From the IMG/VR virus record IMGVR_UViG_3300042557_001775, positions 1 through 64,000 of that record: DNA of 64,000 nt. One strand, 5' to 3'. Made by a program: the position numbers and the translations under genes. The DNA comes from a virus. Shown in pieces: positions 1 through 64,000 of this stretch. The notes below the pieces were generated by a model. The model searched no databases, had not been told where the DNA came from, and saw only the letters and a program-made list of their open reading frames with translations. Numbering within the stretch: position 1 is the stretch's first letter; each line of letters starts with the position of its first letter.

Positions 1-153
1 AATCTGGGACACCGCCTGCGCCAGCTCTCCAACATCCCCGGCTCAGGCGTCAGCATCGTGCAACGGCGCTACGGCCCCTTGAAAGTTATCAAGTGGAGGA
101 TCGAGCCTCCGGCCAAAGAGATCCTCGACGCAATCAGCGACGATCCGTTTTAA
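1..153 (+). CDS. C-terminal fragment of an unrecognised protein
   Basis: A frame open from the first base of the window ends at TAA (151-153) and gives 50 residues. The start lies outside the window. The piece has a basic central stretch (RRYGPLKVIKWR) followed by an acidic end (AISDDPF). I recognise no family. It sits just before the candidate origin and on the same strand as the early genes, so a replication or DNA-binding role is possible, but that is only a guess from position. Confidence 0.6.
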   Translation, partial: NLGHRLRQLSNIPGSGVSIVQRRYGPLKVIKWRIEPPAKEILDAISDDPF

Positions 154-227
154 GCAGCCTGAAGCATGAAGCATGGGGCATGAAGCCCGATTCTCGGGCG
201 AATTGCTGCGATTGAGCAATCATTACT

Positions 228-513
228 GGGGGTGACTTTTGCTTACCCCCGGGCAAAAAAGCGAAACCCCCCGCTTAACTCGCTGCGCGACAACGGCTTG
301 TCCCAAACAGGGGGTAAAGGGGGTGAGGGGTGGGGGTCGTTGGACCCGGACGAGAACGACGAGGGAGGGACAAACGGCGGTATATATAATATTACTTGTA
401 TAAGAAAAACACTGTGTTGAACCCCCTTACCCCCAGAATCGCCGTAATTCCCTGTCGGGAAGGGCTTTAACTCGTGTTTTCGTCTGGGGGTAAGCTGGGG
501 GTAATGGGGGTAA
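228..513. repeat. GGGGGTAA iteron-like cluster around an AT-rich core (candidate origin)
   Basis: Eight copies of GGGGG-T-A/G-A lie in a 286-bp stretch with no convincing gene: 228-235, 243-250 (inverted), 310-317, 319-326, 427-434 (inverted), 486-493, 497-504 and 506-513. Between them, 381-410 is strikingly AT-rich (TATATATAATATTACTTG and more) in a GC-rich genome. Iterons flanking an easily melted segment are typical of initiator-dependent replication origins. No initiator protein is visible nearby, so the origin role is inference. Confidence 0.5.
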
Positions 514-608
514 GACCCTTCAAAACTCGCGTTTTCGGGGGGTTTCGAGCCTGGCGAACAGGGGCTGTCGCGTTCCGGCGACCTTACGGGAGGTAACGTA
601 TCAGGAAC

Positions 609-625
609 CTGTCAAAAACTGACAG
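609..625. other. Inverted repeat CTGTCA-N5-TGACAG
   Basis: Perfect 6-bp arms separated by AAAAC, just right of the iteron cluster. It could be an operator or a small hairpin. No T-run follows on either strand. Confidence 0.4.
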
Positions 626-658
626 CCTGGTGCAAACCGTAGGACTTTGTTCGCAAGT

Positions 659-684
659 GCATACACTTTTCAACAAGTGTATGC
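659..684. other. Inverted repeat GCATACACTT-N6-AAGTGTATGC
   Basis: Perfect 10-bp arms with a 6-bp spacer. The even, AT-containing arms and short spacer suit a dimeric repressor site better than a terminator. It lies between the candidate origin and the only minus-strand gene of the left end. Confidence 0.5.
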
Positions 685-710
685 GTTCCTATCCGAGGCG
701 CAGGGCTGAT

Positions 711-728
711 CGCGAAAGAGTTTTCGCG
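711..728 (-). terminator. Hairpin after the 73-residue minus-strand gene
   Basis: CGCGAAA and TTTCGCG (7-bp perfect arms, 4-nt loop) begin 8 bp past the stop codon of the gene at 736-957. There is no strong U-tract on the minus strand, so termination is only likely. Confidence 0.35.
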
Positions 729-735
729 ATGACGC

Positions 736-957
736 TTACCACCCGAGGTACAGCCCTCGGTCGTCGAGGATCTCAATAACCCGAGCCCGGACGCTCTCGA
801 AAGTCCGATACTCCTCGGCGGTGTGTTCGCCGTGCTTGATCTGGGACCTGAGGTATTGCAGGAGGTCATCCATCGCCCACTTCCAATCCGAACCCTGGCG
901 GGCGTCGTTCAGCGCGGCGTCGTCCTCTGGGAGGTGGAATTCAAGGGTGGCTTTCAT
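736..957 (-). CDS. Small conserved-looking phage protein (73 aa), unknown function
   Basis: It encodes 73 residues starting MKATLEFHLPEDD. The order is a short beta strand, an acidic loop, then helices with a W-K-W-A-M-D-D-L segment and a charged C-terminal helix (FESVRARVIEIL). Short phage proteins starting with a similar 'MKATLEF-LPE' strand and a predicted helical tail are common, but I know no function for them. It is the only minus-strand gene in the first 15 kb and stands alone, with an inverted repeat downstream (711-728) and another at 659-684. That isolation suggests separate, perhaps lysogenic or constitutive, expression. Confidence 0.7.
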   Translation of the reverse strand: MKATLEFHLPEDDAALNDARQGSDWKWAMDDLLQYLRSQIKHGEHTAEEYRTFESVRARVIEILDDRGLYLGW

Positions 958-1034
958 AAAGTGGGACGGGGTCTGGGTTTCCCCAGTAAACTGGCCGCCC
1001 GGTTTATCTCTCCGGAACTCAGACCCCCGTCATT

Positions 1035-1103
1035 TTGCAGGACCGGGAATCGAACCCGGAAAGCCGGCTTATGAGACCAGCTTAGGATCCAACCTTTCCT
1101 GCG
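1035..1103 (-). tRNA. tRNA-Met-like gene, anticodon CAT, D-arm reduced
   Basis: Reading the minus strand: a 7-nt 5' acceptor (CGCAGGA), an anticodon stem-loop whose loop CTCATAA puts CAT in the anticodon, a 4-nt variable region, a T-arm with CCGGG/CCCGG around TTCGATT, a 3' acceptor TCCTGCA and discriminator A. No CCA is encoded. Positions 2-7 of the acceptor pair, while the first pair is a C x A mismatch, as in bacterial initiator tRNAs. Only about 13 nt remain for the D-arm, about three short of normal. The anticodon stem can extend to 8 bp. It may be a divergent phage tRNA or a degenerate relic. A promoter-like sequence lies directly upstream. Confidence 0.6.
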
Positions 1104-1106
1104 GGG

Positions 1107-1136
1107 TTAATATCCTTGCGCCTGCAATTGTGTCAA
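1107..1136 (-). promoter_or_regulatory. Promoter-like sequence in front of the tRNA
   Basis: On the minus strand there is TTGACA (1136-1131), an 18-bp spacer and TATTAA (1112-1107), four bases before the tRNA start. The -35 is consensus and the -10 matches 4 of 6. The expected start would fall inside the tRNA's first bases, so the exact -10 may differ. Confidence 0.4.
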
Positions 1137-1639
1137 ACGGCTCCCCTGATTGTTGCGGTTATCAGCCGGTTAATAAATGCAAAATCCTGGCAAAAATTTA
1201 TTTCCCATCAAATGATATGTAACTGCTGCGAAATTGGTGATCAGAGGGGACCGTGGTGGATCGGGTGGTGGGTCACAGATTCAGGATCCGTGCGCTTTCT
1301 ACCGATCATCTCTGTATTGTGCCGCATTGTGACGAGAACCATGAAGCATGGATATTGCTGCAAGCCTCTGTGCATCAATGACTTACGCCAAAAGGGGCAA
1401 ATCAGCCTCTAACAGAGTAGCATCAGGCCAAATAGCCCACCTCTATACAACATAGAAGGGAAAATCCGGCCCTTTTGATTGATTCGCCCTGCTTTTCAGG
1501 GGGTTTCCCTCCTTTGGCCTCATAACCTGCCTACCGATTAACAGAGTAAATCGCCGTGTCCCGTCCATTTATTCATGGAAGAAAGCTCCAACGGAGCCGG
1601 ATTCCTAACCATACAACCCCGCAGCCAGAGGGAATACGC
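1137..1639. other. About 500 bp without a convincing gene
   Basis: Frames here have no coding character that I can support. Visible items are a small hairpin CCCTG-CTTTT-CAGGG (1487-1501), followed by a GGTTTCCCTCC stretch, and the sequence CATAACCTGCCTACC near 1528 that resembles the TAACC leaders seen before many genes here. It probably holds the promoter of the early operon that starts at 1681. Confidence 0.4.
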
Positions 1640-1659
1640 CGATCAGATCATTCTGATTC
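1640..1659. promoter_or_regulatory. 20-bp palindrome copy 1 (degenerate)
   Basis: Matches 16 of 20 positions of GAATCAGAACGTTCTGATTC. The right half is nearly perfect. It lies 21 bp before the ATG of the gene at 1681. Confidence 0.55.
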
Positions 1660-1680
1660 TGCGCTGGCATCGTTAGTCCT

Positions 1681-2061
1681 ATGAATAAAAACACTGCACT
1701 CAAGTCACTCGTCGCCGCAATCGCCTCCGCTGACAAAGCGTTGGTCAGCATCGGCGAGAAAGGCAAAGCCGCTCGCGCCGCTGGCGTCGAGAAAACCGAA
1801 TTGCGTGACGCGCTCCGCGAGTTGTTCGGCTTCGACAAAACCCGCGAAGGCTCCAAGCCCCGCCACGCGATCAACAGCAAGATCAGCTACTACCTCGCCA
1901 TCGCTGGCTACAACAAGAGCAACGTTGGTTCCAAGGGCGGCGCATACGAAGTGACCAAAGGCTTCGTGTCCTACGTCAAGAAAGGCCTGAAGGAGTTCGG
2001 CATCGAAGAGACCGACTACCGCAAGGCTCTCAACGCGGCGATCGCCGAGATCATCGGCTAA
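1681..2061 (+). CDS. First early-operon gene, basic helical protein (126 aa), unknown
   Basis: It encodes 126 residues: an Ala/Lys-rich helical N-terminal half (ASADKALVSIGEKGKAARAAGV), then a segment resembling a small DNA-binding fold (KTELRDALRELFGFDKTREG ... HAINSKISYYLAIAGYNKSN) and a helical C-terminus. Many Lys residues and the first position after the promoter-bearing gap would suit an early nucleic-acid-binding or host-takeover protein, but I recognise no family. The stop codon overlaps palindrome copy 2, and a UUCG-type terminator follows. Confidence 0.8.
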   Translation: MNKNTALKSLVAAIASADKALVSIGEKGKAARAAGVEKTELRDALRELFGFDKTREGSKPRHAINSKISYYLAIAGYNKSNVGSKGGAYEVTKGFVSYVKKGLKEFGIEETDYRKALNAAIAEIIG

Positions 2062-2078
2062 TCAGAACGATCTGATTC
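2059..2078. promoter_or_regulatory. 20-bp palindrome copy 2
   Basis: 18 of 20 matches to GAATCAGAACGTTCTGATTC. It overlaps the TAA stop of the gene at 1681-2061. Confidence 0.65.
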
Positions 2079-2103
2079 ACGCTCCGTTGATCGAGAACAA
2101 CAG

Positions 2104-2123
2104 CGCAGGGCTTCGGCCCTGCG
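2104..2123 (+). terminator. Intrinsic-terminator-like hairpin with TTCG loop
   Basis: CGCAGGGC and GCCCTGCG (8-bp perfect stem) enclose the tetraloop TTCG, closed by C-G, an exceptionally stable RNA hairpin. TTGTATCTT follows, a weak U-tract. It lies 43 bp after the stop of the 126-residue gene. Confidence 0.6.
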
Positions 2124-2165
2124 TTGTATCTTGCTCAAAGAGGCAAGCGTGGCGCGATTCACGCA

Positions 2166-2191
2166 CCATGAACCATGAACCATGAACCATG
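2166..2191 (+). repeat. Tandem CCATGAA heptamers ending in the start codon
   Basis: CCATGAA occurs three times in tandem (2166, 2173, 2180) and is followed by CCATG, whose ATG (2189) starts the next gene. It gives four start codons spaced by 7 bp, so in successive frames. The first reads MNHEP then stop. Confidence 0.75.
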
Positions 2192-2398
2192 TCCACAAAA
2201 TCAAAACTACTGCCCCTATTAACCGATGCCGAAGTGAAGCGTGAAGCCGACGCGATTGAGCGTTACATCGAACACCGCAATCCCTTCTTTGGTAAAGTTT
2301 CGTTCGGCGAGTTTTGTCGTATCCCATACATGACTCCCGCCGAGATTGCGGACGCTTCGCCGGAGTTGCAACACGCCGCGACGTTCTGGAGCTACTAA
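2189..2398 (+). CDS. Small protein (69 aa), unknown
   Basis: It encodes 69 residues with a charged helical first half (DAEVKREADAIERYIEHR) and an aromatic/proline second half (FGEFCRIPYMTPAEIADASPEL) ending HAATFWSY. The start at 2189 is the last of four ATGs in the heptamer repeat. It is the only one opening this frame, because the in-frame ATG at 2168 meets TGA. There is no obvious Shine-Dalgarno. A 29-residue membrane peptide gene follows after 2 bp. No family recognised. Confidence 0.65.
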   Translation: MSTKSKLLPLLTDAEVKREADAIERYIEHRNPFFGKVSFGEFCRIPYMTPAEIADASPELQHAATFWSY

Positions 2399-2400
2399 CA

Positions 2401-2490
2401 ATGTTCGTCGAAGACCTCATCAACCCGATGATTGCTATCGGGTCGTTCCTCATAGTCTACACCTTCATCCGTAGTTTGATGGATTGGTAG
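2401..2490 (+). CDS. 29-residue single-pass membrane peptide
   Basis: Reads MFVEDLINPMIAIG then a hydrophobic stretch (SFLIVYTFI) and RSLMDW. It starts 2 bp after the previous stop (TAACAATG), which suggests translational coupling. The peptide has one predicted membrane helix. It is one of several very small membrane peptides in this genome. Confidence 0.5.
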   Translation: MFVEDLINPMIAIGSFLIVYTFIRSLMDW

Positions 2491-2531
2491 CTAATCACAT
2501 CGGCGCATCCTTCGGGGTGCGTCGAGGTGTC

Positions 2532-2551
2532 GAATCAGAATGTTCTGATTC
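2532..2551. promoter_or_regulatory. 20-bp palindrome copy 3
   Basis: 19 of 20 matches to the consensus. It is preceded by a hairpin CGCATCC-TTCG-GGGTGCG-like element (about 2504-2521). Confidence 0.65.
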
Positions 2552-2613
2552 GCTCCCTCGGCATGAGGGGCAACAAACTCCCCGCAAGGCGAGCATCATG
2601 CCACACCACGAAC

Positions 2614-2805
2614 ATGGAAACAGGAATACCCCTGCCCAAGAAAAAGCTGCCCCGCTTCCGCGAGGCGAAAGACGAGGGACGTCCCCTCGCCTTCGAGCCA
2701 ACCCCCAAGGAACTCGAAGACGAAAGGTCGCGCTATCTGGCGGCCAACAACCGCAACTTCGGGACGAATCTGGCTTTCGTCATTGACTTCGTCCCTAAAT
2801 CATAA
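2614..2805 (+). CDS. Small basic/charged protein (63 aa), unknown
   Basis: Starting at METGIPLPKKK, it has 63 residues: a basic N-terminus, a helical segment PTPKELEDERSRYLAANNRNF and a hydrophobic end (LAFVIDFVPKS). Upstream ATGs in this frame (2527, 2563) would translate palindrome copy 3, so I prefer 2614. No family recognised. Confidence 0.5.
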   Translation: METGIPLPKKKLPRFREAKDEGRPLAFEPTPKELEDERSRYLAANNRNFGTNLAFVIDFVPKS

Positions 2806-2815
2806 CCTCATCACC

Positions 2816-3031
2816 ATGAGCCATGAAACAAGGTTCCTTAACCCTGATCCACAGCCACAGGCCGATCTGGCCGAGTGGCGTCCGAGTGCCAAAACCCCGA
2901 TCGCTAAACGTCATGCCGAGAAATCCGGAATGCCGAGCATCGACATTGGCGAAGGAGTCGAGCCGTCACTCTCCGACTTCGGTTTCTACCATCCTGCGGC
3001 AAATGAACGCGGAGGTCGATATGCGGAGTGA
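2816..3031 (+). CDS. Small protein (71 aa), unknown
   Basis: It encodes 71 residues from MSHETRFLNPDPQPQADLAEW, proline-rich at the start and mostly unstructured by composition. The start follows the leader CATAACCTCATCACC directly, a pattern seen before other genes here, and there is no Shine-Dalgarno. Its last 11 bases overlap the next small gene. No function recognised. Confidence 0.5.
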   Translation: MSHETRFLNPDPQPQADLAEWRPSAKTPIAKRHAEKSGMPSIDIGEGVEPSLSDFGFYHPAANERGGRYAE

Positions 3032-3110
3032 CATCAACAAAACCAAGTGTCTGGAGAAGCTGGTCTTATTGTCCCTGCTCCTCGTTTGGATGCTGTTCGC
3101 TCTGCTGTAA
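3021..3110 (+). CDS. 29-residue membrane peptide
   Basis: Reads MRSDINKTKCLEK then a leucine-rich hydrophobic helix (LVLLSLLLVWMLFALL). A good Shine-Dalgarno GGAGGT (3011-3016) sits 4 bp before the ATG, inside the preceding gene. An in-frame ATG at 3003 would add six residues. It is a single membrane span with a charged N-terminus. Confidence 0.55.
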   Translation: MRSDINKTKCLEKLVLLSLLLVWMLFALL

Positions 3111-3124
3111 TAACCACAACACCC

Positions 3125-3144
3125 GAATCAGAACGTTCTGATTC
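3125..3144. promoter_or_regulatory. 20-bp palindrome copy 4 (perfect)
   Basis: GAATCAGAACGTTCTGATTC, 20 of 20, perfectly self-complementary. It ends 20 bp before the next ATG (3165). Confidence 0.75.
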
Positions 3145-3164
3145 ACATCCTATCATCTATCACG

Positions 3165-3698
3165 ATGCCTACTAACACCACCAAAACCTACGTCCTTCGT
3201 GGAGGAACTTATCCCAAAGACTCCATCGAAGTTGATACTGAAGCAGGAACCTTCTACCGCTCCGGCGGCGGCTTTGTCCGCAACATCGCGGACTTGAAGC
3301 GTTTCAACGAGGACTTCCGTCCCGCTACGGAAGAAGAACTCAACTACAACCCGCCCTTCCGCAAGGGCCGCTTCTCCATCGAGATGATGGACGAGGACAA
3401 GCCGTTCCTTTGCGTGGACGGCTACACGATGGGCTTTCTCTGGAACGGATGGGCGATGCCCGTCTTCGACAAGGAGAACGCGGAGAAGATCCTGAAGGCG
3501 ACCGATGCCAAATACCGCTACGACGAAGCCACGGACACCTTCTCGTGGATCGTTCTCGACGGCGAGGAAGAAGACTCGACGCAAGGCAGCATCATCCACG
3601 TCGATGGTGTGCCGGTGAAGGTCTACTCCATCGGCGCAGGGTCGTGGACTTGGGACGAGGTGACCGATCCCGAGCAAGTCGGTGACGTGGAGGAGTAG
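3165..3698 (+). CDS. Acidic early protein (177 aa), unknown
   Basis: It encodes 177 residues, rich in Asp/Glu with an acidic tail (DPEQVGDVEE). The sequence alternates aromatic and charged residues (GTYPKDSIEVDTEAGTFYRS, GYTMGFLWNGWAMPVF, GSIIHVDGVPVKVYSIGAGSW), suggesting a mostly beta fold. The strong acidity would suit a DNA-mimic or inhibitor protein, but nothing specific supports that. It is flanked by perfect palindromes (copies 4 and 5) and followed by a GC-rich hairpin. Confidence 0.8.
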   Translation: MPTNTTKTYVLRGGTYPKDSIEVDTEAGTFYRSGGGFVRNIADLKRFNEDFRPATEEELNYNPPFRKGRFSIEMMDEDKPFLCVDGYTMGFLWNGWAMPVFDKENAEKILKATDAKYRYDEATDTFSWIVLDGEEEDSTQGSIIHVDGVPVKVYSIGAGSWTWDEVTDPEQVGDVEE

Positions 3699-3706
3699 TG
3701 ACACCG

Positions 3707-3727
3707 CCTCTCCCACTTTGGGAGGGG
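3707..3727 (+). terminator. GC-rich hairpin, punctuation family member 1
   Basis: CCTCTCCCA pairs with TGGGAGGGG (one G-U) around a 3-nt loop, 9 bp after the stop at 3698. No U-tract follows, so it may stabilise or process the 3' end of the mRNA rather than terminate transcription. Relatives lie at 4398, 6241, 8044 and 9560. Confidence 0.5.
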
Positions 3728-3755
3728 CGCAGTCTCGACTCATTCAGGGCCGAGA

Positions 3756-3775
3756 GAATCAGAACGTTCTGATTC
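3756..3775. promoter_or_regulatory. 20-bp palindrome copy 5 (perfect)
   Basis: 20 of 20 match, 28 bp before the ATG at 3804. Confidence 0.75.
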
Positions 3776-3803
3776 AAACCACAAAACCTAACATGGAGGT
3801 AAC

Positions 3804-4127
3804 ATGAAAAGAAAAAAGTCGTCGCCCACATTCACATACAAAGATTCGGAAAAAGCCGCCGATCTCCTCAACAAGCTGTCGAGCGAGAACCGCTGCAACA
3901 GCAACCCGCATTACCGGCCAGACGCGTTGGATACAACCGACCTCGGCGCCTTGCGTAAGGCGCTCTGGGACGCCGTCCGTCTCCTCGACGACGCGCGCCG
4001 CGAACGCGACACGGAGCATCAACGGCACTGGAAGACGGAAGCGGGGAACATCGAGCGCATCTCCCAACTCGAACGCGAGAGGTCCACGCTGATCGGCGCC
4101 TTCAAGCTAGTTCTGTCGAGCAAATGA
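3804..4127 (+). CDS. Helical/coiled-coil protein (107 aa), unknown
   Basis: It encodes 107 residues with a basic start (MKRKKSSPTFTYKDS) and a long charged C-terminal helix (RKALWDAVRLLDDARRERD ... RISQLERERSTLIGAFKLVL) likely to form a coiled coil. Shine-Dalgarno GGAGGT lies 4 bp before the ATG. It overlaps the next gene by ATGA (4124-4127), which suggests coupling. No family recognised. Confidence 0.75.
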   Translation: MKRKKSSPTFTYKDSEKAADLLNKLSSENRCNSNPHYRPDALDTTDLGALRKALWDAVRLLDDARRERDTEHQRHWKTEAGNIERISQLERERSTLIGAFKLVLSSK

Positions 4128-4390
4128 ACTGGCAACAGACGCTTCAGGAAATCAAGGGGGCTTATAAGTGGGAGGAAATCAACGATCACTCTCGCCGCGT
4201 CGTGCTTCGCATGAGTGAATGCGGAAGCGGAAACGGAACCGACTGCGAACCCGATCCGGCTATGCTGAGTTGGGCGCGGGAGACGGGCCGTTCGATCCGC
4301 AAGCAATGGCCGGGCGTCCGCGTGACGCTCGTCACCATCGACGAGTGGGTCTGTGTCGAGGTCGAGATCGACAAAGAGAAAGAGGAGTGA
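4124..4390 (+). CDS. Small protein (88 aa), unknown
   Basis: It encodes 88 residues starting MNWQQTLQEIKGAYKWEE and ending in an acidic tail (VCVEVEIDKEKEE). The middle has SECGSGNGTDCEPDPAMLSW, then a strand-rich end (GVRVTLVTIDEW). It is coupled to the previous gene by ATGA overlap, and the punctuation hairpin follows 8 bp after its stop. Function unknown. Confidence 0.7.
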   Translation: MNWQQTLQEIKGAYKWEEINDHSRRVVLRMSECGSGNGTDCEPDPAMLSWARETGRSIRKQWPGVRVTLVTIDEWVCVEVEIDKEKEE

Positions 4391-4397
4391 GGCTCCG

Positions 4398-4423
4398 CGC
4401 CCCTTCCAACTCTGGGAGGGGCG
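4398..4423 (+). terminator. GC-rich hairpin, punctuation family member 2
   Basis: CGCCCCTTCCA pairs over 11 bp with TGGGAGGGGCG (one G-U) around a 4-nt loop. A second small hairpin, CAAGCC-TTCC-GGCTTG, follows at about 4431-4446, immediately before palindrome copy 6. Confidence 0.55.
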
Positions 4424-4448
4424 TCAGCCTCAAGCCTTCCGGCTTGGG

Positions 4449-4468
4449 GAATCAGAACATTCTGATTC
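4449..4468. promoter_or_regulatory. 20-bp palindrome copy 6
   Basis: 19 of 20 match. It is followed directly by ATAACCAAAACACCTAAC, a TAACC-type leader, and the ATG at 4503. Confidence 0.65.
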
Positions 4469-4502
4469 ATAACCAAAACACCTAACATGGAGATATAACA
4501 CC

Positions 4503-5114
4503 ATGCCTATTAAGAAAGTTGATCTGTCTGCCATCGGCACAAAGCCGAGCGGCAGCAAGAAATCGTATCCTGCGCTGCCCGTCACGCCGGAGATGAACGA
4601 ACACCTCAAGGTTATCCTCAAGAATAACCGCGAGATCGAAGTCATCGAGGCTGACACCGCTGCGCGTCGCGCTGAACTCATCCCGCAAGCGATGAAGTTC
4701 TTGTATGAGTTCTATCGCGGCAAGACTGACATCGAGTCCTCGCTCGAAGCGAAGACCGACGAAGGAGATTCGATGCTCTTCACGATGGCGAACCGCTATC
4801 GTGGATTGCCTGACGAGTCGCCCATCGTGGACTTGATCGGCGAAGACCGAACCACGGCCTACTTCTCCCAGAGTGTGGAGATCAAGGTCAACGGCGACAA
4901 AGTCCCGCTCGACAATCTGCCGGTCTTTGTGGCCGAGCTGACCGAGCTGTGCGCTCGCCACAACGCCTCGGGAGCTTTGACTTCCAAGGCGGTGATCAAG
5001 CCGAGTCCCGAGTTCCACACCGCCCGGCACACGGCATTCACGCCGGAGGAGAACATCGCTTTGGACTCGTTCCTCGCTCCGGTGGTGATGATCAAGACCA
5101 AGGGTCGCAAGTAA
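4503..5114 (+). CDS. Early protein (203 aa), unknown, upstream of the ligase
   Basis: It encodes 203 residues. A basic, Ser/Pro-containing start (KPSGSKKSYPALPVTPEM) is followed by long helices (NNREIEVIEADTAARRAELIPQAMKFLYEFYRG) and a mixed C-terminal half ending MIKTKGRK. I do not recognise it. Its TAA overlaps the ATG of the ligase-like gene (TAATG), so the two are probably co-translated and may act together on DNA. Being next to a ligase, a single-strand binding or end-processing role is imaginable but unsupported by motifs. Confidence 0.8.
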   Translation: MPIKKVDLSAIGTKPSGSKKSYPALPVTPEMNEHLKVILKNNREIEVIEADTAARRAELIPQAMKFLYEFYRGKTDIESSLEAKTDEGDSMLFTMANRYRGLPDESPIVDLIGEDRTTAYFSQSVEIKVNGDKVPLDNLPVFVAELTELCARHNASGALTSKAVIKPSPEFHTARHTAFTPEENIALDSFLAPVVMIKTKGRK

Positions 5115-5719
5115 TGAACCCGCCAACCTTCCCTGCGCGGCCGATGAAAGGCGGCCCGTTGGATCGGGCTAGGCAGAAGCCTGAACCCGAAGCATGGTTC
5201 TATGAACCCAAGGTCAACGGCTGGCGTGTTCTCATCGACGTGAAGAACAAGAAGATGTGGACGCGTTACAACCGACCATCATCGGTCGAGCATAAGTTTC
5301 AACCTGCGCTCGATCAACTGGTGGCCGCGTTTGGCGGCTTCGGCTGGCTGGACTGCGAAGCCCTCGGACTTCGCGCTCTGGGAGCAGGGCTTGGATCACT
5401 CGTCGTGTTCGACATCTGCAACCTACCCGGCGACTCCTACGAACAGCGGCAAGAGATCCTCGACCTCGCGCTGCAAGATGTCGTCTGGCCGTGGTCCATC
5501 AACGCAAAGCCAGCGCAAGACGTCATCTATCGGCTGCCCCGCTGCGGCTGGCCCAGAGCCGACGAGTTGTATGCCGACTTGAAAGCGGCCAACGCCGCGC
5601 TCGGCCTTGAGCTGTATGAAGGCGTCGTGGCGAAGCATGGACGGAAAACCTACCCGACACAGCTTCGATCCGCTACGGAGGAGACTCCTTGGTGGGTCAA
5701 GCATCGTTGGGACTATTAG
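5114..5719 (+). CDS. ATP-dependent DNA-ligase-like nucleotidyltransferase, catalytic domain only
   Basis: Nucleotidyltransferase motifs are in order: motif I E31-P-K33-V-N-G36 (K33 would carry AMP), motif III with E82 (WLDCEALGL), IIIa around F99-D100 (SLVVFDICN), motif IV E169-G-V-V-A-K174, and a motif V-like W-V195-K196-H-R. The product probably seals nicks during phage replication or repair. At 201 residues it ends right after motif V, so the OB-fold of normal ligases (about 300 residues and more) is missing. It may be a minimal ligase or depend on a partner. The ATG overlaps the previous stop (TAATG). Confidence 0.75.
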   Translation: MNPPTFPARPMKGGPLDRARQKPEPEAWFYEPKVNGWRVLIDVKNKKMWTRYNRPSSVEHKFQPALDQLVAAFGGFGWLDCEALGLRALGAGLGSLVVFDICNLPGDSYEQRQEILDLALQDVVWPWSINAKPAQDVIYRLPRCGWPRADELYADLKAANAALGLELYEGVVAKHGRKTYPTQLRSATEETPWWVKHRWDY

Positions 5720-5733
5720 AAAGGAGGTAACAC

Positions 5734-6198
5734 ATGAGAAAGACGTCTATTGAATGTGCAATGGAAATCTGGAAAGCCGGCGGCGGCGTTGCCGCCAGCG
5801 AATGGCAGGAGAGAGCATCCTACGGACGGGGCGGGTATCCGATCTACAAGCGGCGACCCACGCCTGTCTTCAGTCGGGAAATGACGCGCAACGATCTCTC
5901 GTTGTTGGCGATGTGCCCTGATCCGGAAGATGCGGCTTATTTCCGGGCGATCCTCGCCAACGTGACTCGCCGCCATCCCAAAGTGCGGAAGGTCATCGTG
6001 GTCAACGATCCGGTCGGGCTGCGGTCCGCGTGTGTGGATGCGGAAATCCCAGAGCCAAGGTTCGACGCCTTGATGGGCCAATGGGATATCGGCAACACAG
6101 TGGCGAGCCAGCGCGTATGGCAGGCCCAGGCCAAGCCGCGCTATGCGTGGCAAGGTCTCGTGAAAAGGCTTGATCCTGCTCCGGCGCTGGGTTCATAA
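5734..6198 (+). CDS. Early protein (154 aa), unknown
   Basis: It encodes 154 residues after a perfect Shine-Dalgarno (AAAGGAGGT, 5720-5728). Features are an N-terminal helix (MRKTSIECAMEIWKAGG), a Tyr/Arg-rich loop (ERASYGRGGYPIYKRRP) and an alpha/beta-like middle (HPKVRKVIVVNDPVGLRSACVDAEIPEPRF). The stop is followed by a TAACC leader and palindrome copy 7. No family recognised; it is 14 bp from the ligase gene and probably in the same transcript. Confidence 0.75.
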   Translation: MRKTSIECAMEIWKAGGGVAASEWQERASYGRGGYPIYKRRPTPVFSREMTRNDLSLLAMCPDPEDAAYFRAILANVTRRHPKVRKVIVVNDPVGLRSACVDAEIPEPRFDALMGQWDIGNTVASQRVWQAQAKPRYAWQGLVKRLDPAPALGS

Positions 6199-6209
6199 CC
6201 TGCCAACCG

Positions 6210-6229
6210 GAATCAGAACCTTCTGATTC
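6210..6229. promoter_or_regulatory. 20-bp palindrome copy 7
   Basis: 19 of 20 match. It lies before a nested hairpin array and the VWA gene. Confidence 0.65.
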
Positions 6230-6240
6230 TGGGAGGAACA

Positions 6241-6284
6241 CCATCCCTTCTCACTCAACAAATGTTGAGTCTGGGAGGGGATGG
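6241..6284 (+). other. Nested hairpin: punctuation stem enclosing an ACTCAAC palindrome
   Basis: The outer 12-bp stem (6241-6252 with 6273-6284, two G-U) contains an inner perfect hairpin ACTCAAC-AAAT-GTTGAGT (6253-6270). A third hairpin, CGCAGCT-CT-AGCTGCG, lies just after (about 6295-6310). It is a structured 5' leader of the VWA mRNA or a 3' end of the preceding transcript. Confidence 0.55.
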
Positions 6285-6345
6285 CATCCTCCCCGCAGCT
6301 CTAGCTGCGACGGAGATCATAACCTAACTACCAAAGGAGGTATAC

Positions 6346-8022
6346 ATGCCCATCAAATACTACACCCCCACGCTCGACAAAGCGGTGAAGGATCACCACA
6401 TCGACTACCGAGTGCGGGGCCGACTGCCAGAAACTTACGACCTGCAATGGGTCGATAAGCGTCACCCGTGCAAGACCGGCTGCTGGCGTTTCGACCACGC
6501 GTCTGGTCGCCACGAGATCCGTTTGTCCGTGATCTGCTACGACACCCTGACCAAGGGCGGAGCAGCACACGGCAAGCGGGTCGCCGTGCCTGACCTGTAT
6601 CGCAACGTCTACGAACACGAGGCAGCGCACTCGCTCTACACGACCAAAGACCTCGAAGGTCTCGGCAAGATTCTTGCCGCCGAGAAAATCCCTTGGCGGC
6701 TGATGAACTTGTTCGAGGACTGCCGCATCGAGCGTAATTGGATCCTCCGCGAACGCGCTGGCAAGTCGTTTCGCTGGACTCGTTGGGAGGAGCATCCGCC
6801 CGTCTCCAAGATGAGCGCGAGCAGCTTGCTCTTCCACATGAAGACCGAAGGCCTGACCCGCAGCGGGTATCGCTTCCCTCGGTCGTTCATCATTGCCCAT
6901 CGGACACACCCCAACTGGCGCAAAGTCTACGACTATTACCGCCGCATCGTCGGATGTGGAGGGACCGAAGACCTCGTGCCGATCCTCAAGGACTGGCTCA
7001 AGGACTTCCCCGCTACGGGTGACGACACCATCGAGGGCGAAGGCGGCGCTGGAACCGGCGACATGGGCGAAGCGATCGGCGAGGCCACGGGGACGCACCC
7101 CAAGGACGTCAAAGCGAAAGACCCCAAAGGCGAAGGCGCATCGCCGGAGACCAAATCCGGAGGCGGCAAGGGGAAAGGCGGCAAGGCGCCCGGCACCCGT
7201 GCCGAGACCACCGAGTCGCCGAGTCACGGACGCGGCAGCGGCGGCTCCGCTTCCGAAGTCGTGCCGACCATCGACCACGAGACCGAGCGTTCGCTCCGGC
7301 TGGCGCAACTGCTGGCCCAAGCGTTCCGCAAGAACGGCGTCATCGCCAAAGGGCCAACGGCCCGTCCGTCCAAGCGGCTCAACCTGCGCGGCTTGCTGCG
7401 CGGCGACTGGTCTCGTCCGTTTGTCGGCAAGACCATCGGCAACACGAACAAGCCGCACATCTCGTTCGTCATGGATTGCTCGGGCAGCATGGGCTGCCTG
7501 ACTCACCTTGATCGTTCGCGCAAGGTTGCGCTCCGCACCGACGACTGCGGTCGAATCCTTGCTCGTGCCTTGAACGAGCTGGCTCGTCTCGGTCACATCA
7601 CGGGCGTCGTCTACGGCTCATCGGATGGCGGCTGCCATTCGCGCACCGAGCTGCCTGTCCCAGACCATGTGCTGACGATGGACGCCGGCCTCGAAGCCTT
7701 CTCCGGCTCCGAGGGTATCGGCCTCACGTTGGCGCCCGGCTGCAAGCCCGGCTGCTACACGAAGAAAGGCTCCGGCTCGTTCTTCGAGGAGATCGCCGCC
7801 AAGTCCAAGATTGCCATCGTCTACACGGACGGCTGCATCACGGACGCTCCGGTCAATCGTATGCCGCTCCGTGCGCGTGGCGTCTACACCATCGGCGCCT
7901 ATGCCGGACCGGACAAGACCATCTCACTACGACACCACTTCGATTACGTCATCAGCCGTGACTCGTTGTGGGGCGTAGCCGATGCGCTCGTCCGCACCCT
8001 GAAGTCCATCCCGCGCAAGTAA
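6346..8022 (+). CDS. Zincin-like metallopeptidase + VWA domain protein (CobT/DUF2201-like)
   Basis: It encodes 558 residues. The N-terminal part has H91-E-A-A-H95 and, 30 residues on, E124-D-C-R-I-E, as in zinc metallopeptidases of the DUF2201 type. A low-complexity Gly/Lys/Glu linker (about 225-310) follows. The C-terminal VWA domain has the MIDAS motif D377-C-S-G-S381 and a later D495 (YTDG). Such proteins work with a MoxR-type ATPase, encoded next, which remodels a target or inserts a metal; a classic pair is CobT/CobS. The target here is unknown. A perfect Shine-Dalgarno AAAGGAGGT precedes the ATG. A virion role is unlikely given the early location. Confidence 0.85.
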   Translation: MPIKYYTPTLDKAVKDHHIDYRVRGRLPETYDLQWVDKRHPCKTGCWRFDHASGRHEIRLSVICYDTLTKGGAAHGKRVAVPDLYRNVYEHEAAHSLYTTKDLEGLGKILAAEKIPWRLMNLFEDCRIERNWILRERAGKSFRWTRWEEHPPVSKMSASSLLFHMKTEGLTRSGYRFPRSFIIAHRTHPNWRKVYDYYRRIVGCGGTEDLVPILKDWLKDFPATGDDTIEGEGGAGTGDMGEAIGEATGTHPKDVKAKDPKGEGASPETKSGGGKGKGGKAPGTRAETTESPSHGRGSGGSASEVVPTIDHETERSLRLAQLLAQAFRKNGVIAKGPTARPSKRLNLRGLLRGDWSRPFVGKTIGNTNKPHISFVMDCSGSMGCLTHLDRSRKVALRTDDCGRILARALNELARLGHITGVVYGSSDGGCHSRTELPVPDHVLTMDAGLEAFSGSEGIGLTLAPGCKPGCYTKKGSGSFFEEIAAKSKIAIVYTDGCITDAPVNRMPLRARGVYTIGAYAGPDKTISLRHHFDYVISRDSLWGVADALVRTLKSIPRK

Positions 8023-8043
8023 CCCCTGCCTCGGGAGACCCAC

Positions 8044-8070
8044 CTCCCCTTCCCGCTCTGGGAGGGGGAG
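8044..8070 (+). terminator. GC-rich hairpin, punctuation family member 3
   Basis: CTCCCCTTCCC pairs with GGGAGGGGGAG over 11 bp around a 5-nt loop, 21 bp after the VWA stop. The second ACTCAAC-CAAT-GTTGAGT hairpin follows at 8081-8098. Confidence 0.55.
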
Positions 8071-8080
8071 CTAGTCTCTC

Positions 8081-8098
8081 ACTCAACCAATGTTGAGT
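8081..8098. repeat. ACTCAAC-N4-GTTGAGT palindrome, second copy
   Basis: Perfect 7-bp arms, the same as those at 6253-6270 with a one-base change in the spacer. One copy precedes each gene of the VWA/MoxR pair, which suggests shared control of the two. Confidence 0.6.
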
Positions 8099-8148
8099 TC
8101 GGGAGTTAAACACAACCCCCTCTGGTATGCGGGGAACCGAATCAGAGC

Positions 8149-8168
8149 CAATCAGAAGGTTCTGATTC
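8149..8168. promoter_or_regulatory. 20-bp palindrome copy 8 plus an extra half-site
   Basis: 18 of 20 match at 8149-8168, with an additional half-site GAATCAGA at 8139-8146. It is the last copy in the window, 21 bp before the MoxR ATG. Confidence 0.6.
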
Positions 8169-8189
8169 CGTTGCATACCAAACGTTAAC

Positions 8190-9539
8190 ATGTCCGATAA
8201 ACATTCCGATTCGATTAACATCGACAACCTCCCGTGGCCGGCCGCTCGCGCCTTGGCGAAACAGCAGCTCGGCATCAAGGGCGAGTGGGTCTCCCACTGC
8301 ACCCTGCCCCGCCTCAAAGCCATGCTCAAAGGCGAGATGACCGTGGCCGACGCGCAAGCCGCTTCCCTCGCTGACCAAGCGAAGAAAGCGGGCCTCTCGC
8401 TGGGCGGCGGCATCGACGCTACTGCGCTCAAGCCGATCGAAGCCAAGCTCACCGAGCTGGCAGGTATCGTCTCGTCGCTCGACGACGAGGTGACTACGGC
8501 CAAGTCCGAAGCGGCCAAGCTCGTCGGCGACTTGCACACGGAGATGTCCGATCGACTCACCGAGTCGCACGATGCCTTCACCAAGCTGCAAGATGCCGTC
8601 ACCTCGGCGCTCGCCAGCGGCGGTTCGGCTGCGGCCAAGGTCATCGCTCCGATCCTCGGCGTGTCTGCGCCTTCCTCGTCTGACCCCGTGGTCATGGCGC
8701 TGGAAAGGTTCTGCGCTCCAGGCCGTGCGATCAAGCCGCTGCTCGTCAAGGGCGGCCAAGGCGCAGGCAAGACCTACGCTGCGCGTCAGCATGGCATGAC
8801 CGCCGGCTTTGACCGCTGCGTGGAGTTCGGTGTCCACTCCCAGACCGAGGCCGTGGACTTCCTCGGTATGATGATGCCGAGCGGCGAGTGGCTCGACGGC
8901 CCGTTGACCGAGGCGTTCCGCGCTGCGGCTCTGGGACAGCTCGTCTTGCTCATCATTGACGAGATCTATCGTGGTCAGAACGGCGCTCGCACACCGCTTC
9001 TCACGGCCACGTCTCCCGCCCGTCTGCCGAGCGGCGAGCGGGTCTATCGTCTCCGCACGGGTCGCGCCATCGTCGATCCGGTGACTGGCGTTCACACCTC
9101 CGAAATCATCGAGGCTCCTTGCCAGAACCTCGCCATCGTTGCCACGACCAACGTCGGGGCCGAGTTCAACGTCGATCCGGGCTGCCCCGCCGAGCGCGAG
9201 CGGTTCCGCCCTATCCACGTCGAGGTTGACGAGGTCAAGATCCGCGCTGTCTGCGGCGCCATCGCCACGGCCAAGGGCTTCAGCCCCTCCGTGGTTGACC
9301 GCACACTCGCCTTCTACCGCGAGTGCAACGTCCTCAAGACGGACGGGTTCATCGAACTCTGCCCGTCCACCCGCATCCTCTCCGAGGCGATCGAATACGC
9401 CGACAGCGAGGCCAACGTGAAGTCGATGCTGTGCGAACTCGGATTGCACATCTGGGTCGGCACCACCATCGAAGGCAAGCCCGAGGAAGAGCAAGTCAAG
9501 CGCGTCACCACCGCACTCGACAAGGCCTTCGGGAAATAA
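8190..9539 (+). CDS. MoxR/CobS-type AAA+ ATPase, partner of the VWA protein
   Basis: It encodes 449 residues. The first ~60 look like a SAP/HeH-like helical segment (WPAARALAKQQLGIKGEWVS, then LPRLKAMLKGEM), followed by an Ala-rich coiled-coil. The AAA+ core has Walker A G189-Q-G-A-G-K194-T, Walker B L-L-I-I-D257-E258, sensor-1 ATTN321 and a likely arginine finger in ERERF (336-338). MoxR ATPases form hexameric rings and act with VWA proteins. The gene order, zincin-VWA then ATPase, and matching hairpins before both genes support a working pair. A 64-bp gap with a punctuation hairpin follows. Confidence 0.85.
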   Translation: MSDKHSDSINIDNLPWPAARALAKQQLGIKGEWVSHCTLPRLKAMLKGEMTVADAQAASLADQAKKAGLSLGGGIDATALKPIEAKLTELAGIVSSLDDEVTTAKSEAAKLVGDLHTEMSDRLTESHDAFTKLQDAVTSALASGGSAAAKVIAPILGVSAPSSSDPVVMALERFCAPGRAIKPLLVKGGQGAGKTYAARQHGMTAGFDRCVEFGVHSQTEAVDFLGMMMPSGEWLDGPLTEAFRAAALGQLVLLIIDEIYRGQNGARTPLLTATSPARLPSGERVYRLRTGRAIVDPVTGVHTSEIIEAPCQNLAIVATTNVGAEFNVDPGCPAERERFRPIHVEVDEVKIRAVCGAIATAKGFSPSVVDRTLAFYRECNVLKTDGFIELCPSTRILSEAIEYADSEANVKSMLCELGLHIWVGTTIEGKPEEEQVKRVTTALDKAFGK

Positions 9540-9559
9540 CCTGACCACCTAACGCGTAA

Positions 9560-9587
9560 CCGCCCTTTCCAATCTGGGAGGGGGCGG
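9560..9587 (+). terminator. GC-rich hairpin, punctuation family member 4
   Basis: CCGCCCTTTCC pairs with GGGAGGGGGCGG (G-U pairs included). It lies 20 bp after the MoxR stop and 16 bp before the next ATG, with no palindrome in between. Confidence 0.5.
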
Positions 9588-9602
9588 CCGCACCAAAACA
9601 CC

Positions 9603-10037
9603 ATGTTTAATTCAAGTGGATTCATCGAGGGTATCAAATCCCTCTACAATCAGGGCGTTCGTAAGATCGTCACTGATTTCAGCGGCGGAGGCGACTCCGG
9701 CGATATCAACTACATTGCGTTCTATAGCGCGGGCGGTTCGGAAAAGCTAACCGTCGAAGAGCCACTCGACTGGCGGGATGAGATGCACAACATCATCACC
9801 AGCGAGGTTCATTGCGACTGGTATAACAACGAGGGAGGCGGCGGTTCGATCGTCATCAATCTCGAAGTCAACCCGCCGACCATCGAGGTCAACTCGTATT
9901 GGAACGAGACTGTCTGCCGCGACGAGCCGACTGTGACTGACACGCTGGATCCGACGCTCGTGCTGCCGAAGCCGGCCGTTCCAGAACACGCGGCTGTCCG
10001 CGCTGCCAAGAAGCTGCCGAAACGGGAGGCCAAGTAA
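9603..10037 (+). CDS. DUF6878-like protein (144 aa)
   Basis: It encodes 144 residues. The core GVRKIVTDFSGGGDSGDINYI, then EVHCDWYNNEGGGGSIVINLE, resembles DUF6878-type proteins, whose hallmark is a 'GxGDSGxI' turn followed by a late 'W-NN-GG-G' segment; I recall the family from memory and am only moderately sure. The C-terminus is a basic Pro/Ala tail. TAATG links it to the following DUF6915-like gene. Proteins of these two types are often neighbours on plasmids and phages; their function is unknown. Confidence 0.65.
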   Translation: MFNSSGFIEGIKSLYNQGVRKIVTDFSGGGDSGDINYIAFYSAGGSEKLTVEEPLDWRDEMHNIITSEVHCDWYNNEGGGGSIVINLEVNPPTIEVNSYWNETVCRDEPTVTDTLDPTLVLPKPAVPEHAAVRAAKKLPKREAK

Positions 10038-10444
10038 TGCACCCCTATCACCACGCGCTCTCCAGCGCCAAGAAGTTCGGAGGCCAGCCCGAAGACTACC
10101 TCGCGATCCATCACTGGTTCGACGAGTCGAAGGAACAGTTCGCCAACTTCCGCCATCGTGCGCTGCGTCATCACGCGCAGGGCATCTACGAGTGTGAGCG
10201 CAAGTTCGGCATCACCATGACCAACTCGGACGGGCGCACGTTGCCTGTCCGTTACATCGGCGAGCAGCACGTCAACGAGGACATCGGGTTCATCCCGTCC
10301 CTCCAAGACTGGCTCTCCGCCATCGTCCCAGAGCCGTGGATGCGGAGTCGCCCCCATGGCGTGGACAAGAACACCGAGGACGAGGCCGTCAATCGACGGA
10401 CTGTCCGCAAAACCAACACAACCAAGAAGGAGATCAAACTATGA
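10037..10444 (+). CDS. DUF6915-like protein (135 aa)
   Basis: The N-terminal ~100 residues closely follow a widespread small-protein family (which I recall as DUF6915): H-P-Y-H-H-A-L-S-S-A-K-K-F-G-G, then YLAIHHWFDESKEQFANFRH, RALRHHAQGI, then GEQHVNEDIGFIPSLQDWL and PWM. The His-rich helices may bind a metal. It occurs in phages, plasmids and integrative elements with no known function. The C-terminal basic tail is variable. The ATG overlaps the upstream stop (TAATG) and the stop overlaps the next ATG (ATGA). Confidence 0.8.
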   Translation: MHPYHHALSSAKKFGGQPEDYLAIHHWFDESKEQFANFRHRALRHHAQGIYECERKFGITMTNSDGRTLPVRYIGEQHVNEDIGFIPSLQDWLSAIVPEPWMRSRPHGVDKNTEDEAVNRRTVRKTNTTKKEIKL

Positions 10445-10692
10445 GATTAGTGAAATTCACCCGAGTTGACTCGAACAGCGGCGACGAGGGCTTGATCTGG
10501 ATCAACCCAGAGCAGGTCGCTCGCGTCATTCCAAAGGCTTCCGTCTCCGAGACGCCGAAAGTCGCTTACGCAAACACCCGCATCTCTGTCGCCGGCACGT
10601 CGATTGCGTTCTGGGTCAAGGAGACGCCCGACGAAGTCGTCGCTGCGTTGACTGGCTCACCCGTTGCCGTCCGGTTGGCGGCGAAACTCTAA
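10441..10692 (+). CDS. Small beta-rich protein (83 aa), unknown
   Basis: It encodes 83 residues (MRLVKFTRVDSNSGDEGLIWINPEQVARVIP ...), resembling small one-domain proteins where a strand is followed by 'I-W-I-N-P-E-Q-V-A-R-V' and then a second hairpin (NTRISVAGTSIAFWVKETPDEVV). Similar short 'VNP-V' beta proteins are common in phages and bacteria without assigned roles. Shine-Dalgarno AAGGAG is present, and it overlaps the upstream stop by ATGA. Confidence 0.7.
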   Translation: MRLVKFTRVDSNSGDEGLIWINPEQVARVIPKASVSETPKVAYANTRISVAGTSIAFWVKETPDEVVAALTGSPVAVRLAAKL

Positions 10693-10711
10693 CCAGAAAG
10701 GAAAACATATC

Positions 10712-10945
10712 ATGTTACAGATCATACAACGTCCCCTCCTCACCGGAGGGCTTGAAACCGAATACCTCGAAGTCCCCTCGCCCGAGGAGATTGCTGCCGA
10801 GGTCGAACGCATCGAGTTCGAGCGCAACTCGTGGGCGCGCAAACGCTACGCAGCGTTCGCCAACTACGACGTGGACACGCTCACGTTCGACGATGAACCC
10901 GGCCACATTGTCCCAGACCATGAACCCGTGGAGGAATTCCTATGA
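10712..10945 (+). CDS. Small acidic protein (77 aa), unknown
   Basis: It encodes 77 residues from MLQIIQRPLLTGG. The middle is helical (PSPEEIAAEVERIEFERNSWARKRYAAF) and the end acidic (FDDEPGHIVPDHEPVEEFL). The start at 10712 is favoured by AGAAAGGA 14 bp upstream. An ATGA overlap links it to the next gene. Not recognised. Confidence 0.65.
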   Translation: MLQIIQRPLLTGGLETEYLEVPSPEEIAAEVERIEFERNSWARKRYAAFANYDVDTLTFDDEPGHIVPDHEPVEEFL

Positions 10946-11253
10946 GCATCATGGACATCATGGAAGACATCAAACAAAACGTCGATTCGCTGCTCGTAGA
11001 CCGGCAGTCCAAGCGAGTTCTGGCGATGCACGATCTCTCTCGCAGGGAGCCGAGCTACGAGCGCGGCTGTTTCGGGAAGGCGGATCTCGGACGTAGTTAC
11101 GTCCGGCAAGCAGATCGAATCAGCCGTAAACGTCATAAACACTACGGCGTCTACCGCTGTCCGCATTGCGGCGGCACTCACCTGACAACCAAACTGGAGA
11201 ATCGGGGGCAATACGCACCGCTTCTCTACATCACAACAACGAAAGGAAACTAA
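10942..11253 (+). CDS. Zinc-ribbon-like small protein (103 aa)
   Basis: It encodes 103 residues. The N-terminal half is a charged helix (MEDIKQNVDSLLVDRQSKRVLAMHDLSRRE) and the second half is basic with Y-R-C-P-H-C-G-G-T-H, a zinc-binding CxxC-GxxH knuckle. A role in binding nucleic acid is plausible. It overlaps the previous gene by ATGA. Exact function unknown. Confidence 0.65.
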   Translation: MSIMDIMEDIKQNVDSLLVDRQSKRVLAMHDLSRREPSYERGCFGKADLGRSYVRQADRISRKRHKHYGVYRCPHCGGTHLTTKLENRGQYAPLLYITTTKGN

Positions 11254-11257
11254 AACC

Positions 11258-11506
11258 ATGATTAAAATCGATACCGAGTCCACCCTCTACGTCTGCACCG
11301 ATGGGACAAACGCCGAGGTTCACATCATTGCCCCCAAGCGCACCACGCTTGCGGAAGCAATCGCGGGGATCACAACCAGTAGCTACGAACACATTGAGCA
11401 TCTCCGCCTCGACGACCCTGATCCCTACGGGCCTCACTGCACTGACGCGGCGATCTTCAAGCTGCTGTGCGAGTCGGATATGGAACACCACACGTTCGAC
11501 ATCTAA
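11258..11506 (+). CDS. Small acidic protein (82 aa), unknown
   Basis: It encodes 82 residues (MIKIDTESTLYVCTDGTNAEVHIIAP ... ) with three beta strands then an acidic helix and an end rich in Cys/His/Asp (ALFK-like LLCESDMEHHTFDI). The leader CGAAAGGAAAC lies 8 bp before the ATG, a repeated leader in this stretch (also before 11527, 11698). No family recognised. Confidence 0.65.
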   Translation: MIKIDTESTLYVCTDGTNAEVHIIAPKRTTLAEAIAGITTSSYEHIEHLRLDDPDPYGPHCTDAAIFKLLCESDMEHHTFDI

Positions 11507-11526
11507 CCACCAACGAAAGGAAACAA

Positions 11527-11685
11527 ATGAAAGACAAAATCACCAAACTCATCCACGACTACGAAAAGCGACTGAGGGAAAAGAACACTTTCCTTCAGAA
11601 AACGCACAACTCACACGTTGAAGGCATCGCCATTCAACTCGCAGAAACCCTAAAGGATTTGAAGCGGATCGTATCCGAACAATAG
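11527..11685 (+). CDS. Short coiled-coil protein (52 aa), unknown
   Basis: It encodes 52 residues, wholly helical and highly charged (MKDKITKLIHDYEKRLREKN ...). Shine-Dalgarno AAAGGAAAC lies before the ATG. Its N-terminal pattern resembles that of the next gene product, so the two may be distant duplicates. Confidence 0.6.
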   Translation: MKDKITKLIHDYEKRLREKNTFLQKTHNSHVEGIAIQLAETLKDLKRIVSEQ

Positions 11686-11697
11686 AAAGGAACTACC

Positions 11698-11949
11698 ATG
11701 AGTAACTACGAAACCCTCAAAGAGGTAATCGGAAAGTATCACGATGACGCGAAAAAGAAGCTCATCGAAAACAACGGCGAAATCGAAATCTTGCGAAAGA
11801 GATCAGCCGACCGCCACAGCAGATACCAAGTCGCGCCCAACGCAATGTTGGCCGAGGCGGACGAACGCTACAAGTTGGAGATCCGCGCCGAGTATTATCG
11901 CGGCATAGCTGACTTCTCGCGTGATCTGATTCGGAGGTTCAGCGTATGA
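11698..11949 (+). CDS. Coiled-coil protein (83 aa), unknown
   Basis: It encodes 83 residues. A helical region (YETLKEVIGKYHDDAKKKLI) precedes a short break (SADRHSRYQVAPNAM) and another helix (EADERYKLEIRAEYYRGIADFSRDLIRRF). Shine-Dalgarno GAAAGGAAC lies before the ATG, and an ATGA overlap leads into the next small gene. Function unknown. Confidence 0.65.
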   Translation: MSNYETLKEVIGKYHDDAKKKLIENNGEIEILRKRSADRHSRYQVAPNAMLAEADERYKLEIRAEYYRGIADFSRDLIRRFSV

Positions 11950-12110
11950 TCTCGTTTCAACAACAAGGCGAGTTACGATGGCTCCAGATCGGGCGCGGAA
12001 AGCCTCGCCTTGAGCTATATCTGCGTGGCTGGCATTGGGCGTGGCGCGACTACGGCTCTGTCCTCACAATCGCTATTCCCGGCCTCGTTCTTCGCTGGCT
12101 GCGGTATTGA
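11946..12110 (+). CDS. Small Trp/Arg-rich protein with hydrophobic end (54 aa)
   Basis: It encodes 54 residues beginning MISFQQQGELRWLQIGRGKPRLELYLRGWHW and ending with a hydrophobic helix-like stretch (SVLTIAIPGLVLRWLRY). The ATG overlaps the previous stop by ATGA. It may associate with the membrane. No family recognised. Confidence 0.5.
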   Translation: MISFQQQGELRWLQIGRGKPRLELYLRGWHWAWRDYGSVLTIAIPGLVLRWLRY

Positions 12111-12162
12111 TTGAACGATTAATAACCTTGCATAGTCTTAACCCTTAATGGAGAAACAAACC

Positions 12163-12459
12163 ATGAAATATCGTGAACACAACGGCCCTCTGCTGGCCCC
12201 CGAGAACTACATCCACCTCTGGAAAGCAGCGTCCAAACCCAAAGCGGAACCCAAGGCCTACGTCTGCCGTGACCTGTGGCGCCGCCTCACTACTGCCCTG
12301 CTGGCCGGAGCCAAGCTCCTGATGCTTGCAGCATGTAGCCCGAAGCCTGAATCCCCTGCCCTCGATCCGCTGGATCTGGTATGGGTTCAGCCCGAATCGG
12401 CCCGTGAGGAACGGGCCAAGACCCTTCCCAGAGTGGAAGGCAATCCGTTTCAACTCTAA
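12163..12459 (+). CDS. Small membrane or lipoprotein-like protein (98 aa)
   Basis: It encodes 98 residues starting MKYREHNGPLLAPENY. A hydrophobic stretch (LTTALLAGAKLLMLAAC) ends in L-A-A-C-S-P, which looks exactly like a lipobox, but it sits about 50 residues into the protein, so either a type-II membrane span or an internal start is likely. The C-terminus is Pro/Glu-rich. GGAG lies 9 bp before this ATG; an upstream in-frame ATG (12148) has no such signal. Confidence 0.55.
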   Translation: MKYREHNGPLLAPENYIHLWKAASKPKAEPKAYVCRDLWRRLTTALLAGAKLLMLAACSPKPESPALDPLDLVWVQPESAREERAKTLPRVEGNPFQL

Positions 12460-12474
12460 CCCACTAATACTCAT

Positions 12475-12720
12475 ATGTTTCCAATCGAACAAACCAAACC
12501 ACCTCGGGAGACTGTGATCCGAGTCAAAACCGAGAACTTCATCAACAAGGCTGCCTGCAAAAAGTTCCTCATGGACTACGCGAAGGGCAACCGATACCAC
12601 TCGTTTACCTGTTTTGACTCCGGTATTTACGACGAACTCAACGGCCTCTTGCGCCGGTATATGCAGGGCATCGTGAAGCGCCAGCCGAGTAGCGGCCGAA
12701 CCCTGAGATCGAACCGCTGA
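12475..12720 (+). CDS. Small basic protein (81 aa), unknown
   Basis: It encodes 81 residues (MFPIEQTKPPRETVIRVKTENFINKAACKKFLMDYAKGN ...), ending in a basic tail (KRQPSSGRTLRSNR). The sequence 'KKFLMDYAKGNRYHSFTCFDSGIYDELN' resembles short phage proteins of unknown role. There is no Shine-Dalgarno; the leader is TAACCCACTAATACTCAT. Confidence 0.6.
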   Translation: MFPIEQTKPPRETVIRVKTENFINKAACKKFLMDYAKGNRYHSFTCFDSGIYDELNGLLRRYMQGIVKRQPSSGRTLRSNR

Positions 12721-12771
12721 CCAGATTAGGGATTGCGGCGGAGTGGTTCTTCTCTGGTCATTATCATCCCC

Positions 12772-12799
12772 TGTCCAGTAACCGCATAAAAGCTGGACA
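12772..12799 (+). terminator. Inverted repeat TGTCCAG-N14-CTGGACA
   Basis: Perfect 7-bp arms with a 14-nt loop followed by CTTTTC. It lies in the 109-bp gap after the 81-residue gene. It is a weak terminator candidate or an operator for the genes beginning at 12830. Confidence 0.4.
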
Positions 12800-12829
12800 C
12801 TTTTCATAACCGTGCTACCTTCCTACCTC

Positions 12830-13201
12830 ATGCAAGTGACGGCAACCGAGCGCACCTTCGGCCTGAAGGTCAGGGTTAAAGTCGGGGGCGACGAATCCTC
12901 GGCATGGCGGTCGGCGACTAAGTTCACCGACACATTAGCCACCGAGGAGGAGAGCGGCGACGCAGCGGGCTGGGCCCTCCACAACGCTGACCGAGCCTTT
13001 ATTTGGCTCGAGTCATGGCCCGAGTCGCGGAGCAAAGGGAACAGCAAGAACCTGACCCACGAGTGCGTCCATGTCGCCATGAGCTTCCTGCGGGACCATG
13101 TCCGCGAAGACATCCGCAAAGCCGAAGAGACATGCTGCTACCTCGTGCAGCACTTGGTCGATGAAATCGAACACAAACTCAACCAGCGAAAAAAACAATG
13201 A
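12830..13201 (+). CDS. Protein of 123 aa, unknown
   Basis: It encodes 123 residues from MQVTATERTFGLKVRVKV. It has a beta-rich start, then an acidic helical end (EDIRKAEETCCYLVQHLVDEIEHKLNQRKKQ). The start at 12830 avoids the GTG at 12812, which would add six residues. Its stop overlaps the next gene by ATGA (13198-13201). Not recognised. Confidence 0.65.
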   Translation: MQVTATERTFGLKVRVKVGGDESSAWRSATKFTDTLATEEESGDAAGWALHNADRAFIWLESWPESRSKGNSKNLTHECVHVAMSFLRDHVREDIRKAEETCCYLVQHLVDEIEHKLNQRKKQ

Positions 13202-13467
13202 ATAAAGAAACTTTATGGGGGCTTCTAATCCAGAACAACCCCCGCCTTACCGACGATCCTCATCTGACACCCGAGAGCGCACGGCGCTTTTTCGACATGG
13301 TTTGGAACACGGCCTACGGAGCCGGATGCAAGGACATGATCGATCGCCAGCATGAGATTGCGGAGAACAGCGACGAGCCCACTCAGCAAGATTTTATCAA
13401 GTTCCTTGTGGACGCACTTGAACGACTTACCGATGAAAGCCCGAATCCGAAAAAAAAGAAACACTGA
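13198..13467 (+). CDS. Small helical protein (89 aa), unknown
   Basis: It encodes 89 residues (MNKETLWGLLIQNNPRLTDDPHLTPESARRFFDMVWNTAYGAGCKD ...) resembling small phage proteins with an 'F-D-M-V-W-N-T-A-Y-G-A-G' helix. The basic tail (PKKKKH) overlaps the next gene by 35 bp. ATGA coupling to the gene before. Confidence 0.65.
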   Translation: MNKETLWGLLIQNNPRLTDDPHLTPESARRFFDMVWNTAYGAGCKDMIDRQHEIAENSDEPTQQDFIKFLVDALERLTDESPNPKKKKH

Positions 13468-13660
13468 CCCCGCTCAGAGCGACGGCGAAGTCGCGTGGCG
13501 GCGACGTTACATCGAGCTTTATGACCAGCAGTGCAACGCCTACGACGCGCACCGCTTGTGCCTTGAGGCTATCGACGCAAATGAATCCGAACGTGCTGCC
13601 GAGCTGCTTGAAGGGTTGGTCGCCGCTCACGAAGAAGAGGTTCGGCAATTGGTCAAATGA
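13433..13660 (+). CDS. Small charged helical protein (75 aa), unknown
   Basis: It encodes 75 residues from MKARIRKKRNTDPAQSDGEVAW. A basic N-terminus is followed by helices (RRRYIELYDQQCNAYDAHR, then ESERAAELLEGLVAAHEEEV). The start lies inside the previous gene (35-bp overlap). An upstream ATG (13352) would deepen the overlap and is not favoured. Confidence 0.55.
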   Translation: MKARIRKKRNTDPAQSDGEVAWRRRYIELYDQQCNAYDAHRLCLEAIDANESERAAELLEGLVAAHEEEVRQLVK

Positions 13661-13696
13661 AACGCACTAAACTGCTAATTATAGATAAGTTGTTAC

Positions 13697-13963
13697 ATGG
13701 CTACTTATAAAGGCAAACAAGTCTCGCTGTATAAGCCCCGCAAAATGAAGGGGATTACTCCGGCTGGTAAAAAGAAATCTGTCTTCGTCCCCGGGAAAAA
13801 AGAGGGAACGGCAAAAGTCGTTCACTTTGGGGACTCCTCGATGTCGGACTACACGCAGCACCGAGACAAGAAGCGCCGCGCCAATTTTCATTCGCGGCAC
13901 AACTGCGCCGACAAGAAGGACAAAACCAAGGCGGGGTACTGGGCCTGTAAGAATTTATGGTGA
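13697..13963 (+). CDS. Small basic Cys/His protein of a viral family (88 aa)
   Basis: It encodes 88 residues, about a quarter Lys/Arg. After a basic start (MATYKGKQVSLYKPRKMKGI) comes VHFGDSSMSDYTQHRDKKRR and the tail A-N-F-H-S-R-H-N-C-x12-YWACKNLW. This C-terminal 'RHxC ... YWxCxxW' signature is shared by many small phage and large-virus proteins of unknown function; I will not number the family from memory. The Cys/His spacing could bind zinc. Its last 7 bases overlap the next gene. Confidence 0.75.
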   Translation: MATYKGKQVSLYKPRKMKGITPAGKKKSVFVPGKKEGTAKVVHFGDSSMSDYTQHRDKKRRANFHSRHNCADKKDKTKAGYWACKNLW

Positions 13964-14139
13964 ACTACCCCGATTGGATTTGCTCCGATTGCGGACGCAA
14001 GTATGGCAAGCGGCCCGAGGGGAATCCGCATGGAGCGACCTATCACGAAGACACCTGCGGCGTTTGCGGCGAGGTGACCGAAGTGACCGAACCAAGAGAC
14101 TACGGACATTTGAAGCATGACTGGCAAACAGCCAACTAG
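13957..14139 (+). CDS. Zinc-ribbon protein (60 aa)
   Basis: It encodes 60 residues with two CxxC knuckles: W-I-C-S-D-C-G and T-C-G-V-C-G, with a histidine between. The rest is basic then acidic. It is a typical small zinc-ribbon fold of phage genomes, probably binding nucleic acid or a protein partner. It overlaps both neighbours (7 bp and 23 bp). Confidence 0.7.
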   Translation: MVNYPDWICSDCGRKYGKRPEGNPHGATYHEDTCGVCGEVTEVTEPRDYGHLKHDWQTAN

Positions 14140-14656
14140 ACACTACCGGATCAAGGCCGATTGGTCCGCCATGCGTCTTGCTTATCTGCAAGGCGAGACG
14201 TTCCGCGCTATCTCCGCCACCTACGGGGTCAAAGAGAACACCATCCGGAGCCGCGCTTCCCGCGAGAAGTGGCACGTTCCTCCGGCGCGGGTGATGACGA
14301 CGCCCGAGGACAACGCCCTTTCCCTCCAGCGCGCCCATGAGATTTGGCAGCAGCGCAAAGAGCGGGTCAAGGAAAGCGAATACAAGATCGCCGAGCGCAT
14401 CTTGGCCCACGCTGAGACGATGCCGGAGGATCAACTCATCAACAAGGCGGACAAGATCAAGATCGGGGTCGATATCGGCCGGCGTTCCGTCGGCATGGAC
14501 GTCGAACAGAAGGACGTCAACGCGGTAAACATCGCCATTCTGGGAGACGTGGACGCCGAGTCTCTCAAGGCCATGAGCTACGACGCTCCGGCGGGACCGA
14601 TGGCTCTTCCAGAGGTTCCCGAAACCAACTTCGGGGGCCCAGACCAAGAACCATGA
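14117..14656 (+). CDS. Terminase small subunit-like protein (179 aa)
   Basis: It encodes 179 residues. The N-terminal helix-turn-helix (MRLAYLQGETFRAISATYGV, then KENTIRSRASREKW) matches the DNA-binding domain of small terminases. A helical oligomerisation region follows (QRKERVKESEYKIAERILAH), then a Pro/Gly-rich tail. It should recognise phage DNA and hand it to the large subunit. The large subunit is encoded 42 kb away on the opposite strand, an uncommon separation. ATGA overlap with the following membrane-protein gene. Confidence 0.7.
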   Translation: MTGKQPTRHYRIKADWSAMRLAYLQGETFRAISATYGVKENTIRSRASREKWHVPPARVMTTPEDNALSLQRAHEIWQQRKERVKESEYKIAERILAHAETMPEDQLINKADKIKIGVDIGRRSVGMDVEQKDVNAVNIAILGDVDAESLKAMSYDAPAGPMALPEVPETNFGGPDQEP

Positions 14657-14808
14657 AGCTCGTTCCGCTGCTGATCACGACCATCTGCTATTTGCTCACC
14701 GCCTGGGGCTTTTATCGAGACGGCCAGCTCGGCCTCTGTTGGGCCTTCCTCGGATATTCAATCGCAAATTTGGGATTCATCTACATCTGCATCTGGGGCA
14801 GCCCTTAA
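14653..14808 (+). CDS. Small two-span membrane protein (51 aa)
   Basis: It encodes 51 residues with two hydrophobic segments, VPLLITTICYLLTAWGF and LCWAFLGYSIANLGFIYICIWG, joined by a short charged turn (YRDGQ). The ATG overlaps the small-terminase stop (ATGA). It is the size of phage holins or inner-membrane modulators, but the lysis cassette lies elsewhere. Confidence 0.6.
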   Translation: MKLVPLLITTICYLLTAWGFYRDGQLGLCWAFLGYSIANLGFIYICIWGSP

Positions 14809-14812
14809 CTTT

Positions 14813-15136
14813 ATGTCTGAAAACAACACCGAAACCACTGAAATCGCCAGCATCGAGAAGACGGAATATATTACGTCGCATCTGATGACGCTGGTGGGAA
14901 ACTACCTCGCCAAGAAAGACCGCTCCGAGTTTGCCGAGTCCGACGAATTGTTGGCCTCGCTCTTCTCGCAGCAAGCGATCCTGCTTATGGCCGTCAACGC
15001 GGTCCCGCACGACGTCCGTAAGGTTCTGGGAGAGGCCATCGACGCAGAAGTCGTGAAGCTCGGCGAAGTTCCCGAGGAGCCCAAGCCGAAGGAAGCTCCG
15101 TCGAATCTAATCGTCCCAGACCGATTCGAGTCGTGA
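14813..15136 (+). CDS. Helical protein (107 aa), unknown
   Basis: It encodes 107 residues: an N-terminal Thr/Glu-rich stretch, then helices (YITSHLMTLVGNYLAKKDRSEF ... LASLFSQQAILLMAVNAVP) and a Pro/Glu tail. The stop overlaps a GTG for a 27-residue peptide. It sits next to the small terminase, so a late or packaging-related role is possible, but I do not recognise it. Confidence 0.65.
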   Translation: MSENNTETTEIASIEKTEYITSHLMTLVGNYLAKKDRSEFAESDELLASLFSQQAILLMAVNAVPHDVRKVLGEAIDAEVVKLGEVPEEPKPKEAPSNLIVPDRFES

Positions 15137-15216
15137 GCGAGAGCTTCTCTGCGCTGCTTATCCTTCTTGGGACGCTGGCGTTTCTGGCTGCTGTTGCGAG
15201 CTACCAGAAGTATTGA
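15133..15216 (+). CDS. 27-residue membrane peptide, GTG start
   Basis: Reads VSESFSALLILLGTLAFLAAVASYQKY, one hydrophobic helix. The GTG overlaps the preceding TGA. Its 3' half is antisense to the end of the minus-strand gene at 15158-15844, so the convergent operons overlap by about 59 bp. Confidence 0.35.
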   Translation: MSESFSALLILLGTLAFLAAVASYQKY

Positions 15217-15844
15217 GCCAGCACCAAGAGGGAAAGCGGTAACCTTCGCTGGCCTTCTCGGCCACGTCTTGGGGCAGCCACACCTTTGCCTTGAGGTTGC
15301 AGCCGCACACGCCGCAGTTGGCAAGGCTGGCGTCCCGCACTGTTTGGCGCGCTCCGATGATTGAGAAGATCGTCGAGGCCAGATTGGTGCAGACGAAGCA
15401 TCCACTCATCCCCACGTTCAGGGGACAGGACGCGCAGGTGATTGCTCGTCGATTGGCGGTCTCTTCGTCTACCAATCCTTTCTCTCCCAGAGCGGCGCGG
15501 ACCGCCCCCAGAAAGCGCATGACGTCGTCGATGTTGAATTCCTTTTTTAACCCGACATCGCTGAGCAATTCACTTGCCTCAGAGTCGCGAGCTGCGAGTT
15601 CCTCTTCGGACAGTAGCGGCTGGCATCGTCCCAGATCTTGCTTGGCGCAGGTGAAGTTCTCGATGTCCTGGCGCGGGTTGCCGGCGGGCAAATTGTTCGC
15701 CGCCCGGTGATCACTCACCTGCCCCACGACGAGGTCGAGGATGTTGTTCTGGAACCGGCACTCGGTCTCCGGCTGGATGTATTGCCACCCCCCTCTGGGA
15801 AGAAGCGATGCGTCGTTCCATGCGTAGTTGGTCGCGGCGTTCAT
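15158..15844 (-). CDS. Cysteine-rich late protein (228 aa), unknown
   Basis: It encodes 228 residues. The C-terminal half has many cysteines in knuckle-like pairs (TCASCPLNVGMSGCFVCTN ... NCGVCGCNLKAKVW), suggesting one or two zinc sites or an Fe-S cluster. The N-terminal half has an acidic helix (LLSEEELAARDSEASELL). It is the last gene of the late operon, overlapping the giant gene by ATGA. Virion or late accessory role inferred from position only. Confidence 0.75.
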   Translation of the reverse strand: MNAATNYAWNDASLLPRGGWQYIQPETECRFQNNILDLVVGQVSDHRAANNLPAGNPRQDIENFTCAKQDLGRCQPLLSEEELAARDSEASELLSDVGLKKEFNIDDVMRFLGAVRAALGEKGLVDEETANRRAITCASCPLNVGMSGCFVCTNLASTIFSIIGARQTVRDASLANCGVCGCNLKAKVWLPQDVAEKASEGYRFPSWCWLNTSGSSQQQPETPASQEG

Positions 15845-18800
15845 AGATCCCGCTCCTGTGCTTGCCCGGCGGCCTGTTCGGCCTCTCGCGCCCGCTCTGG
15901 GGCGGCGTTCTTGAGTGACTCTTTGCTTGGCTGGAAGGGCCGGTAAATGCCGGAGGCGATGTCTTCAAGGTCGTCTTTGCCAATGCCGGTGGCTCGAAGG
16001 CGACTAATCGCCGCCGGTTCGGGGAGCCCTAGGCGCCGGGCCGCCATGTATCGACGACGCGCTTCTTGCGTAAGACGGTATTGGGCTTGGTCCGTCAGGT
16101 CGAAGGAGCCGGCCACGGCGCCAGGAGGCTGAGTACCCCGGGAGAGAAGAACGCGGTTGAAAAGAGAGGTGGCGTCGCGCTTGTTTCGCAGAAACTCTGA
16201 AGCACCGAAGCCTAAAGCTTGATCCAGATCCACTTGGCGGATGCGCGTTCCGGTTACGATGGCACCGATCTCTTGCGCCGCGCTAAACTGCTGCCCCGAA
16301 TCGGAGACAACTCCGGCAACACCTAGGCCGCCCCGGTAAATTGTTTTTGCGGTGCCCGGCACGAACGCGCCAGCCAAGTGGGCGCCGATGGCTTGGGCAA
16401 TATTCGTCCCAGAGTCTTGCGGATTGTAGATCCGTCGGCCGCCAGCATCGACGTTGCGGAGGACGCTAGTCACGGCGCCGAAGACAATCTGTTCGCCGAC
16501 GAACGGTTTCATCAATTCGCCGACCATCGCCACCCCGCCATCAGCGATGGCTTCCGGCATACTCTCAGCGCGACCAAAAGCGCGCATCATCGCGACGAAA
16601 GGTTTTTTGAAATACTCATGCCCGTCGAAAAACGAGATGTCGGCGTAGCTGATGGTATTTCCCGTGCGCCCAAACAAGAGTAGCTGGTTATTCTTCTGCC
16701 AGTCTGGAAGGAACTCGCGGAGGTCTTCTTCGTCTTCGGGGGTCATTCCGGCCATCGCGGCAATTCCGCCAGCCGCGACAGAAGGCACTGTCATTGCCAA
16801 ACCGAATCCTCCGATCCGCCGGTAACCGAGACTCCGCAGCTCTGGGTTGCCTGACTTAATTTCGCTGGCCGCCAACCTGAGCGTATTAATCGCTGTGCGA
16901 ACAACTTCGGTGGTGAAAGTAATAAAGGGGGCGACGACTAAGCCGGGTCCCCGCTTGAGTTCCTGCACCCACTGCGGGGCTTCGGAGTAGGTCCAATAGA
17001 TCTCCCGGGAGATCTCGGCAGCTTTCTCATCGAGTTCCGCTTCGGCCATTTTCGGATACGCCCGGCGATAGTTTTCCCGCTCAGTGTAGAAGACAATGGC
17101 CCGCATAATATTGTCCGACATCGCGTAAGTCCCTTGGGCAAAGTCCCAGAGCTTACGGAACGGCTGCGTAATCTTGCGGGTTACTGCGTCTCCGGCTTGC
17201 ACACGAGCGCCGCCCAGTTCGCGGTAGTCCTGCACGAGGTCGTCGATCATGTTGGCGGTCACCGATTCGCCGAACACGCGGAGGCGGATGAGCTTTTCGA
17301 TTTCTTGCCGGGCTTTCTCGTATGCTTTGGGCCCAGATCCGTAATTCTTGAACGCTTCTTGGATCGCTGTCTGGTGCGCCAGCCCGATGGCTTTGCCCGA
17401 AAACGACCCGGGCATCAACGCGCCGGTCGAAAGAAGTTTGAGGTATCCGGCCAAGTAGTTGCGTGTTTGTGCGGCTGCCGAGCCGACAGTCGCCATTGCC
17501 ATCGAGAGGCCCGTAGCTTTGGCGAAAAGCCGCGCCGCGTTTTCCGCATCGCTCTGCGGATACATTTTGTAAAGGGCCTCGACGATGTCGCGGTTGCCCC
17601 AGACTCCGGCCAGCGGGGAGAGACGGGCATTGGTCTCGTCCGAGATTTTGACGAATCCAGTCGGGGCTTCCCAGTCTGCGAAGGCGTCCCGGAAGGCGGT
17701 CTCTGCGGCGGCTCGGTCGGCAGTGCGGAGTATTTCCTCGAAGTTGGCACCGCGCACAACAAACTCGCCAGTATCTTCGTCTTGGCGCATTTCCGGCTGC
17801 GCCGAAAACCATCCTTCCGATAGGCCAAGTTCGCGCAGCTCACGCAGGAATCGGTGGTTGTAGATGAGCGTGGACATCTTGAGGATCGTTTTTCCGTAGG
17901 CCGTTTCCGGATTGTCGTAGACGCCCCAGAGCGCTTGGATTTCGGGGGCAATCGTCCCCCGGCTCATAAAGATCGACAGATTTTTCTGCCCCATGACTCG
18001 GCCAGAGAGCGCTTCGAGCGTCGGGTCCTTCACGGACAACGCTGCTTCGAGGGCGGTTTCTACGTCGGCGGCGGCCACAGATCGGGTCGCCTGGCGCTGG
18101 GCTTCGGCCTCAGAGATGGTCGTCCCAGTCTTGGTAGCGGTGTTCAGGATACGTTCCTTAGCCTTCTCAATAAGCTGCTTCTTTAGGAAGCCACGGGCGC
18201 CGGCCATGACCTTCAGATTCTTCCTCACGCGGTCAGCCCACTTGGGGTTGTCGAAGATGGCGTAGCTTCGGTTGAGGTAGATACCCAGCGTCTCGTCGAT
18301 GGCGATTTCCAAGTCTCCGGAAACGAGCCCTTCGGATTTAAGCCGGCGCTGAAGCACGTTGATATGATCTCGCATCTGTGTCACGAGAACGCGCACATCC
18401 CGGGGAAGCGACTTCAAGGCCGCTGTCTGGCGCTCGCGGAACTTCATCCGATTCTCCCGCCGATAGCGGTCTTTCAGCTCGGCGGCTGCTTCGGGATCAG
18501 TAAGGCGAACTCGCATCATCTCCGCCATCTGTGCTTCGGTGAAGGGGTTGTCTAGATTACCCAGAGCCGTGGTGATCTTGCGCGGGTCGATATTGCGGTC
18601 ACGAACAGCGCGGACGAGGAGCCTGATGTTGGCGTCGGCCCGGCTGGCTTCGGCTTTGATGCCAGCTCGCGAGCTTTGGAACTTGTCGGTGCCGCGAGCG
18701 TCCATGAGGCGATCAACGGCAGAGATAAACTTGCCTTTGACGTAAGTGCCGCCGGTCGGGGTCTTGCTGACCTCGTCCCGGAATACCCGCTCGAACTTCC

Positions 18801-21800
18801 CACCGAGGGAGTCGCTATACCGAATATTCGGGATTTCGTTTAGCTCTTGTTCCGTCATCGAGTCCGGGTCTCGCTTGATCGTCACTTCTGGTGCGGGCGC
18901 ACGCTTTTGCATCCGCTTTTCAACGGCGGCTTGGTTTTTCTCGTTGAACAAATCCCAGTAAACCCCCGAGTCCATCTGCCCACCGCTCGGCGGCCGGAAG
19001 TCGTCACCCTTCGTCTCCCCGTCGATAACGACGGGTTCCGCACGACCGGTCTTTTGGGCCCAAGCAACGAATTCACTACGGCTCATGGCTTGAACCGCTT
19101 TATCGATCTCTGGGTCTGTTTTGCGCGTAGGTTTTGGCGCCGGTGTTCCCTTGGGCTCTGGGACGACTTTAAGTCGAGGCGACTCTCCCGTTGTGTCTGC
19201 GTCTGTTATGTCTGTATCGCTAACCTCGGGGGCAGCTTCTGGATCGGGGTCGGGGGCAGGTGCTTTTTTCTTTTTCTTCGGCGGCTCTTTTGGCGGCTCT
19301 GGGTCCGGCTCGGGTTTTGGCTCAACAGGCGTCGGCGGCTCAGGTTTGGGCTCGATAGCCGGTTCAGCCGGTTGCCGCGCTTTGGCGGCGGCCAACTCCG
19401 AATAAAGCAGATTCAGTTCAGCTTCGATGTCGGCCATCGGAGTGAATGTGTTTCTTCCCAGCTTCTGGGCCGCTTCTCTGACACGAGGGTCTTCGGGCTT
19501 ATTCGTATTCCGCCGCCGCTGTGTTTTGAAGGCGTGTAGTTCATCAAGTCCCTCTAGGATTCCTTCCAGCGCGCGGAGATCCGACTCTTTCTTTGATATA
19601 TCCTGTTGGATTTCATCGACCGACCTACCCGCTTCGGCGGCTTCGGCTTCGGCTGCTTGCTCCAGAAGAATTACTTCTGTACCCCGGGGCAAAACGTTGG
19701 TTCCGGCTACCCCGCTGGTCGGGGCGAAGCCCTGGCGATAGCGGAGCACTCGGCCGCTGGGGAGCCTGATTTCTCTTCGAGCTTCGGCTTGAGCTTGTTG
19801 AGCTTGTTGGCGACGGGTTTCACGGACAGCCGGCCATTCGGCGGCTAAGCGATTGCGGTCTTCGGAAGTGCCCGCTAAGTCCTGCGCTTCGAGCTGCTCC
19901 TCGATGTATTGCGCCTGGGCCACCGCTGCTTCCATTTCGTCGATCATGCGACTGCGGATCAACTCTGGGGCTGCGTCGCCTTCCACGCTGGAGAAGTTCA
20001 GGCGCCATGAATCACTGAAGCCTTCAGCAAGAGGCGAGGAGCTATCGACTTGAACCCCGGTGATGAGGGCCACGATGGAGTTCCAGACATCTTTGAGCGC
20101 CGCGACGAAGTCTCCTTTGAACGTCCCCTTCCCGAATCCCAGAGTGGCAAGCTGCTTGGCGACCTCTGGATTGTGGGTCACCTCTACCACGAATTCTTCG
20201 AGGCTGGTCAGCGAGATGAGCGCCTGGTTGGATTCGGAGGCGGCGATTTCCTGAAGCTGATCGGAGATAATTTTGACTTCCGCGTCGGTCGGTTTTGCCG
20301 GGACGTCGAGGCCCCGGGAGCGGCCAGCCGCGATGATCGACTGCCGCCGGAATCCTTCCAGTCGCTGAATGGCGGCGCGCTCGGCGGAGTTCAGTTCAAC
20401 AAAGCCGTTGAGCTTGGAATTGACGACAACGTGGGAAAGCTCGTGGAGAAGCGTGTCGATTGCGCCGCCCTCGCGGTTGTCGTGGATCGCGTTGGTGTTG
20501 AGATAAATCGAGTAGGCGCCGTCGCTTTCAGCGGCGCGGCCAGACCAAGTGACGGCATTCGACTTGATGATGTCGTCTTCGACTTCGCTTCGAGCTGCGT
20601 CGATCTGGGCGTCCGCTTTGTCCGGGTCGGCGTCAAGCGTGATCTCCTTTTTCTTGCTTCCCAGAGTGAGGGTGATCTTGCCGTCTTTGACTTTGACCCG
20701 GCGGTCAATCTCTTCCTCGGTGAGCGGCTGGCTGTTGAAGTTGCGGCCAAAGCCTGCGATCTGGAGGGAGACGTTATCGTTCCACCCCAAACGCGGCCCC
20801 AGTTTAACAAATGCGGCGGCGATACTGCGGGCCTTGAGGCTCTGGCTTTGGTCGTTGGCGACAGTCTTGAGGAAGGTCTCGATGTCTTTGAACGCGCCCG
20901 ATTGAATGAGCTTCCGGATGTTTTCGCGTTTGATTTTTAGCTTGGCGGCGTTGGATCCTCGGCGGCGAGCCGCTTGTGTCGCAGCCATGCCGGCGAGAAG
21001 CTCCGTGGCGCTTTTGGTCAGCAGCAGGTCCGCGAACGGCTGCGACGTCTGACCTATCACATTGCCGCCCGCCGCCAGCGTCGATTCCGTGGCGCGGCCT
21101 TCGGTCTCGATCGCCGTGACGATGCGGTTGATTTGCTCGTCGGTATAACCTTCGAGGTCTTTGCTGGTTAGGCCAGACCAGGAGGCGACGTAGGCTCGGG
21201 CTGCTCTGGGAGCGACTGTTCGGACGGTGCGGTTGAGAAGACGAGTTCGTGGGCGAGATCCTCGAATCGGTTGAGCGGCGCCACTTGAAACGCTTCCGGA
21301 TCGGTCAGCATCAGGTCCGCTAGGGCTCCGTAATCCCCTTTCGCCAGCCGGATCAGGATCGGGCCCCCCAAGCGATTGGCTAACTCGCGGTGCTCCTCCT
21401 GCGACAGCACCATCGCCAGCAGCCGACAAGCCACGTCCGGAAATGCGGCCTGCATTTCCGCCACGCTTGGCCCATTCGAGGATTTCTCGGTTTTCTTTTT
21501 GTTGGAGGAGTCGCTCGGCTGTTGCACTGGGCTTCCAGTCAGCGGCTTTCTTTCCGATGAGGTTGTTTTCTGGTATTCCATAGAGTGTATTGTAGCTGAC
21601 GTCGCCTTGGATGTAGCGGATAATTTCTTGCAGTCGTGGGTCTAAGTTAGAGAAGTCAACGCGCCCCGTCGCGGTTACGAGTTCTTCGAGGCGAGCAATT
21701 TTGCCCGGGTCTTTGTACCAATAGCGATCCTGGGACGGGTCCCATTCCAGCCCGAAAGTTCCAAGAAAAAGCTTTTGATCTTCAGTGCTGAGTTTGCTCA

Positions 21801-24800
21801 TCAGCTTTTTGTCTTCGCCGACGAGCCTTAACAGTTCAGGACCCACGCTTCCGCCCGGTGTATTTTCTTCTTCAGGCGCGTCGTCAGTGAGTTCGGTCAC
21901 GTTCGCGACGTTTCCGACTTCCAGCTCTTCTTTTTGCGGCGCGATTAGGGTTTCCGGCACAAAGCGTTCGTCGAGGGAAACAGTCGAAGGGGCTTCCTTC
22001 CGCATCCTCCGGATCGACTTGGTGGCCGCGTTAACGGCGGCTTGGGCTACTTTGAACGGGGGAGCCTTGCTGCTCGTGATCCGGGAGACCTTGATAAGGT
22101 CGTCCACAAAACGATCAACTTCGGGAGAGCTGTCCGCGCTAACCACAGTCTTTTTGATCGCGTCATAATCTTTTTTCCCGAGACGTTCCTCCGTTCCGGC
22201 TTTGGCAACTTGGCGCCGCTTTCCTTTTGGAGAAATTACTTTTTCAAGGCTGTCGAGCGTTTCGTTGAAAACCTTTACGGCGTAGGTCTTGTCGGGGTTG
22301 TCTCGAAAACGGGCGGCAATCTTATCACGCAGGACAGCAAGATCGTTAAAGTCAGGCGCGTTTAGTCTTACTCCCAGATCGAGAGCGGCTTTTCGGACTT
22401 TGAGTTCAAGGTCTTCTGTAGGTTTGGGTTTTTTGACTGCGCGGGCAGCCGCCAAGGCCGCCGCAAAGCGACGAGCAATTTCGACCTGCGTCGCTACTGG
22501 AAGAGTGGACGTCCGACCAGAGGCCGCCGCAACGAATTGCTCCATGGTAGACGTCGCAGCCTTTTTCAGAGCCAGGGTGCGGAGGTCATCGGATTCGACA
22601 TTGGTGAGCGGACTGCCACCTCCGACTGTAATGCCCGTTGTTCGTCCCAGAAATGGTTCGAGGCCTTCGAGGAGCTGACGGTAAAGGATGCTGAACGCTT
22701 CGGGCAGCGCGGCCATTCGTCGATTAAGCTGCTGCGCTTCGCGAAGATCTACCGCGCTGCTCGACAAACGAGTTTTCTCGGCCTCAAATCCACGCGCTGG
22801 GTCTTGCTGGTAAATCTTGGTGAAGCTTCCAACGCCACTAAGCTTTTTGAAGCTCAGGGGCCTGTACGCAGACGACTCCCGGTTCGCTTCAAGCCGCTTC
22901 TTGTCGTAAGCGTTGGGGAGCATCTCAAGGCGAGCGGACAGATCGACCACGGCTTTCTCGGCGGCCCGCAAGGCGTTCTGTTCGTTCGGTGCTTCGACGA
23001 GTCCGAGACGCTGCTCCCGGAGCGTGTTGAGCCGTCCTTCGATGGTCGCTCGTTCTTCTGCGAGTTTTCCGGCAGACTGATTGACGCGCTTTGTCCGCCC
23101 AGCGATCGCTCTTTTGATACGCTCAGCGTCGCTCCTAATCTGGGTTAGCTCGTCAGTTCTTGATTTTCGCTCTGCTTTGAGTGATGCGAGCCGTGTTTCT
23201 GCTTCGCGCAATTGAGCTTCGTAGTTAAGGCCTCCGAGCCCTTCGCGAACGAGTTGAGACGCGGCGAAGCGGCCTGTCGGCTGTTTTTTGACGGCTTCGC
23301 GCAGCTCGCGAATTTCCTTTTCGGCGTTGGTAATCGCGTTAGACGAAAGTTCACCGAAGAGTTTTCCGCCTTTGCCTTCGGGCGCGTTCAGTTCTTGCCG
23401 CCGCGCTGCAAGGGCCGTCAAACGTTCGTTAAGTGTTTCTAGGGTGCTTTCTCCGTCGATGCGCGTCTCAAGCGCGGATAATTGCAGGGCTCTCGACTGG
23501 ACATTCTTACGGGCTTCGGCCGCCCGACTGCTAACGGCGGCCTGCTCCTGCCGTAGTTCGGCTTCACGATTCGGTGTCGCGTTTTGCAACGCGGCTTCTA
23601 TCTGTTCGAGCTGCGCCTTTGCATCAGCAAGGGTTTGCCGATCTTTGTCTTGGGCCTTCCGAAGCGCGTTGAGCTGGCTGGTTAAGCCTCGCGTATTTCC
23701 AGCTTTTTCGGGAGCGCGTGCCGCCGATCCGATTTCAGCCAACGCCATTTCGGCATCTCTAATCTCGGCGTCCAGACGATCACGCTCCGCGAGGGCGGCG
23801 TTGTTACCCCGCAGTAAGGCGTCAAAAGTTTTACGCGCTTTATCGCGGTTTTGGATCGCCCCCGTGAGCGCAGTTTGAGTTTGTTGGATTTCTGCGTCTT
23901 CTTCGGCGTCGAGGCGGGCAAGCGCTTCTCGGTCTTGCTCTCCAGTCGTCCGTTGCTGGTCTCGGCCGGCTTTATTTTTCGGCGGAGATACGTTGGTGAG
24001 GGTGAAACTAAGCGGATTCTGCGCGAGAACAGGCGTCCCTTCTGGGACGAAGCGGCCAGTTTCGTCACGCACACCAGCTCCAGTTTTGACCGGTGCGTCA
24101 TACGAGCCTTGGCTGACTTCGACGGGTGAGGATTTCCCGTCAACGCCGCGCCAAGTGACGGACACCACTGTAGGAGCAATTCTTCCGCGAAACAGCCGGC
24201 GCTCGATTTTGACGTCCGGATCGCCTTGCAGCAGAGATACCAATTCTGGGGTTGCGGGCACCACGTCACCAGCGTTCAGATGCCGTGCGATGTCGGTTAT
24301 GGCGCGGCGCTTCGCCACGTTTCGGTTGTTAGTTGCGAGATTAAACTGCGTGAGAGCTTCGTTGTAAGCGCCGAGCTGCGCTGAATTAGCTTCGTCTTCC
24401 CTAGCGCGGACAACTTCGTCGGTGCGTTGCCGGGCGATGGTTGCGGCGTCGCGGAGCTTTTGGTCTCTCCGTTCTTTAGTCTCGGGCACCGCTTCCAATT
24501 CACCGGCTTCGTTGGTGAAGAAGCCTCCGGCAAACACTTTGGCTTGTTCCTCCTCAAAGAGTCTTTCGTAAATCGCGGTGCGTTCTTCGTTCGTCAGGGA
24601 TTGCCGCTGCGGTTTTGTGGGGCGAACCGGAGCATTACCTTTCGGCGTCTGGATAACTGGCGTTAAACGAGCGACAATCGGGCGGCCATTATTCCATGCG
24701 GGGCCGGCCGGCTCGGAAGACAGATCGCTCGCTGGCGCGGGTTGAGGCCCGAATGGAGTTCGCATCTCGGCTAGGAGCGACGTCAGTTCGAGAGCCCGGG

Positions 24801-27477
24801 CGGACAAGGCTTCTCGCTGCGCTTGACCCGCTTTGCCGATGCCCAACTGGATCTTTGGCGTTGCGGCGAATACTCCGCGATCACTGTCTGCGAGCTTCTG
24901 CCGGACTTCGTTTAGCTCTTTTGTGTATTGCTCGCGCAGAGCTTTTCTTTCCGGAGTCTCATCTACTGCGGCCTGCTGCGGGTCCCGGGCGGCCCCTACG
25001 CCTGAAGCTTTGCTCGGCGCAGCGTCGCCCGAAACGTAATCTATTTTGTAGTTTCGGGGCTCGTCTCTTGTGCCGTCGGAAATGGAAACTGTGGTGGGGA
25101 GTCGAACGATTGAGTTCTTCAGCGCGGCGAGCTTTTGTTTTGCTTCGACGAGCGCGGTGGAAGCGGGGTCGAGTGTTTGCGAAAGTTCAGCAACCTCTTG
25201 CTCCGCTGCCGCGATTTCTGCGGCGTTGCCACTGGCTCCAGACGGCACGAAAGCATCTCCGTCTTGAGTTCCGGCGATCCCGAGCACCTCATTCAATTCT
25301 TCGGGAGTCTTCGCCGCGTTGATCGCCGCATTAAATTCGTCTTCTTGGGTGCGAAGATCTTCGAGAGGCCGGTTCGCTATGAGGTCGAACTGACTCGGCT
25401 TAAGCTCAAACCGATTGTTAGTGACGTCGTCTTGAAAAATGGCATTGCCGCTTTTGCGAAGGCCCACAAATCGAGCATTCCGAGTTCCTCCTCGGCCATC
25501 AGCGATGCTTACTTCGGCGCCCGAGTTCAAAGTTCCTACTCGATCGGTGAGGACGCTGCCTTCCAACGCTTTGCGATTTTCGGCTTCTTGAGCTTCGCGT
25601 GCGCCCCGGGAGTTCGCCAGCTCACTGACGAACGTGGCCGCCCCCATGGCTTGGCGAGCGGCGGTCGTCGGCGCACGACTCAACCGCTCACGAAGCGCGG
25701 CAACTGCCGTCGCTTTTTGTTCAGCTTCTTTGGCGCTTAAGGTTTGATCGGTAAGCTCCTTTTCAAGGCGGGCGATCTCGGCTTCTGCCTCCTGCTTCTT
25801 GAGCGTCGCGTCGGCCTCGGAAAAATCAAACTGCCCCGAACCAAGAAGCACGAAGCCTGAAGCCCCTGGCATGTATGCGGGATCGGCCTCATGCGTTTCC
25901 TTGATGGGTTTTTGCCGAGGGGCGAGTTCCGGCTCGGCTTCTCCTTCGACCCCCGCTTCGCGCTGCGATTTGAAATACTCCAGCTCCTTGGCTAGGGCGG
26001 CACCTTCTATGGTTCCCAGATCCAAGGGCGCTACGCGGACGCCGCCGAGATCAACCGCTGCGCCGACACGCCCGTCATACTCCGTCTCTGGATCGATGGC
26101 CGCCCATCCGGCGCTCTCGTTGAAGCGGAACTTGAGGCCGTCCCTTTCGATCGGCTCCGACCACGCTCCCAGAATGTCCTGCGGGGTTTCGGGGGCGGCA
26201 GGAGTTTCTTGGTCTTGGTCGTCCCCACCGATTCCGTCTATCGCTTGCTTGGTGCGAGGTGCGAGGTTTTCCAACACGCCGCCACCGCCGCCAAGCATAC
26301 CGCCGATTGTGGCGCCAGCCGCTGCCGCGATCATACGCTCCCTCCCCGCCCCAGGAGCGTTGAGCCGCTCTTCGATAGTCTGGTTCGGGTCGGCCATGCC
26401 AACGGCGGCTTGTTCGAGGCCGGTCTGGAGATACTCGGTCGCGCCCTCCAGCGGCGCACCGATGGCCGCCCCTCTGGCCGCTCCAGCGGCAACGCGCCCG
26501 GGGAACTTCAAATTCAGCGGCTTGCTTTCGACGCCAAACATCTTGTTGACGCCCGGAATCTTCGAAGCCACGAATCCCTCAAACAAAGTATCCAGCGCGG
26601 CGCCGGGGACCGATGTGGCGAGAGCCGCCGTGACTGCTTCGCTGCCACCCTCCCCGGTCTCATCCCGGATCTGGCCGTAAGTCCCGCCGGAAATCTGTCC
26701 CAAATTGGCGAGGTACGCGCCGGTCATGGCGCCGTAGCGGGTTCCGCTGGAAACGGCCCCCTGAACTCCCCGCGCAGCATCATCGACAGTCCCCGCAAGT
26801 CCACGGGCGGTTCCTTCGGCGGCCTTGGCCCCCACCGATCGGGTCAGGAGGCCCCGGGTAATCTCTTCGGCGACTTTGCGCTCGGCTTCGTCGGCCACTT
26901 CTCCGGCGGCCCGACGCTTGGCGATCTGGTTGATGACCATCCGCTTGGCGAGCGATTTACCGACCGCGCCGCCGACGCCGCCTCCCAGAATCGAGGTCAA
27001 AAGCTGGGGGAGCTGTTCGCCGAGGAGGCCGACGGCATAGCGGCCGGCATCGCCCAAGTCTTCGATATCTTCAAAAGGATCCTGCACCGAAGCGGCCTGC
27101 GTGGCCGCCTCTTCCATGGCCCGACGATAATTGTCGTAGCCCCAATCGGCGGCCCGCTCGATACCAAGTCCGTCGGCGGCCAGCCCCAAGAAGCCGTAAG
27201 CCAGTCCTTCGAGCTGGTCCCCGCCCCGGCTCAATCCGACAGAGAACTCTTCTCCCAGAGTACGGGGGACGGCTTCGAATCTGGTTCCGACGTTTAACCC
27301 TCGGGAGCTGTCGGCCAACGAAGGCAAAAGACTCTTGGCCGACTCCTGCTCCTGCTCGGGCGCAGATTCTTGGGGTATCGCCAGCTCGGCAGGTTCATCT
27401 AAAGACACCCGCCGCTGGTTTAACCCTTGAACCTTTTCTTCGTCTTCTTGCTCCAGAAGATAGTCGTACCAAGCCAT
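15841..27477 (-). CDS. Giant internal virion / polyvalent protein (3878 aa) with a metallopeptidase motif
   Basis: An uninterrupted 11.6-kb frame. Order: an N-terminus with Gly/Ala-rich amphipathic segments (about 155-180 and 330-400), a long Glu/Lys/Ala-rich coiled-coil region (about 540-1650), a peptidase-like region with H2345-E-L-S-H2349 (LLHELSHVVVNSK), a proline/lysine linker (about 2700-2760), and a C-terminal ~1000 residues resembling large polyvalent proteins of podovirus ejection apparatus, with hydrophobic helices near 3540-3580. Such proteins are packaged and ejected with DNA. I see no RNA polymerase or lysozyme motif. The leader CATAACCTAACAACC precedes the start. Confidence 0.85.
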   Translation of the reverse strand: MAWYDYLLEQEDEEKVQGLNQRRVSLDEPAELAIPQESAPEQEQESAKSLLPSLADSSRGLNVGTRFEAVPRTLGEEFSVGLSRGGDQLEGLAYGFLGLAADGLGIERAADWGYDNYRRAMEEAATQAASVQDPFEDIEDLGDAGRYAVGLLGEQLPQLLTSILGGGVGGAVGKSLAKRMVINQIAKRRAAGEVADEAERKVAEEITRGLLTRSVGAKAAEGTARGLAGTVDDAARGVQGAVSSGTRYGAMTGAYLANLGQISGGTYGQIRDETGEGGSEAVTAALATSVPGAALDTLFEGFVASKIPGVNKMFGVESKPLNLKFPGRVAAGAARGAAIGAPLEGATEYLQTGLEQAAVGMADPNQTIEERLNAPGAGRERMIAAAAGATIGGMLGGGGGVLENLAPRTKQAIDGIGGDDQDQETPAAPETPQDILGAWSEPIERDGLKFRFNESAGWAAIDPETEYDGRVGAAVDLGGVRVAPLDLGTIEGAALAKELEYFKSQREAGVEGEAEPELAPRQKPIKETHEADPAYMPGASGFVLLGSGQFDFSEADATLKKQEAEAEIARLEKELTDQTLSAKEAEQKATAVAALRERLSRAPTTAARQAMGAATFVSELANSRGAREAQEAENRKALEGSVLTDRVGTLNSGAEVSIADGRGGTRNARFVGLRKSGNAIFQDDVTNNRFELKPSQFDLIANRPLEDLRTQEDEFNAAINAAKTPEELNEVLGIAGTQDGDAFVPSGASGNAAEIAAAEQEVAELSQTLDPASTALVEAKQKLAALKNSIVRLPTTVSISDGTRDEPRNYKIDYVSGDAAPSKASGVGAARDPQQAAVDETPERKALREQYTKELNEVRQKLADSDRGVFAATPKIQLGIGKAGQAQREALSARALELTSLLAEMRTPFGPQPAPASDLSSEPAGPAWNNGRPIVARLTPVIQTPKGNAPVRPTKPQRQSLTNEERTAIYERLFEEEQAKVFAGGFFTNEAGELEAVPETKERRDQKLRDAATIARQRTDEVVRAREDEANSAQLGAYNEALTQFNLATNNRNVAKRRAITDIARHLNAGDVVPATPELVSLLQGDPDVKIERRLFRGRIAPTVVSVTWRGVDGKSSPVEVSQGSYDAPVKTGAGVRDETGRFVPEGTPVLAQNPLSFTLTNVSPPKNKAGRDQQRTTGEQDREALARLDAEEDAEIQQTQTALTGAIQNRDKARKTFDALLRGNNAALAERDRLDAEIRDAEMALAEIGSAARAPEKAGNTRGLTSQLNALRKAQDKDRQTLADAKAQLEQIEAALQNATPNREAELRQEQAAVSSRAAEARKNVQSRALQLSALETRIDGESTLETLNERLTALAARRQELNAPEGKGGKLFGELSSNAITNAEKEIRELREAVKKQPTGRFAASQLVREGLGGLNYEAQLREAETRLASLKAERKSRTDELTQIRSDAERIKRAIAGRTKRVNQSAGKLAEERATIEGRLNTLREQRLGLVEAPNEQNALRAAEKAVVDLSARLEMLPNAYDKKRLEANRESSAYRPLSFKKLSGVGSFTKIYQQDPARGFEAEKTRLSSSAVDLREAQQLNRRMAALPEAFSILYRQLLEGLEPFLGRTTGITVGGGSPLTNVESDDLRTLALKKAATSTMEQFVAAASGRTSTLPVATQVEIARRFAAALAAARAVKKPKPTEDLELKVRKAALDLGVRLNAPDFNDLAVLRDKIAARFRDNPDKTYAVKVFNETLDSLEKVISPKGKRRQVAKAGTEERLGKKDYDAIKKTVVSADSSPEVDRFVDDLIKVSRITSSKAPPFKVAQAAVNAATKSIRRMRKEAPSTVSLDERFVPETLIAPQKEELEVGNVANVTELTDDAPEEENTPGGSVGPELLRLVGEDKKLMSKLSTEDQKLFLGTFGLEWDPSQDRYWYKDPGKIARLEELVTATGRVDFSNLDPRLQEIIRYIQGDVSYNTLYGIPENNLIGKKAADWKPSATAERLLQQKENREILEWAKRGGNAGRISGRGLSAAGDGAVAGGAPRVSQSLGGPDPDPAGERGLRSPSGPDADRSGSVSSGAAQPIRGSRPRTRLLNRTVRTVAPRAARAYVASWSGLTSKDLEGYTDEQINRIVTAIETEGRATESTLAAGGNVIGQTSQPFADLLLTKSATELLAGMAATQAARRRGSNAAKLKIKRENIRKLIQSGAFKDIETFLKTVANDQSQSLKARSIAAAFVKLGPRLGWNDNVSLQIAGFGRNFNSQPLTEEEIDRRVKVKDGKITLTLGSKKKEITLDADPDKADAQIDAARSEVEDDIIKSNAVTWSGRAAESDGAYSIYLNTNAIHDNREGGAIDTLLHELSHVVVNSKLNGFVELNSAERAAIQRLEGFRRQSIIAAGRSRGLDVPAKPTDAEVKIISDQLQEIAASESNQALISLTSLEEFVVEVTHNPEVAKQLATLGFGKGTFKGDFVAALKDVWNSIVALITGVQVDSSSPLAEGFSDSWRLNFSSVEGDAAPELIRSRMIDEMEAAVAQAQYIEEQLEAQDLAGTSEDRNRLAAEWPAVRETRRQQAQQAQAEARREIRLPSGRVLRYRQGFAPTSGVAGTNVLPRGTEVILLEQAAEAEAAEAGRSVDEIQQDISKKESDLRALEGILEGLDELHAFKTQRRRNTNKPEDPRVREAAQKLGRNTFTPMADIEAELNLLYSELAAAKARQPAEPAIEPKPEPPTPVEPKPEPDPEPPKEPPKKKKKAPAPDPDPEAAPEVSDTDITDADTTGESPRLKVVPEPKGTPAPKPTRKTDPEIDKAVQAMSRSEFVAWAQKTGRAEPVVIDGETKGDDFRPPSGGQMDSGVYWDLFNEKNQAAVEKRMQKRAPAPEVTIKRDPDSMTEQELNEIPNIRYSDSLGGKFERVFRDEVSKTPTGGTYVKGKFISAVDRLMDARGTDKFQSSRAGIKAEASRADANIRLLVRAVRDRNIDPRKITTALGNLDNPFTEAQMAEMMRVRLTDPEAAAELKDRYRRENRMKFRERQTAALKSLPRDVRVLVTQMRDHINVLQRRLKSEGLVSGDLEIAIDETLGIYLNRSYAIFDNPKWADRVRKNLKVMAGARGFLKKQLIEKAKERILNTATKTGTTISEAEAQRQATRSVAAADVETALEAALSVKDPTLEALSGRVMGQKNLSIFMSRGTIAPEIQALWGVYDNPETAYGKTILKMSTLIYNHRFLRELRELGLSEGWFSAQPEMRQDEDTGEFVVRGANFEEILRTADRAAAETAFRDAFADWEAPTGFVKISDETNARLSPLAGVWGNRDIVEALYKMYPQSDAENAARLFAKATGLSMAMATVGSAAAQTRNYLAGYLKLLSTGALMPGSFSGKAIGLAHQTAIQEAFKNYGSGPKAYEKARQEIEKLIRLRVFGESVTANMIDDLVQDYRELGGARVQAGDAVTRKITQPFRKLWDFAQGTYAMSDNIMRAIVFYTERENYRRAYPKMAEAELDEKAAEISREIYWTYSEAPQWVQELKRGPGLVVAPFITFTTEVVRTAINTLRLAASEIKSGNPELRSLGYRRIGGFGLAMTVPSVAAGGIAAMAGMTPEDEEDLREFLPDWQKNNQLLLFGRTGNTISYADISFFDGHEYFKKPFVAMMRAFGRAESMPEAIADGGVAMVGELMKPFVGEQIVFGAVTSVLRNVDAGGRRIYNPQDSGTNIAQAIGAHLAGAFVPGTAKTIYRGGLGVAGVVSDSGQQFSAAQEIGAIVTGTRIRQVDLDQALGFGASEFLRNKRDATSLFNRVLLSRGTQPPGAVAGSFDLTDQAQYRLTQEARRRYMAARRLGLPEPAAISRLRATGIGKDDLEDIASGIYRPFQPSKESLKNAAPERAREAEQAAGQAQERDL

Positions 27478-27500
27478 TGCTAAAAGTAGCGGTTGTTAGG

Positions 27501-28529
27501 TTATGATGCAACTGGCCGGGACTTCCAGTAATCCAGATAATCGTCAAACGTCGGCTCGGGCTTCGGGTCGGCGGTTACGAACTTGGGAATCGCGTTGATG
27601 GCTTGAATCCTGACTTCGCCGTTAGAGTCCATGAGTGCCCGGAGTCCGCGTTTTGCCTCCTTTGAGAACCCCTTAAAACGCTCTTCCTTGGGCTTGTTCC
27701 ACTCTTGGCTAAGGTAGTCTTGAAACTGGGACGGCGCTTCAAACCGTTGGCCGTATAGCACATAGGCGTCCCGTTGGATTTTACCTAACGCGTTCGCCAT
27801 CTCTCGGGGGCGCCCAATGTGTCCATAACCGGATGTTGCGTCGGGACTGTTGTCAGTAAAATGGTGGCCGACTTCGTGTTCCAATGTTTCTCTGACGTCA
27901 CTGCGGGGGTTGGCTGCCGCTGCTTCTAGGTCCGGCGGCTCCATGTTATTCTTGTCTAAATATTGCGCGACGCTCTTTCCGAGCGGCTCTTGCGAATAGT
28001 TTTTGCTTTTAGCCGCAACAAATTCAGGACTGTTTAACCTAATTCCAGTTTCGGGGTTGTAGTGCGCGGCCTTCTGCACTTTTTCTCCGGTCTCCACTTT
28101 TACAAATACGGGCGCGTCAATTTTGTCGTAGTCGATGGTATACGCGTCTCCGTAGTATCGGCCTTTAGGGACATCCATCGCCCCTTGATTTTGATCTTCT
28201 GCCCACGCACGCGGGTTCCGGAATCCGGCGGGCTGCCTTTTCATAAAGGGCAAAGCCGCTTCTGGATTCTCTTTGTCGAACGCTTTCGCCTTGGCAATTT
28301 CTGCGTCAAGGTTTTCGCCGTAGTACGGCGAAAGCACCTCGCGGCCAGTAACCATCGACGCGGCTCCGGCTTCGAGATTCGGCATCGGGCCGTATTTCTC
28401 AAGCAGCTCCGCGTCGGACAGGGTGGAGATCGGCTGCCCTTTGATCTCGCTCAAGTTCCGGACACCCGGCCCACTTCGCCCCGGGAGATACGGGTCAACG
28501 GCTTCCAGAATTTCGTCGTACCAAGCCAT
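27501..28529 (-). CDS. Metallopeptidase-motif late protein (342 aa)
   Basis: It encodes 342 residues with H218-E-V-G-H222 in TLEHEVGHHFTDNSPD, a zincin HExxH, followed by a helix (RPREMANALGKIQRDAYVLYG) that could supply the third ligand. Its first residues, MAWYDEILE, match the start of the giant protein (MAWYDYLLE), suggesting a shared N-terminal signal or a partial duplication. It lies 24 bp upstream of the giant gene in the virion block, so it is probably an ejected peptidase or a paralogue of the giant protein's peptidase. Confidence 0.7.
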   Translation of the reverse strand: MAWYDEILEAVDPYLPGRSGPGVRNLSEIKGQPISTLSDAELLEKYGPMPNLEAGAASMVTGREVLSPYYGENLDAEIAKAKAFDKENPEAALPFMKRQPAGFRNPRAWAEDQNQGAMDVPKGRYYGDAYTIDYDKIDAPVFVKVETGEKVQKAAHYNPETGIRLNSPEFVAAKSKNYSQEPLGKSVAQYLDKNNMEPPDLEAAAANPRSDVRETLEHEVGHHFTDNSPDATSGYGHIGRPREMANALGKIQRDAYVLYGQRFEAPSQFQDYLSQEWNKPKEERFKGFSKEAKRGLRALMDSNGEVRIQAINAIPKFVTADPKPEPTFDDYLDYWKSRPVAS

Positions 28530-28546
28530 GATGCAAGCACCAGAAA

Positions 28547-30478
28547 CTAAAGTTTACCGAGTTGGGCGCGAAGTTTCTTTAGCTCGGAATCGATGCGGCT
28601 CCATTGTTTTTTCGCCGACTCATAGTCTAGTCGTCCGTCGGCTCCCGGCAAAGGAACGATCGCCGCTTGATCTTTTGTAAGCTGGGCGATTTGGAACTCG
28701 ACGCTTGCTCGTTTGCCGGACTTTGCCTGCTGAGCCTTCGCGCTGCTCGCTCGTGCGCTCAAAGCTTTGTACCTCTGGTCAGCGGTTTCTCGGGTCGAGG
28801 CGTCAACCGCATCCATATTTTCTGCCGTAAACGGATTCGGTTTGGCGACGTTGGCGGGTTTGGCTGCGGGCGCTGTAGCTGCATTCGCGCTGCCCGTCAT
28901 CGCTCCGATAGATTCATCGGTAAGATCTTCGGGCGCGAAGATTGAAATCCCTTGCCGCCCCCTCGAAATCACGGGCCTACCAGAATCACGGGCCGCTTTC
29001 ATGGCGGCCGCCCGGAGAGCTGGCAACGTCGCTTCGTCAACTTTCCGCGCGCGTGCATCGTTATCGAAACGGTCGATATCCAAGACCGTGTCGTCGTTCG
29101 GCAGATTAAACGATTTATCGAGCTGGCTTCGCGTGCCATCGTCAGGTGCGGTCGCGCGCTTTTCGGACCAGATGCCGACATAATCGCGCGCCGTCATCGT
29201 CGGAGCCCCCGACACTTCGCGGTTTAACCGTGTGATCTCCCGGTTAAGAAACTCTTTTTCTACTGGGTCAGTCGTTGCGGCCGCAGCGGTCGTCAGCGCA
29301 TCTACCCGCTTCTTGCCCAAATCCAATAGTTTTTCCGGATCGGGTCCGCTCTGAGGTTTGCCAAGCAGAGCAGCAAAGGCTTCCTCTGTCTTTTCGGCGT
29401 TTCTTTTTTGCACCGCGCCTACAAGCTGAGCTGGGGTGTACGCGCCTTGGGAAGTCCGCGACAATTCGTCGTAAAGATTCAACGAGTCGTCGTCAAACTT
29501 CCGCAGGGCGTCGTATTCTTGCGGCCCCAAGCCGAAACGCGTAGCGGCTTCGTCTAGGATGCGCTTTTGCGTTGTGCGGTATTTTCCTTGAATTCTCGGC
29601 GCCTCTTTGCGGCTGGAGCTGTAGACTGCTGCGTTGATGTTTCGCTCCAGGTCCTTGTCCGCTTGGAGGAACCTCCGCAGATCAGATGGCCCTTGCGGCG
29701 TCTCGGTTTCGGCGTCCGGCTGGCTGGCAAATGACTTTGCGTCCCCGCCAGTATACGGCGTTTGGAAGTTTGTCAGGGGATTCTGGGACAATGTGCGGCT
29801 CGCTGAAGACATCACTTCGGCTTTCTCAAAGTCGCTAATCGGCTGAGAAACATCCTGCACGGACGCGTCAGAGCCAACGGGCGCAAGTTCGGTCAAATCA
29901 AGGTCGGCTCCGAAGTTGTCCAGAACGTTAGACCTGGGCGCCTCTGCAAAAGTTCGCAGTAATGGATTGCCGGCCGCCGCGCTTGTCGTTTCGGACAAAG
30001 ACACTGGACCTGGCCGATCCATCATGTCTTGCGGCGCCATGCGACGCGCATCGTCCGAAATCGGAGCTGCTTGTTTCGTCGCTTGTCCCGGAGTCGCTTT
30101 GGGGGCGATTGAGCCAGGACCAAAAAGATCGCGGAATTGATCTGGATAGAGTCCAGAAAAATCGTCGTCACCTTCGAGGCTGCCTTGAGCTAAAGACCGC
30201 CGATATTCGGCAGTCGCCAAGGATTCGCTGGCTGCCGCTTGGCTTGCTGTTATTTGGGCTCGCAGCTTTTCAAGCTCAAGCTGCGCCGCCGTGGCCGCGT
30301 ACGGCAGCGTCTCCCGCTTGATGGCGTTGTTGAGCGCCGACTCCTCTTGGCGTCGCTGCTCCTCTTGCTGCATGAGCTTAGTGCGACGGACATCGTTAAA
30401 CGCCGCGATGCCCACTCCGATGGGGTTCCAGTCCCATGGAGGTGCTGTGCTGATTGGTGCGAATGCTGCTCCTGCCAT
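28547..30478 (-). CDS. Internal virion protein-like (643 aa)
   Basis: It encodes 643 residues: an N-terminal Pro/Trp stretch (PISTAPPWDWNPIGVGIAAFNDVRR), then a Gln/Glu-rich helix (MQQEEQRRQEESALNNAIKR) and long Ala/Ser/Thr-rich low-complexity regions with scattered helices. The composition and position between the 499-residue and metallopeptidase genes fit an ejection or internal scaffold protein of a podovirus. No enzyme motif is visible. It starts 6 bp after the previous stop. Confidence 0.65.
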   Translation of the reverse strand: MAGAAFAPISTAPPWDWNPIGVGIAAFNDVRRTKLMQQEEQRRQEESALNNAIKRETLPYAATAAQLELEKLRAQITASQAAASESLATAEYRRSLAQGSLEGDDDFSGLYPDQFRDLFGPGSIAPKATPGQATKQAAPISDDARRMAPQDMMDRPGPVSLSETTSAAAGNPLLRTFAEAPRSNVLDNFGADLDLTELAPVGSDASVQDVSQPISDFEKAEVMSSASRTLSQNPLTNFQTPYTGGDAKSFASQPDAETETPQGPSDLRRFLQADKDLERNINAAVYSSSRKEAPRIQGKYRTTQKRILDEAATRFGLGPQEYDALRKFDDDSLNLYDELSRTSQGAYTPAQLVGAVQKRNAEKTEEAFAALLGKPQSGPDPEKLLDLGKKRVDALTTAAAATTDPVEKEFLNREITRLNREVSGAPTMTARDYVGIWSEKRATAPDDGTRSQLDKSFNLPNDDTVLDIDRFDNDARARKVDEATLPALRAAAMKAARDSGRPVISRGRQGISIFAPEDLTDESIGAMTGSANAATAPAAKPANVAKPNPFTAENMDAVDASTRETADQRYKALSARASSAKAQQAKSGKRASVEFQIAQLTKDQAAIVPLPGADGRLDYESAKKQWSRIDSELKKLRAQLGKL

Positions 30479-30483
30479 AATGC

Positions 30484-31983
30484 TTAAATATAACTGAATG
30501 ATTTATTTCCAACCCCATACTGACCGGCTGGAGTGTAATAATACTGACCGACACCCCACCGCGACATCTCAGAAGGGTCTTTTCCCCACGCTTTAGCCGC
30601 GCCGGTAGCCGATCCATAAAAACCTGAATTACGGTCTAAGCCTCCCGTCACCATCGAGCTTAACGAGCTTCCGACACCTAGGATATCGTTGAAGCTAAAG
30701 CGACTTTGGGGTGCCGAGAAGCTCCTGCTGTAGTCTCCGCCGCCTCCACTGCCGCCAAGCGATCCCCCAAGGCTCGCCCCTAATGAAGCACCTGCGGCAG
30801 TGCCTAACCCAGGGGCCACGAAAGTGCCTACTAAACCCCCTGCGACAGCTCCGCCGAGTGACGCGATAGAAGATAGCCCCGCTGCGTATTGCCGGTTCTT
30901 GTCCGCTTCTACTTGAAGTTGATTTTGCCAAGACGTGTTGTTGATGCTCTGTCTCCAGTCACCCCACGTTGTAGCAGCCGCGACAGACTGTCTTGACGCG
31001 GAGTCGTACGCAGAGGTCTGCATGGCGCCGCTTTTTAGTATCGCGTCTAGCCCGCCCAAGTATCGTGTCTTGCCCATGTCGCTTTGCGACACAAGAACAT
31101 CCCGTGCGACGCCTTGCCGGGCCCCTAAAATTGTATTCAAGCCAGTCTGTTGATTCCGAACGTATGCTTGTTGCGCTCCAAATATATTTTCGTTGTTTCG
31201 CTGGTTTATTGTTAGCGCGTCTTTACTGCTTATCCCCAGGTAGTCACTGGCCTGCGCTGCCGTGGTTTGCAATCCGGATACTTGGGTGTCGTAGATAAGT
31301 TTCGCCCAATTCTGGGCGCTTTGGTCTGCCTGCATCGCAAGATCCAGCGAAGTGAGGCCTAAGTTACGAGCGGCCAACGCCGATCCCGCTTGGCTTCCAG
31401 CCCCAAGTCCTCCCTGAAGAGCCCCGTACGCGCTTTGCCGTTGCACGGAAGCCATCACGTCGGCGGGCAAACGCCCTTGTAACATCTCAAGGTTGTTCCG
31501 GCTAATCTGCTCTTGCTGAGCTAACTGATACGGGTTTGCCCGGTCGATCATGCTTTGCCGAGTACGGAACGCAGACTCCGTCAACTTGTCGGCAAAACTA
31601 ATAAAATTGTCTGCATTCTTTAGGTTGAAATCGACTGCCTCTTGGCCTGAGCGCGTAACAAGGCCGTCTGAACGAGTTTTGTATTCGTCGATATAGCCTT
31701 TCTCTTCTGCGTAGAGTGCCGGCAGCGCGTCTCGAAAAGACGCGATGGCATCTTGCATCGATGTAGAATATTCGGTGTTGGCGGACTCGATAAGAGAGCG
31801 GTAGTCACCAGCTCTTTCTTGCTCTAGCGTAACAACCTCCTTGGCCGCAGCGATACTTTTATCGACGTACGCTTTGATCGCGGCCATCGATTTCCCGTAC
31901 GCATTGTCCGCAAGCTGAATTCCTTTTTGCTCCCGTTCCCGGTTCACCTTCCCCGGATCGCCTTTGCTGCCGCCCATGCTCAT
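30484..31983 (-). CDS. Internal virion protein with glycine-zipper C-terminus (499 aa)
   Basis: It encodes 499 residues. Helical/Gln-rich throughout, with coiled coils (AKEVVTLEQERAGDYRSLIE) and a C-terminal glycine-zipper membrane-like segment (GGAVAGGLVGTFVAPGLGTA). This pattern is typical of T7 gp14-like proteins that form the outer-membrane part of the ejection channel. I chose the ATG at 31983 because it overlaps the previous stop (ATGA); the frame extends further upstream. Role inferred from composition and gene order. Confidence 0.7.
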   Translation of the reverse strand: MSMGGSKGDPGKVNREREQKGIQLADNAYGKSMAAIKAYVDKSIAAAKEVVTLEQERAGDYRSLIESANTEYSTSMQDAIASFRDALPALYAEEKGYIDEYKTRSDGLVTRSGQEAVDFNLKNADNFISFADKLTESAFRTRQSMIDRANPYQLAQQEQISRNNLEMLQGRLPADVMASVQRQSAYGALQGGLGAGSQAGSALAARNLGLTSLDLAMQADQSAQNWAKLIYDTQVSGLQTTAAQASDYLGISSKDALTINQRNNENIFGAQQAYVRNQQTGLNTILGARQGVARDVLVSQSDMGKTRYLGGLDAILKSGAMQTSAYDSASRQSVAAATTWGDWRQSINNTSWQNQLQVEADKNRQYAAGLSSIASLGGAVAGGLVGTFVAPGLGTAAGASLGASLGGSLGGSGGGGDYSRSFSAPQSRFSFNDILGVGSSLSSMVTGGLDRNSGFYGSATGAAKAWGKDPSEMSRWGVGQYYYTPAGQYGVGNKSFSYI

Positions 31984-32453
31984 GCGGCCTCCTTCCCGAT
32001 CCACTCAATTGGATCGTCATTCGCGGTGAAGAATTTCCACATTTCAAGGCTCGACTCCCGGGCGGCTTCGGGGCCTCGAAGGATCATCACGATCATCGGA
32101 GCCATCAGGAGATGGACGTCCCGGAGCGTCAACGCATAGGCGCGCCCTCTTGACCCTTCGCGCTCCAGTTCCACCGAATCCCGCCAAGCGATGATGGCTT
32201 GGAAAATTAGCGGCATCAGCTTCGCTTTGTGCGCGTTGAAAAACTCGTTGGTCGGCAGCTCGACCAAAGCACCCCAGAAAGTCAGGTCGATTTCTTCGCG
32301 GGGCGGCAACTCGTCCCCGTCCACGAGGGCATCCCAGAGTTCGGAAATGCCGCCGAGCGTCGTGATAAAGTCGAGTGCGCTTCGGTCTCCGCCAAACCAT
32401 TCAAGCAGTTTGGCGTCTCGGGCGTCTCTCCATTCAGGTGAATCGTAGATCAT
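31980..32453 (-). CDS. Late protein (157 aa), unknown
   Basis: It encodes 157 residues, helical, with L-W-D-A-L-V-D-G-D-E-L-P-P-R-E-E and LPTNEFFNAHKAKLMPLIFQ. Proteins with this kind of sequence sit among podovirus virion genes; I know no function. The start follows AATAACCTGCTAACCC directly, with TATAAT just before, giving a possible promoter/leader. It overlaps the next gene by ATGA. Confidence 0.7.
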   Translation of the reverse strand: MIYDSPEWRDARDAKLLEWFGGDRSALDFITTLGGISELWDALVDGDELPPREEIDLTFWGALVELPTNEFFNAHKAKLMPLIFQAIIAWRDSVELEREGSRGRAYALTLRDVHLLMAPMIVMILRGPEAARESSLEMWKFFTANDDPIEWIGKEAA

Positions 32454-32472
32454 GGGTTAGCAGGTTATTATA

Positions 32473-35400
32473 TCACCGCATGAAGCGGACTGCACGTCGG
32501 ATGGGCGGCTGCCCCGTGAAGTTCTGCTGTGCGAGCTGGGTGGCGAGCATTTGGGTGGCCTTCTCCATATGGGCCGCGATCTGGTCTCCTCCCAGAAGAA
32601 AACCCTTGGCGGCCTCGAAGACGGCGGCAAAGTTCCGCAGATACATCTTCTCGTTGTCTGAAGCATGAGGCAAGAAGCGCCGTTTCCCGAGGATACGGAC
32701 CACGGGGACAGTGTCAGGCAGAGTGATGAAGTATTTCCGCTTGAGCTTGTTGCCGTCAGCGGGATCGGGGGCCTCGCCGCGATCGACTGCGCCTTGCATC
32801 CAAGCGTAGTCGTCCCCGCGATAGCCAGGACCGCCGCGCAGCCATTCGGAGTACCTATCATGGACGGCACGGGGATTGTTATCGAAGGACATGAAAAGGA
32901 TCGTCTCAATCTCCTGGGGCAGGAAAAACTCGCCCGTCGCGGTGACGTTGAGCGTGTAAGTGTCCACGCTGCCAACCCATTTGCCGGTCAGCATGAGCTG
33001 CTCCTCGGCGGTGTTGATGAACCGCTTCACGGCGGCATCGGAAAGGCGATACGCCTCGGGGAGTTCCAGCCCCGCTCTGCCCCAGTGGTAACCGAACGTG
33101 TCCGGGGCAGAGGCCGACAACTGCTGCCGCTTGGCGCGGCGGGTTTCTTCGATGTCGGCCACAATGTCGCGTTCGACCAGAGCAAGAGCCGATGCCTTTA
33201 TGGCTCCGGCTGCGTCGGCATACTTGGAATCATCGTCACGACCGTTGACGACAACTACCGATCCAGACGGGGAGTTGTTCTTGCGCGTCATGGCGGCCGG
33301 GACCAAGTAGCTCTCGATCATCAGCTTTTTCTGCTCGTACGTCACGGCTGGGCGCGGGCCGCTGTAATCTTCGCGCCGTTGGAGGAACGCCTGATGGGAA
33401 CGGATTTCTGTGACGGCTTGGTCGGCCAACGTCTGCATCCTCGAAGCGGGGATCTGCAATCCTCCGGCGATTTCGTTGTGGAGGCGCCCGATTTCTCCGG
33501 TCGCATCGCGCCGGGCTTCTTCGACGCCGCGAACGAGATTCCTTTCCACGAGGGCAAAGGCTTCTTGCTTAAAGGCCGCAGCGGCGTCGGCTTGCCCCCG
33601 GGAGGTGGCAACATAGGATTCGACGAGCTTTTTGCGGATCTCGTCGTCGAACGTCCCGGGTGCGGTCGCCTTGTAATCTTCGCGGCGGGCCAAGAAGTTA
33701 AAGTGCGCGGCGGCCTCGGTGTTGGCGGTTGTCAGGTAAGCGTCAATCCGCGCCGTTGGGATTTTCACGCCGTCAGGCAACTCATTGTGCAGCCGCCCCG
33801 CGAATGTAGCTACAGCGCGACGAGACGCTTCTACCTGAGTCATCAGGTCACGCTCGATAAGTTCAAAGGCTTCCTGTTTTAGTTTGGTGGCTACGTCGGG
33901 AGCGGCTTGAGCGGTAGCGAGGTAGGACTCGACCAACTTTTTACGGACTTCAAAAGAAAAGGTCGCAGGAGCTGTCGCGTTGTAGTCTTCCCGTTTCGCC
34001 AGAAAATTGTAGTGCGCGAGGGCTTCCGTTGCCGCCGTACTCAAGTAAGTCGTAAGTCTCGCTGTCGGGACTTTCACGCCGTCGGGAAGTTCGTTGTGTA
34101 AACGGGTTTCGTCCGGAAGTCCGGCAACACTGCGACGGGTAGCCTCTACCTGAGTCATCAGGTTGCGTTCGATCAGCTCAAACGCCGTCTGCTTCAACTG
34201 ACTAGCGACGTCGGGCGTCCCTTGGGCAACGGCGATACATGCTTCAACGAGCTTTTTGCGGATCTCAAACGGAAAAGTCGGCGCGGTCGCGTTGTAATCT
34301 TCTCGGCGCGCCAAGAAAGTGAAGTGATCCGTAGCTTCGCTTACCGCCTGGGACAAATACGCGGCAAGGCGAGTAGTCGGGTATTTGAGCCCCTCGGGAA
34401 GTTCGTTGTGCAGCTTGGCGACGTCTGCGTCATCGGTGTACTCGCGACGAGCCGTTTCCACTTGCGCCATCAGGTTGCGCTCGATAAGCGAAAACGCCTC
34501 GGCTTTAAGGCTCACGCTCAAATCAACGACTTTGTCGTTTCCTGCCGTTGCGGCGCCGCGCGTCGTGGCATGATACGATTCGATCAGCTTTTTGCGAATT
34601 TCATAGGGGAACGGGATAGGCAGAGTGCCGGTGGAGTAGTCCTCGCGGCGAATCAAAAAGTTCCAATGGGCCGTCGCGTCCAAGACCGCTTGATTCATGT
34701 AGTCTACGATGCGCGCAGTCATCACTTTGACGCCATCGGGTAGTTCGTTGTGCAATCGCCCAATCTCGCCGGGTTGGTCGCGCCGATTAGCTTCAACCCT
34801 TGCCATTAGATCGCGCTCGATCAACGAAGCGGCTTCTTGCTTCAAGGCGGTTGCAACGTCGGCCTGTCCGCCAGCGGTCGCGATATACGCTTCGACTAGT
34901 TTCTTTTTGATCTCAAAAGGAAACGACGGAAACGGCGGGTCGGTTTCTCTGTAGTCTTCGCGGCGCGCGAAGAAAGCCCACTGAGCGGCAGCGTCGGTCC
35001 CCGCTTGAGACAAATAGGTTTCAAGCCGACTGGTCTTAAACCGAGTTCCGCCGGGCAGCTCATTGTGCAAGCGGCCAGCTTCGCCGGGATAACCTTTACG
35101 TTCCGCCTCGACCAAAGCCATCACGTTGCGCTGGATCAACTCGAATGCCTGCGTTTTGATCGCGCCACCGTCGGCTCCATTGTCGGTCATCAACAAAGAC
35201 AGCGTCAGGAGGCGGATGACTTCTCCCGGTAGCGCGGCTGGAAATGAAGTGGCGTCGCTGGAGAGCGCGATAAACGTCAGCGGGACACGATCAAATTCCT
35301 CCGACCGAGCAATGAAGTTGTGGTGGTCTATCGCCTGTTGGTATGCCTGATTAAGGTAAGACCGAATACGGGTCGCGGTAAGCCGATACTTAGAAACGGT

Positions 35401-35841
35401 CTCAAGCCCAACTCGCCCGACCATGCCGCCGAAAGTGTTTTGGCTACTCAGGGCCAAAGTTTGAAACGCGGTCTTACGCTCGCGGTCCACCGTGGTGGTG
35501 ATTTTGCGCTCGATATACGAGTAAGCTTTTTGCTCCAGAACAGCCGCCCGCTCTAAGTCGTTGTTCTCTTCGCGCCATAGCGCGAGGATCATGCTCTTGG
35601 TCGCGTCCGGCTCGTCGAGAATCAAGAGCCCGGTAAGTGGATTGCCGGTCGTGCCACCAGCTTGCCAGACAAGCTCAGTACGCTCTGCCTCTTCCTGCCG
35701 AGAGACAAAATTAAAATGATCGATCAGACGACGTTGCGCTTCGTTTATTCGGCTGTCGATGCGTGCAGAATTGCTCGTGGCTACGCCATTATCGACGTAG
35801 GCGGCGAATAACCCGCGTGCTTGGACAAACGAAGTAGCCAT
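32473..35841 (-). CDS. Tandem-repeat tail adaptor-like protein (1122 aa)
   Basis: It encodes 1122 residues. About eight tandem ~100-110-residue units repeat a pattern: R-L-H-N-E-L-P-D-G, T-A-R-I, a helix ending N-F-L-A-R-R-E-D-Y, then F-E-I-R-K-K-L-V-E-S-Y and L-I-E-R-N-L-M-x-V-E-A-x-R-R. The last ~220 residues resemble podovirus tail tubular protein A (gp11-like adaptor): RLSDAAVKRFINTAEEQLML, TGKWVGSV, then a strand-rich part with LPQEIETILFM. It probably joins portal to nozzle, with repeats multiplying the helical domain. It overlaps the next gene start by TAATG. Confidence 0.75.
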   Translation of the reverse strand: MATSFVQARGLFAAYVDNGVATSNSARIDSRINEAQRRLIDHFNFVSRQEEAERTELVWQAGGTTGNPLTGLLILDEPDATKSMILALWREENNDLERAAVLEQKAYSYIERKITTTVDRERKTAFQTLALSSQNTFGGMVGRVGLETVSKYRLTATRIRSYLNQAYQQAIDHHNFIARSEEFDRVPLTFIALSSDATSFPAALPGEVIRLLTLSLLMTDNGADGGAIKTQAFELIQRNVMALVEAERKGYPGEAGRLHNELPGGTRFKTSRLETYLSQAGTDAAAQWAFFARREDYRETDPPFPSFPFEIKKKLVEAYIATAGGQADVATALKQEAASLIERDLMARVEANRRDQPGEIGRLHNELPDGVKVMTARIVDYMNQAVLDATAHWNFLIRREDYSTGTLPIPFPYEIRKKLIESYHATTRGAATAGNDKVVDLSVSLKAEAFSLIERNLMAQVETARREYTDDADVAKLHNELPEGLKYPTTRLAAYLSQAVSEATDHFTFLARREDYNATAPTFPFEIRKKLVEACIAVAQGTPDVASQLKQTAFELIERNLMTQVEATRRSVAGLPDETRLHNELPDGVKVPTARLTTYLSTAATEALAHYNFLAKREDYNATAPATFSFEVRKKLVESYLATAQAAPDVATKLKQEAFELIERDLMTQVEASRRAVATFAGRLHNELPDGVKIPTARIDAYLTTANTEAAAHFNFLARREDYKATAPGTFDDEIRKKLVESYVATSRGQADAAAAFKQEAFALVERNLVRGVEEARRDATGEIGRLHNEIAGGLQIPASRMQTLADQAVTEIRSHQAFLQRREDYSGPRPAVTYEQKKLMIESYLVPAAMTRKNNSPSGSVVVVNGRDDDSKYADAAGAIKASALALVERDIVADIEETRRAKRQQLSASAPDTFGYHWGRAGLELPEAYRLSDAAVKRFINTAEEQLMLTGKWVGSVDTYTLNVTATGEFFLPQEIETILFMSFDNNPRAVHDRYSEWLRGGPGYRGDDYAWMQGAVDRGEAPDPADGNKLKRKYFITLPDTVPVVRILGKRRFLPHASDNEKMYLRNFAAVFEAAKGFLLGGDQIAAHMEKATQMLATQLAQQNFTGQPPIRRAVRFMR

Positions 35842-36524
35842 TAAGCCGGTATTTCTTCAACTGTCACTAAGACATTCCCACTCGCGCCGAAGAGGTCTGG
35901 CGTGGTACTAGAGCCCGCGAGATACGCAGTGCCGCTGGTAGTCCCGACGCGCAGCGAATAAGTAACAGCGGTCGTAGTGTTGGGGGTGTGCAGCCCTTCG
36001 ACAATAATACTTCTCGACTCGGCGGCGCCGCCAAAACTAGTTACCGTAGCGGCGAAGCACGTCGATTCGATGCCAGCCATCAGGCCCGCCGTAATGGACG
36101 CGGGGTACGTTGCCCCGCCGATGGAACAGCTCGGCAAAAAAGCACGAACCAGCATTTTGTTGGCGGTTGTGCGCGGGGTGATGCCCGGCGTGTTTAGCAC
36201 GTTGGCCCCCGCGTTCCCCGGCAAGGCCGTTGACGAACCCGTCGCTATCACTCCAGAAGTGGAAAAGTGCGACAAGCTGGCCGTGACAATATTGCTTCCT
36301 ATCACAGTCTGCCATTTCGCGTCCCAAAACCCGTTGAGGGTTCCCTTGGAAGTATCTAGCCACAGCGCCGATCCGTCAGTCGGGACGTTGGTGTTTACCC
36401 CACTGATAAACACAATCTTTTTGCCTGCTGGCGCGGTCAAATAGGACGCAAACGTCTCCAACAAAGTTTGGAGATTGCTCGGATACTTTGAGTTTACGGG
36501 CAGAGTTCCGGGTATAAGCGGCAT
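35841..36524 (-). CDS. Structural beta-rich protein (227 aa), unknown
   Basis: It encodes 227 residues, rich in Ser/Thr/Ala/Gly with many short strands (KIVFISGVNTNVPTDGSALW, AVTYSLRVGTTSGTAYLAG), typical of small tail-fibre or decoration proteins. It lies between the fibre gene (631 aa) and the adaptor gene and is linked to the latter by a one-base stop/start overlap (TAATG). No family recognised. Confidence 0.65.
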   Translation of the reverse strand: MPLIPGTLPVNSKYPSNLQTLLETFASYLTAPAGKKIVFISGVNTNVPTDGSALWLDTSKGTLNGFWDAKWQTVIGSNIVTASLSHFSTSGVIATGSSTALPGNAGANVLNTPGITPRTTANKMLVRAFLPSCSIGGATYPASITAGLMAGIESTCFAATVTSFGGAAESRSIIVEGLHTPNTTTAVTYSLRVGTTSGTAYLAGSSTTPDLFGASGNVLVTVEEIPA

Positions 36525-36526
36525 AA

Positions 36527-38422
36527 TTAACGTTTATTGAAGTGTGGGCTTAATAGTATATCCCATCCGAAAGGAGCGCAACTAGCCCTCGGGGTAATGA
36601 TCATGGCTTTGGTCGCGGTGCAAGGAACACAAAACACCCGGCCGTCCGGCAATACAACTCCTCCCGCATAAGCTCCTTTACCGAAGCCGTCTTGGGTGGT
36701 TGGAGGCGTCGGAAACCCCGGTAGCTGAATCGAAGCGGTGGAGCCAGAAGCGTCAGAGTCAAAAACGCGCGGAAATTGTGCCCGCCCCGGAATGAGAACG
36801 ACAAACCCATCCGGCAGCCGGACCATGCCGGAATAGTCCTCGACAGTGCTGACCGGGAGGCTGACCGCCGTGCGTAACAACTGTTGCGCGTCAGAGCTGA
36901 ACACCTCTATCTTTAACGTCGTCGGGCTAGATTGATCGACGAGCGGAATCAATATCTCGCCTCGAGCGTTAAGCAATGGGGCTGCGCGAAAATGCGACTG
37001 CGGCTCGGACGGAGTTGGAAACAAGTTTAGCTGTTGTGACCCGTTGTAACCGCCGGGGGCAAGCGCACCTGTTCCGCTTTGATAAACATGTGCGCCGAAA
37101 AACACGTCGCCTTGGGAAGTTAACGAGGCCCCGCGAGTAAGATACGTCCCTTTATTAAGACCCGTAAGCACTTCTAGAGTGCCGTCCATGCGAACTATCG
37201 CAGGATTAACGCTGGCGTTTGGTGCCAGAAACGCGGACCGGTGTCCACTGAACTTGCGCGTGTTTGGCAGCATAACCCCTCCTACAAACGCTCTGTTCGG
37301 AAGCGACGCGACTTCGTTGGTCCACACAGATCTATTTTCGTAAGGATAGTACAGCAGCGCTCGCTTGGAGTTGTATGGAACGCACACCACAGCAATTTGA
37401 GGTATGCGGGTATAATTGTAAGACGCGCTGTCAAGCGCATCGCCAGCCGCCGACACGGGATAGTCCGCCATGAGAACGCCGCCGGCAAAAAGGGCGCCTG
37501 TGTTGGGATAAGTTCCGTTTTCTGGAGTCGGTGCCGATACAATCACATCCTTCCTCGGGTCGTAAATCATTGCTTCCGTATAATTGAAAGGAACTAGAAA
37601 CACGCGCCCATCGGGAAGTAATACCCCGCCGCTAAAGGCCCCGCCGAATCCAGCGGTCAAAGTCGAGCCGCCTGGAAACGTCGGAGCCGCCGCCCGGGAA
37701 CGACCGACAACTGGAAAACTTCTATTTCGGGATGCCGTTAGTTCTAAGTTTGAGCGTAGCTGAGTAAAAAAAGTACCTTCTTGCTGCCCAAACCAGCGCG
37801 TGGTCCCATCGGGCGCTGAATTCAAAAAGTGTACGCAGGCATCAAGGTCGCCGGCCGGATGGCCGCCTGTTACTCCCCGCCCGAAGTGAGTGGACAAAAC
37901 AGCTTCGGTCGCAATGTTCGTCGATCCCACAGCTCCTGGTTTGAGACTGCGACTGCCCACCGCATTATCCGCGAGGTGCTTCTCTTGAACGGGTCGAACC
38001 TGATTAGAATCTGTTGGCGCGGCGCTTACCGGATGATCAAGCTGCTCGTCGCCGATAGCCCGCGCCTTAATGTGGTTTCGCCCAACCGCGCGCTGCGAAT
38101 CGTCGGTGGGGCTGCTTTGCAGTTTTGTTTCAGTGACGGACCCGTCTTGTAGCTTACTGGCCGTAACCGATAGGCCGGGCAAAAGGTTCGCTAACCCTAC
38201 TTCCGCAGCTACCTGGCCCCTCCGCACGATCGCGACGTCTGTGGTCAACGTCGATGTAAGAGGAGCTTCGATTCCGCCATTGTAAATCCAGTTACGCAAT
38301 GAGGCCATCGAAGCGTTGAAGGTTTCACTCGCTCTTGAGACCAACATCAAGTCCGTAGCTGCGACCGGCTCTAGCACTGGGTCAAGCTGCGCTATCGTTT
38401 TGTTTGTGGTGTAGTTCGGCAT
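36527..38422 (-). CDS. Tail fibre with repeated 'LPDGRV' beta motifs (631 aa)
   Basis: It encodes 631 residues. The N-terminus is fibre-like (TNKTIAQLDPVLEPVAATDLMLVSR). From about residue 260 it has repeated GG-V-x-L-P-D-G-R-V-F-x-V-P units and a similar end (GGVVLPDGRVFCVP), a kelch- or propeller-like pattern. It may bind the host surface. Its stop codon overlaps the following gene start region closely, and the coding sequence looks less GC-rich than neighbours, hinting at exchange. Confidence 0.7.
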   Translation of the reverse strand: MPNYTTNKTIAQLDPVLEPVAATDLMLVSRASETFNASMASLRNWIYNGGIEAPLTSTLTTDVAIVRRGQVAAEVGLANLLPGLSVTASKLQDGSVTETKLQSSPTDDSQRAVGRNHIKARAIGDEQLDHPVSAAPTDSNQVRPVQEKHLADNAVGSRSLKPGAVGSTNIATEAVLSTHFGRGVTGGHPAGDLDACVHFLNSAPDGTTRWFGQQEGTFFTQLRSNLELTASRNRSFPVVGRSRAAAPTFPGGSTLTAGFGGAFSGGVLLPDGRVFLVPFNYTEAMIYDPRKDVIVSAPTPENGTYPNTGALFAGGVLMADYPVSAAGDALDSASYNYTRIPQIAVVCVPYNSKRALLYYPYENRSVWTNEVASLPNRAFVGGVMLPNTRKFSGHRSAFLAPNASVNPAIVRMDGTLEVLTGLNKGTYLTRGASLTSQGDVFFGAHVYQSGTGALAPGGYNGSQQLNLFPTPSEPQSHFRAAPLLNARGEILIPLVDQSSPTTLKIEVFSSDAQQLLRTAVSLPVSTVEDYSGMVRLPDGFVVLIPGRAQFPRVFDSDASGSTASIQLPGFPTPPTTQDGFGKGAYAGGVVLPDGRVFCVPCTATKAMIITPRASCAPFGWDILLSPHFNKR

Positions 38423-38694
38423 TAAAGCGATAGTTTGAAATTCAATGTGTCATCATTTGCCGCAAACGTGCTGAGCAATAAATAACGGTTGCTGTTAATG
38501 AGTAAATATACAGCTTCTGTCGGGCGATTGTAGCTCAGATGCCCGTCGAATGCTTGCGTCCCCAGCAGTTGCTGCGTCGGCAAGATTGCGGTCGCGTACA
38601 CTGGTGCTGAAAGCCCCCCGCTGAGCGGTCTACAACCTACCCCGGTAGTAGCCCCTATTTCCAGTGGCGCCGCCGTTATAGCGCGGCAGCTCAT
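38422..38694 (-). CDS. Small structural protein (90 aa), unknown
   Basis: It encodes 90 residues (MSCRAITAAPLEIGATTGVGCRPLSGG ...) with a Ser/Thr/Gly-rich, beta-like sequence and a hydrophobic middle (AVYLLINSNRYLLLSTFAAND). It lies between the nozzle-like protein and the fibre, overlapping both by 1-4 bp. A fibre-connector or capping role is possible. Not recognised. Confidence 0.6.
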   Translation of the reverse strand: MSCRAITAAPLEIGATTGVGCRPLSGGLSAPVYATAILPTQQLLGTQAFDGHLSYNRPTEAVYLLINSNRYLLLSTFAANDDTLNFKLSL

Positions 38695-40826
38695 AAAATT
38701 GAGCCTCCTCCAACGGATTCGGTCTGCTTAGTAGCGTGTAATAGCAGCCTGCCTAACCTCGCGCGGCCGCGCCATGAAATGCGTAGCGCAAATTCGTGCC
38801 CTAAGTTTGCGGGTAATTCAGTCGCTGCGTTGTCAGCTTCCGGCGGGGTAGGCAGCCGAAATTGAGAAATATACCCCCGGGCGTAATCAGGTACGTTATT
38901 GGAAACGCCGTCTGGAACAAACTGCGTTACAAAGCACTGTGTAATAGTGTGCCAATGCACCCACTGCGGGCTATCATCGGCGTGCCAATAAATTTTGCAC
39001 TCGAACGTTTCGTCGGGCCCGCCGCCCAAATCGTCGAACCAAACGTCGCACCTCAGTAGCTTTTTGACATTATACTCTTCCTTGAAATCAAAGCTTTTCG
39101 TGTTCACGAGCGCATTGACGGGCCGAACAACGCCTGCGCCATCAATGTCATGCTCTCGGTCTAAAGACACTTCCCACAATTCATGGAAGTTGGTGTGAAA
39201 GCATATGGCAAACATGCGACGAACACCGCCGACCTCGGCGGCAAACACTTGCAAGGGAGAGATTCCAGTCCACACGCCATCAAACGAAGCTGCTGATTTT
39301 TCTCGGTTCCCTGCCGTGTTTCGAAAGTCCAATACCGCGATTCCGTCGTAGACAATGTTAACCGGCGCGTCCGCGAGCAAAGCGGCGCTTGCATCTTGCG
39401 CTGCTTTTGTACTGCCCGACGCAGTAGGAACGACCGCGCGAGGCCAACAAGTCATCAACAGACGGTCATCAAAGTAGGCAAAACTTACGCGCTCCAGAAG
39501 ATACGATGTGTCGTATTTTAAGATCGAGTCGATTTCTGAGGACATGGGCGTTTGGCCGTAGCCCTCAAAATCAGCGCGCGCGCTCCGGTACGAGCGAATT
39601 CCGTTTCCGTCCAAGCTCCGAAAAAACAGATCCCCGTTTACTGCTTGCACACTCTCGGCCGCCGACCCTACGTTCAAAAATAACACGCGCTGAAAACCTT
39701 TGGTTTGCTTCCATTGCATTCGTTCGAGCGAAACGGTAAAGCTCGCGGCGCCTCGCTCGCAAAACGCGATAAGATCGCCTTGTCCAGTCGCGTCATCTTG
39801 GACTGGAACAAACGCCATGGTCTGTACTTTTCCCATTTCGCCGGGCAACGAAAACGACCCACCTTCGGCTAAAAACGTATGCTCGCTAAAATTCAGCAAA
39901 TCTTGATCGCTACCTGAATTGAATCTCGCGACGAAACCGCCAGCCCCGGCGGTTGCAACCGCAGCGGGTATCACAAACGAGTACTCGTCGTTTCTTTGAA
40001 CGACAACGTATGTTCCGTTGATGTTCGGGGTGCTGCTGTGTCCGGTGATTGTGACTGAATCGCCCGCCGAAAAACCGTGAGGTGCTTCTGTCGTAACAAC
40101 GCACGGAAAGTCTACGCTTGTGCTTTTAATTGCTACGCTGGACACGCTGCCTCCGTAAATGAGATCCCCCGCCATTATTTCACTGCCGTCGTTGACGGCC
40201 ACAAAAAGTCGCCCTTGTCCGTACGCCATTTGCTTTCCGGACGGAACGCTAGGGGAACCGTAATAGCTCGCCGGTTGACAGCCATAGCCGTCATAGATGA
40301 TCGGCTCGTTTGCGCCGTCTTGGATGACGACAAATTTCTCGGCTTGTACTAAATAAACCGGAACGGTGTTCAGTATCGGAACTGACTGGTTGACCCAAAA
40401 ACACGAACCCGCTGTTAGATCAATCGCTAGGACGCGCCCATCGATGACGAGGATAAGCTGCGCCGGTCGCCCCTCGCGGGGGTCATTATAAATTAAACCC
40501 CCTTGATAATACCGCCCTGCCCGGACGTACGCTTCAAACCGGCTTGCGGAAGTAGAAGTGTCTCCCGTTAATCTTGGTCCCGAAAGGCCGTCTTGGACCC
40601 ACTCGTCAAATCCCGGCTGCCCACTAGCGACTGACGTTGGCGATCGCCAATAAGAAGCTCGGATTTGAGAAAAACCCGGCCGCGTTCTAGGACCGCCGGC
40701 GCCCCGAAAAGTGCAATTTTCGGCGTAGGACGCCGCGCCGTCAGCAATCTGGGACGGATCGCGGCTTCCATCCATGCCGACCAAGCCACGGAAGCCATCA
40801 ACCAGTCTTTCCTGGTCGATAATCAT
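38691..40826 (-). CDS. Tail nozzle-like protein (711 aa)
   Basis: It encodes 711 residues. Beta-propeller-like organisation with repeated strands, e.g. G-A-A-S-Y-A-E-N-C-T-F-R-G near the start, FVVIQDGANEPIIYDG, and Y-G-Q-G-R-L-F-V-A-V-N. This resembles podovirus nozzle / tail tubular protein B-like proteins that form the tube tip of the short tail. It follows the capsid gene in the late transcript and precedes the fibre and adaptor genes, as expected. Confidence is limited to fold class. Confidence 0.7.
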   Translation of the reverse strand: MIIDQERLVDGFRGLVGMDGSRDPSQIADGAASYAENCTFRGAGGPRTRPGFSQIRASYWRSPTSVASGQPGFDEWVQDGLSGPRLTGDTSTSASRFEAYVRAGRYYQGGLIYNDPREGRPAQLILVIDGRVLAIDLTAGSCFWVNQSVPILNTVPVYLVQAEKFVVIQDGANEPIIYDGYGCQPASYYGSPSVPSGKQMAYGQGRLFVAVNDGSEIMAGDLIYGGSVSSVAIKSTSVDFPCVVTTEAPHGFSAGDSVTITGHSSTPNINGTYVVVQRNDEYSFVIPAAVATAGAGGFVARFNSGSDQDLLNFSEHTFLAEGGSFSLPGEMGKVQTMAFVPVQDDATGQGDLIAFCERGAASFTVSLERMQWKQTKGFQRVLFLNVGSAAESVQAVNGDLFFRSLDGNGIRSYRSARADFEGYGQTPMSSEIDSILKYDTSYLLERVSFAYFDDRLLMTCWPRAVVPTASGSTKAAQDASAALLADAPVNIVYDGIAVLDFRNTAGNREKSAASFDGVWTGISPLQVFAAEVGGVRRMFAICFHTNFHELWEVSLDREHDIDGAGVVRPVNALVNTKSFDFKEEYNVKKLLRCDVWFDDLGGGPDETFECKIYWHADDSPQWVHWHTITQCFVTQFVPDGVSNNVPDYARGYISQFRLPTPPEADNAATELPANLGHEFALRISWRGRARLGRLLLHATKQTESVGGGSIL

Positions 40827-40832
40827 CCGGCG

Positions 40833-41060
40833 TTACTCCTTGGCGAGGGCGGTCATCATCGCCTCGTCAAAACCGGCGTCTTCGGTCGGTTCGGCTTCCG
40901 CTTCGGCAGGAGCTTCGCCGACGGGAAGGCCGTCGATGGCGGTGAGAGTGAGAGTGCCAGCTCCGAGCTGAAGAGTCGCCAAAGCTTCGAATGTCGAACC
41001 TTCGGTAACCCCATCAGGCGGAACCATGCCGTTAGGAACGGGAAATGTGATGGATTTCAT
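40833..41060 (-). CDS. Small acidic protein after the capsid gene (75 aa)
   Basis: It encodes 75 residues; a Thr/Gly-rich N-terminal half (PVPNGMVPPDGVTEGSTFEAL) and an Ala/Glu-rich tail (GEAPAEAEAEPTEDAGFDEAM). Genes in this place are often small decoration or head-completion proteins. Here a strong hairpin (41088-41108) separates it from the capsid gene. Function not recognised. Confidence 0.6.
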   Translation of the reverse strand: MKSITFPVPNGMVPPDGVTEGSTFEALATLQLGAGTLTLTAIDGLPVGEAPAEAEAEPTEDAGFDEAMMTALAKE

Positions 41061-41087
41061 GTGGTTTGCGAGGTTGCCCCCAGTCTA

Positions 41088-41108
41088 CCCCGGAGATTTA
41101 CTCCGGGG
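41088..41108 (-). terminator. Hairpin between capsid gene and downstream genes
   Basis: CCCCGGAG and CTCCGGGG form a perfect 8-bp GC-rich stem with a 5-nt loop, 17 bp past the capsid stop. There is no U-tract, so it may partly terminate or stabilise the capsid mRNA, giving more capsid than downstream products. Confidence 0.5.
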
Positions 41109-41124
41109 CAGTGTTGGGAACAAC

Positions 41125-42417
41125 TTAGGCCGTAATCGCGGTGTTCGCGCAGTTGAGCGCGTCAACAACACGCGGGCAGCGGCGGTGACGAATCACGAAG
41201 CCGAGTTCAGGGCGCAGGAGCTTAGGACCGTAGGCATAGAGGGCCCGAAAGTACCCAATATTGCCGTCCGGATTGATCAAGCGATCCTGGATGTTCCTCC
41301 AAGTGAATTCACCCGACCAGGAATAGGCCGGATTGTATTTCAGTTGGCCGACGCCCGTGGGCTTCGGGATGAGGATCTTCAGCACGTCCGCGTGGTAAAC
41401 CACGGTGTCCGTGAACGGAGCGTCCTTGTAAGCCTGCGACACTTCGAACTGGCGACCGATGGTCAACGCGTTGGAGCCTTCGAAAGGCTGCACGCGAGTC
41501 CATTTACGATCGGTATCGTTGAACGTGTAGCGCGGCGGAAACTCAACCGTGAAGAACTTGAACCCGCGATACGTACCGGAGAGTCCCGGAGCCGCCATCA
41601 TCGGGCTGCTGTTGCCAGCGCCCTCGAAGGCGTAACGGAAGTCGTCACGGACGTTGCTGTCCTCCATCTTCAGATCGTAGAAGCTGAAGCGATCGCCGAC
41701 CAAGGCGTAGACCGGCGTCATTTCGTCAACCCGGGTGTACGGATTGATCGAGCCGCCGAGATAGCCCATTTGTTCGTAAACGAACTCAAGGACATCCCAG
41801 GTCAGTTTACCGACTTTGGCCGCAACAGTGCCAGCGGCCATCGCAGTTCCGGACGCTGTGCCGTAAGTGGCGGAAGTCGCCAAGGCATCAGACGCACCGG
41901 CAAAGAACTGCGAGCGCGTGGCGGTCACAACTCCACTATTGGCCGTCTTGTAGACCGCCAAATAGTTGCTGACTGCGTTGAGGTACTCGTCCTGGTACGC
42001 GTTGGTCCAGACCCAGCGGGTGTTTTCGGTCAGGATGCGGATGATATTCCGAACCTGATCTTCCACCTGCCAAGCGAACTGAAGGTCGTCCAAGCAGATG
42101 TCGGGCGAGTTCAGCGAGGCCTTTTTGAGGCTCGTCTGGCGCAGGGTGATGCCGAAGCGGTCGAGGGTTTGACCGGCGTTGGTACACTGGCCTCCGGCTT
42201 CGCCGTTGCTGCTCGACCAGGCCGAGAAGGCGACGGGTGATGTAGGAAGCACCCGCTCATAGATCGGGTAGCTGTATTGAGTGCCCTGCCCGTCGAGCCA
42301 AGGCTCTTTAGGCAAGTGCTTGAGGTAAAAGTCCGAGTTGGTGATGTTCTTCGCAACGTTGTTGCGAATCAAACCAGCATGCTCGTGAAACAATTTCTGA
42401 ATGTTAGGTGCAGACAT
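41125..42417 (-). CDS. Major capsid protein (430 aa)
   Basis: It encodes 430 residues, no enzyme motifs, strand- and helix-mixed like podovirus capsid proteins (NAYQDEYLNAVSNYLAVYKT ... GYRGFKFFTVEFPPRYTFND ... WSGEFTWRNIQDRLINPDGN). Evidence is mostly context: own consensus promoter (42596-42622), GAAAGGAG leader 12 bp upstream, a trailing hairpin, and scaffold and portal upstream in the late operon. Lack of a leader peptide or protease fits a T7-like head. I did not verify a family match. Confidence 0.75.
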   Translation of the reverse strand: MSAPNIQKLFHEHAGLIRNNVAKNITNSDFYLKHLPKEPWLDGQGTQYSYPIYERVLPTSPVAFSAWSSSNGEAGGQCTNAGQTLDRFGITLRQTSLKKASLNSPDICLDDLQFAWQVEDQVRNIIRILTENTRWVWTNAYQDEYLNAVSNYLAVYKTANSGVVTATRSQFFAGASDALATSATYGTASGTAMAAGTVAAKVGKLTWDVLEFVYEQMGYLGGSINPYTRVDEMTPVYALVGDRFSFYDLKMEDSNVRDDFRYAFEGAGNSSPMMAAPGLSGTYRGFKFFTVEFPPRYTFNDTDRKWTRVQPFEGSNALTIGRQFEVSQAYKDAPFTDTVVYHADVLKILIPKPTGVGQLKYNPAYSWSGEFTWRNIQDRLINPDGNIGYFRALYAYGPKLLRPELGFVIRHRRCPRVVDALNCANTAITA

Positions 42418-42595
42418 AAGCCTGTTTTTCTCCTTTCAAGAGAGGTTTTGTGGTTATGAATCTAGTGATGTCCAAAACCGCCATTGCGGAGCCAGACGCT
42501 AGATCCAAGGTTTTCTTTACCCTCTGCGGAAAGGGCCTATACACGCAGTTGTTTTTTCGAGCCGAGTATTACCGCTACTCGTAAGCGTGAGATAA

Positions 42596-42622
42596 ATTAT
42601 ACGCAGCCGGAAAGCGTGTCAA
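42596..42622 (-). promoter_or_regulatory. Consensus sigma70-type promoter before the capsid gene
   Basis: Minus strand TTGACA (42622-42617), a 15-bp spacer, and TATAAT (42601-42596). Both hexamers are perfect; the spacer is slightly short. It overlaps the end of the preceding gene, with about 180 bp of leader to the capsid ATG. The long leader contains a GAAAGGAG Shine-Dalgarno. Confidence 0.65.
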
Positions 42623-43086
42623 ATGGCGCTCAATTGCGAGGCGGCTTCCTGCGAAGCAGCTTCGTAAGTCACGGGCGGTTCGGGCCAATCGCTGCGGGGA
42701 TCTGGGCTAACCGACGAGGCCAACAGAATTCCCTCAAGCCACTGCTTCATCGCCGTCATGGCGGGACCGAGAGTCTGGCCGCTCGTCACAAGAGCCATCT
42801 CAAGACGTTGCAACCCGATGACTTGGAGACTCGTCAGGAATCGGGAAGTCCACTGCTCTGCGGTATAGGTGAGATCGGTGACGGTCCAAGTGCGCGTCAC
42901 GGTTTGCGCTTCGACATCTACGACATCCGATTGATTCAAGACTTGGGTTTCGGGGTTGTAGGCAGGCGGTTCGCTTTCCACCACAGTCATCTCCAAAAGC
43001 TCTGGAGCAAGGCCGACAATCGGCTCCTCATCAATGCGCGGCCACGGAAGGACTTGTTCTGTTTGGGTGTTGTAGAGAAGTTTCAT
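42619..43086 (-). CDS. Late protein (155 aa), unknown
   Basis: It encodes 155 residues. An N-terminal 'MKLLYNTQTEQVLPWPRIDEEPIVGL' is followed by a long stretch with V-V-D-V-E-A-Q-T-V-T-R-T-W-T-V-T-D, reminiscent of fibre-linked proteins, and helices (EQWTSRFLTSLQVIGLQRLE). Lengths and the 'W-P-R-I-D' start resemble short tail-fibre-associated proteins. It starts 3 bp after the next upstream stop. Confidence 0.6.
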   Translation of the reverse strand: MKLLYNTQTEQVLPWPRIDEEPIVGLAPELLEMTVVESEPPAYNPETQVLNQSDVVDVEAQTVTRTWTVTDLTYTAEQWTSRFLTSLQVIGLQRLEMALVTSGQTLGPAMTAMKQWLEGILLASSVSPDPRSDWPEPPVTYEAASQEAASQLSAI

Positions 43087-43088
43087 AC

Positions 43089-43604
43089 TTAGAATATTAC
43101 GCTGACATTAGAAAGTGCAGGGCTTTGGGCTGCGGCTCCTTTCCAAAAGTTTATACGAACTACATGACCCGCAGGCACGTTGGACGCTGTAAGCGTGACG
43201 GTCTGTGGTGTGTTGATTGCAGTCCCCGCACCAGCAATTTGCTGCCCAAGAGTTCTGTTAAAGACATTAGCACCCATGGCCCACGCGTTTGCATTAAATG
43301 GACTTGAGGCGCTAAATGTGAGAATGAAATCAGACGTTGCAGGCATTGTGAAATCTCGGAAAAACGGCAATGTCCCCCCTGCTTCTACTGGTGAACGTGT
43401 AAGGCCCTGAAGATTTGCGTAATAGACGCCATTCAACAAACGCACCAAGAAATCGTTTGTAGACACATTTACAAATGTGCGCCAGCCAAAAGGCACCGCC
43501 CTGCCCCACCAATTCGCAACATTGCTTGTCATGCCAGTAACATTTGAAAAGTCACCGTTTACGTCTTCAGCGAAGGCATACGGATTGATTACAAAAGCAC
43601 TCAC
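43089..43604 (-). CDS. Structural protein (171 aa), carbohydrate-binding-like
   Basis: It encodes 171 residues, beta-rich, with jelly-roll-like runs (SDFILTFSASSPFNANAWAM, TPQTVTLTASNVPAGHVVRI, NFWKGAAAQSPALSNVSVIF) typical of fibre tips or carbohydrate-binding modules. It overlaps the next fibre gene by 4 bp. Function inferred from fold type and position. Confidence 0.6.
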   Translation of the reverse strand: MSAFVINPYAFAEDVNGDFSNVTGMTSNVANWWGRAVPFGWRTFVNVSTNDFLVRLLNGVYYANLQGLTRSPVEAGGTLPFFRDFTMPATSDFILTFSASSPFNANAWAMGANVFNRTLGQQIAGAGTAINTPQTVTLTASNVPAGHVVRINFWKGAAAQSPALSNVSVIF

Positions 43605-44992
43605 AGCCTTGTCCCTCTGAGAATAACTTTGAGTCCAGCGCCAGCTACCAAGGAACCGGGTTGGTCGATGTCGATGGTGATTTCGCGGTTGGCGGGAAAT
43701 ACGTTATAAAAATCGCTGATCGACGATGCTCCTGTCCGGATCACAGCAGCAGGCGACGAAGTCGCGCTGGATCGTTGATTGGGGCTGATGTGCAGCTTCG
43801 TAGACAGCACGGAGAAGTCGCTGAGACCGCCAGTAAGACCCGGTTGATTAATGTCTACTACAAGCGCGGAACCAGTTGGCGCGACAGTGACTGACGCCGC
43901 AACAGACGTGAGGCGAAAACTAACGGGGGCACGGAAAGTCACTTTTGTTCCGGCAGTTAGCGCAGACGTCTCGTCGGAACAGGCGATGACGAATTCGATA
44001 GCTGCGCCGACAAGATCGTAAGTCGGAACTAATAGGCTGTCTCGCGTATTCTTTTTGATATCGATGCTGAACGCATTGTTAAAAGTAATACCAAAGGACG
44101 TGACTTCCACGTAGTTCGGGCTTTCTCCGTCTCCGACTACTACATATTCGGTTTCTACACGGGCGGTCTTTACAGTTTGCGGTGTTGGAATATTGGCAAT
44201 GTCCCGCCCATCAATATTCAGCCGGTTGCCCGGCCCCAAATCCTGCCAATATACCGCATCGGTTACAGGTATAGATTCATTGTCGAATTTCGCCCGATAA
44301 ATCCGCCCTCCTGAATGCACTACATCCCCCGCAAGGTAGCGGGTTCCGTCAACAAGTGTATGGTTAGCGGTCCACGGAACGGCGGCGTTGAAATAGAGGT
44401 CGTCGTGATTGTGGGCAGAAGGCGGAAGCGAGGAGGGTTTATTTAGGATCTCCGCATCGCCACTCGTTGCGTTCCAGTCGGCTTTGACTTGCGGAGATGC
44501 CTCCACATAGGTAGATGACGACGGCACCCAGACATAGATTTTGGATGTGTCCAGAGCCGTATAGACGCGATTCACCTCACCCGGGGTGGGGAAAGCTCCC
44601 CTATTGGCAAACGATGGAAAGAAATTCAGGTGCGTTCTAGCGGCAGCAAGGCTAGACGTTAGCAAGGTACGCCCCGAGCCGGTGGCATCTGAAATTGCAC
44701 TAGCGGGGTGATCGTGCGCGCTGGGCGTAAACGTAGAAGGCTTATTAGCTAGGGTATCCCAATCTGCTACGCTTTGCTTTTCCACGAAGTTCTCGTTCGC
44801 GACGCCGTCTTTGAACCAATACTCCACGATAGAGTTGCCACTTTTAATACCGACGGTTAAGCCCTGATAACGAAAGCCGGATGTGAGGTCAGCCAGCGCG
44901 AGCGCGACAGTATCGTAAGGACCGTATTTGGCGTCCAGAGCGGTTGGCGCTCCAATCAGAACGCCTGTTGCAAGTGTGATTCCAGATGGCAT
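43601..44992 (-). CDS. Tail fibre/appendage with a chitin-binding-like module (463 aa)
   Basis: It encodes 463 residues. Repeated fibre motifs W-D-T-L-A-N-K-P-S-T-F-T-P-S-A-H-D-H and LNKPSSLPPSAHNHDD are followed by YLAGDVVHSGGRIYRAKFDN plus a W-Q-D-L-G end, the pattern of a CBM5/12-type carbohydrate-binding module. The C-terminus is beta-rich. It shares the 'W..itgKP-FdPSAH-H' motif with the next upstream gene product. Probably binds a host glycan. Confidence 0.7.
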   Translation of the reverse strand: MPSGITLATGVLIGAPTALDAKYGPYDTVALALADLTSGFRYQGLTVGIKSGNSIVEYWFKDGVANENFVEKQSVADWDTLANKPSTFTPSAHDHPASAISDATGSGRTLLTSSLAAARTHLNFFPSFANRGAFPTPGEVNRVYTALDTSKIYVWVPSSSTYVEASPQVKADWNATSGDAEILNKPSSLPPSAHNHDDLYFNAAVPWTANHTLVDGTRYLAGDVVHSGGRIYRAKFDNESIPVTDAVYWQDLGPGNRLNIDGRDIANIPTPQTVKTARVETEYVVVGDGESPNYVEVTSFGITFNNAFSIDIKKNTRDSLLVPTYDLVGAAIEFVIACSDETSALTAGTKVTFRAPVSFRLTSVAASVTVAPTGSALVVDINQPGLTGGLSDFSVLSTKLHISPNQRSSATSSPAAVIRTGASSISDFYNVFPANREITIDIDQPGSLVAGAGLKVILRGTRL

Positions 44993-46182
44993 TAGAGCGT
45001 GTTCCTCAGTTCTAAAGTTGTGGCCGAGTCAGTCTGCGGATTTTTGCTTACGAGCACCTTAAAATTGCGCGTCCAACGCGGCGATGTTGACGCCTGAGCA
45101 ACGTTATTTTGGGTCTCTTCAGTCTTAAATGGTCCGGTAATCGAACCGCTGTTAAGGGCCGACACGAAAAAAGCAGTCTTGCTAGTTAGGGCAGAGTCGT
45201 GCGCTACGCCTACAAACTGGTTGCTCACGTTGTAGGGGACAGACAGGGTGCCGCCAGCATCCGCCACCACCTTCGCAATAGTTGCGGAAGCGTGAATGTT
45301 TATAGCGGTTCCAGAGGTGCCGTTACCAAGAGCCGTGATCGCAGCTCCAAACTGAGCCGCAGTAAACGTCACAGGAGACTTGATGTAGTACCAAGGATAG
45401 ACTCCCATGACTCCCAGAAAACCTGTGGAGGCCACCTCCGTACCGGCATAACGCCAGCCGTCCAAATTGGTGCTGATTGCTCCCTTGTTGTCGAAGTATG
45501 CTCCTGTTCCGGCAGTGTATGGCAACGAGACCAGCCACTCATTGTTGTATTGTTCCACGGGAATAACGCCCAAGTTATTGTTGTTGGTCGTTGTTGTGAG
45601 CCCCGTTCCTGTGAATTCAGGAGTTCCCGCCGCGCCGACTACTTCGGGACCTAGAGAGCCGTCACCGTTTGTGATGCGGCCACGATTGAAAGTTACTGTA
45701 AGAGTTCTTTGCACTGGCGTTCCGACCTCTTGCACTCCGGTGAGCCCACTGACTGACAACGTCAAAGACGGAACGTTTTCATCTCGTATCCATGGAAGGA
45801 CTGTCGGGAAAAGAATTTTGTCTAGCGCTTGCACTATAGTCCGAGATTTCCAAGTGCTGGCCGGTTCTGGGGTTGCTCCGCCCACAAGAGTATTAAAAGT
45901 ATGGTCAGGAATCGCGCTTGAATACAAACTGCCCGCCTTGCCGTCCAACGCCGTTTGTAAATCCGAAACCTCGCTGATCAGGTGACTATGCGCGCTGGGA
46001 TCGAACGTTGTCGGCTTTCCCGTAATTTGGCTCCACTCGCTTACGCCCGGATCGCCTTTGACCCCTTGAGGCCCAACCGCTCCCGCAGGCCCAACCGGCC
46101 CAATCGCTCCTTGAGGCCCGACTCCTTCAATAACTTCGATGACCTCTTTCGGAGCCTCGATGATCTCAATTACCTCGGCCAT
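44992..46182 (-). CDS. Collagen-like tail fibre (396 aa)
   Basis: It encodes 396 residues. A Glu/Ile-rich start (MAEVIEIIEAPKEVIEVIEG) precedes collagen-like G-P-x repeats (GPVGPAGAVGPQGVKGDPG), then ITGKPTTFDPSAHSH and a long beta-rich host-contact part. The start overlaps the previous stop (TAATG). Fibres with collagen collars are usual in short-tailed phages. Receptor unknown. Confidence 0.75.
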   Translation of the reverse strand: MAEVIEIIEAPKEVIEVIEGVGPQGAIGPVGPAGAVGPQGVKGDPGVSEWSQITGKPTTFDPSAHSHLISEVSDLQTALDGKAGSLYSSAIPDHTFNTLVGGATPEPASTWKSRTIVQALDKILFPTVLPWIRDENVPSLTLSVSGLTGVQEVGTPVQRTLTVTFNRGRITNGDGSLGPEVVGAAGTPEFTGTGLTTTTNNNNLGVIPVEQYNNEWLVSLPYTAGTGAYFDNKGAISTNLDGWRYAGTEVASTGFLGVMGVYPWYYIKSPVTFTAAQFGAAITALGNGTSGTAINIHASATIAKVVADAGGTLSVPYNVSNQFVGVAHDSALTSKTAFFVSALNSGSITGPFKTEETQNNVAQASTSPRWTRNFKVLVSKNPQTDSATTLELRNTL

Positions 46183-46517
46183 TAGCGCGTTACCTCCGGG
46201 GTGCAAACCGCCACGCCTTCGATTAAGCGCGTGACTTCGCTGTTTAAGACAAGCTCTAGGTCATAGACGTATCGGCCCGCAGGAAGGGCCTGCGTTTGTG
46301 CTTCGGTAAGCGACACCTTAATTGTCCCGGCCGTTCCTCCCAGAGTGATTCCCGACGTGTGCGTCAATGAAATTGCTGCGGTCGGAGCGTCGTAGCTGGT
46401 CCGGAGCTGCATACGCGCAGACGCCCCTGTCAAATTCACGGGGGCGCTGCCGCGCTTGTAGACAAGATCCAACGACCAAGTCGTGCCTTGCGGAATTGTG
46501 ATGTCGTGGGAGACCAT
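46182..46517 (-). CDS. Ig-like beta-sandwich protein (111 aa)
   Basis: It encodes 111 residues with Q-G-T-T-W-S-L-D-L-V-Y-K-R-G, then VNLTGASARMQLRTSYDAP and AGRYVYDLELV. This resembles the small Ig-like/baseplate-upper-protein-like modules found beside fibre genes, where a strand-rich domain anchors a fibre. It is coupled to the collagen-like fibre gene by TAATG. Confidence 0.7.
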   Translation of the reverse strand: MVSHDITIPQGTTWSLDLVYKRGSAPVNLTGASARMQLRTSYDAPTAAISLTHTSGITLGGTAGTIKVSLTEAQTQALPAGRYVYDLELVLNSEVTRLIEGVAVCTPEVTR

Positions 46518-46531
46518 CCGCTAATATACAC

Positions 46532-47746
46532 CTACGCGCCCATGCCCGCCTTCACCGCGTCGAGAAAGTCCTCGTAGTCGGCTCCGCCTTCAGGAGAAAC
46601 CGCAGGAGACGTTCCGCCGCCCGCGCCAGGGGTCGTGGCTGTGTATTTCTCCAGCGCAGACGACACCTCTTGATATTTCTCAAAAAGATTCGTGAGCTGC
46701 GTGTAAAGGAACGGCGCCGCTGCCGCCCGAAGCGCGAAGTCAGCGCGTTGCGGGATTTCTAGGCGGTCGATATCGACGGATCGCGCAGTCTGCACGACGT
46801 TGTCGATCGCTCCGTTCCACGCGTCGTCCCCTTCCCGCTTGCGGAAAAGAGGAACGTTGTCCTCGACCGCTTTCCACACCGCGTCGATTGACGCGTTGTA
46901 GGTGCGGCCCATTTCCTCTTGGGTCTTGGCGGCTTGCGCCTGACGATGCTCTTCGAGCTTCTGATTGGCGAGCTTGGCGTTGTTGGAAATCCGAGTGCGG
47001 ATTCCTTGAACTTTTTGATATTCCTCGGCCAGCTCGTACAGACGAAAGCGGTCGCGGTCGTTCATGCTCGACGCAATGTCCACCAGCAACTCGGTCTGGC
47101 GCTCAGAGTCCGATTCAGCAAAAGCCGTGCGAAGATCCGCCTCACGGACTTCATACTTCTTCGCCATTGCGGAGATTGTGCCGTCGATTCGCCGCAACGG
47201 CTCGACCACGGCCTCTTTGTATTCCTGGGTGGCTTCGACCCGAGCAATTTCCAGCTCACGTTCCTGCGCGTCAATGCGCTCCCGCATTGCTTTCAGTTCG
47301 GTCGGATCGGCTTCCCGGGGCTTGGATTCCAACGCAGCAAGCTTGGCTTCGAGTTCTTGGCGACGCGTCCGCTCTTCTTTCAGCGCACGGCGTTGCTCCG
47401 CCCACTTGGTTTTGGCGCTAGGCGTAGGCGCAATATCGTCGCCCGGAAGTTCTCCTAGCTCGTCGTCTTTCGGAGTCGGAGCGGCCGGCTCATCTTTCTT
47501 ACCTTTGAGCGCGGCGACCAACGAATCCGCCGAAGGTCCCTTAATCTCGGGAGCCTTAACCGCCTCGGCCGTCGGAGCCGGGGGCGTTGATGCCGGTGCG
47601 GCAGGAGTATCCGCTGCGGTTTCGGTCGCGGGGCTCTCGAAGGCTTCGCGCATAGCGCGCGCTGCATCGAAACTGAATGAACCGCCCGCCTCATCAGGCG
47701 ACGGAGTGTTGTCGGCCGGAGCCGGAGCAGTGGTTTGGTTGTCCAT
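46532..47746 (-). CDS. Scaffolding protein-like (404 aa)
   Basis: It encodes 404 residues, acidic and Ala/Pro/Glu-rich at the N-terminus, then a long coiled coil (ELEIARVEATQEYKEAV ... EHRQAQAAKTQEEMGRTYNA) and a C-terminal acidic helix ending EDFLDAVKAGMGA. Typical composition of podovirus scaffolds, which line the prohead interior. The start at 47746 is 5 bp after the stop of the preceding gene; a TTG at 47761 is not favoured. Confidence 0.7.
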   Translation of the reverse strand: MDNQTTAPAPADNTPSPDEAGGSFSFDAARAMREAFESPATETAADTPAAPASTPPAPTAEAVKAPEIKGPSADSLVAALKGKKDEPAAPTPKDDELGELPGDDIAPTPSAKTKWAEQRRALKEERTRRQELEAKLAALESKPREADPTELKAMRERIDAQERELEIARVEATQEYKEAVVEPLRRIDGTISAMAKKYEVREADLRTAFAESDSERQTELLVDIASSMNDRDRFRLYELAEEYQKVQGIRTRISNNAKLANQKLEEHRQAQAAKTQEEMGRTYNASIDAVWKAVEDNVPLFRKREGDDAWNGAIDNVVQTARSVDIDRLEIPQRADFALRAAAAPFLYTQLTNLFEKYQEVSSALEKYTATTPGAGGGTSPAVSPEGGADYEDFLDAVKAGMGA

Positions 47747-47750
47747 AAAA

Positions 47751-48032
47751 TTATTCTTCAACGAGTGACGGCATCAGATCTCGGGCCGACGGGGCTAGTC
47801 GGGCGGGCATCGCGAGTCGCTCAAGCGAGCGAAGCGCATGGAAGTAGCCTTCGCGCCGAGCGTTCTGCATGGCGTTCCATTCCATAAAATTCAATCCGGG
47901 AGGAGTGGGCATCTCAAGCGGCTCGCCCAATTCCTTGAGGACGTCGATAGCCCGTTGAACGTGCGGTTCTTGTAGAGTCTGCGCCAGCGCGGGGCGGAAC
48001 AGCTCGTTTTTGCGATATTCTTCGGCGGTCAT
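47751..48032 (-). CDS. Small late protein (93 aa), unknown
   Basis: It encodes 93 residues from MTAEEYRKNELFRPALAQTL. Helical, with LNFMEWNAMQNARREGYFHALRS. Genes encoding similar short proteins lie just before scaffold genes in other podoviruses, but I know no role. The ATG overlaps the endolysin stop (ATGA), supporting this start over one further upstream. Confidence 0.65.
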   Translation of the reverse strand: MTAEEYRKNELFRPALAQTLQEPHVQRAIDVLKELGEPLEMPTPPGLNFMEWNAMQNARREGYFHALRSLERLAMPARLAPSARDLMPSLVEE

Positions 48033-48610
48033 TGAGTGGCTTGAAAGTGCATGGCATCCCGGGACCAGAACGCTCCGGCGGAAAGCCAACCTTCGCGGGC
48101 AAAGATTTCCATTACGTCGAAAGGCATCCGCGACTTGGTCGGCCAATGCGTAAGGTTTCCATTTCGATTGGCGTCGAAGTCTACAGCAGCGGCACGGGCA
48201 TGAAGGCTCGGCAAGCTGCCGCCGCGCATCGAGCGGTTAGCGAAAGCTCCGAAGAAACGATTCACTCCCGCTTCCGTCCTAGATTCGTCGGTCGTGTAGC
48301 GCTCCCCGAGAGCCTTGAGGATTCGCTCAAAGCTCGGCGCGAGCTTTTCGTGAACGGCAATCGTCTTCACAGTCGAGGGGCCGTTGTACAAAAACATCTT
48401 GTACGGCACCGGAACCGGCTCCAGCGGAACGTGTCCGGGACGCCCGTAAAAGTTAGTCAGCGCCGCTTGCGTAGTCTTAGGCCAAGGCTTTGATGCCGGC
48501 ATCAGCCCGCGAAGATGCCGCTGGGCGGCCGCGACGGACTTGGGTCCCCAAAAGCCGTCAGGCTCAGTCCCGACGGTTTCTTGGATAATTTTGATCTGCG
48601 TTTGGTTCAC
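48029..48610 (-). CDS. Endolysin: M15 peptidase with N-terminal binding segment (193 aa)
   Basis: The N-terminus resembles a peptidoglycan-binding repeat (V-G-T-E-P-D-G-F-W-G-P-K-S-V-A-A-A-Q, 13-30). The catalytic part has H137-A-R-A-A-A-V-D144-F-D and a final D185-A-M-H188-F, the zinc ligands and base of M15 D,D-/L,D-peptidases. It degrades murein cross-links at the end of infection. It is coupled to the lipoprotein gene by a GTG overlap and lies within the small-membrane-protein lysis cassette. Confidence 0.8.
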   Translation of the reverse strand: MNQTQIKIIQETVGTEPDGFWGPKSVAAAQRHLRGLMPASKPWPKTTQAALTNFYGRPGHVPLEPVPVPYKMFLYNGPSTVKTIAVHEKLAPSFERILKALGERYTTDESRTEAGVNRFFGAFANRSMRGGSLPSLHARAAAVDFDANRNGNLTHWPTKSRMPFDVMEIFAREGWLSAGAFWSRDAMHFQATQ

Positions 48611-48753
48611 CGGGTCGGCTTGACTACGCTTTTTCCTGTCGGCTCTACCGACACAGTCACTCGCTGGTTAACAAAGTCGTAACCAAACCCAATCTTCGGG
48701 GTCACACATCCCGCGAGTAGGACCCCGCAAACGAGGATAAAAGCCCGTCTCAC
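48607..48753 (-). CDS. Tiny lipoprotein (48 aa), possible o-spanin
   Basis: It encodes 48 residues, GTG start overlapping the previous stop. A hydrophobic signal (RRAFILVCGVL) ends in L-L-A-G-C, a textbook lipobox, so the mature protein would be a ~33-residue lipidated peptide. Small outer-membrane lipoproteins of this size in lysis cassettes are usually o-spanins that help fuse membranes. No partner i-spanin is obvious other than the 80-residue protein. Confidence 0.65.
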   Translation of the reverse strand: MRRAFILVCGVLLAGCVTPKIGFGYDFVNQRVTVSVEPTGKSVVKPTR

Positions 48754-48926
48754 TTGCGCGAAAACTTAGCGATCACGTTGACGATCGCGCGCAGGGTTTT
48801 CTCCGGCTGCTCGCCCGGAATTAACTCAAAGACGGCAATCAGCCCGACCATAACGGTGGTCAGGGCGCCAATGATTTCGAGCCAGTTCAGGCCGGAGACA
48901 AGAGTAAGGATTTCAGTGAGATTCAT
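48750..48926 (-). CDS. Holin-like membrane protein (58 aa)
   Basis: It encodes 58 residues (MNLTEILTLVSGLNWLEIIGALTTVMVG ...) with one or two hydrophobic segments (to LIAVFELIP) and a basic C-terminus ending FSRK. Size, position before the lipoprotein and endolysin genes, and GTG/TGA coupling all suit a holin or pinholin. It follows the leader AATAACCTGAACACC. Confidence 0.65.
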   Translation of the reverse strand: MNLTEILTLVSGLNWLEIIGALTTVMVGLIAVFELIPGEQPEKTLRAIVNVIAKFSRK

Positions 48927-48948
48927 ACATTTTGCGGTGTTCAGGTTA

Positions 48949-49191
48949 TTACCTATTCATCAGATGTCGGAAGCTGTCAAATACCCAAGCGGACATTGCC
49001 GCTATGGCGGCGGCGACCCCGTAAATGGAGGACTTTGCCGTCTCCAGGTGCTTCAACCTTTCGTCGTGCTTATCGAAGACTTTGCCGAACCTCTCTTGGT
49101 TGTCCAAAATAAGGTCTACCTTAGTCTCCAGCCGCACGAGCCGCTGAGCGTCTAGGAAGTGGTCTGATTCTTTGCCGGCCATTTCATTCAT
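48949..49191 (-). CDS. XhlA-like / spanin-like protein (80 aa)
   Basis: It encodes 80 residues: a coiled-coil N-terminus (ETKVDLILDNQERFGKVFDK) followed by a C-terminal membrane helix (SSIYGVAAAIAAMSAWVF). This is the layout of XhlA-type lysis accessories, with the soluble part inside. With holin, lipoprotein and endolysin it makes a compact lysis cassette. Confidence 0.65.
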   Translation of the reverse strand: MNEMAGKESDHFLDAQRLVRLETKVDLILDNQERFGKVFDKHDERLKHLETAKSSIYGVAAAIAAMSAWVFDSFRHLMNR

Positions 49192-49218
49192 AATAAACGC
49201 GGTTCACAACCGGTGCAA

Positions 49219-52200
49219 CTAGACGAATGTCGGGTCGATGACTTGCCAGCCACGGTTGATTGCTTGCGTTTTACTGCTGTTGTACGTCGTGGTGTCTCCG
49301 GCGGTCGCGATAGTGCCGCTGAAATCCACAACATTGGAGTCTCCGGGTAGGCTCGAGGGGAAAGACCAAGTGCCCAGCGTCCTCAGAATTCCAGCCAGAA
49401 CCGTGACGCTGACGGCGCCCACGCTTTTTACCTGTACCCCGCTTCGACAGACAACTCCGACAGGAAACTGCGTCGCGAAGAAATCATAAAACACGCTGCT
49501 ACCGAGAGAAGCTACATTTTCGACCGTAATCTCCTCCATCACAGAAACTCCAGAGTTATCTTTCCGTATCGGAGCTATAGCCAGCGTCAAAGCGCCGGCA
49601 TTGCGTACCCGCAACGATGACATGTGTCCGCTGTAGCCGCGCCACGAGCCGTCAGAAAATGGCACCGCGTTAAAGAGTGTTCCGGTAACCGCGCTGTTGG
49701 ACGAGAACTTCGAGAGTAATGGCGCCCCTCTAAAATCTGCCGTAGTTAGAAGGGGGCAGTTGTCCAAATAGACCTCACTCAAATGCGTCCACTGGTCACC
49801 CTCGTAGATAGCCATCTGCCCGCCGGTCAGCCCGTCTCCAGCAAATGGCTGTCCATTTATAGAGAGTACATCGCCGTCAAAAATAAGCGGGGCGTCCCCG
49901 CCAGTCGGCTGCCATTTAGTGATGTCCGACACCCGATCAATGATCGACCATGAAGAAGATGCCGAAGTGGAAGTATCTCGTTTTGCTTTATGGATGAGAT
50001 AAGGTCGGCCGTTTACTGGATACCGGCCCCCAGCGACGGCCCCCCCGAAAAACGTTAAATTCCGAAATACCACCACCGAGTTTTGCTTCAAACCGGACGT
50101 CAAATTAGCTTGTGTAAACTGATCAATATTAATGGCTTGAAAACCAAGACCTCCTTTCCGTACCTCGATCCATTGACTACTTGATACGAATGAGCGTGAA
50201 ACGGCGGCAGAAGTAACCGATTGCAACACCGCGTTGTCGCGTAAATCTAACAGCCGAATCGACCGGCGCCCGGCGCTTGGAAAACTCGCTAACTGCGTGT
50301 TTCTTGCATACAGTTTCTGAACTCCGGTAATGTGCCGAAATTCCATCGGCAGGTTAGAGCCGTACGTACTATAAAACTGCCACCACTCACCGGTAATAGG
50401 GTCGCCGTCAGTATCAGCTTCCGGGTCGTAATCATAGGTGCGGTTTCCGAAGTACGTTTTGGTTGTGTTTGCGGGGAGCACAAGCGACGTCAGCGGATTA
50501 TCCGACACGTCAAGCTCTAGCAAAGGCGCGCCATACTGCACGTCGATTGTCTGTAAGTTGTTTCCGGATAAATCCAGTCGGAACAGCCGGTAGCCAGTAG
50601 ATTGATCCGCTGGTAGAGGCAGCACGAAAGCCGGACCCAAATTATTGTCCGCGAGTTTAAGTATCTCAGTTTTACTTTCAATGCCGGTGCCTCCCAAATC
50701 AAAGGAGGTCAATAAGTTATTGCTTACATCGATTTCCCTAGGACGATAGCCGCCGAACACTCCTCCAGGAAACGCCAAAGACGTAAGTCCTTGGGTAGCG
50801 GAATCAGGGTATTGATTTGAAAGATTGAGTACGTCGCTCGGAAAGAAGTGAGTGAACGTGGCAGTGTTTATTTTATTGTTTGCTGCTTTGTACGACTCTT
50901 CTATTCCATAATTACTGAAGGTCGCTGCGGTTAGCTGATTAAACGAAAGGTCTACGCGTCGCAGATATCTCGTGGTCGGCGGTGTCGAGCCAAAGGTCGT
51001 CCCATACAGACTAGGTCGCCGTTGGGATATCATCGACAAGTCGATGCCGCATCTATCTACCTTAAAGGTCGCGTCCGTCAGGAAGTTTGATTGAACGTCT
51101 AGGTCTATAAGATCCGCGCAATCCTCAATATTAAGATACGTTAGCCGATTAAACGATAAGTCCAATATGTAAATTGGGGTGTTCGGCGCTGAAAACTCGC
51201 TTAAGCCTAAATTGCTCAGCATTAAATGGCGTTTGACTTCGGTCACCATCCCGACGCGCGCGAGCAAAGGATTGTTCGGGGTGTTCCGGTAAAGCCAGCG
51301 CTCAGTTACGGGTCGCCCAAAAAAGTCGGTTCGAAGCTCTGACGCCAGCGCAGGGACGCCGACGGGATCATTGTTCTCGGCCAACGCAATCTCGAGATAT
51401 TGCCTAGTACCAACATAATACGTCCCCTCGACGCCAGCCAGAGTAAACTTCATTCCGATAACTGGATCATCCGGCGGCGGCCACGTGTTTGGAATTCGCG
51501 TAAAATCAATGACTGTCGGCCTTACAGTCAAATATTGTCGGAAAGTACCCCAGTTCTGCGAAATATTTACTGTGTAGGTGCCGTTGCCGCCCGTGCCGGT
51601 TCCTAGCGCGGTGATACGGGTGTCTTTCACTAGCTTGTTACCAAAGTAAGTCCCTACAGGTAGCTCCACCCCGTCGGTTATGTTCATCCCGACTTGAAGA
51701 GGCACTGAGCCCGGTTCGTTTACAACATCGTCTACTGTCAGGGTTGTGCCGTTTATGTTTGCGCGAAACCGAGGAGGACGCGCAGTAACTACTGGGTTAC
51801 CGAAATCGAAGTCAGGGTGCGGCAGCCAAAAGATCGGGTATTCTCCAAATGTTCCGACTGACTTCAAAGAACAATAAGGGTACGTGAAATTACACAGTGG
51901 ATGCTGGCATCTAAGAACCGACGCCGCGCCTTCGCAGAACTCAGGCTGATTCTGCACCGCAAGTAACGCGTAAAGTGCGTCTTTTTTTGTACCCAAAACA
52001 GCTTTGAAGCCTGAGTCTGCCTCCGTCCACCCTTCGACAATAGACTCGAAGATGTCGCCCGGAAAAGCATCGGTTCGTTGCGGTAGGTTAAAGTATATTC
52101 GTCTGCCCGTTGGAAAAAACACGCGGTTTGTCGCTTCGTCGTACGTGTATTCCGAAAACTGTTCGTCCAACGTCGCCCCCGACTGGCCGAACGCCCCTTC

Positions 52201-52308
52201 CCAATTTGGGATTTCTTTAATTGCGCCGAACGCGGGGTCCAACACAAAATACGTATCGTCGCGAAAAACGCTTTGCCTTCCTTTGACGCTGCCTCGTATC
52301 GCAAACAT
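49219..52308 (-). CDS. Leucine-rich-repeat tail or surface-recognition protein (1029 aa)
   Basis: It encodes 1029 residues. The N-terminus is beta-rich with Cys (RCQHPLCNFTYPYCSLKS). From about residue 370 there are many LRR units (ILDLSFNRLTYLNI, LDVQSNFLTDATF, VDLSFNQLTAAT, IDVSNNLLTSFDL, LDLSGNNLQTIDV, LDVSDNPLTSLVL). Such LRR solenoids bind proteins or glycans, so this is likely a host-recognition spike. The start overlaps the previous TAA (TAATG). Coding sequence looks less GC-rich than the terminase region, hinting at transfer. Confidence 0.75.
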   Translation of the reverse strand: MFAIRGSVKGRQSVFRDDTYFVLDPAFGAIKEIPNWEGAFGQSGATLDEQFSEYTYDEATNRVFFPTGRRIYFNLPQRTDAFPGDIFESIVEGWTEADSGFKAVLGTKKDALYALLAVQNQPEFCEGAASVLRCQHPLCNFTYPYCSLKSVGTFGEYPIFWLPHPDFDFGNPVVTARPPRFRANINGTTLTVDDVVNEPGSVPLQVGMNITDGVELPVGTYFGNKLVKDTRITALGTGTGGNGTYTVNISQNWGTFRQYLTVRPTVIDFTRIPNTWPPPDDPVIGMKFTLAGVEGTYYVGTRQYLEIALAENNDPVGVPALASELRTDFFGRPVTERWLYRNTPNNPLLARVGMVTEVKRHLMLSNLGLSEFSAPNTPIYILDLSFNRLTYLNIEDCADLIDLDVQSNFLTDATFKVDRCGIDLSMISQRRPSLYGTTFGSTPPTTRYLRRVDLSFNQLTAATFSNYGIEESYKAANNKINTATFTHFFPSDVLNLSNQYPDSATQGLTSLAFPGGVFGGYRPREIDVSNNLLTSFDLGGTGIESKTEILKLADNNLGPAFVLPLPADQSTGYRLFRLDLSGNNLQTIDVQYGAPLLELDVSDNPLTSLVLPANTTKTYFGNRTYDYDPEADTDGDPITGEWWQFYSTYGSNLPMEFRHITGVQKLYARNTQLASFPSAGRRSIRLLDLRDNAVLQSVTSAAVSRSFVSSSQWIEVRKGGLGFQAINIDQFTQANLTSGLKQNSVVVFRNLTFFGGAVAGGRYPVNGRPYLIHKAKRDTSTSASSSWSIIDRVSDITKWQPTGGDAPLIFDGDVLSINGQPFAGDGLTGGQMAIYEGDQWTHLSEVYLDNCPLLTTADFRGAPLLSKFSSNSAVTGTLFNAVPFSDGSWRGYSGHMSSLRVRNAGALTLAIAPIRKDNSGVSVMEEITVENVASLGSSVFYDFFATQFPVGVVCRSGVQVKSVGAVSVTVLAGILRTLGTWSFPSSLPGDSNVVDFSGTIATAGDTTTYNSSKTQAINRGWQVIDPTFV

Positions 52309-52661
52309 TACGCCGCGATCCACTCGTCGTCACCAATCTTAATCAACGCCTGCGACGCTGAATTCCGAGTGTACGTTATTACTGTCGAGCTGCCCGCTTC
52401 AAGCGCAACCTCGCCGGGATCAGGAGACAATATCAAAATTTGAGTCCCTATCGGAAACTTTACTGAGGCGCTCGGAACATAGACCGGCCCCCCCGCCGTA
52501 ACCACTAGCCCGCCAGCATCTTCTAATTGAAGTGTATAAGGGGCGTTACTGAATAGCCGCCTCACTCCGCACGACAACGGTGCGGCCCCTGCTTCTTGGG
52601 CCGAGGTAATGGGAAAAAGCTCCCCGCTAAACGGGTTAAACTTGTACCCTGGAAGACTCAT
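52308..52661 (-). CDS. Small structural protein (117 aa), unknown
   Basis: It encodes 117 residues: Pro/Gly start (SLPGYKFNPFSGELFPITSA), a Cys residue, and beta strands (YTLQLEDAGGLVVTAGGPVYVP, QALIKIGDDEWIAA). It precedes the LRR gene with a one-base overlap (TAATG) and may be its chaperone or attachment partner. No family recognised. Confidence 0.6.
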   Translation of the reverse strand: MSLPGYKFNPFSGELFPITSAQEAGAAPLSCGVRRLFSNAPYTLQLEDAGGLVVTAGGPVYVPSASVKFPIGTQILILSPDPGEVALEAGSSTVITYTRNSASQALIKIGDDEWIAA

Positions 52662-52876
52662 TGAATGCTGCGGTTAAGCGATTTAGGGATCGCGCGCAAA
52701 TTGCTACGGCGATTCGACATGCCGTTCATGTGATGGACGTCTTTGCCGTCGCCCTTACGAACGTGGCCGAGCTTCTCCATCTTACGGCGAGCCTTGTTCC
52801 GCTGGCTGCGACGTTTGATTTGCTCCGGCTTCGCGTGGTAGTCGGCGTATTCTTTGGCGTAGTTTCGAGCGCTCAT
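52658..52876 (-). CDS. HNH-like small protein (72 aa)
   Basis: It encodes 72 residues, strongly basic. A conserved block K-D-V-H-H-M-N-G-M-S-N-R-R-S-N-L-R-A-I matches the HNH fold signature (H-H, N, N-L). Small proteins of this type are frequent next to podovirus portal genes, often called HNH endonuclease; they may act in DNA processing or head assembly. It overlaps the portal gene by ATGA. Confidence 0.7.
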   Translation of the reverse strand: MSARNYAKEYADYHAKPEQIKRRSQRNKARRKMEKLGHVRKGDGKDVHHMNGMSNRRSNLRAIPKSLNRSIQ

Positions 52877-55215
52877 TGAGTTTCGGTAGGCACGATTTCG
52901 GGAACCGCCATGCGGCTTGCCATTTTAACCTTGGCGGCGGTTTCGGCGTCTTTCAGCGCCATTTTTTGGGACGTCTCGGCCTGTTTCAAAGCCATGGTCG
53001 CCTGATGCCGCTCGACATCCATTTGCAACTTGGCTTGACGCTCCATCAGTTCTTGACGGGCTTTCGGCGAAAGCTGTTCAGACTCGGCGAGCTTCTGCTC
53101 CATCGCGGCGATGCGGGCCTGCTCCGACTCGATCATTCGCTGCTGTTCGGCTTGCTGCGCCATCGCTTGCTTCTCGGCGGCGGCTTTCAGCTCGTCGGCC
53201 ATGCGGTCGCGGGACGCGCCGAGCTGCTGGAGACGCTGGCGCATCAGGGCGACTTGATCTTTGCGGACAAGATCGCTGCCGAGCCGCTGAACGTGCTCGG
53301 CCAAGTGCGGCAAGAACAAGTCCATGGCCTGAAGGGCCGCCATCGGGTCGGCCCCGTTGGAGATGCCCTCCTGCATTTGCTCCAGCGCCTGAAGGTGTCG
53401 GCCGGCGTGAATGAAGTGATTTTCTCCGTCGCTCACTGGCATCGGGCTGCCGTTCGACATCAGGCCATTCTCGATGACGGCAAGCTTGTCGTCCATAGGC
53501 GGACGCAAGGACGTTCCTGGAGCGGGCAAATACCGATCCACGACCTCTTGGCCGAAGCGGGCAGCAATCCTATCACGCAAAAGATTGAGTCGACCGGCCT
53601 CGTCGAGGCTTCCGAAAATTGCCATTGTCTCCTCGATGGCGATTTGACGCATTCCGGGAGAGCCGAAACCGATCGCTCGAACGGGCTCAACGCTACGCCA
53701 GCGGTAGATGGCTTCCTCCGGAACCCCGCGCTTGATACAACGGCGCCGAAAATCGACGGCCTCCCTGCCGCCGGGTTCGAGGGCGGTGTATTTGCGACGG
53801 CTCAGTCGGCGATAGACTTCCGTGAGCAACCGCTTCCACGGGTGGTAAAACAGATTGATCGACGCTGAGCTTAGGATCGCTTCTTGCTGAAGCTGCGCTC
53901 TAACCTCGTATGCCGTCCGCGCCTGGCCGTCTGCGTTCATGGCGCGAGACTGGTATCCCACAGTGCGGTTGGTCATGTTCTGCGTCAGGTCTTGCAGGAC
54001 CGGCAGCATGTTGCGGCTGTAGTCGGGGATCGCTTTCTCGACGACTTTCAGCCCGGGAGGGAACAACGCGTAAGGGCCGTAATAAGACAACGTAAGATCT
54101 TCGAGTGCGCGGCTACCCTGATCTCCAGGCTGCACGATCAAGGCCGAGCTTAACAACGCACCGTCGACCATGCCGCAGCGAAGGCGGTTCAAAAGCTGGA
54201 TGTGCGGGTAGATCTTAAATCCAAGACCCCGAATGCCATGATACGTTCCGTTGCCGACCCCGTACGTGAACGTCACAAAGCAATTGACCGGCGACGAAAA
54301 GCGATTGGCGCGGGTAAAGAGAAACTCTTCGTCCGGCTCGTCTTCGTCAATTGAGCCTACGGGATCGCGCAAAAACATCAAATGCGAGACCTTCCCCGAG
54401 AATTCCCGAACCCACATGTGGACTACGTCAACTTTCTTGGCGCGGCTATTCGTATAGAGGAGGTCATTGTTCTTCAGCTCGACCTCCAGTTTTTCCCACT
54501 CACCGACTTCGTAGTTCGTTCGTTCGTTGCAGGCCCTTAAAAGCGCGTGCCGGACCATCTTGACGTTCCAGCCTAACGAGGCAGCAACCTTGGGGTCGCG
54601 GATGTAATGATAAAGTTGATGGGCCTGATACTCGCGCTCCACTGTCGCGCATTCGATCTCGAACTCGTTGGCCTTTGTACCCCGGGGCATACGAAACTCG
54701 GAAAGCCCCGCCACGCGCCAACGCCAATCGACTTCATCTTCAAAATACGTCACGCCAACTCCGTGCGAAACGAATTGGTCGGCCAACATTTGGTGGGAGA
54801 ATTCAAACTCCGGCCATTCTTTAAGCGTCCGGTGAAACTCTTCCGAGATGACGCGCTCCCACTCGACCCGCTGCTCGGTCGTTCCGTAATCCAAAGACAC
54901 GCGGGCCAGCGAATCAACCGATGCCGTCAAATCGTAGTATCCGGCCAAGGCTTGCTCTTTGAGGGCCGCCGCCTCGCCAAAATCCAAGTTCGTTCTCTCG
55001 CCCTGACCCATCTCCGTCAGGTCGTCTTGGTTGAACGGCGGCGAGCCGTTGAACATCGAGTCAATCAACGCTCGGTTCTGGGAACTCCCAGCGTCGGAAT
55101 CCTTCAAGGCTTTGTAAATGGAGCGGGCTGCGTCAACAGTCGTGACGCGCATTTTCGGCGGCTTGCCTGATTCGTTCAGCCCCGCCAGTTCAAGTGGTTG
55201 CAATCCGGATTCCAT
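52873..55215 (-). CDS. Portal (head-tail connector) protein (780 aa)
   Basis: It encodes 780 residues. The middle resembles podovirus portals (SHQMLADQFVSHGVGVTYFE ... VSHLMFLRDPVGSIDEDEPD ... GVGNGTYHGIRGLGFKIY). A Gln/Ala/Glu-rich C-terminal coiled coil (about 640-770) is usual for large portals. It forms the 12-mer at the vertex through which DNA is packaged. The start follows CTATAATAACCTGACCACCC, a TAACC leader with a -10-like element. Confidence 0.8.
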   Translation of the reverse strand: MESGLQPLELAGLNESGKPPKMRVTTVDAARSIYKALKDSDAGSSQNRALIDSMFNGSPPFNQDDLTEMGQGERTNLDFGEAAALKEQALAGYYDLTASVDSLARVSLDYGTTEQRVEWERVISEEFHRTLKEWPEFEFSHQMLADQFVSHGVGVTYFEDEVDWRWRVAGLSEFRMPRGTKANEFEIECATVEREYQAHQLYHYIRDPKVAASLGWNVKMVRHALLRACNERTNYEVGEWEKLEVELKNNDLLYTNSRAKKVDVVHMWVREFSGKVSHLMFLRDPVGSIDEDEPDEEFLFTRANRFSSPVNCFVTFTYGVGNGTYHGIRGLGFKIYPHIQLLNRLRCGMVDGALLSSALIVQPGDQGSRALEDLTLSYYGPYALFPPGLKVVEKAIPDYSRNMLPVLQDLTQNMTNRTVGYQSRAMNADGQARTAYEVRAQLQQEAILSSASINLFYHPWKRLLTEVYRRLSRRKYTALEPGGREAVDFRRRCIKRGVPEEAIYRWRSVEPVRAIGFGSPGMRQIAIEETMAIFGSLDEAGRLNLLRDRIAARFGQEVVDRYLPAPGTSLRPPMDDKLAVIENGLMSNGSPMPVSDGENHFIHAGRHLQALEQMQEGISNGADPMAALQAMDLFLPHLAEHVQRLGSDLVRKDQVALMRQRLQQLGASRDRMADELKAAAEKQAMAQQAEQQRMIESEQARIAAMEQKLAESEQLSPKARQELMERQAKLQMDVERHQATMALKQAETSQKMALKDAETAAKVKMASRMAVPEIVPTETQ

Positions 55216-55229
55216 GGGTGGTCAGGTTA

Positions 55230-55478
55230 TTATAGCTTAGGGCGAAGAAATGTCACCCGGCGGACTCCGCTGGAGCGAAAAACCCGGAACGATTGACGTT
55301 CGACCGAAGGGTTGCGGAGCATTCGCTGATACAGCCCCGAGCTTGCGAAGTCGCGATGGCTTTTCCATCCCTCTCGGCGGAGCGCCTCTTCATTGACGCC
55401 TTCAGATTCAGCCTCTATCGCCGCCCACGCCGAGTCGTAAAGATCAGACGCGGAGGGCTTTGCTTTCTTCTGGATCAT
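55230..55478 (-). CDS. Small protein (82 aa), unknown
   Basis: It encodes 82 residues: a basic start, an acidic helix (DSAWAAIEAESEGVNEEALRREGWK) and a basic end (SSGVRRVTFLRPKL). Its first 35 bp overlap the metallophosphoesterase gene. It precedes the portal gene by 14 bp. No family recognised. Confidence 0.55.
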   Translation of the reverse strand: MIQKKAKPSASDLYDSAWAAIEAESEGVNEEALRREGWKSHRDFASSGLYQRMLRNPSVERQSFRVFRSSGVRRVTFLRPKL

Positions 55479-56265
55479 AGGTCAAAAGTTTTACCGCAGG
55501 GAGGCTGTTCGCCGGAAGATTACGCCAATCGAGAATACCGACCGACGGGCGGCACAAGCTATCGCCGACGACTTTGTGTCCGTAGCGGGTCAGCATTTGC
55601 CACGCGCCGGTCACGAGGAAGAGCGCGTGAGCGTCCGAGTAGTAACCGCCGCAATGGCGATGTCCTCTCAAGAACACCCGGGGCAGCCGATGGCCGGAGC
55701 GCGCGTAGTTCAAACGAGCGTTTCCCATCGTAATGCTCATGGCCCCCGCTTCGAGATACGCCCGTGCGCTGGTCGGCATGTGGTGCGCTACGTCGATAAG
55801 CGTTCCATTGAGTTCAAGCAGCGCCTTGTCGCCGCAGAACTGCCCGCCGCACTCTTGCGCGATATACTCTTCCCAGTCGCCGGTATGACATTCAGTTCCG
55901 GCAATGAAGTAGCGCTTTGCGGCTACTTTCGCCAGCGGAAGCAACGCTTGGATCGCCGCGCTGCTGTGGTCTTTCATCTTGGCGGCGACGACTTCCTGAG
56001 TCCCGTGGTGCCGGCCTTCGATGCAATCTCCGTTGACGATCAGCGCCCAGGGCGCCCCTTTGAAGTGTTCAAAGATCCGTGTCTGCATGTCGGTCCAACA
56101 CGACCACAACCACTGCTGATGAAGGTTATCGCCTAAGTTGACGGTGTTGCCGTAACTGACTTTGGCGCCGTCAGGCCAGAGCCCGACAGAAGAACCGCAA
56201 TGTAAATCAGATACGACAACTACTCCTGCTACTTCGGCTGACGCCGGTTTCGGTCGTTTACGCAT
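55444..56265 (-). CDS. Metallophosphoesterase (273 aa)
   Basis: Calcineurin-like motifs are in order: V-S-D-L-H-C-G, N-G-D-C-I-E-G, G-T-E-C-H, a histidine in VAHHMP, and G-H-R-H-C-G. It probably cleaves a phosphodiester such as a nucleotide or a DNA/RNA end. Enzymes of this class lie next to terminase genes in several phages. The start follows CATAACCGACTAACCTC. Its target is unknown. Confidence 0.8.
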   Translation of the reverse strand: MRKRPKPASAEVAGVVVVSDLHCGSSVGLWPDGAKVSYGNTVNLGDNLHQQWLWSCWTDMQTRIFEHFKGAPWALIVNGDCIEGRHHGTQEVVAAKMKDHSSAAIQALLPLAKVAAKRYFIAGTECHTGDWEEYIAQECGGQFCGDKALLELNGTLIDVAHHMPTSARAYLEAGAMSITMGNARLNYARSGHRLPRVFLRGHRHCGGYYSDAHALFLVTGAWQMLTRYGHKVVGDSLCRPSVGILDWRNLPANSLPAVKLLTYDPEESKALRV

Positions 56266-56289
56266 GAGGTTAGTCGGTTATGATAAACG

Positions 56290-58065
56290 CTAAAATCGGG
56301 AAAGCAAACTAGGGTTCCGTGACGGGGTAAACTTTGTCATCGTCCGTTTCCACCGGGTTTCACGCCCGCCAGTCCCAGAGTTACCATCCTGGGGCGCCCG
56401 AATACCAAACCGCTCACGGACAACTTCGAGCAAAACGAATGACGCATCCGCTATGTCAGGAGACCGCCCCGTCCTAGATTTCATGTCAACTTTGCTCTCA
56501 ACGATTACTTTCATCGCCCCGCTCTTGCGCGTGTCGTAGTGGCGGCTCGTCATCTCTCGGGCCAAGTCCGGCCCGATACCGCGAATCTGCCCGTTCTGGA
56601 GGTACTCCTTAGCCCCGAACCACAGCTCGGTCACCCGGTTGGAGTATTTCTCGTTGGCTTTGGTCGAGTCGTACGAGGACAGCGCTCGCTCCGAAGGCGC
56701 CCCGCCGAAGTGAACCCGCATGAACTCATTGTTCCCCGCCACCGACGCGAGCGCATCGCAGAACGGGACGCCACCGCCCGTCACGTCCACGCCGACGTTG
56801 TACCAAGGGATGTTGTGCTGGATGACAATGTCTCGGATCTTTCGGGCAATCTGCATGGTGCGCGGTTCGGGGCTGGACACCTCGTCTTCGAGGTAATGGA
56901 ACTCGTCGAAAGCCACTTGGTCGAACCCCTCTTTGCCTACTCCGTAAGACCCGAGATAAATGACGCAGCGGTCACCGCCGGAGACAAACGACGGGTCAAT
57001 GCCGACCACGCGCTGTGGCGTTTTCAGCCAGACCGCCTGTTGGTCGCCCTTGAACCGAATAATCTCCGTCTCCGAATAGATGGCCTTCGACGCCGCCTGG
57101 GGCGCCCAAAACCCGCGATAATCCCTCCAAAACAACGGCGAGTCCTCCCCCAACCGCGCGCGGGCCTCGTCGATCTTTTCAAATTTCTGGATCGGCCACT
57201 TGTTTTCCCCGATCAAGTAATTCGGATTTTTAAGCGCGTCAAAGTGCAGACACACGCCGCCGATCTTGGTCTCCCAGCGGCCGGTATCCACGTTGATCGC
57301 CCCCCACCCGTCTTTCGGCTCCACGAACTTGCCGAACGGATCGTAATAGCTCGTCGGGTTTGAGGCGGCGCAAATGTGCAAGACAGGGTTGTTCGCCATG
57401 TTCGACAGGGCGGTGTCGATCAAGGCATGACTCAACTCGGACAGCTCGTCCGCCGCCAGATAGACCCGAAGTGCTTTCATGCCTCTCATTTTGCCGGTCA
57501 CTTCATTGCTTTTGCGGGCTTCGGCGGGAATCAGGTAAACGCCGGATTGTTCCTGCCTTTGGCCGTTTTTCATCACGTAGATCGCCGGAGTCGGCGTATC
57601 CGCAAGCTTGGCAGGGGCGACCTCTTTGATCGCGGGCCAATACCTCTGCACTGCGCCCCAAACTCTTTTCTTGGCGTCGCGGATCGAGGTCGAGGTCAGC
57701 AAGCCCAGGGTGTGGTACGGCGCGGAGAGCCAATTCAACAAAACCCAGACAGCCATGAAATCCGACTTGCCGCTACTCCCGCAGCCTGCGAAACCGACAT
57801 AACGATTATGGCAGCATTCGTGCAACATCGATTCGGCCCAGGGGTGCCAAATGAAGTTCTCGGTCTTGTGGTTCCAAAAGATTTTGGCCGCACGTTTGAA
57901 GTGCTCTTCGCGGCCCAACCAATCGGGCGAGCGACCGCCCTCGCGGTACATAAAAAGCTCGATGGCCCAGTCGGCGTACTCCGGCGGGAAAATGAATCCG
58001 TAGCGGCGGATCGCCGTCGAGGGGACGAGTTTTGCGTCGTTAATGAGACAGGGCTTAAAAATCAT
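56290..58065 (-). CDS. terL: Terminase large subunit (591 aa)
   Basis: Walker A G94-C-G-S-S-G-K-S (about 94-101), Walker B V-Y-L-A-A-D206-E207, motif C-like A-A-S-N-P, and RNase H-type nuclease acidic residues around D357 (GIDPSF), D427 (GVDVTG) and SPDIADAS (about 565). It cuts and pumps DNA into proheads. It lies at the start of the minus-strand structural block, next to the divergent integrase. The small subunit is 42 kb away on the plus strand. Confidence 0.9.
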   Translation of the reverse strand: MIFKPCLINDAKLVPSTAIRRYGFIFPPEYADWAIELFMYREGGRSPDWLGREEHFKRAAKIFWNHKTENFIWHPWAESMLHECCHNRYVGFAGCGSSGKSDFMAVWVLLNWLSAPYHTLGLLTSTSIRDAKKRVWGAVQRYWPAIKEVAPAKLADTPTPAIYVMKNGQRQEQSGVYLIPAEARKSNEVTGKMRGMKALRVYLAADELSELSHALIDTALSNMANNPVLHICAASNPTSYYDPFGKFVEPKDGWGAINVDTGRWETKIGGVCLHFDALKNPNYLIGENKWPIQKFEKIDEARARLGEDSPLFWRDYRGFWAPQAASKAIYSETEIIRFKGDQQAVWLKTPQRVVGIDPSFVSGGDRCVIYLGSYGVGKEGFDQVAFDEFHYLEDEVSSPEPRTMQIARKIRDIVIQHNIPWYNVGVDVTGGGVPFCDALASVAGNNEFMRVHFGGAPSERALSSYDSTKANEKYSNRVTELWFGAKEYLQNGQIRGIGPDLAREMTSRHYDTRKSGAMKVIVESKVDMKSRTGRSPDIADASFVLLEVVRERFGIRAPQDGNSGTGGRETRWKRTMTKFTPSRNPSLLSRF

Positions 58066-58071
58066 AAGTCT

Positions 58072-58269
58072 TTTGTGCCAAAATCCTTGTCACAGCCCGG
58101 CACAGGCCGATTTGATAACGGCGCAAGGCGCTGGTACTCTGAAGGTTTACGCATTTGTGCAATCAACTTCGAATCCCGTGCGCGCTGCCCTATTTTCAAA
58201 TTCGTAAGTCACTCGACTTACTCTGTTAAACGGAAAGTTACGCAACATTTGTTGTGAACCTTTGTGCAA
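58072..58269. other. Candidate attP region with tRNA-3'-end-like core and repeats
   Basis: In the gap between terminase and integrase, 58168-58189 reads TTCGAATCCCGTGCGCGCTG and CC: the T-loop-to-3'-end pattern of a tRNA gene, which many integrases use as attachment core. It is flanked by TTTGTGCAA at 58154-58162 and 58261-58269 with a near match (TTTGTGCCA) at 58072-58080, as expected for arm-type sites. No second core is visible in the window. Confidence 0.5.
58204..58221. promoter_or_regulatory. Palindrome GTAAGTC-ACTC-GACTTAC in the integrase upstream region
   Basis: Perfect 7-bp arms with a 4-bp spacer. It lies between the candidate attP core and integrase start, a usual place for repressor or excisionase binding. 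Confidence 0.5.
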
Positions 58270-58319
58270 GGTTATGAATAATTTTGAACGAATTGGCACA
58301 GACTTACGTCAAATTTCCC

Positions 58320-59576
58320 ATGAGCAAATCCAGACTTATTGAGACCAGCCCCGGTGTTCACGAACTCGAACTGAACGGCTCGCGGGTCAAAATCCGTGAG
58401 ACCAAAAACGGCAACTACAAGTTTTTTCGGCTCGACTGGAAAGTCGGTAGCCGCGCATTCCGCCGCGCCTTTTCCTCCTCCGAAAAAGCCATCGACGAGG
58501 CCGAGCGCATTGTACGGGATCTTGCCCGGGCCGAAGGGGAAAAAACAACCGTGCGTAGCGAGGATATCGTCTACTACCGCGAATGCGCCCGAAAGCTTGG
58601 CGGCGTTCCCCTGCACGAAGCCGTCGAGTTCTACTGCAAGTTCCACCGCGTCGGCGCTCCCCGCAAAACCATCGCCGATCTCGCCCAAGAACTCGAAGTC
58701 GCCACCCGCGCCCGCGAAGCATCCCGGCGGCATCTCGAAACAACCATTCATCTCAACAAGGTATGGACAAAATGGACGGGCGCAATGACGCCCTCCGAAA
58801 TTACCCCCGCGCTCATCGAGCGAAAGTTCTCCGAGAGCGACTACTCGGCCCACACGAAAAAGAATTTGCTGCGGGGTTACCGGGCCCTGGAGCTGTTCGC
58901 GATCCGCCAAAAATATCTGCCGCGTGAATTCGAGAGCGTAGCCGAGCGGGTGACCATACCCAAAACGCGCAACGCCACGCCAGCCGTGTTCACTCCGGAA
59001 GATCTGATGCGGCTCTTCGTTGCCGCGCAGCCGAAACATTTGTCCTACATCGCCATGATGGCGTTTGCTGGCGCCCGCCGGGCGGAGTTCGAGCGCATGA
59101 CCCGCGACCACATTTCGCTCGATGACAAAGTCGCCATCATCAACGCGGAAATTGCCAAGAAGGGTTCCCGGCGCGTTTTGGAATTACCGGAAAACCTTTG
59201 CGAGTGGCTGCGCGTGGCCGAACTTCCCGAGAAAGGTCTCCTCACGTCACGCAAAAGCATCGAGCGGCTCTCATCCAATAAAGCGGCGCTGAAAGAAGTG
59301 GGGCTGGACGCATCAAAGTGGGAGCAGAATGTGCTCCGCCACTCCTTTTGCTCCTACCACTTGGCCTTACACCGCAACGCGGCCACCACTTCAGAGCAGG
59401 CCGGCAACTCACCTCAAATGCTCCGCGAGCACTACAAATCACTCGTGACCCCCGCCGCCGCCAAAGAATGGTTCGGAATCACTCCCGAGAAGGTTAATCA
59501 ATTCGCGAGTGCGAATAATCTTGTCGGGTTAATAAAATGGTCTTGCCGAAAGAAAGGAGAGGTGTCAATCTCGTAA
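58320..59576 (+). CDS. int: Tyrosine recombinase integrase (418 aa)
   Basis: It encodes 418 residues. Arg I R253 (GARRAEFERM), Lys K280/K281 (AKKGSRRV), Arg II R340 in N-V-L-R-H-S-F, and the nucleophile Y372 (REHYKSL). The usual His before Arg II is N337 and the usual His/Trp is N363 (AGNS), as in some Verrucomicrobiota integrases I recall. It integrates the phage at attP. The start at 58320 (MSKSRLIETS) is preferred to TTG at 58284. The upstream region carries the candidate attP. Confidence 0.85.
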   Translation: MSKSRLIETSPGVHELELNGSRVKIRETKNGNYKFFRLDWKVGSRAFRRAFSSSEKAIDEAERIVRDLARAEGEKTTVRSEDIVYYRECARKLGGVPLHEAVEFYCKFHRVGAPRKTIADLAQELEVATRAREASRRHLETTIHLNKVWTKWTGAMTPSEITPALIERKFSESDYSAHTKKNLLRGYRALELFAIRQKYLPREFESVAERVTIPKTRNATPAVFTPEDLMRLFVAAQPKHLSYIAMMAFAGARRAEFERMTRDHISLDDKVAIINAEIAKKGSRRVLELPENLCEWLRVAELPEKGLLTSRKSIERLSSNKAALKEVGLDASKWEQNVLRHSFCSYHLALHRNAATTSEQAGNSPQMLREHYKSLVTPAAAKEWFGITPEKVNQFASANNLVGLIKWSCRKKGEVSIS

Positions 59577-59613
59577 CAACCTTGAAACCCCAATCAAGAA
59601 AGGAAAACACAAC

Positions 59614-59904
59614 ATGCCCAATCAACTGAAACCAGGAACGCGCCGTCTCAGCTATGTCGAGACGCGCCAAGCAGCCAAAGCTTTGGATATCTTAGCTGCG
59701 GCCAAAAGCACCAACGTATCGGCCCTCATTCGTGAGGCCACCGAGGACTACCTGAAAAAGGTAGATAAAGACAACTCCGTCCGAAAGCTCGCCCTGCAAA
59801 TCGTGACTGAACTTCCCGACGACGCAGAAGAACGAGCGGAAGCGGATTTAGACCCGAAAACAATGGAACAGCTTACCGCCGTAATGAAAAAGATTCGGCG
59901 TTAA
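59614..59904 (+). CDS. Ribbon-helix-helix-like DNA-binding protein (96 aa)
   Basis: It encodes 96 residues. The N-terminal 50 (KPGTRRLSYVETRQAAKALD, then STNVSALIREATEDYLKK) resemble CopG/Arc-type ribbon-helix-helix domains; a helical acidic tail follows (DDAEERAEADL). AAGAAAGGAAAAC lies before the ATG. It is 37 bp after integrase, suggesting a transcriptional or excision regulator. Confidence 0.65.
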   Translation: MPNQLKPGTRRLSYVETRQAAKALDILAAAKSTNVSALIREATEDYLKKVDKDNSVRKLALQIVTELPDDAEERAEADLDPKTMEQLTAVMKKIRR

Positions 59905-60033
59905 CGATTGGCACGATCGTGCTAATTTTTGGCGGAATCGTCCGCGCATTTTGGCGCATCAGAGTCTTATCTACGTCACAACCCCACCACCTAAAACAAA
60001 CGACTAAAACTCAAAACCAATATACCAGAAGTC

Positions 60034-60252
60034 ATGGTCATCAACCTCACCAAAGCCCAAGAAGAGGCGCTTAAACGCCTATCGAACCAAGTCAACCTCC
60101 CTCCGGACAAAATCGCCGAGTTATTTGTGCAGGACGGAATTTCATCGTATGCTTATACCAACGATGGACACTCCTCTTTGCGAGAATCTCTTGCCGAGTC
60201 TTCAGAAGCTTCGCAACCCGAAGCTGATCCGGAGCTTTGCCAGCGACGCTGA
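60034..60252 (+). CDS. Small helical protein (72 aa), unknown
   Basis: It encodes 72 residues, N-terminal helix (TKAQEEALKRLSNQVNL) then PPDKIAELFVQDGISSYAYTN and a Ser/Glu-rich tail. The beginning resembles a DNA-binding or antitoxin-like helix pair. Its 3' part overlaps the next gene by 89 bp in another frame; both keep coding character. Confidence 0.5.
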   Translation: MVINLTKAQEEALKRLSNQVNLPPDKIAELFVQDGISSYAYTNDGHSSLRESLAESSEASQPEADPELCQRR

Positions 60253-60352
60253 ATTAGAAGACGCACTCATCAAGGCTGCGGAGGCTACTGGCTACTCCAT
60301 GAGCGAGATTATCCGGCAAGCTCTCCGCAAGTCCTTGATCGAAGGTTCTTAA
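60164..60352 (+). CDS. Ribbon-helix-helix-like protein (62 aa)
   Basis: It encodes 62 residues, ending with D-A-E-L-E-D-A-L-I-K-A-A-E-A-T-G-Y-S-M-S-E-I-I-R-Q-A-L-R-K-S, a CopG-like helix-turn-helix pattern for the second half of a ribbon-helix-helix. In-frame start alternatives at 60149 and 60125 exist. A TAACC leader lies after its stop, before the next gene. Confidence 0.55.
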   Translation: MDTPLCENLLPSLQKLRNPKLIRSFASDAELEDALIKAAEATGYSMSEIIRQALRKSLIEGS

Positions 60353-60363
60353 CCTCACAACCC

Positions 60364-60450
60364 GTGACAATCATCAGCATAGTCTGGTGCCTGCTTCTCA
60401 TGCTCGTGGTCGTTGCCTGCATCGACAACGACGAGCCGCCCTACTTATGA
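60364..60450 (+). CDS. 28-residue membrane peptide, GTG start
   Basis: Reads VTIISIVWCLLLMLVVVACIDN then acidic tail (DEPPYL). One strong hydrophobic helix. The leader CTTAACCTCACAACCC precedes GTG directly. ATGA overlap with the next gene. Confidence 0.5.
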   Translation: MTIISIVWCLLLMLVVVACIDNDEPPYL

Positions 60451-60734
60451 CAATGACAATCGAATGCTCGGCTTTCACCGCGACCCCGATCGCCGAAGGC
60501 CGCATTAAGTTGGAAATCCAATCGGCCGCCGCGCCGCGCAAAGACGTCTACACCGCAGGGGAAGCCGTTGCTCGCCTAAGCGAGATCTTCGGCAAACCCC
60601 TTCACCGCAATTCGCTGGCCTACTGGCGAAAACAAGGGCTCCCGTGCGTCAAGCTCGGGGAGAAAAAGATCATGTACTCCGAAGACGACCTTGTGCGATG
60701 GGCTCAAGGACGTATCACCTCTGCCATCCCGTGA
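60447..60734 (+). CDS. Excisionase-like/HTH DNA-binding protein (95 aa)
   Basis: It encodes 95 residues. After a strand-rich start, the C-terminal 60 residues read Y-T-A-G-E-A-V-A-R-L-S-E-I-F-G-K-P-L, then HRNSLAYWRKQGLPCVKLGE, a winged/MerR-like HTH (HTH_17-type) as in phage excisionases and transcription regulators. Gene order (integrase, RHH proteins, then this) suits control of lysogeny or excision. GTGA overlap leads into the nuclease gene. Confidence 0.65.
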   Translation: MTMTIECSAFTATPIAEGRIKLEIQSAAAPRKDVYTAGEAVARLSEIFGKPLHRNSLAYWRKQGLPCVKLGEKKIMYSEDDLVRWAQGRITSAIP

Positions 60735-61105
60735 ATAGTCGCCAAAAAGGAAAAAGGGTCGAGCGGCTCTGGAGGGATCAACTCCGGGAGGCCGGTTTTC
60801 TCAAAGCCTACCGAGGACAACAATACTGCGGAGCGGCCGGCGACGCCGACGTCGTTTGCCCCGAGCTGCCAGGCTTTCACTTCGAGGTCAAAGGCGTCCA
60901 GAACCTGAACGTCTTGGCCGCGATGAAGCAAGCGCTCAACGACTGCGGAAAAAAGATTCCGGTCCTAGCGCATAAGAAAAACGGCGAGCCGTGGCTTGTG
61001 ACCATGCTCGCCGATGACTGGCTGCCCTTAGTTAAAGAGACTGACCGAGTTAGTCTGTCGGACACTCCCGAATCGGCTCACGAATCGGCTCACGATAATC
61101 CGTGA
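60731..61105 (+). CDS. PD-(D/E)XK nuclease of the resolvase-like type (124 aa)
   Basis: It encodes 124 residues, GTG start overlapping the upstream stop. E11 in a K-R-V-E-R-L-W helix, D39 in G-D-A-D39-V-V, and E51-V-K53 in F-H-F-E-V-K-G form the PD-(D/E)XK site, with a following Q/N-rich helix. It resembles small Holliday-junction resolvases (Hjc-type) that cut branched DNA. It sits in the recombination cluster. Its 3' end overlaps the antisense secreted-protein gene. Confidence 0.75.
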   Translation: MNSRQKGKRVERLWRDQLREAGFLKAYRGQQYCGAAGDADVVCPELPGFHFEVKGVQNLNVLAAMKQALNDCGKKIPVLAHKKNGEPWLVTMLADDWLPLVKETDRVSLSDTPESAHESAHDNP

Positions 61106-61244
61106 AATATGTGGTGCCGTTTTCTCTCCGAACGGCTCCGTAACCCTCGTAGCCCTTGGGGCCGTAAATTTGCACAAACTCAGGTTCAGAAGCCAGTGCG
61201 GCTAAAGCTGACGACACAAACAGCATACAAATTAAGTATTTCAT
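61050..61244 (-). CDS. Small secreted protein with signal peptide (64 aa)
   Basis: It encodes 64 residues, a clear signal peptide (MKYLICMLFVSSALAALA, likely cut before SEPEF) followed by a short mature part (SEPEFVQIYGPKGYEGYGAV ... REPIREPIRECPTD). It lies on the opposite strand to its neighbours and overlaps the end of the nuclease gene. Isolated secreted proteins in prophages may alter the host envelope or superinfection, but nothing proves that. Confidence 0.55.
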   Translation of the reverse strand: MKYLICMLFVSSALAALASEPEFVQIYGPKGYEGYGAVRRENGTTYFTDYREPIREPIRECPTD

Positions 61245-61282
61245 GCAAGTAAGTAGACTTAAACGGCACTGCCGCGTTCAAA

Positions 61283-61948
61283 ATGACTCCTGATCAAGTT
61301 CGTAATCTTTACGACCAACAATATGCGGATTCGTACGATCAGACCTTCAGAGAAGGACCCATCGCAGCGTCGATGACCAAAAGCGAAAAGAAGATTCTCA
61401 AACTTTTACTCAGCAAAGGGGGCCCGTGGCTTGACGTCGGATGCGGCACCGGCTTCTCCCTCGCTCAATTTCCGCACATCGAGCGGACTGGGCTGGACTT
61501 GTCCCCGGCAATGTTAAAGAAGGCCCGCGCCGCGAATCAAACCGCCAACTTTATCGAAGGTAACTTTCTCGATCCCCGTCCAGAATGGAACGGACGTTTC
61601 CGCTTGGTGACCTGTATGTGGTACGCCTACGCGTTGCTGGACTCCGTCCGCGAAATCGAGTGCGCCATCGACAACATGGCTGACTGGACAACAGACACAG
61701 GCTTTCTCTTCGTTCCCGTGTGCGACCCGCGTGCGTTTGGGACATTTCCGGAGCGGCAACCGTGGTGGGGCGGGGCCGACGAAGTTCAAATTACTGCGGT
61801 GGTGTGGAACTACACGGACTCGCACCAGCATCTTAACTTGGTAAGCCCGACTTTGGAGGTCATGCGCGGGATGCTTCGCAACAGGTTCCACACCGTCACT
61901 GACATTTCTTACGAAATAACCGCGCTTCTTGCCGCCGACAAAAAATGA
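61283..61948 (+). CDS. Class I SAM-dependent methyltransferase (221 aa)
   Basis: It encodes 221 residues. Motif I W-L-D-V-G-C-G-T-G-F-S, an acidic residue after beta2 (TGLDLSPAMLKKAR), motif II-like NFIEGNFLD and a third region VTCMWYAYALLDS. It binds S-adenosylmethionine and would methylate a small molecule, protein or nucleic acid; there is no DPPY-type motif to say DNA. Its stop overlaps the next gene start by ATGA, so the two are probably co-expressed. Confidence 0.8.
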   Translation: MTPDQVRNLYDQQYADSYDQTFREGPIAASMTKSEKKILKLLLSKGGPWLDVGCGTGFSLAQFPHIERTGLDLSPAMLKKARAANQTANFIEGNFLDPRPEWNGRFRLVTCMWYAYALLDSVREIECAIDNMADWTTDTGFLFVPVCDPRAFGTFPERQPWWGGADEVQITAVVWNYTDSHQHLNLVSPTLEVMRGMLRNRFHTVTDISYEITALLAADKK

Positions 61949-64000
61949 AGCTCTTCCCCTACCAAAAAGAAGCCGTAGAGCGGCACCTGAAGATCCTTGA
62001 CTCAGTCGGGGCCAGCTTGGACGGAACCGGCTGCGGAGGCGGGAAAACTGTTATCGCCAGCGCGGTGGCCGCCAAGTACGCGCTGAAAACCTGCGTGGTC
62101 TGCCCGAAAAGCGTCATCGCCAAGTGGGAGGCCACACTCGCGGCGTTCGGGGTCAAACCCCTCTTTGTTCTCAACCCCGAAAAGTTGCGGACCGGGAACA
62201 CGCCCTGGGTGAAGAAACTACCCAAAGGGAAAAAAGGGACGTTCGAGTGGCAGCTTCCCGAGCGGTGTCTTTTGATTTTCGACGAGGCGCACGTCTGCGG
62301 CTCGGCGACGTCCCAGAACGGAAAACTCCTTGAGTCCGCCGCTGACCATTGCGTTCTCATGCTCTCGGCGACCGCTGCCGAGTCCCCTCTCCGCATGAAA
62401 GCCATCGGAGTCCAGCTCCGGCTTTTTACCTCCGGCTACTACTGGAAATGGGTCCGCGAACAAGGAGCGGTCGAGTCTCGATGGGGCGGACTGGAGTGGG
62501 ATCCTAAGCGCGCTGAAAACAAAGAAAAAATGGAACGCCTTCACCATTCGATATTCGCGAACAGAGGATACCGAGTCCCGGAGGCCGTCCTACGCGAGCA
62601 ACTCCCAGAACTAATGGTTACCGACGAACAACTATGGCTTTCCACAACCGACAAAAATGAAGTCAAAAAACTCTACGACGAAATGGCCGACCCCGAAGAT
62701 CCAGGAGCGGTCAAAAACCTCCGACAGCGTCAAGCAATCGAGAAGATCAAAGTCCCCTACCTCGTGGAGAGGGCGAAAGAAATCGTGGACGCCGGAGGAT
62801 CAGCCGTCGTCTTTTTCAACTTCCACGAATCTATCGACGCCGCCCGCGTCCATTTCGACCAAGGCTGCGTCATCGACGGACGCGAAAGCGCGGAACAGCG
62901 GCTCGAAACGCGTCGCCGGTTCCAAGAAAACGAACTGCGGACGATCCTCGTCCAGATCGCGGCCGGCGGACAAAGCATCGATCTACACGACACAAGTGGT
63001 TCGTTCCCTCGCGTGGCTTTGCTGTGCCCCCAATTCAGCGGAGTTGTGGAAGAGCAGGCTATTGGACGGATCGCCCGAGTGGGGGCCCGGTCGAGGGCTC
63101 TCGTTATCCGACTGTTTGCCCCCGGAAGCGTAGAAGCGGCCGCCGCCAAACTCAGCGCCGAAAAACGCGAAAACTTAGAAATTTTGAATGAGGGCAAGAA
63201 AAGTTTGAACGAATCCGCCAGTCCCGAAGTCTCTTCTTCCATGTCCGGGTTATCAACCTCACAACCTGCGGCCGATGCGCCCGAAATTCTTCCCGCTCAC
63301 AGCGAGCATTCACCTTCATCCCTAAAACTCAAAGCTATATGCCCAGGATTCCGAAACGACCAAACCAGAGACAAATCAGCAGCCGACCGAGGGACCCTCG
63401 GCCACAAAGCGGTGGAGCTGGAAAACCTCGACGTGATTCCACCGGACGATTCACGTCTGCGCGAAGCAGCGGAAATGTGCCTGAAGTATCTCTCCCTGCT
63501 GCGGAAAAAGGCCGGCCCAAGCGCAAAGGAAATTCGCGAAGAAAGGTACTCGATGCTGGATCAGTTTGGTCATATCGACCATCTGTTCCTGAACGGGCCG
63601 CAAGCCCACTTAATCGACTACAAGTTTGCGTTCAGCGCCTACGAAGCGGACTCACCTCAATTTTGGGCCTATTGTCTCGGCGTTTGGGATAAACATCCCG
63701 AGGTCGAGGAAATCACCGCCCACGTAGTTTTACCATTTCAAGGGGTTATCGACGTCGAGTCTTGGTCGCGGAAGTCCGACTATGAGCGGCTCTCGGCGCA
63801 AACCGCCGCGATCATCGAATCCGCTCGCCGCGATAACCCCGAGACTTACCAGACCGGCAGCCATTGCGCGTGGTGCGGGCAACGGGCCAAATGCCCGAAG
63901 CTCAACAACCTCGCGCTGGCCGTTGCCGCCCAATACCAACCCGAAGCGCTGGAACTTCCGGCCAAGTTCGACCCCGCGCTGATCGACGATCCCCAGGTCA
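61945..64000 (+). CDS. SF2 helicase fused to a Cas4/AddB-like Fe-S nuclease (partial, at least 685 aa)
   Basis: Open from ATG 61945 to the window end. Helicase: motif I G-T-G-C-G-G-G-K34-T, II D113-E-A-H116, III S141-A-T143, VI Q371-A-I-G-R375-I-A-R378. Nuclease from ~433: C466-P-G-F, R482-G-T-L-G-H487, D545 (FGHID), D558-Y-K560, then C641-x2-C644-x5-C650; with C466 this is a four-Cys Fe-S pattern as in Cas4/AddB. Linker 433-452 has no domain. It would unwind DNA and cut it. Start overlaps the methyltransferase stop (ATGA); the C-terminus is not visible. Confidence 0.85.
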   Translation, partial: MKLFPYQKEAVERHLKILDSVGASLDGTGCGGGKTVIASAVAAKYALKTCVVCPKSVIAKWEATLAAFGVKPLFVLNPEKLRTGNTPWVKKLPKGKKGTFEWQLPERCLLIFDEAHVCGSATSQNGKLLESAADHCVLMLSATAAESPLRMKAIGVQLRLFTSGYYWKWVREQGAVESRWGGLEWDPKRAENKEKMERLHHSIFANRGYRVPEAVLREQLPELMVTDEQLWLSTTDKNEVKKLYDEMADPEDPGAVKNLRQRQAIEKIKVPYLVERAKEIVDAGGSAVVFFNFHESIDAARVHFDQGCVIDGRESAEQRLETRRRFQENELRTILVQIAAGGQSIDLHDTSGSFPRVALLCPQFSGVVEEQAIGRIARVGARSRALVIRLFAPGSVEAAAAKLSAEKRENLEILNEGKKSLNESASPEVSSSMSGLSTSQPAADAPEILPAHSEHSPSSLKLKAICPGFRNDQTRDKSAADRGTLGHKAVELENLDVIPPDDSRLREAAEMCLKYLSLLRKKAGPSAKEIREERYSMLDQFGHIDHLFLNGPQAHLIDYKFAFSAYEADSPQFWAYCLGVWDKHPEVEEITAHVVLPFQGVIDVESWSRKSDYERLSAQTAAIIESARRDNPETYQTGSHCAWCGQRAKCPKLNNLALAVAAQYQPEALELPAKFDPALIDDPQV

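Follow-up and report, generated by a model that had tools for sequence, protein, structure and literature searches.

The window, a stretch of 64,000 nucleotides belonging to a 72,742-bp IMG/VR virus record, encodes a protein in which eight helical repeats precede a C-terminal domain with the predicted fold of a phage head-to-tail adaptor. Among related phages, whole repeats are gained or lost in frame between conserved ends. We read this protein as a head-to-tail adaptor whose helix bundle has been multiplied within one polypeptide, with an expandable middle that would serve as a spacer. We infer twelvefold assembly, stacking of the bundles, and setting of length by them, and hold the reading as a whole to be evenly poised between right and wrong.

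Overall structure of the adaptor gene

The gene occupies positions 32473..35841 on the minus strand, on which its repeats and domains are likewise read. From an ATG start it encodes a protein of 1122 aa, composed of eight helical units of ~104 aa and a 217-aa C-terminal domain (CTD); its relatives share the two ends, and the middle varies. A profile HMM was made from units delimited by LHNE, taken both from the window protein and from related ones. It matches eight copies in the window protein, which span residues 19 to 905. The sequence-only reading had counted about eight repeats, and the profile agrees, giving eight aside from the C-terminal adaptor-like domain. The six unit starts proposed earlier differ by at most 15 nt from those of the profile, which are at 35070, 34755, 34413, 34101, 33792, and 33483.

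The first repeat, R1 (aa 19–125, 35467..35787, i-E 5e-7), is degenerate and keeps its place in all relatives. R2 (aa 153–257, 35071..35385, i-E 1e-15) is directly preceded by the motif TFGGMVGRVGLET, from residue ~136, and its start resembles that of the CTD. R3 (aa 258–362, 34756..35070, i-E 4e-48), R5 (aa 477–580, 34102..34413, i-E 2e-47), and R6 (aa 581–683, 33793..34101, i-E 6e-52) are canonical interior repeats. So is R4 (aa 363–476, 34414..34755, i-E 6e-47), in which the alignment places an insertion of ~10 aa in the loop between helices 3 and 4. The penultimate repeat, R7 (aa 684–786, 33484..33792, i-E 1e-48), keeps its place, and the last one, R8 (aa 787–905, 33127..33483, i-E 4e-24), has an insertion of ~22 aa in the same loop as R4. 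The CTD follows (aa 906–1122, 32476..33126).

The array is unlike a product of faulty assembly. The canonical units R3–R7 share 52–68% aa identity versus just 55–66% nt identity, and residues identical among them use the same codon in only about 35–50% of cases. The longest exact DNA repeat within the gene is 20 nt, much too short to mislead an assembler, and a search of the gene for direct repeats of at least 30 nt, grown from a 16-nt seed, returned none. Collapse or misassembly of repeats in the window record is therefore very unlikely, and the short exact repeats and diverged codons rule against the collapsed or mis-assembled array named in the sequence-only reading as a refutation. The gene is under purifying selection, with a pN/pS against the nearest relative of 0.126 over its length and 0.04 in the CTD. 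Among the relatives, contig 3300042389_001427 (ends L010 and L045) breaks within repeats that are 99% identical. This is an assembly break, and hence its repeat counts are not to be trusted.

Fold of the repeats and the C-terminal domain

The AlphaFold2 model of the full-length protein is of locally moderate confidence (pLDDT 74.6) and poor in the arrangement of units (pTM 0.33). In this model each unit has four helices; helix 1 is short, and helices 2, 3, and 4 are 25, 15, and 28 residues long, respectively. The second model is that of a natural, homologous 355-aa sister protein having one repeat and a CTD (pTM 0.66). In the models the repeats are all-helical, and the CTD has the helix order of a repeat with a β domain between helices 2 and 3, followed by a tail. 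The β insert (aa 959–1054, 32680..32967), delimited by DSSP on the models and missing from the repeats, is predicted to sit where T7 gp11 carries its fibre dock. Likewise, the C-terminal tail (aa 1106–1122, 32476..32526), which is of low model confidence, would take the place of the portal-embracing segment of T7 in both models. T7 gp11 consists of a four-helix bundle, a β fibre dock, and a C-terminal segment embracing the portal (PMC6702177), and the SU10 adaptor has the same layout (PMC9509320).

We searched the PDB by fold with the model of one repeat plus CTD, and the 13 best matches are all chains of phage adaptors, connectors, or necks. The top match is the SU10 adaptor (E 4.5e-5, probability 1.00), and four matches have an E below 0.001. 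By TM-score the likeness to solved adaptors is modest (about 0.45–0.47 by target). In the viral model library BFVD, 44 matches pass 0.001, and among those named for a function several are adaptors or tail tubular proteins, including ‘Head to tail adaptor’ and ‘Tail tubular protein A’. The first fold matches of the full-length model are adaptors as well, GP4 having a probability of 1.00 despite an E of 0.04. By sequence, the C-terminal part has no match in Pfam or PHROG (including tail tubular A), PDB sequence searches with the adaptor protein reach no known family, and profile comparison (hhalign) of the CTD with eight gp11-family proteins is not significant (P 0.07). Known adaptors have been reported to share no sequence homology with one another (PMC6702177). 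The models thus support an adaptor domain in the C-terminal part, its likeness being one of fold. The earlier suggestion of a gp11-like C-terminal part holds at the level of fold, in the 13 best PDB matches and the T7 order of helices and β insert, and not at the level of sequence. Pfam matches to PAX and DUF3615 in the repeats were discarded as spurious, being short, unrelated to the layout, and devoid of a family pattern.

Relationship between the repeats and the C-terminal domain

R2 begins with TFGGMVGRVGLETVSKYRL and the CTD with TFGYHWGRAGLELPEAYRL. Alignment of R2-type repeats to the CTD by hhalign gives P 2e-6 and a score of 43.2; none of 100 column shuffles scores above 23.7. Profile comparison of R2 with the canonical unit gives P 8e-21. 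Direct profile comparison of the canonical unit with the CTD is not significant, and the homology signal between repeats and CTD comes mainly from helices 1–2. Since R2 matches both, it bridges the canonical repeats to the adaptor domain. Because of this homology between R2 and the CTD, the array probably arose by multiplication of the adaptor’s own helix bundle. The best reading is that the bundle was duplicated and the β insert was either lost in the copies or gained in the last one.

Conserved ends and variable middle

We sought the best match of each repeat in every other phage. R1 best matches R1, and R2 best matches R2, in 306 of 306 comparisons each; the penultimate repeat matches its counterpart in 267 of the 306 and the last repeat in 278. 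Judged by these alignments, R1, R2, the penultimate, and the last repeats are positional orthologues. The interior repeats, on the other hand, are as alike within a phage (0.69) as between phages (0.68). L012, the smallest protein of the main clade, consists of exactly R1, R2, the penultimate and last repeats, and the CTD. In main-clade comparisons R1 is among the best-conserved parts (0.65–0.69 versus 0.55–0.63 for interior repeats), and the CTD is conserved somewhat above the interior repeats. Fixed ends flanking a variable middle are the layout of a spacer whose two docking ends stay the same.

Two scans of viral contigs yielded about 30 further arrays. Complete proteins in the window’s broader clade have 4, 5, 6, 7, 8, or 9 repeats, and the sister phages L168–L171 have three in a fused protein. 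The survey of repeat number proposed in the sequence-only reading thus came out positive, with a range of 3 to 9. On a tree of the constant parts, in which many inner branches lack support, repeat number changes at least 13 times. Well-supported close pairs differ, namely the window and L003 (8 and 9), L005 and L008 (7 and 6), L039 and L040 (7 and 8), and L163 and L164 (5 and 6). The difference in the last pair is a clean in-frame unit of 312 nt, and identity elsewhere is 96%. Variation takes the form of whole in-frame units, leaving 0–5 interchangeable interior repeats in the window’s broader clade. Between the window and L002, the synonymous divergence of interior repeats R4–R7 is two to ten times that of R1–R3, as would be expected if interior repeats were swapped by recombination.

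Arrays divided among three genes

In the sister phages L163, L164, L174, and L274 the array is spread over three adjacent ORFs. Both cuts fall in the helix3–helix4 loop, the one that carries the insertions in R4 and R8 of the window, and each downstream protein opens with helix 4 of the repeat left incomplete by the upstream protein. The junctions are very tight: in L163 and L164 the gap is 1 nt, and in L174 one junction has a gap of 5 nt and the other overlaps by 1 nt. Either bundles are completed across chains, or the protein folds in units of helix 4-1-2-3. As the downstream protein starts with the missing helix, both readings imply ordered co-assembly of the products, as would suit a structure built in layers. 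We disfavour a programmed frameshift as the link between the genes, since each downstream ORF has its own start beside the upstream stop, and at the first junction the frame of the downstream ORF is open for no more than a few codons ahead of that start. On these ORF boundaries we prefer separate, coupled genes. L174 (split, five repeats) and L168 (fused, three repeats) are closely related; hence the change between the fused and split states is recent. The search for an outgroup with a single bundle, by way of the 29%-identical portal of L150/L165, gave only a 12-kb contig without an adaptor gene.

Genomic neighbourhood

Directly upstream of the adaptor gene, and beside it in all 15 relatives compared, lies a gene for a 227-aa protein (35841..36524, minus strand) with the conserved N-terminus PGTLP..YP..PQ.LL..FA.YL.AP. 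It is followed by a fibre-type gene (36527–38422) and a putative nozzle (tail tube end) protein of 711 aa (38691..40826, minus strand). The latter was assigned by gene order and size, has no PDB sequence match, and stands beside the adaptor gene in all relatives compared. A protein of 780 aa (52873..55215, minus strand), 70–74% identical across the clade, is the putative portal by its size and its place adjoining the terminase; comparison with Pfam, PHROG, and PDB sequences gave no match. Portal, capsid, and nozzle were all assigned by place and conservation. The terminase large subunit (56290..58065, minus strand) matches phrog_2 with E 6.5e-20. Downstream of the adaptor gene, a putative internal or ejection protein (30484..32004, minus strand; 499–801 aa in relatives) is suggested by its place and helical make-up.

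In annotated phages, tblastn found terminase matches at 22–25% identity and no match for the adaptor protein, the putative portal, or the putative nozzle. Two pattern scans of 84,980 prokaryote species genomes found no relatives, so no host or prophage was identified. Across the table of relatives, the length of the nozzle protein is unrelated to the number of repeats.

Proposed mechanism and alternatives

The CTD would act as an ordinary adaptor docking on the portal, as its fold and C-terminal tail suggest. The repeats would be adaptor helix bundles devoid of the β fibre dock and would form further rings beyond the CTD. R1, R2, the penultimate and last repeats, and the CTD would make the end contacts, R1 meeting the nozzle, with the 0–5 interior repeats acting as a spacer. 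Twelve such chains, set next to one another, would make a stack of rings, shaped as a barrel and running from portal to nozzle, in which every extra repeat would make the tail one layer longer. A podovirus-like tail barrel, its length set by the number of adaptor bundles per polypeptide and its layers gained or lost by in-frame recombination between fixed ends, is the more tentative part of the proposal, and we put it somewhat below an even chance.

The repeats could instead project from one adaptor ring, as a collar or as twelve flexible rods, made for fibres or for contact with the host surface, in which case their number would set the reach of the arms and not the length of the tail. We consider this unlikely. 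The repeats are N-terminal to a complete adaptor domain, so a ring could form without them; the low full-length pTM is compatible with beads on a string, and fibre-type genes, such as the one upstream with its phrog_892 match, surround the adaptor gene. However, the models give the repeats no β insert matching the fibre dock, and they would not dock fibres in the manner of T7, so the earlier idea that the extra copies fix several fibres is not borne out; the analysis lends no support to the stretchable gatekeeper of that reading either. In addition, the N-terminus has no domain resembling a receptor-binding one, and the free end, R1, is highly conserved, as would suit a part that binds a constant partner, although that partner could be a fibre.

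It is improbable that the repeats serve in the head, in assembly, or in ejection, where they could be a portal plug, a store of ejection proteins, or a chaperone-like scaffold and might be cleaved off. The gene does lie between fibre genes and putative ejection-protein genes, and main-clade phages with more repeats tend to have a longer next-but-one protein (rho 0.67, P 0.0008, kinship uncorrected). But the correlation has just two independent pairs on the tree, L163/L164 and L039/L040 each differ by one repeat with the length of that protein unchanged, and the window clade, which has 8–9 repeats, has the shortest one. A tape-measure-like link to the downstream internal protein was accordingly rejected for failing on independence and in close pairs.

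Pseudo-symmetric rings are generally obtainable by fusing ring subunits in tandem, and several bundles of one chain might fill one ring, with fewer than 12 chains making the dodecamer. This we regard as very improbable. Counting the CTD, the chains have 4, 5, 6, 7, 8, 9, or 10 bundles, most of which are not divisors of 12, and this speaks against a single twelvefold ring; moreover, close relatives differ by the gain or loss of one unit at a time, and the β dock and portal-binding tail are confined to the last bundle. An array produced by faulty assembly, or left as an untranslated relic, is scarcely credible, for although contig 3300042389_001427 ends on both sides within near-identical repeats, the window gene has only short exact repeats and a low pN/pS, and in-frame arrays occur on many independent contigs.

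The multiplied, stacked adaptor would bear on how tails grow. Short-tailed phages are thought to have one adaptor ring, crAss-like phages being the known exception. Among the close relatives gathered here the number of adaptor bundles is graded from 3 to 9, on one fused chain or on the products of three genes, and imaging of these relatives would let the question of tail length be tested. If the bundles stack, the protein would be a built-in tail-length ruler that works without a tape measure. It is likely an example of a single ring protein multiplied en route to a long tail.

Comparison with known adaptors

The CTD shares with the T7 and SU10 gp11 adaptors the order of two helices, β insert, two helices, and C-terminal tail. 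These adaptors have one bundle per chain, whereas here eight further bundles are on the same chain, and the repeats are devoid of the β dock; there is also no detectable sequence relation to the T7 gp11 family. With eight repeats in addition to its CTD, the protein is therefore a variant carrying an adaptor domain, not a gp11. P22 gp4, HK97 gp6, and SPP1 gp15 resemble a single repeat in being helix bundles without the β dock, but they have a single bundle per chain and no repeat array.

A further parallel is the crAss001 barrel, in which five adaptor-like dodecamers, encoded by four paralogous ring-protein genes, are stacked, other podoviruses having shown just one adaptor ring as remarked in the same study (PMC10172136). 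Like the array, ring proteins R1–R4 of crAss001 provide several adaptor-like helical units per tail by duplication, and there separate ring proteins build the kind of extra ring layer that the repeats probably form here. The sequence-only reading held that podovirus adaptors have one such helical domain; this does not extend to crAss001, whose tail has several bundles, and what does stand is that many bundles in one chain are new. The two systems differ in three respects. The crAss001 rings come from separate genes, while the window has one gene and L163, L164, L174, and L274 have three adjacent ones. Each crAss001 ring protein has one helical domain and a β-sandwich, whereas the repeats have no β domain. 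Finally, stacking is seen in the crAss001 barrel, whereas here 3–9 units per chain, in fast-changing number, would stack by inference. In the open-access literature we found no earlier report of many adaptor bundles per chain with rapid change by whole units, and the novelty of the present system is the combination of these two properties.

Synonymous divergence between the window and L002, a relative carrying a repeat-array adaptor, is unevenly distributed along the adaptor gene. It amounts to 0.21-0.45 in the interior repeats R4-R7 (33484-34755) and 0.01-0.07 in R1-R3, a sign of recombination mid-gene. L010 and L045 are the two ends of one contig, 3300042389_001427. As both ends fall within near-identical adaptor repeats, the assembler probably opened a circular genome at the array.

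The putative internal protein (window:30484-32004; 499-801 aa across the window and orthologues) is longer in main-clade phages with more adaptor repeats (rho 0.67), the extra length consisting of coiled-coil-like insertions; no association between repeat number and its length was found in this clade once kinship was considered. The 3878-aa protein (window:15841-27477), whose counterparts in relatives have 2879-3907 aa, matches at its C-terminal end the virion structural protein phrog_22602 (3e-30), and had no match in the Pfam search.

The 1034-aa putative fibre protein (window:49219-52323) has leucine-rich-repeat matches, with LRR_1 exceeding its cut-off, and also matches a tail fibre PHROG. 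The N-terminal half of the 631-aa fibre-type protein (window:36527-38422) matches phrog_892 (tail fibre), and a Pfam search of this protein gave no match. Its recurring GG.LLPDGRVF..P motifs look like a beta-propeller tip.

In sister phages, the gene immediately 3' of the adaptor gene (L169:6704-7795; L270:1126-2283) encodes a protein of ~363-385 aa. Its N-terminal part matches sulfotransferase families and its C-terminal part matches PF00285, the C-terminal domain of citrate synthase, with E 2e-7; this is an unusual pairing within a structural gene cluster.
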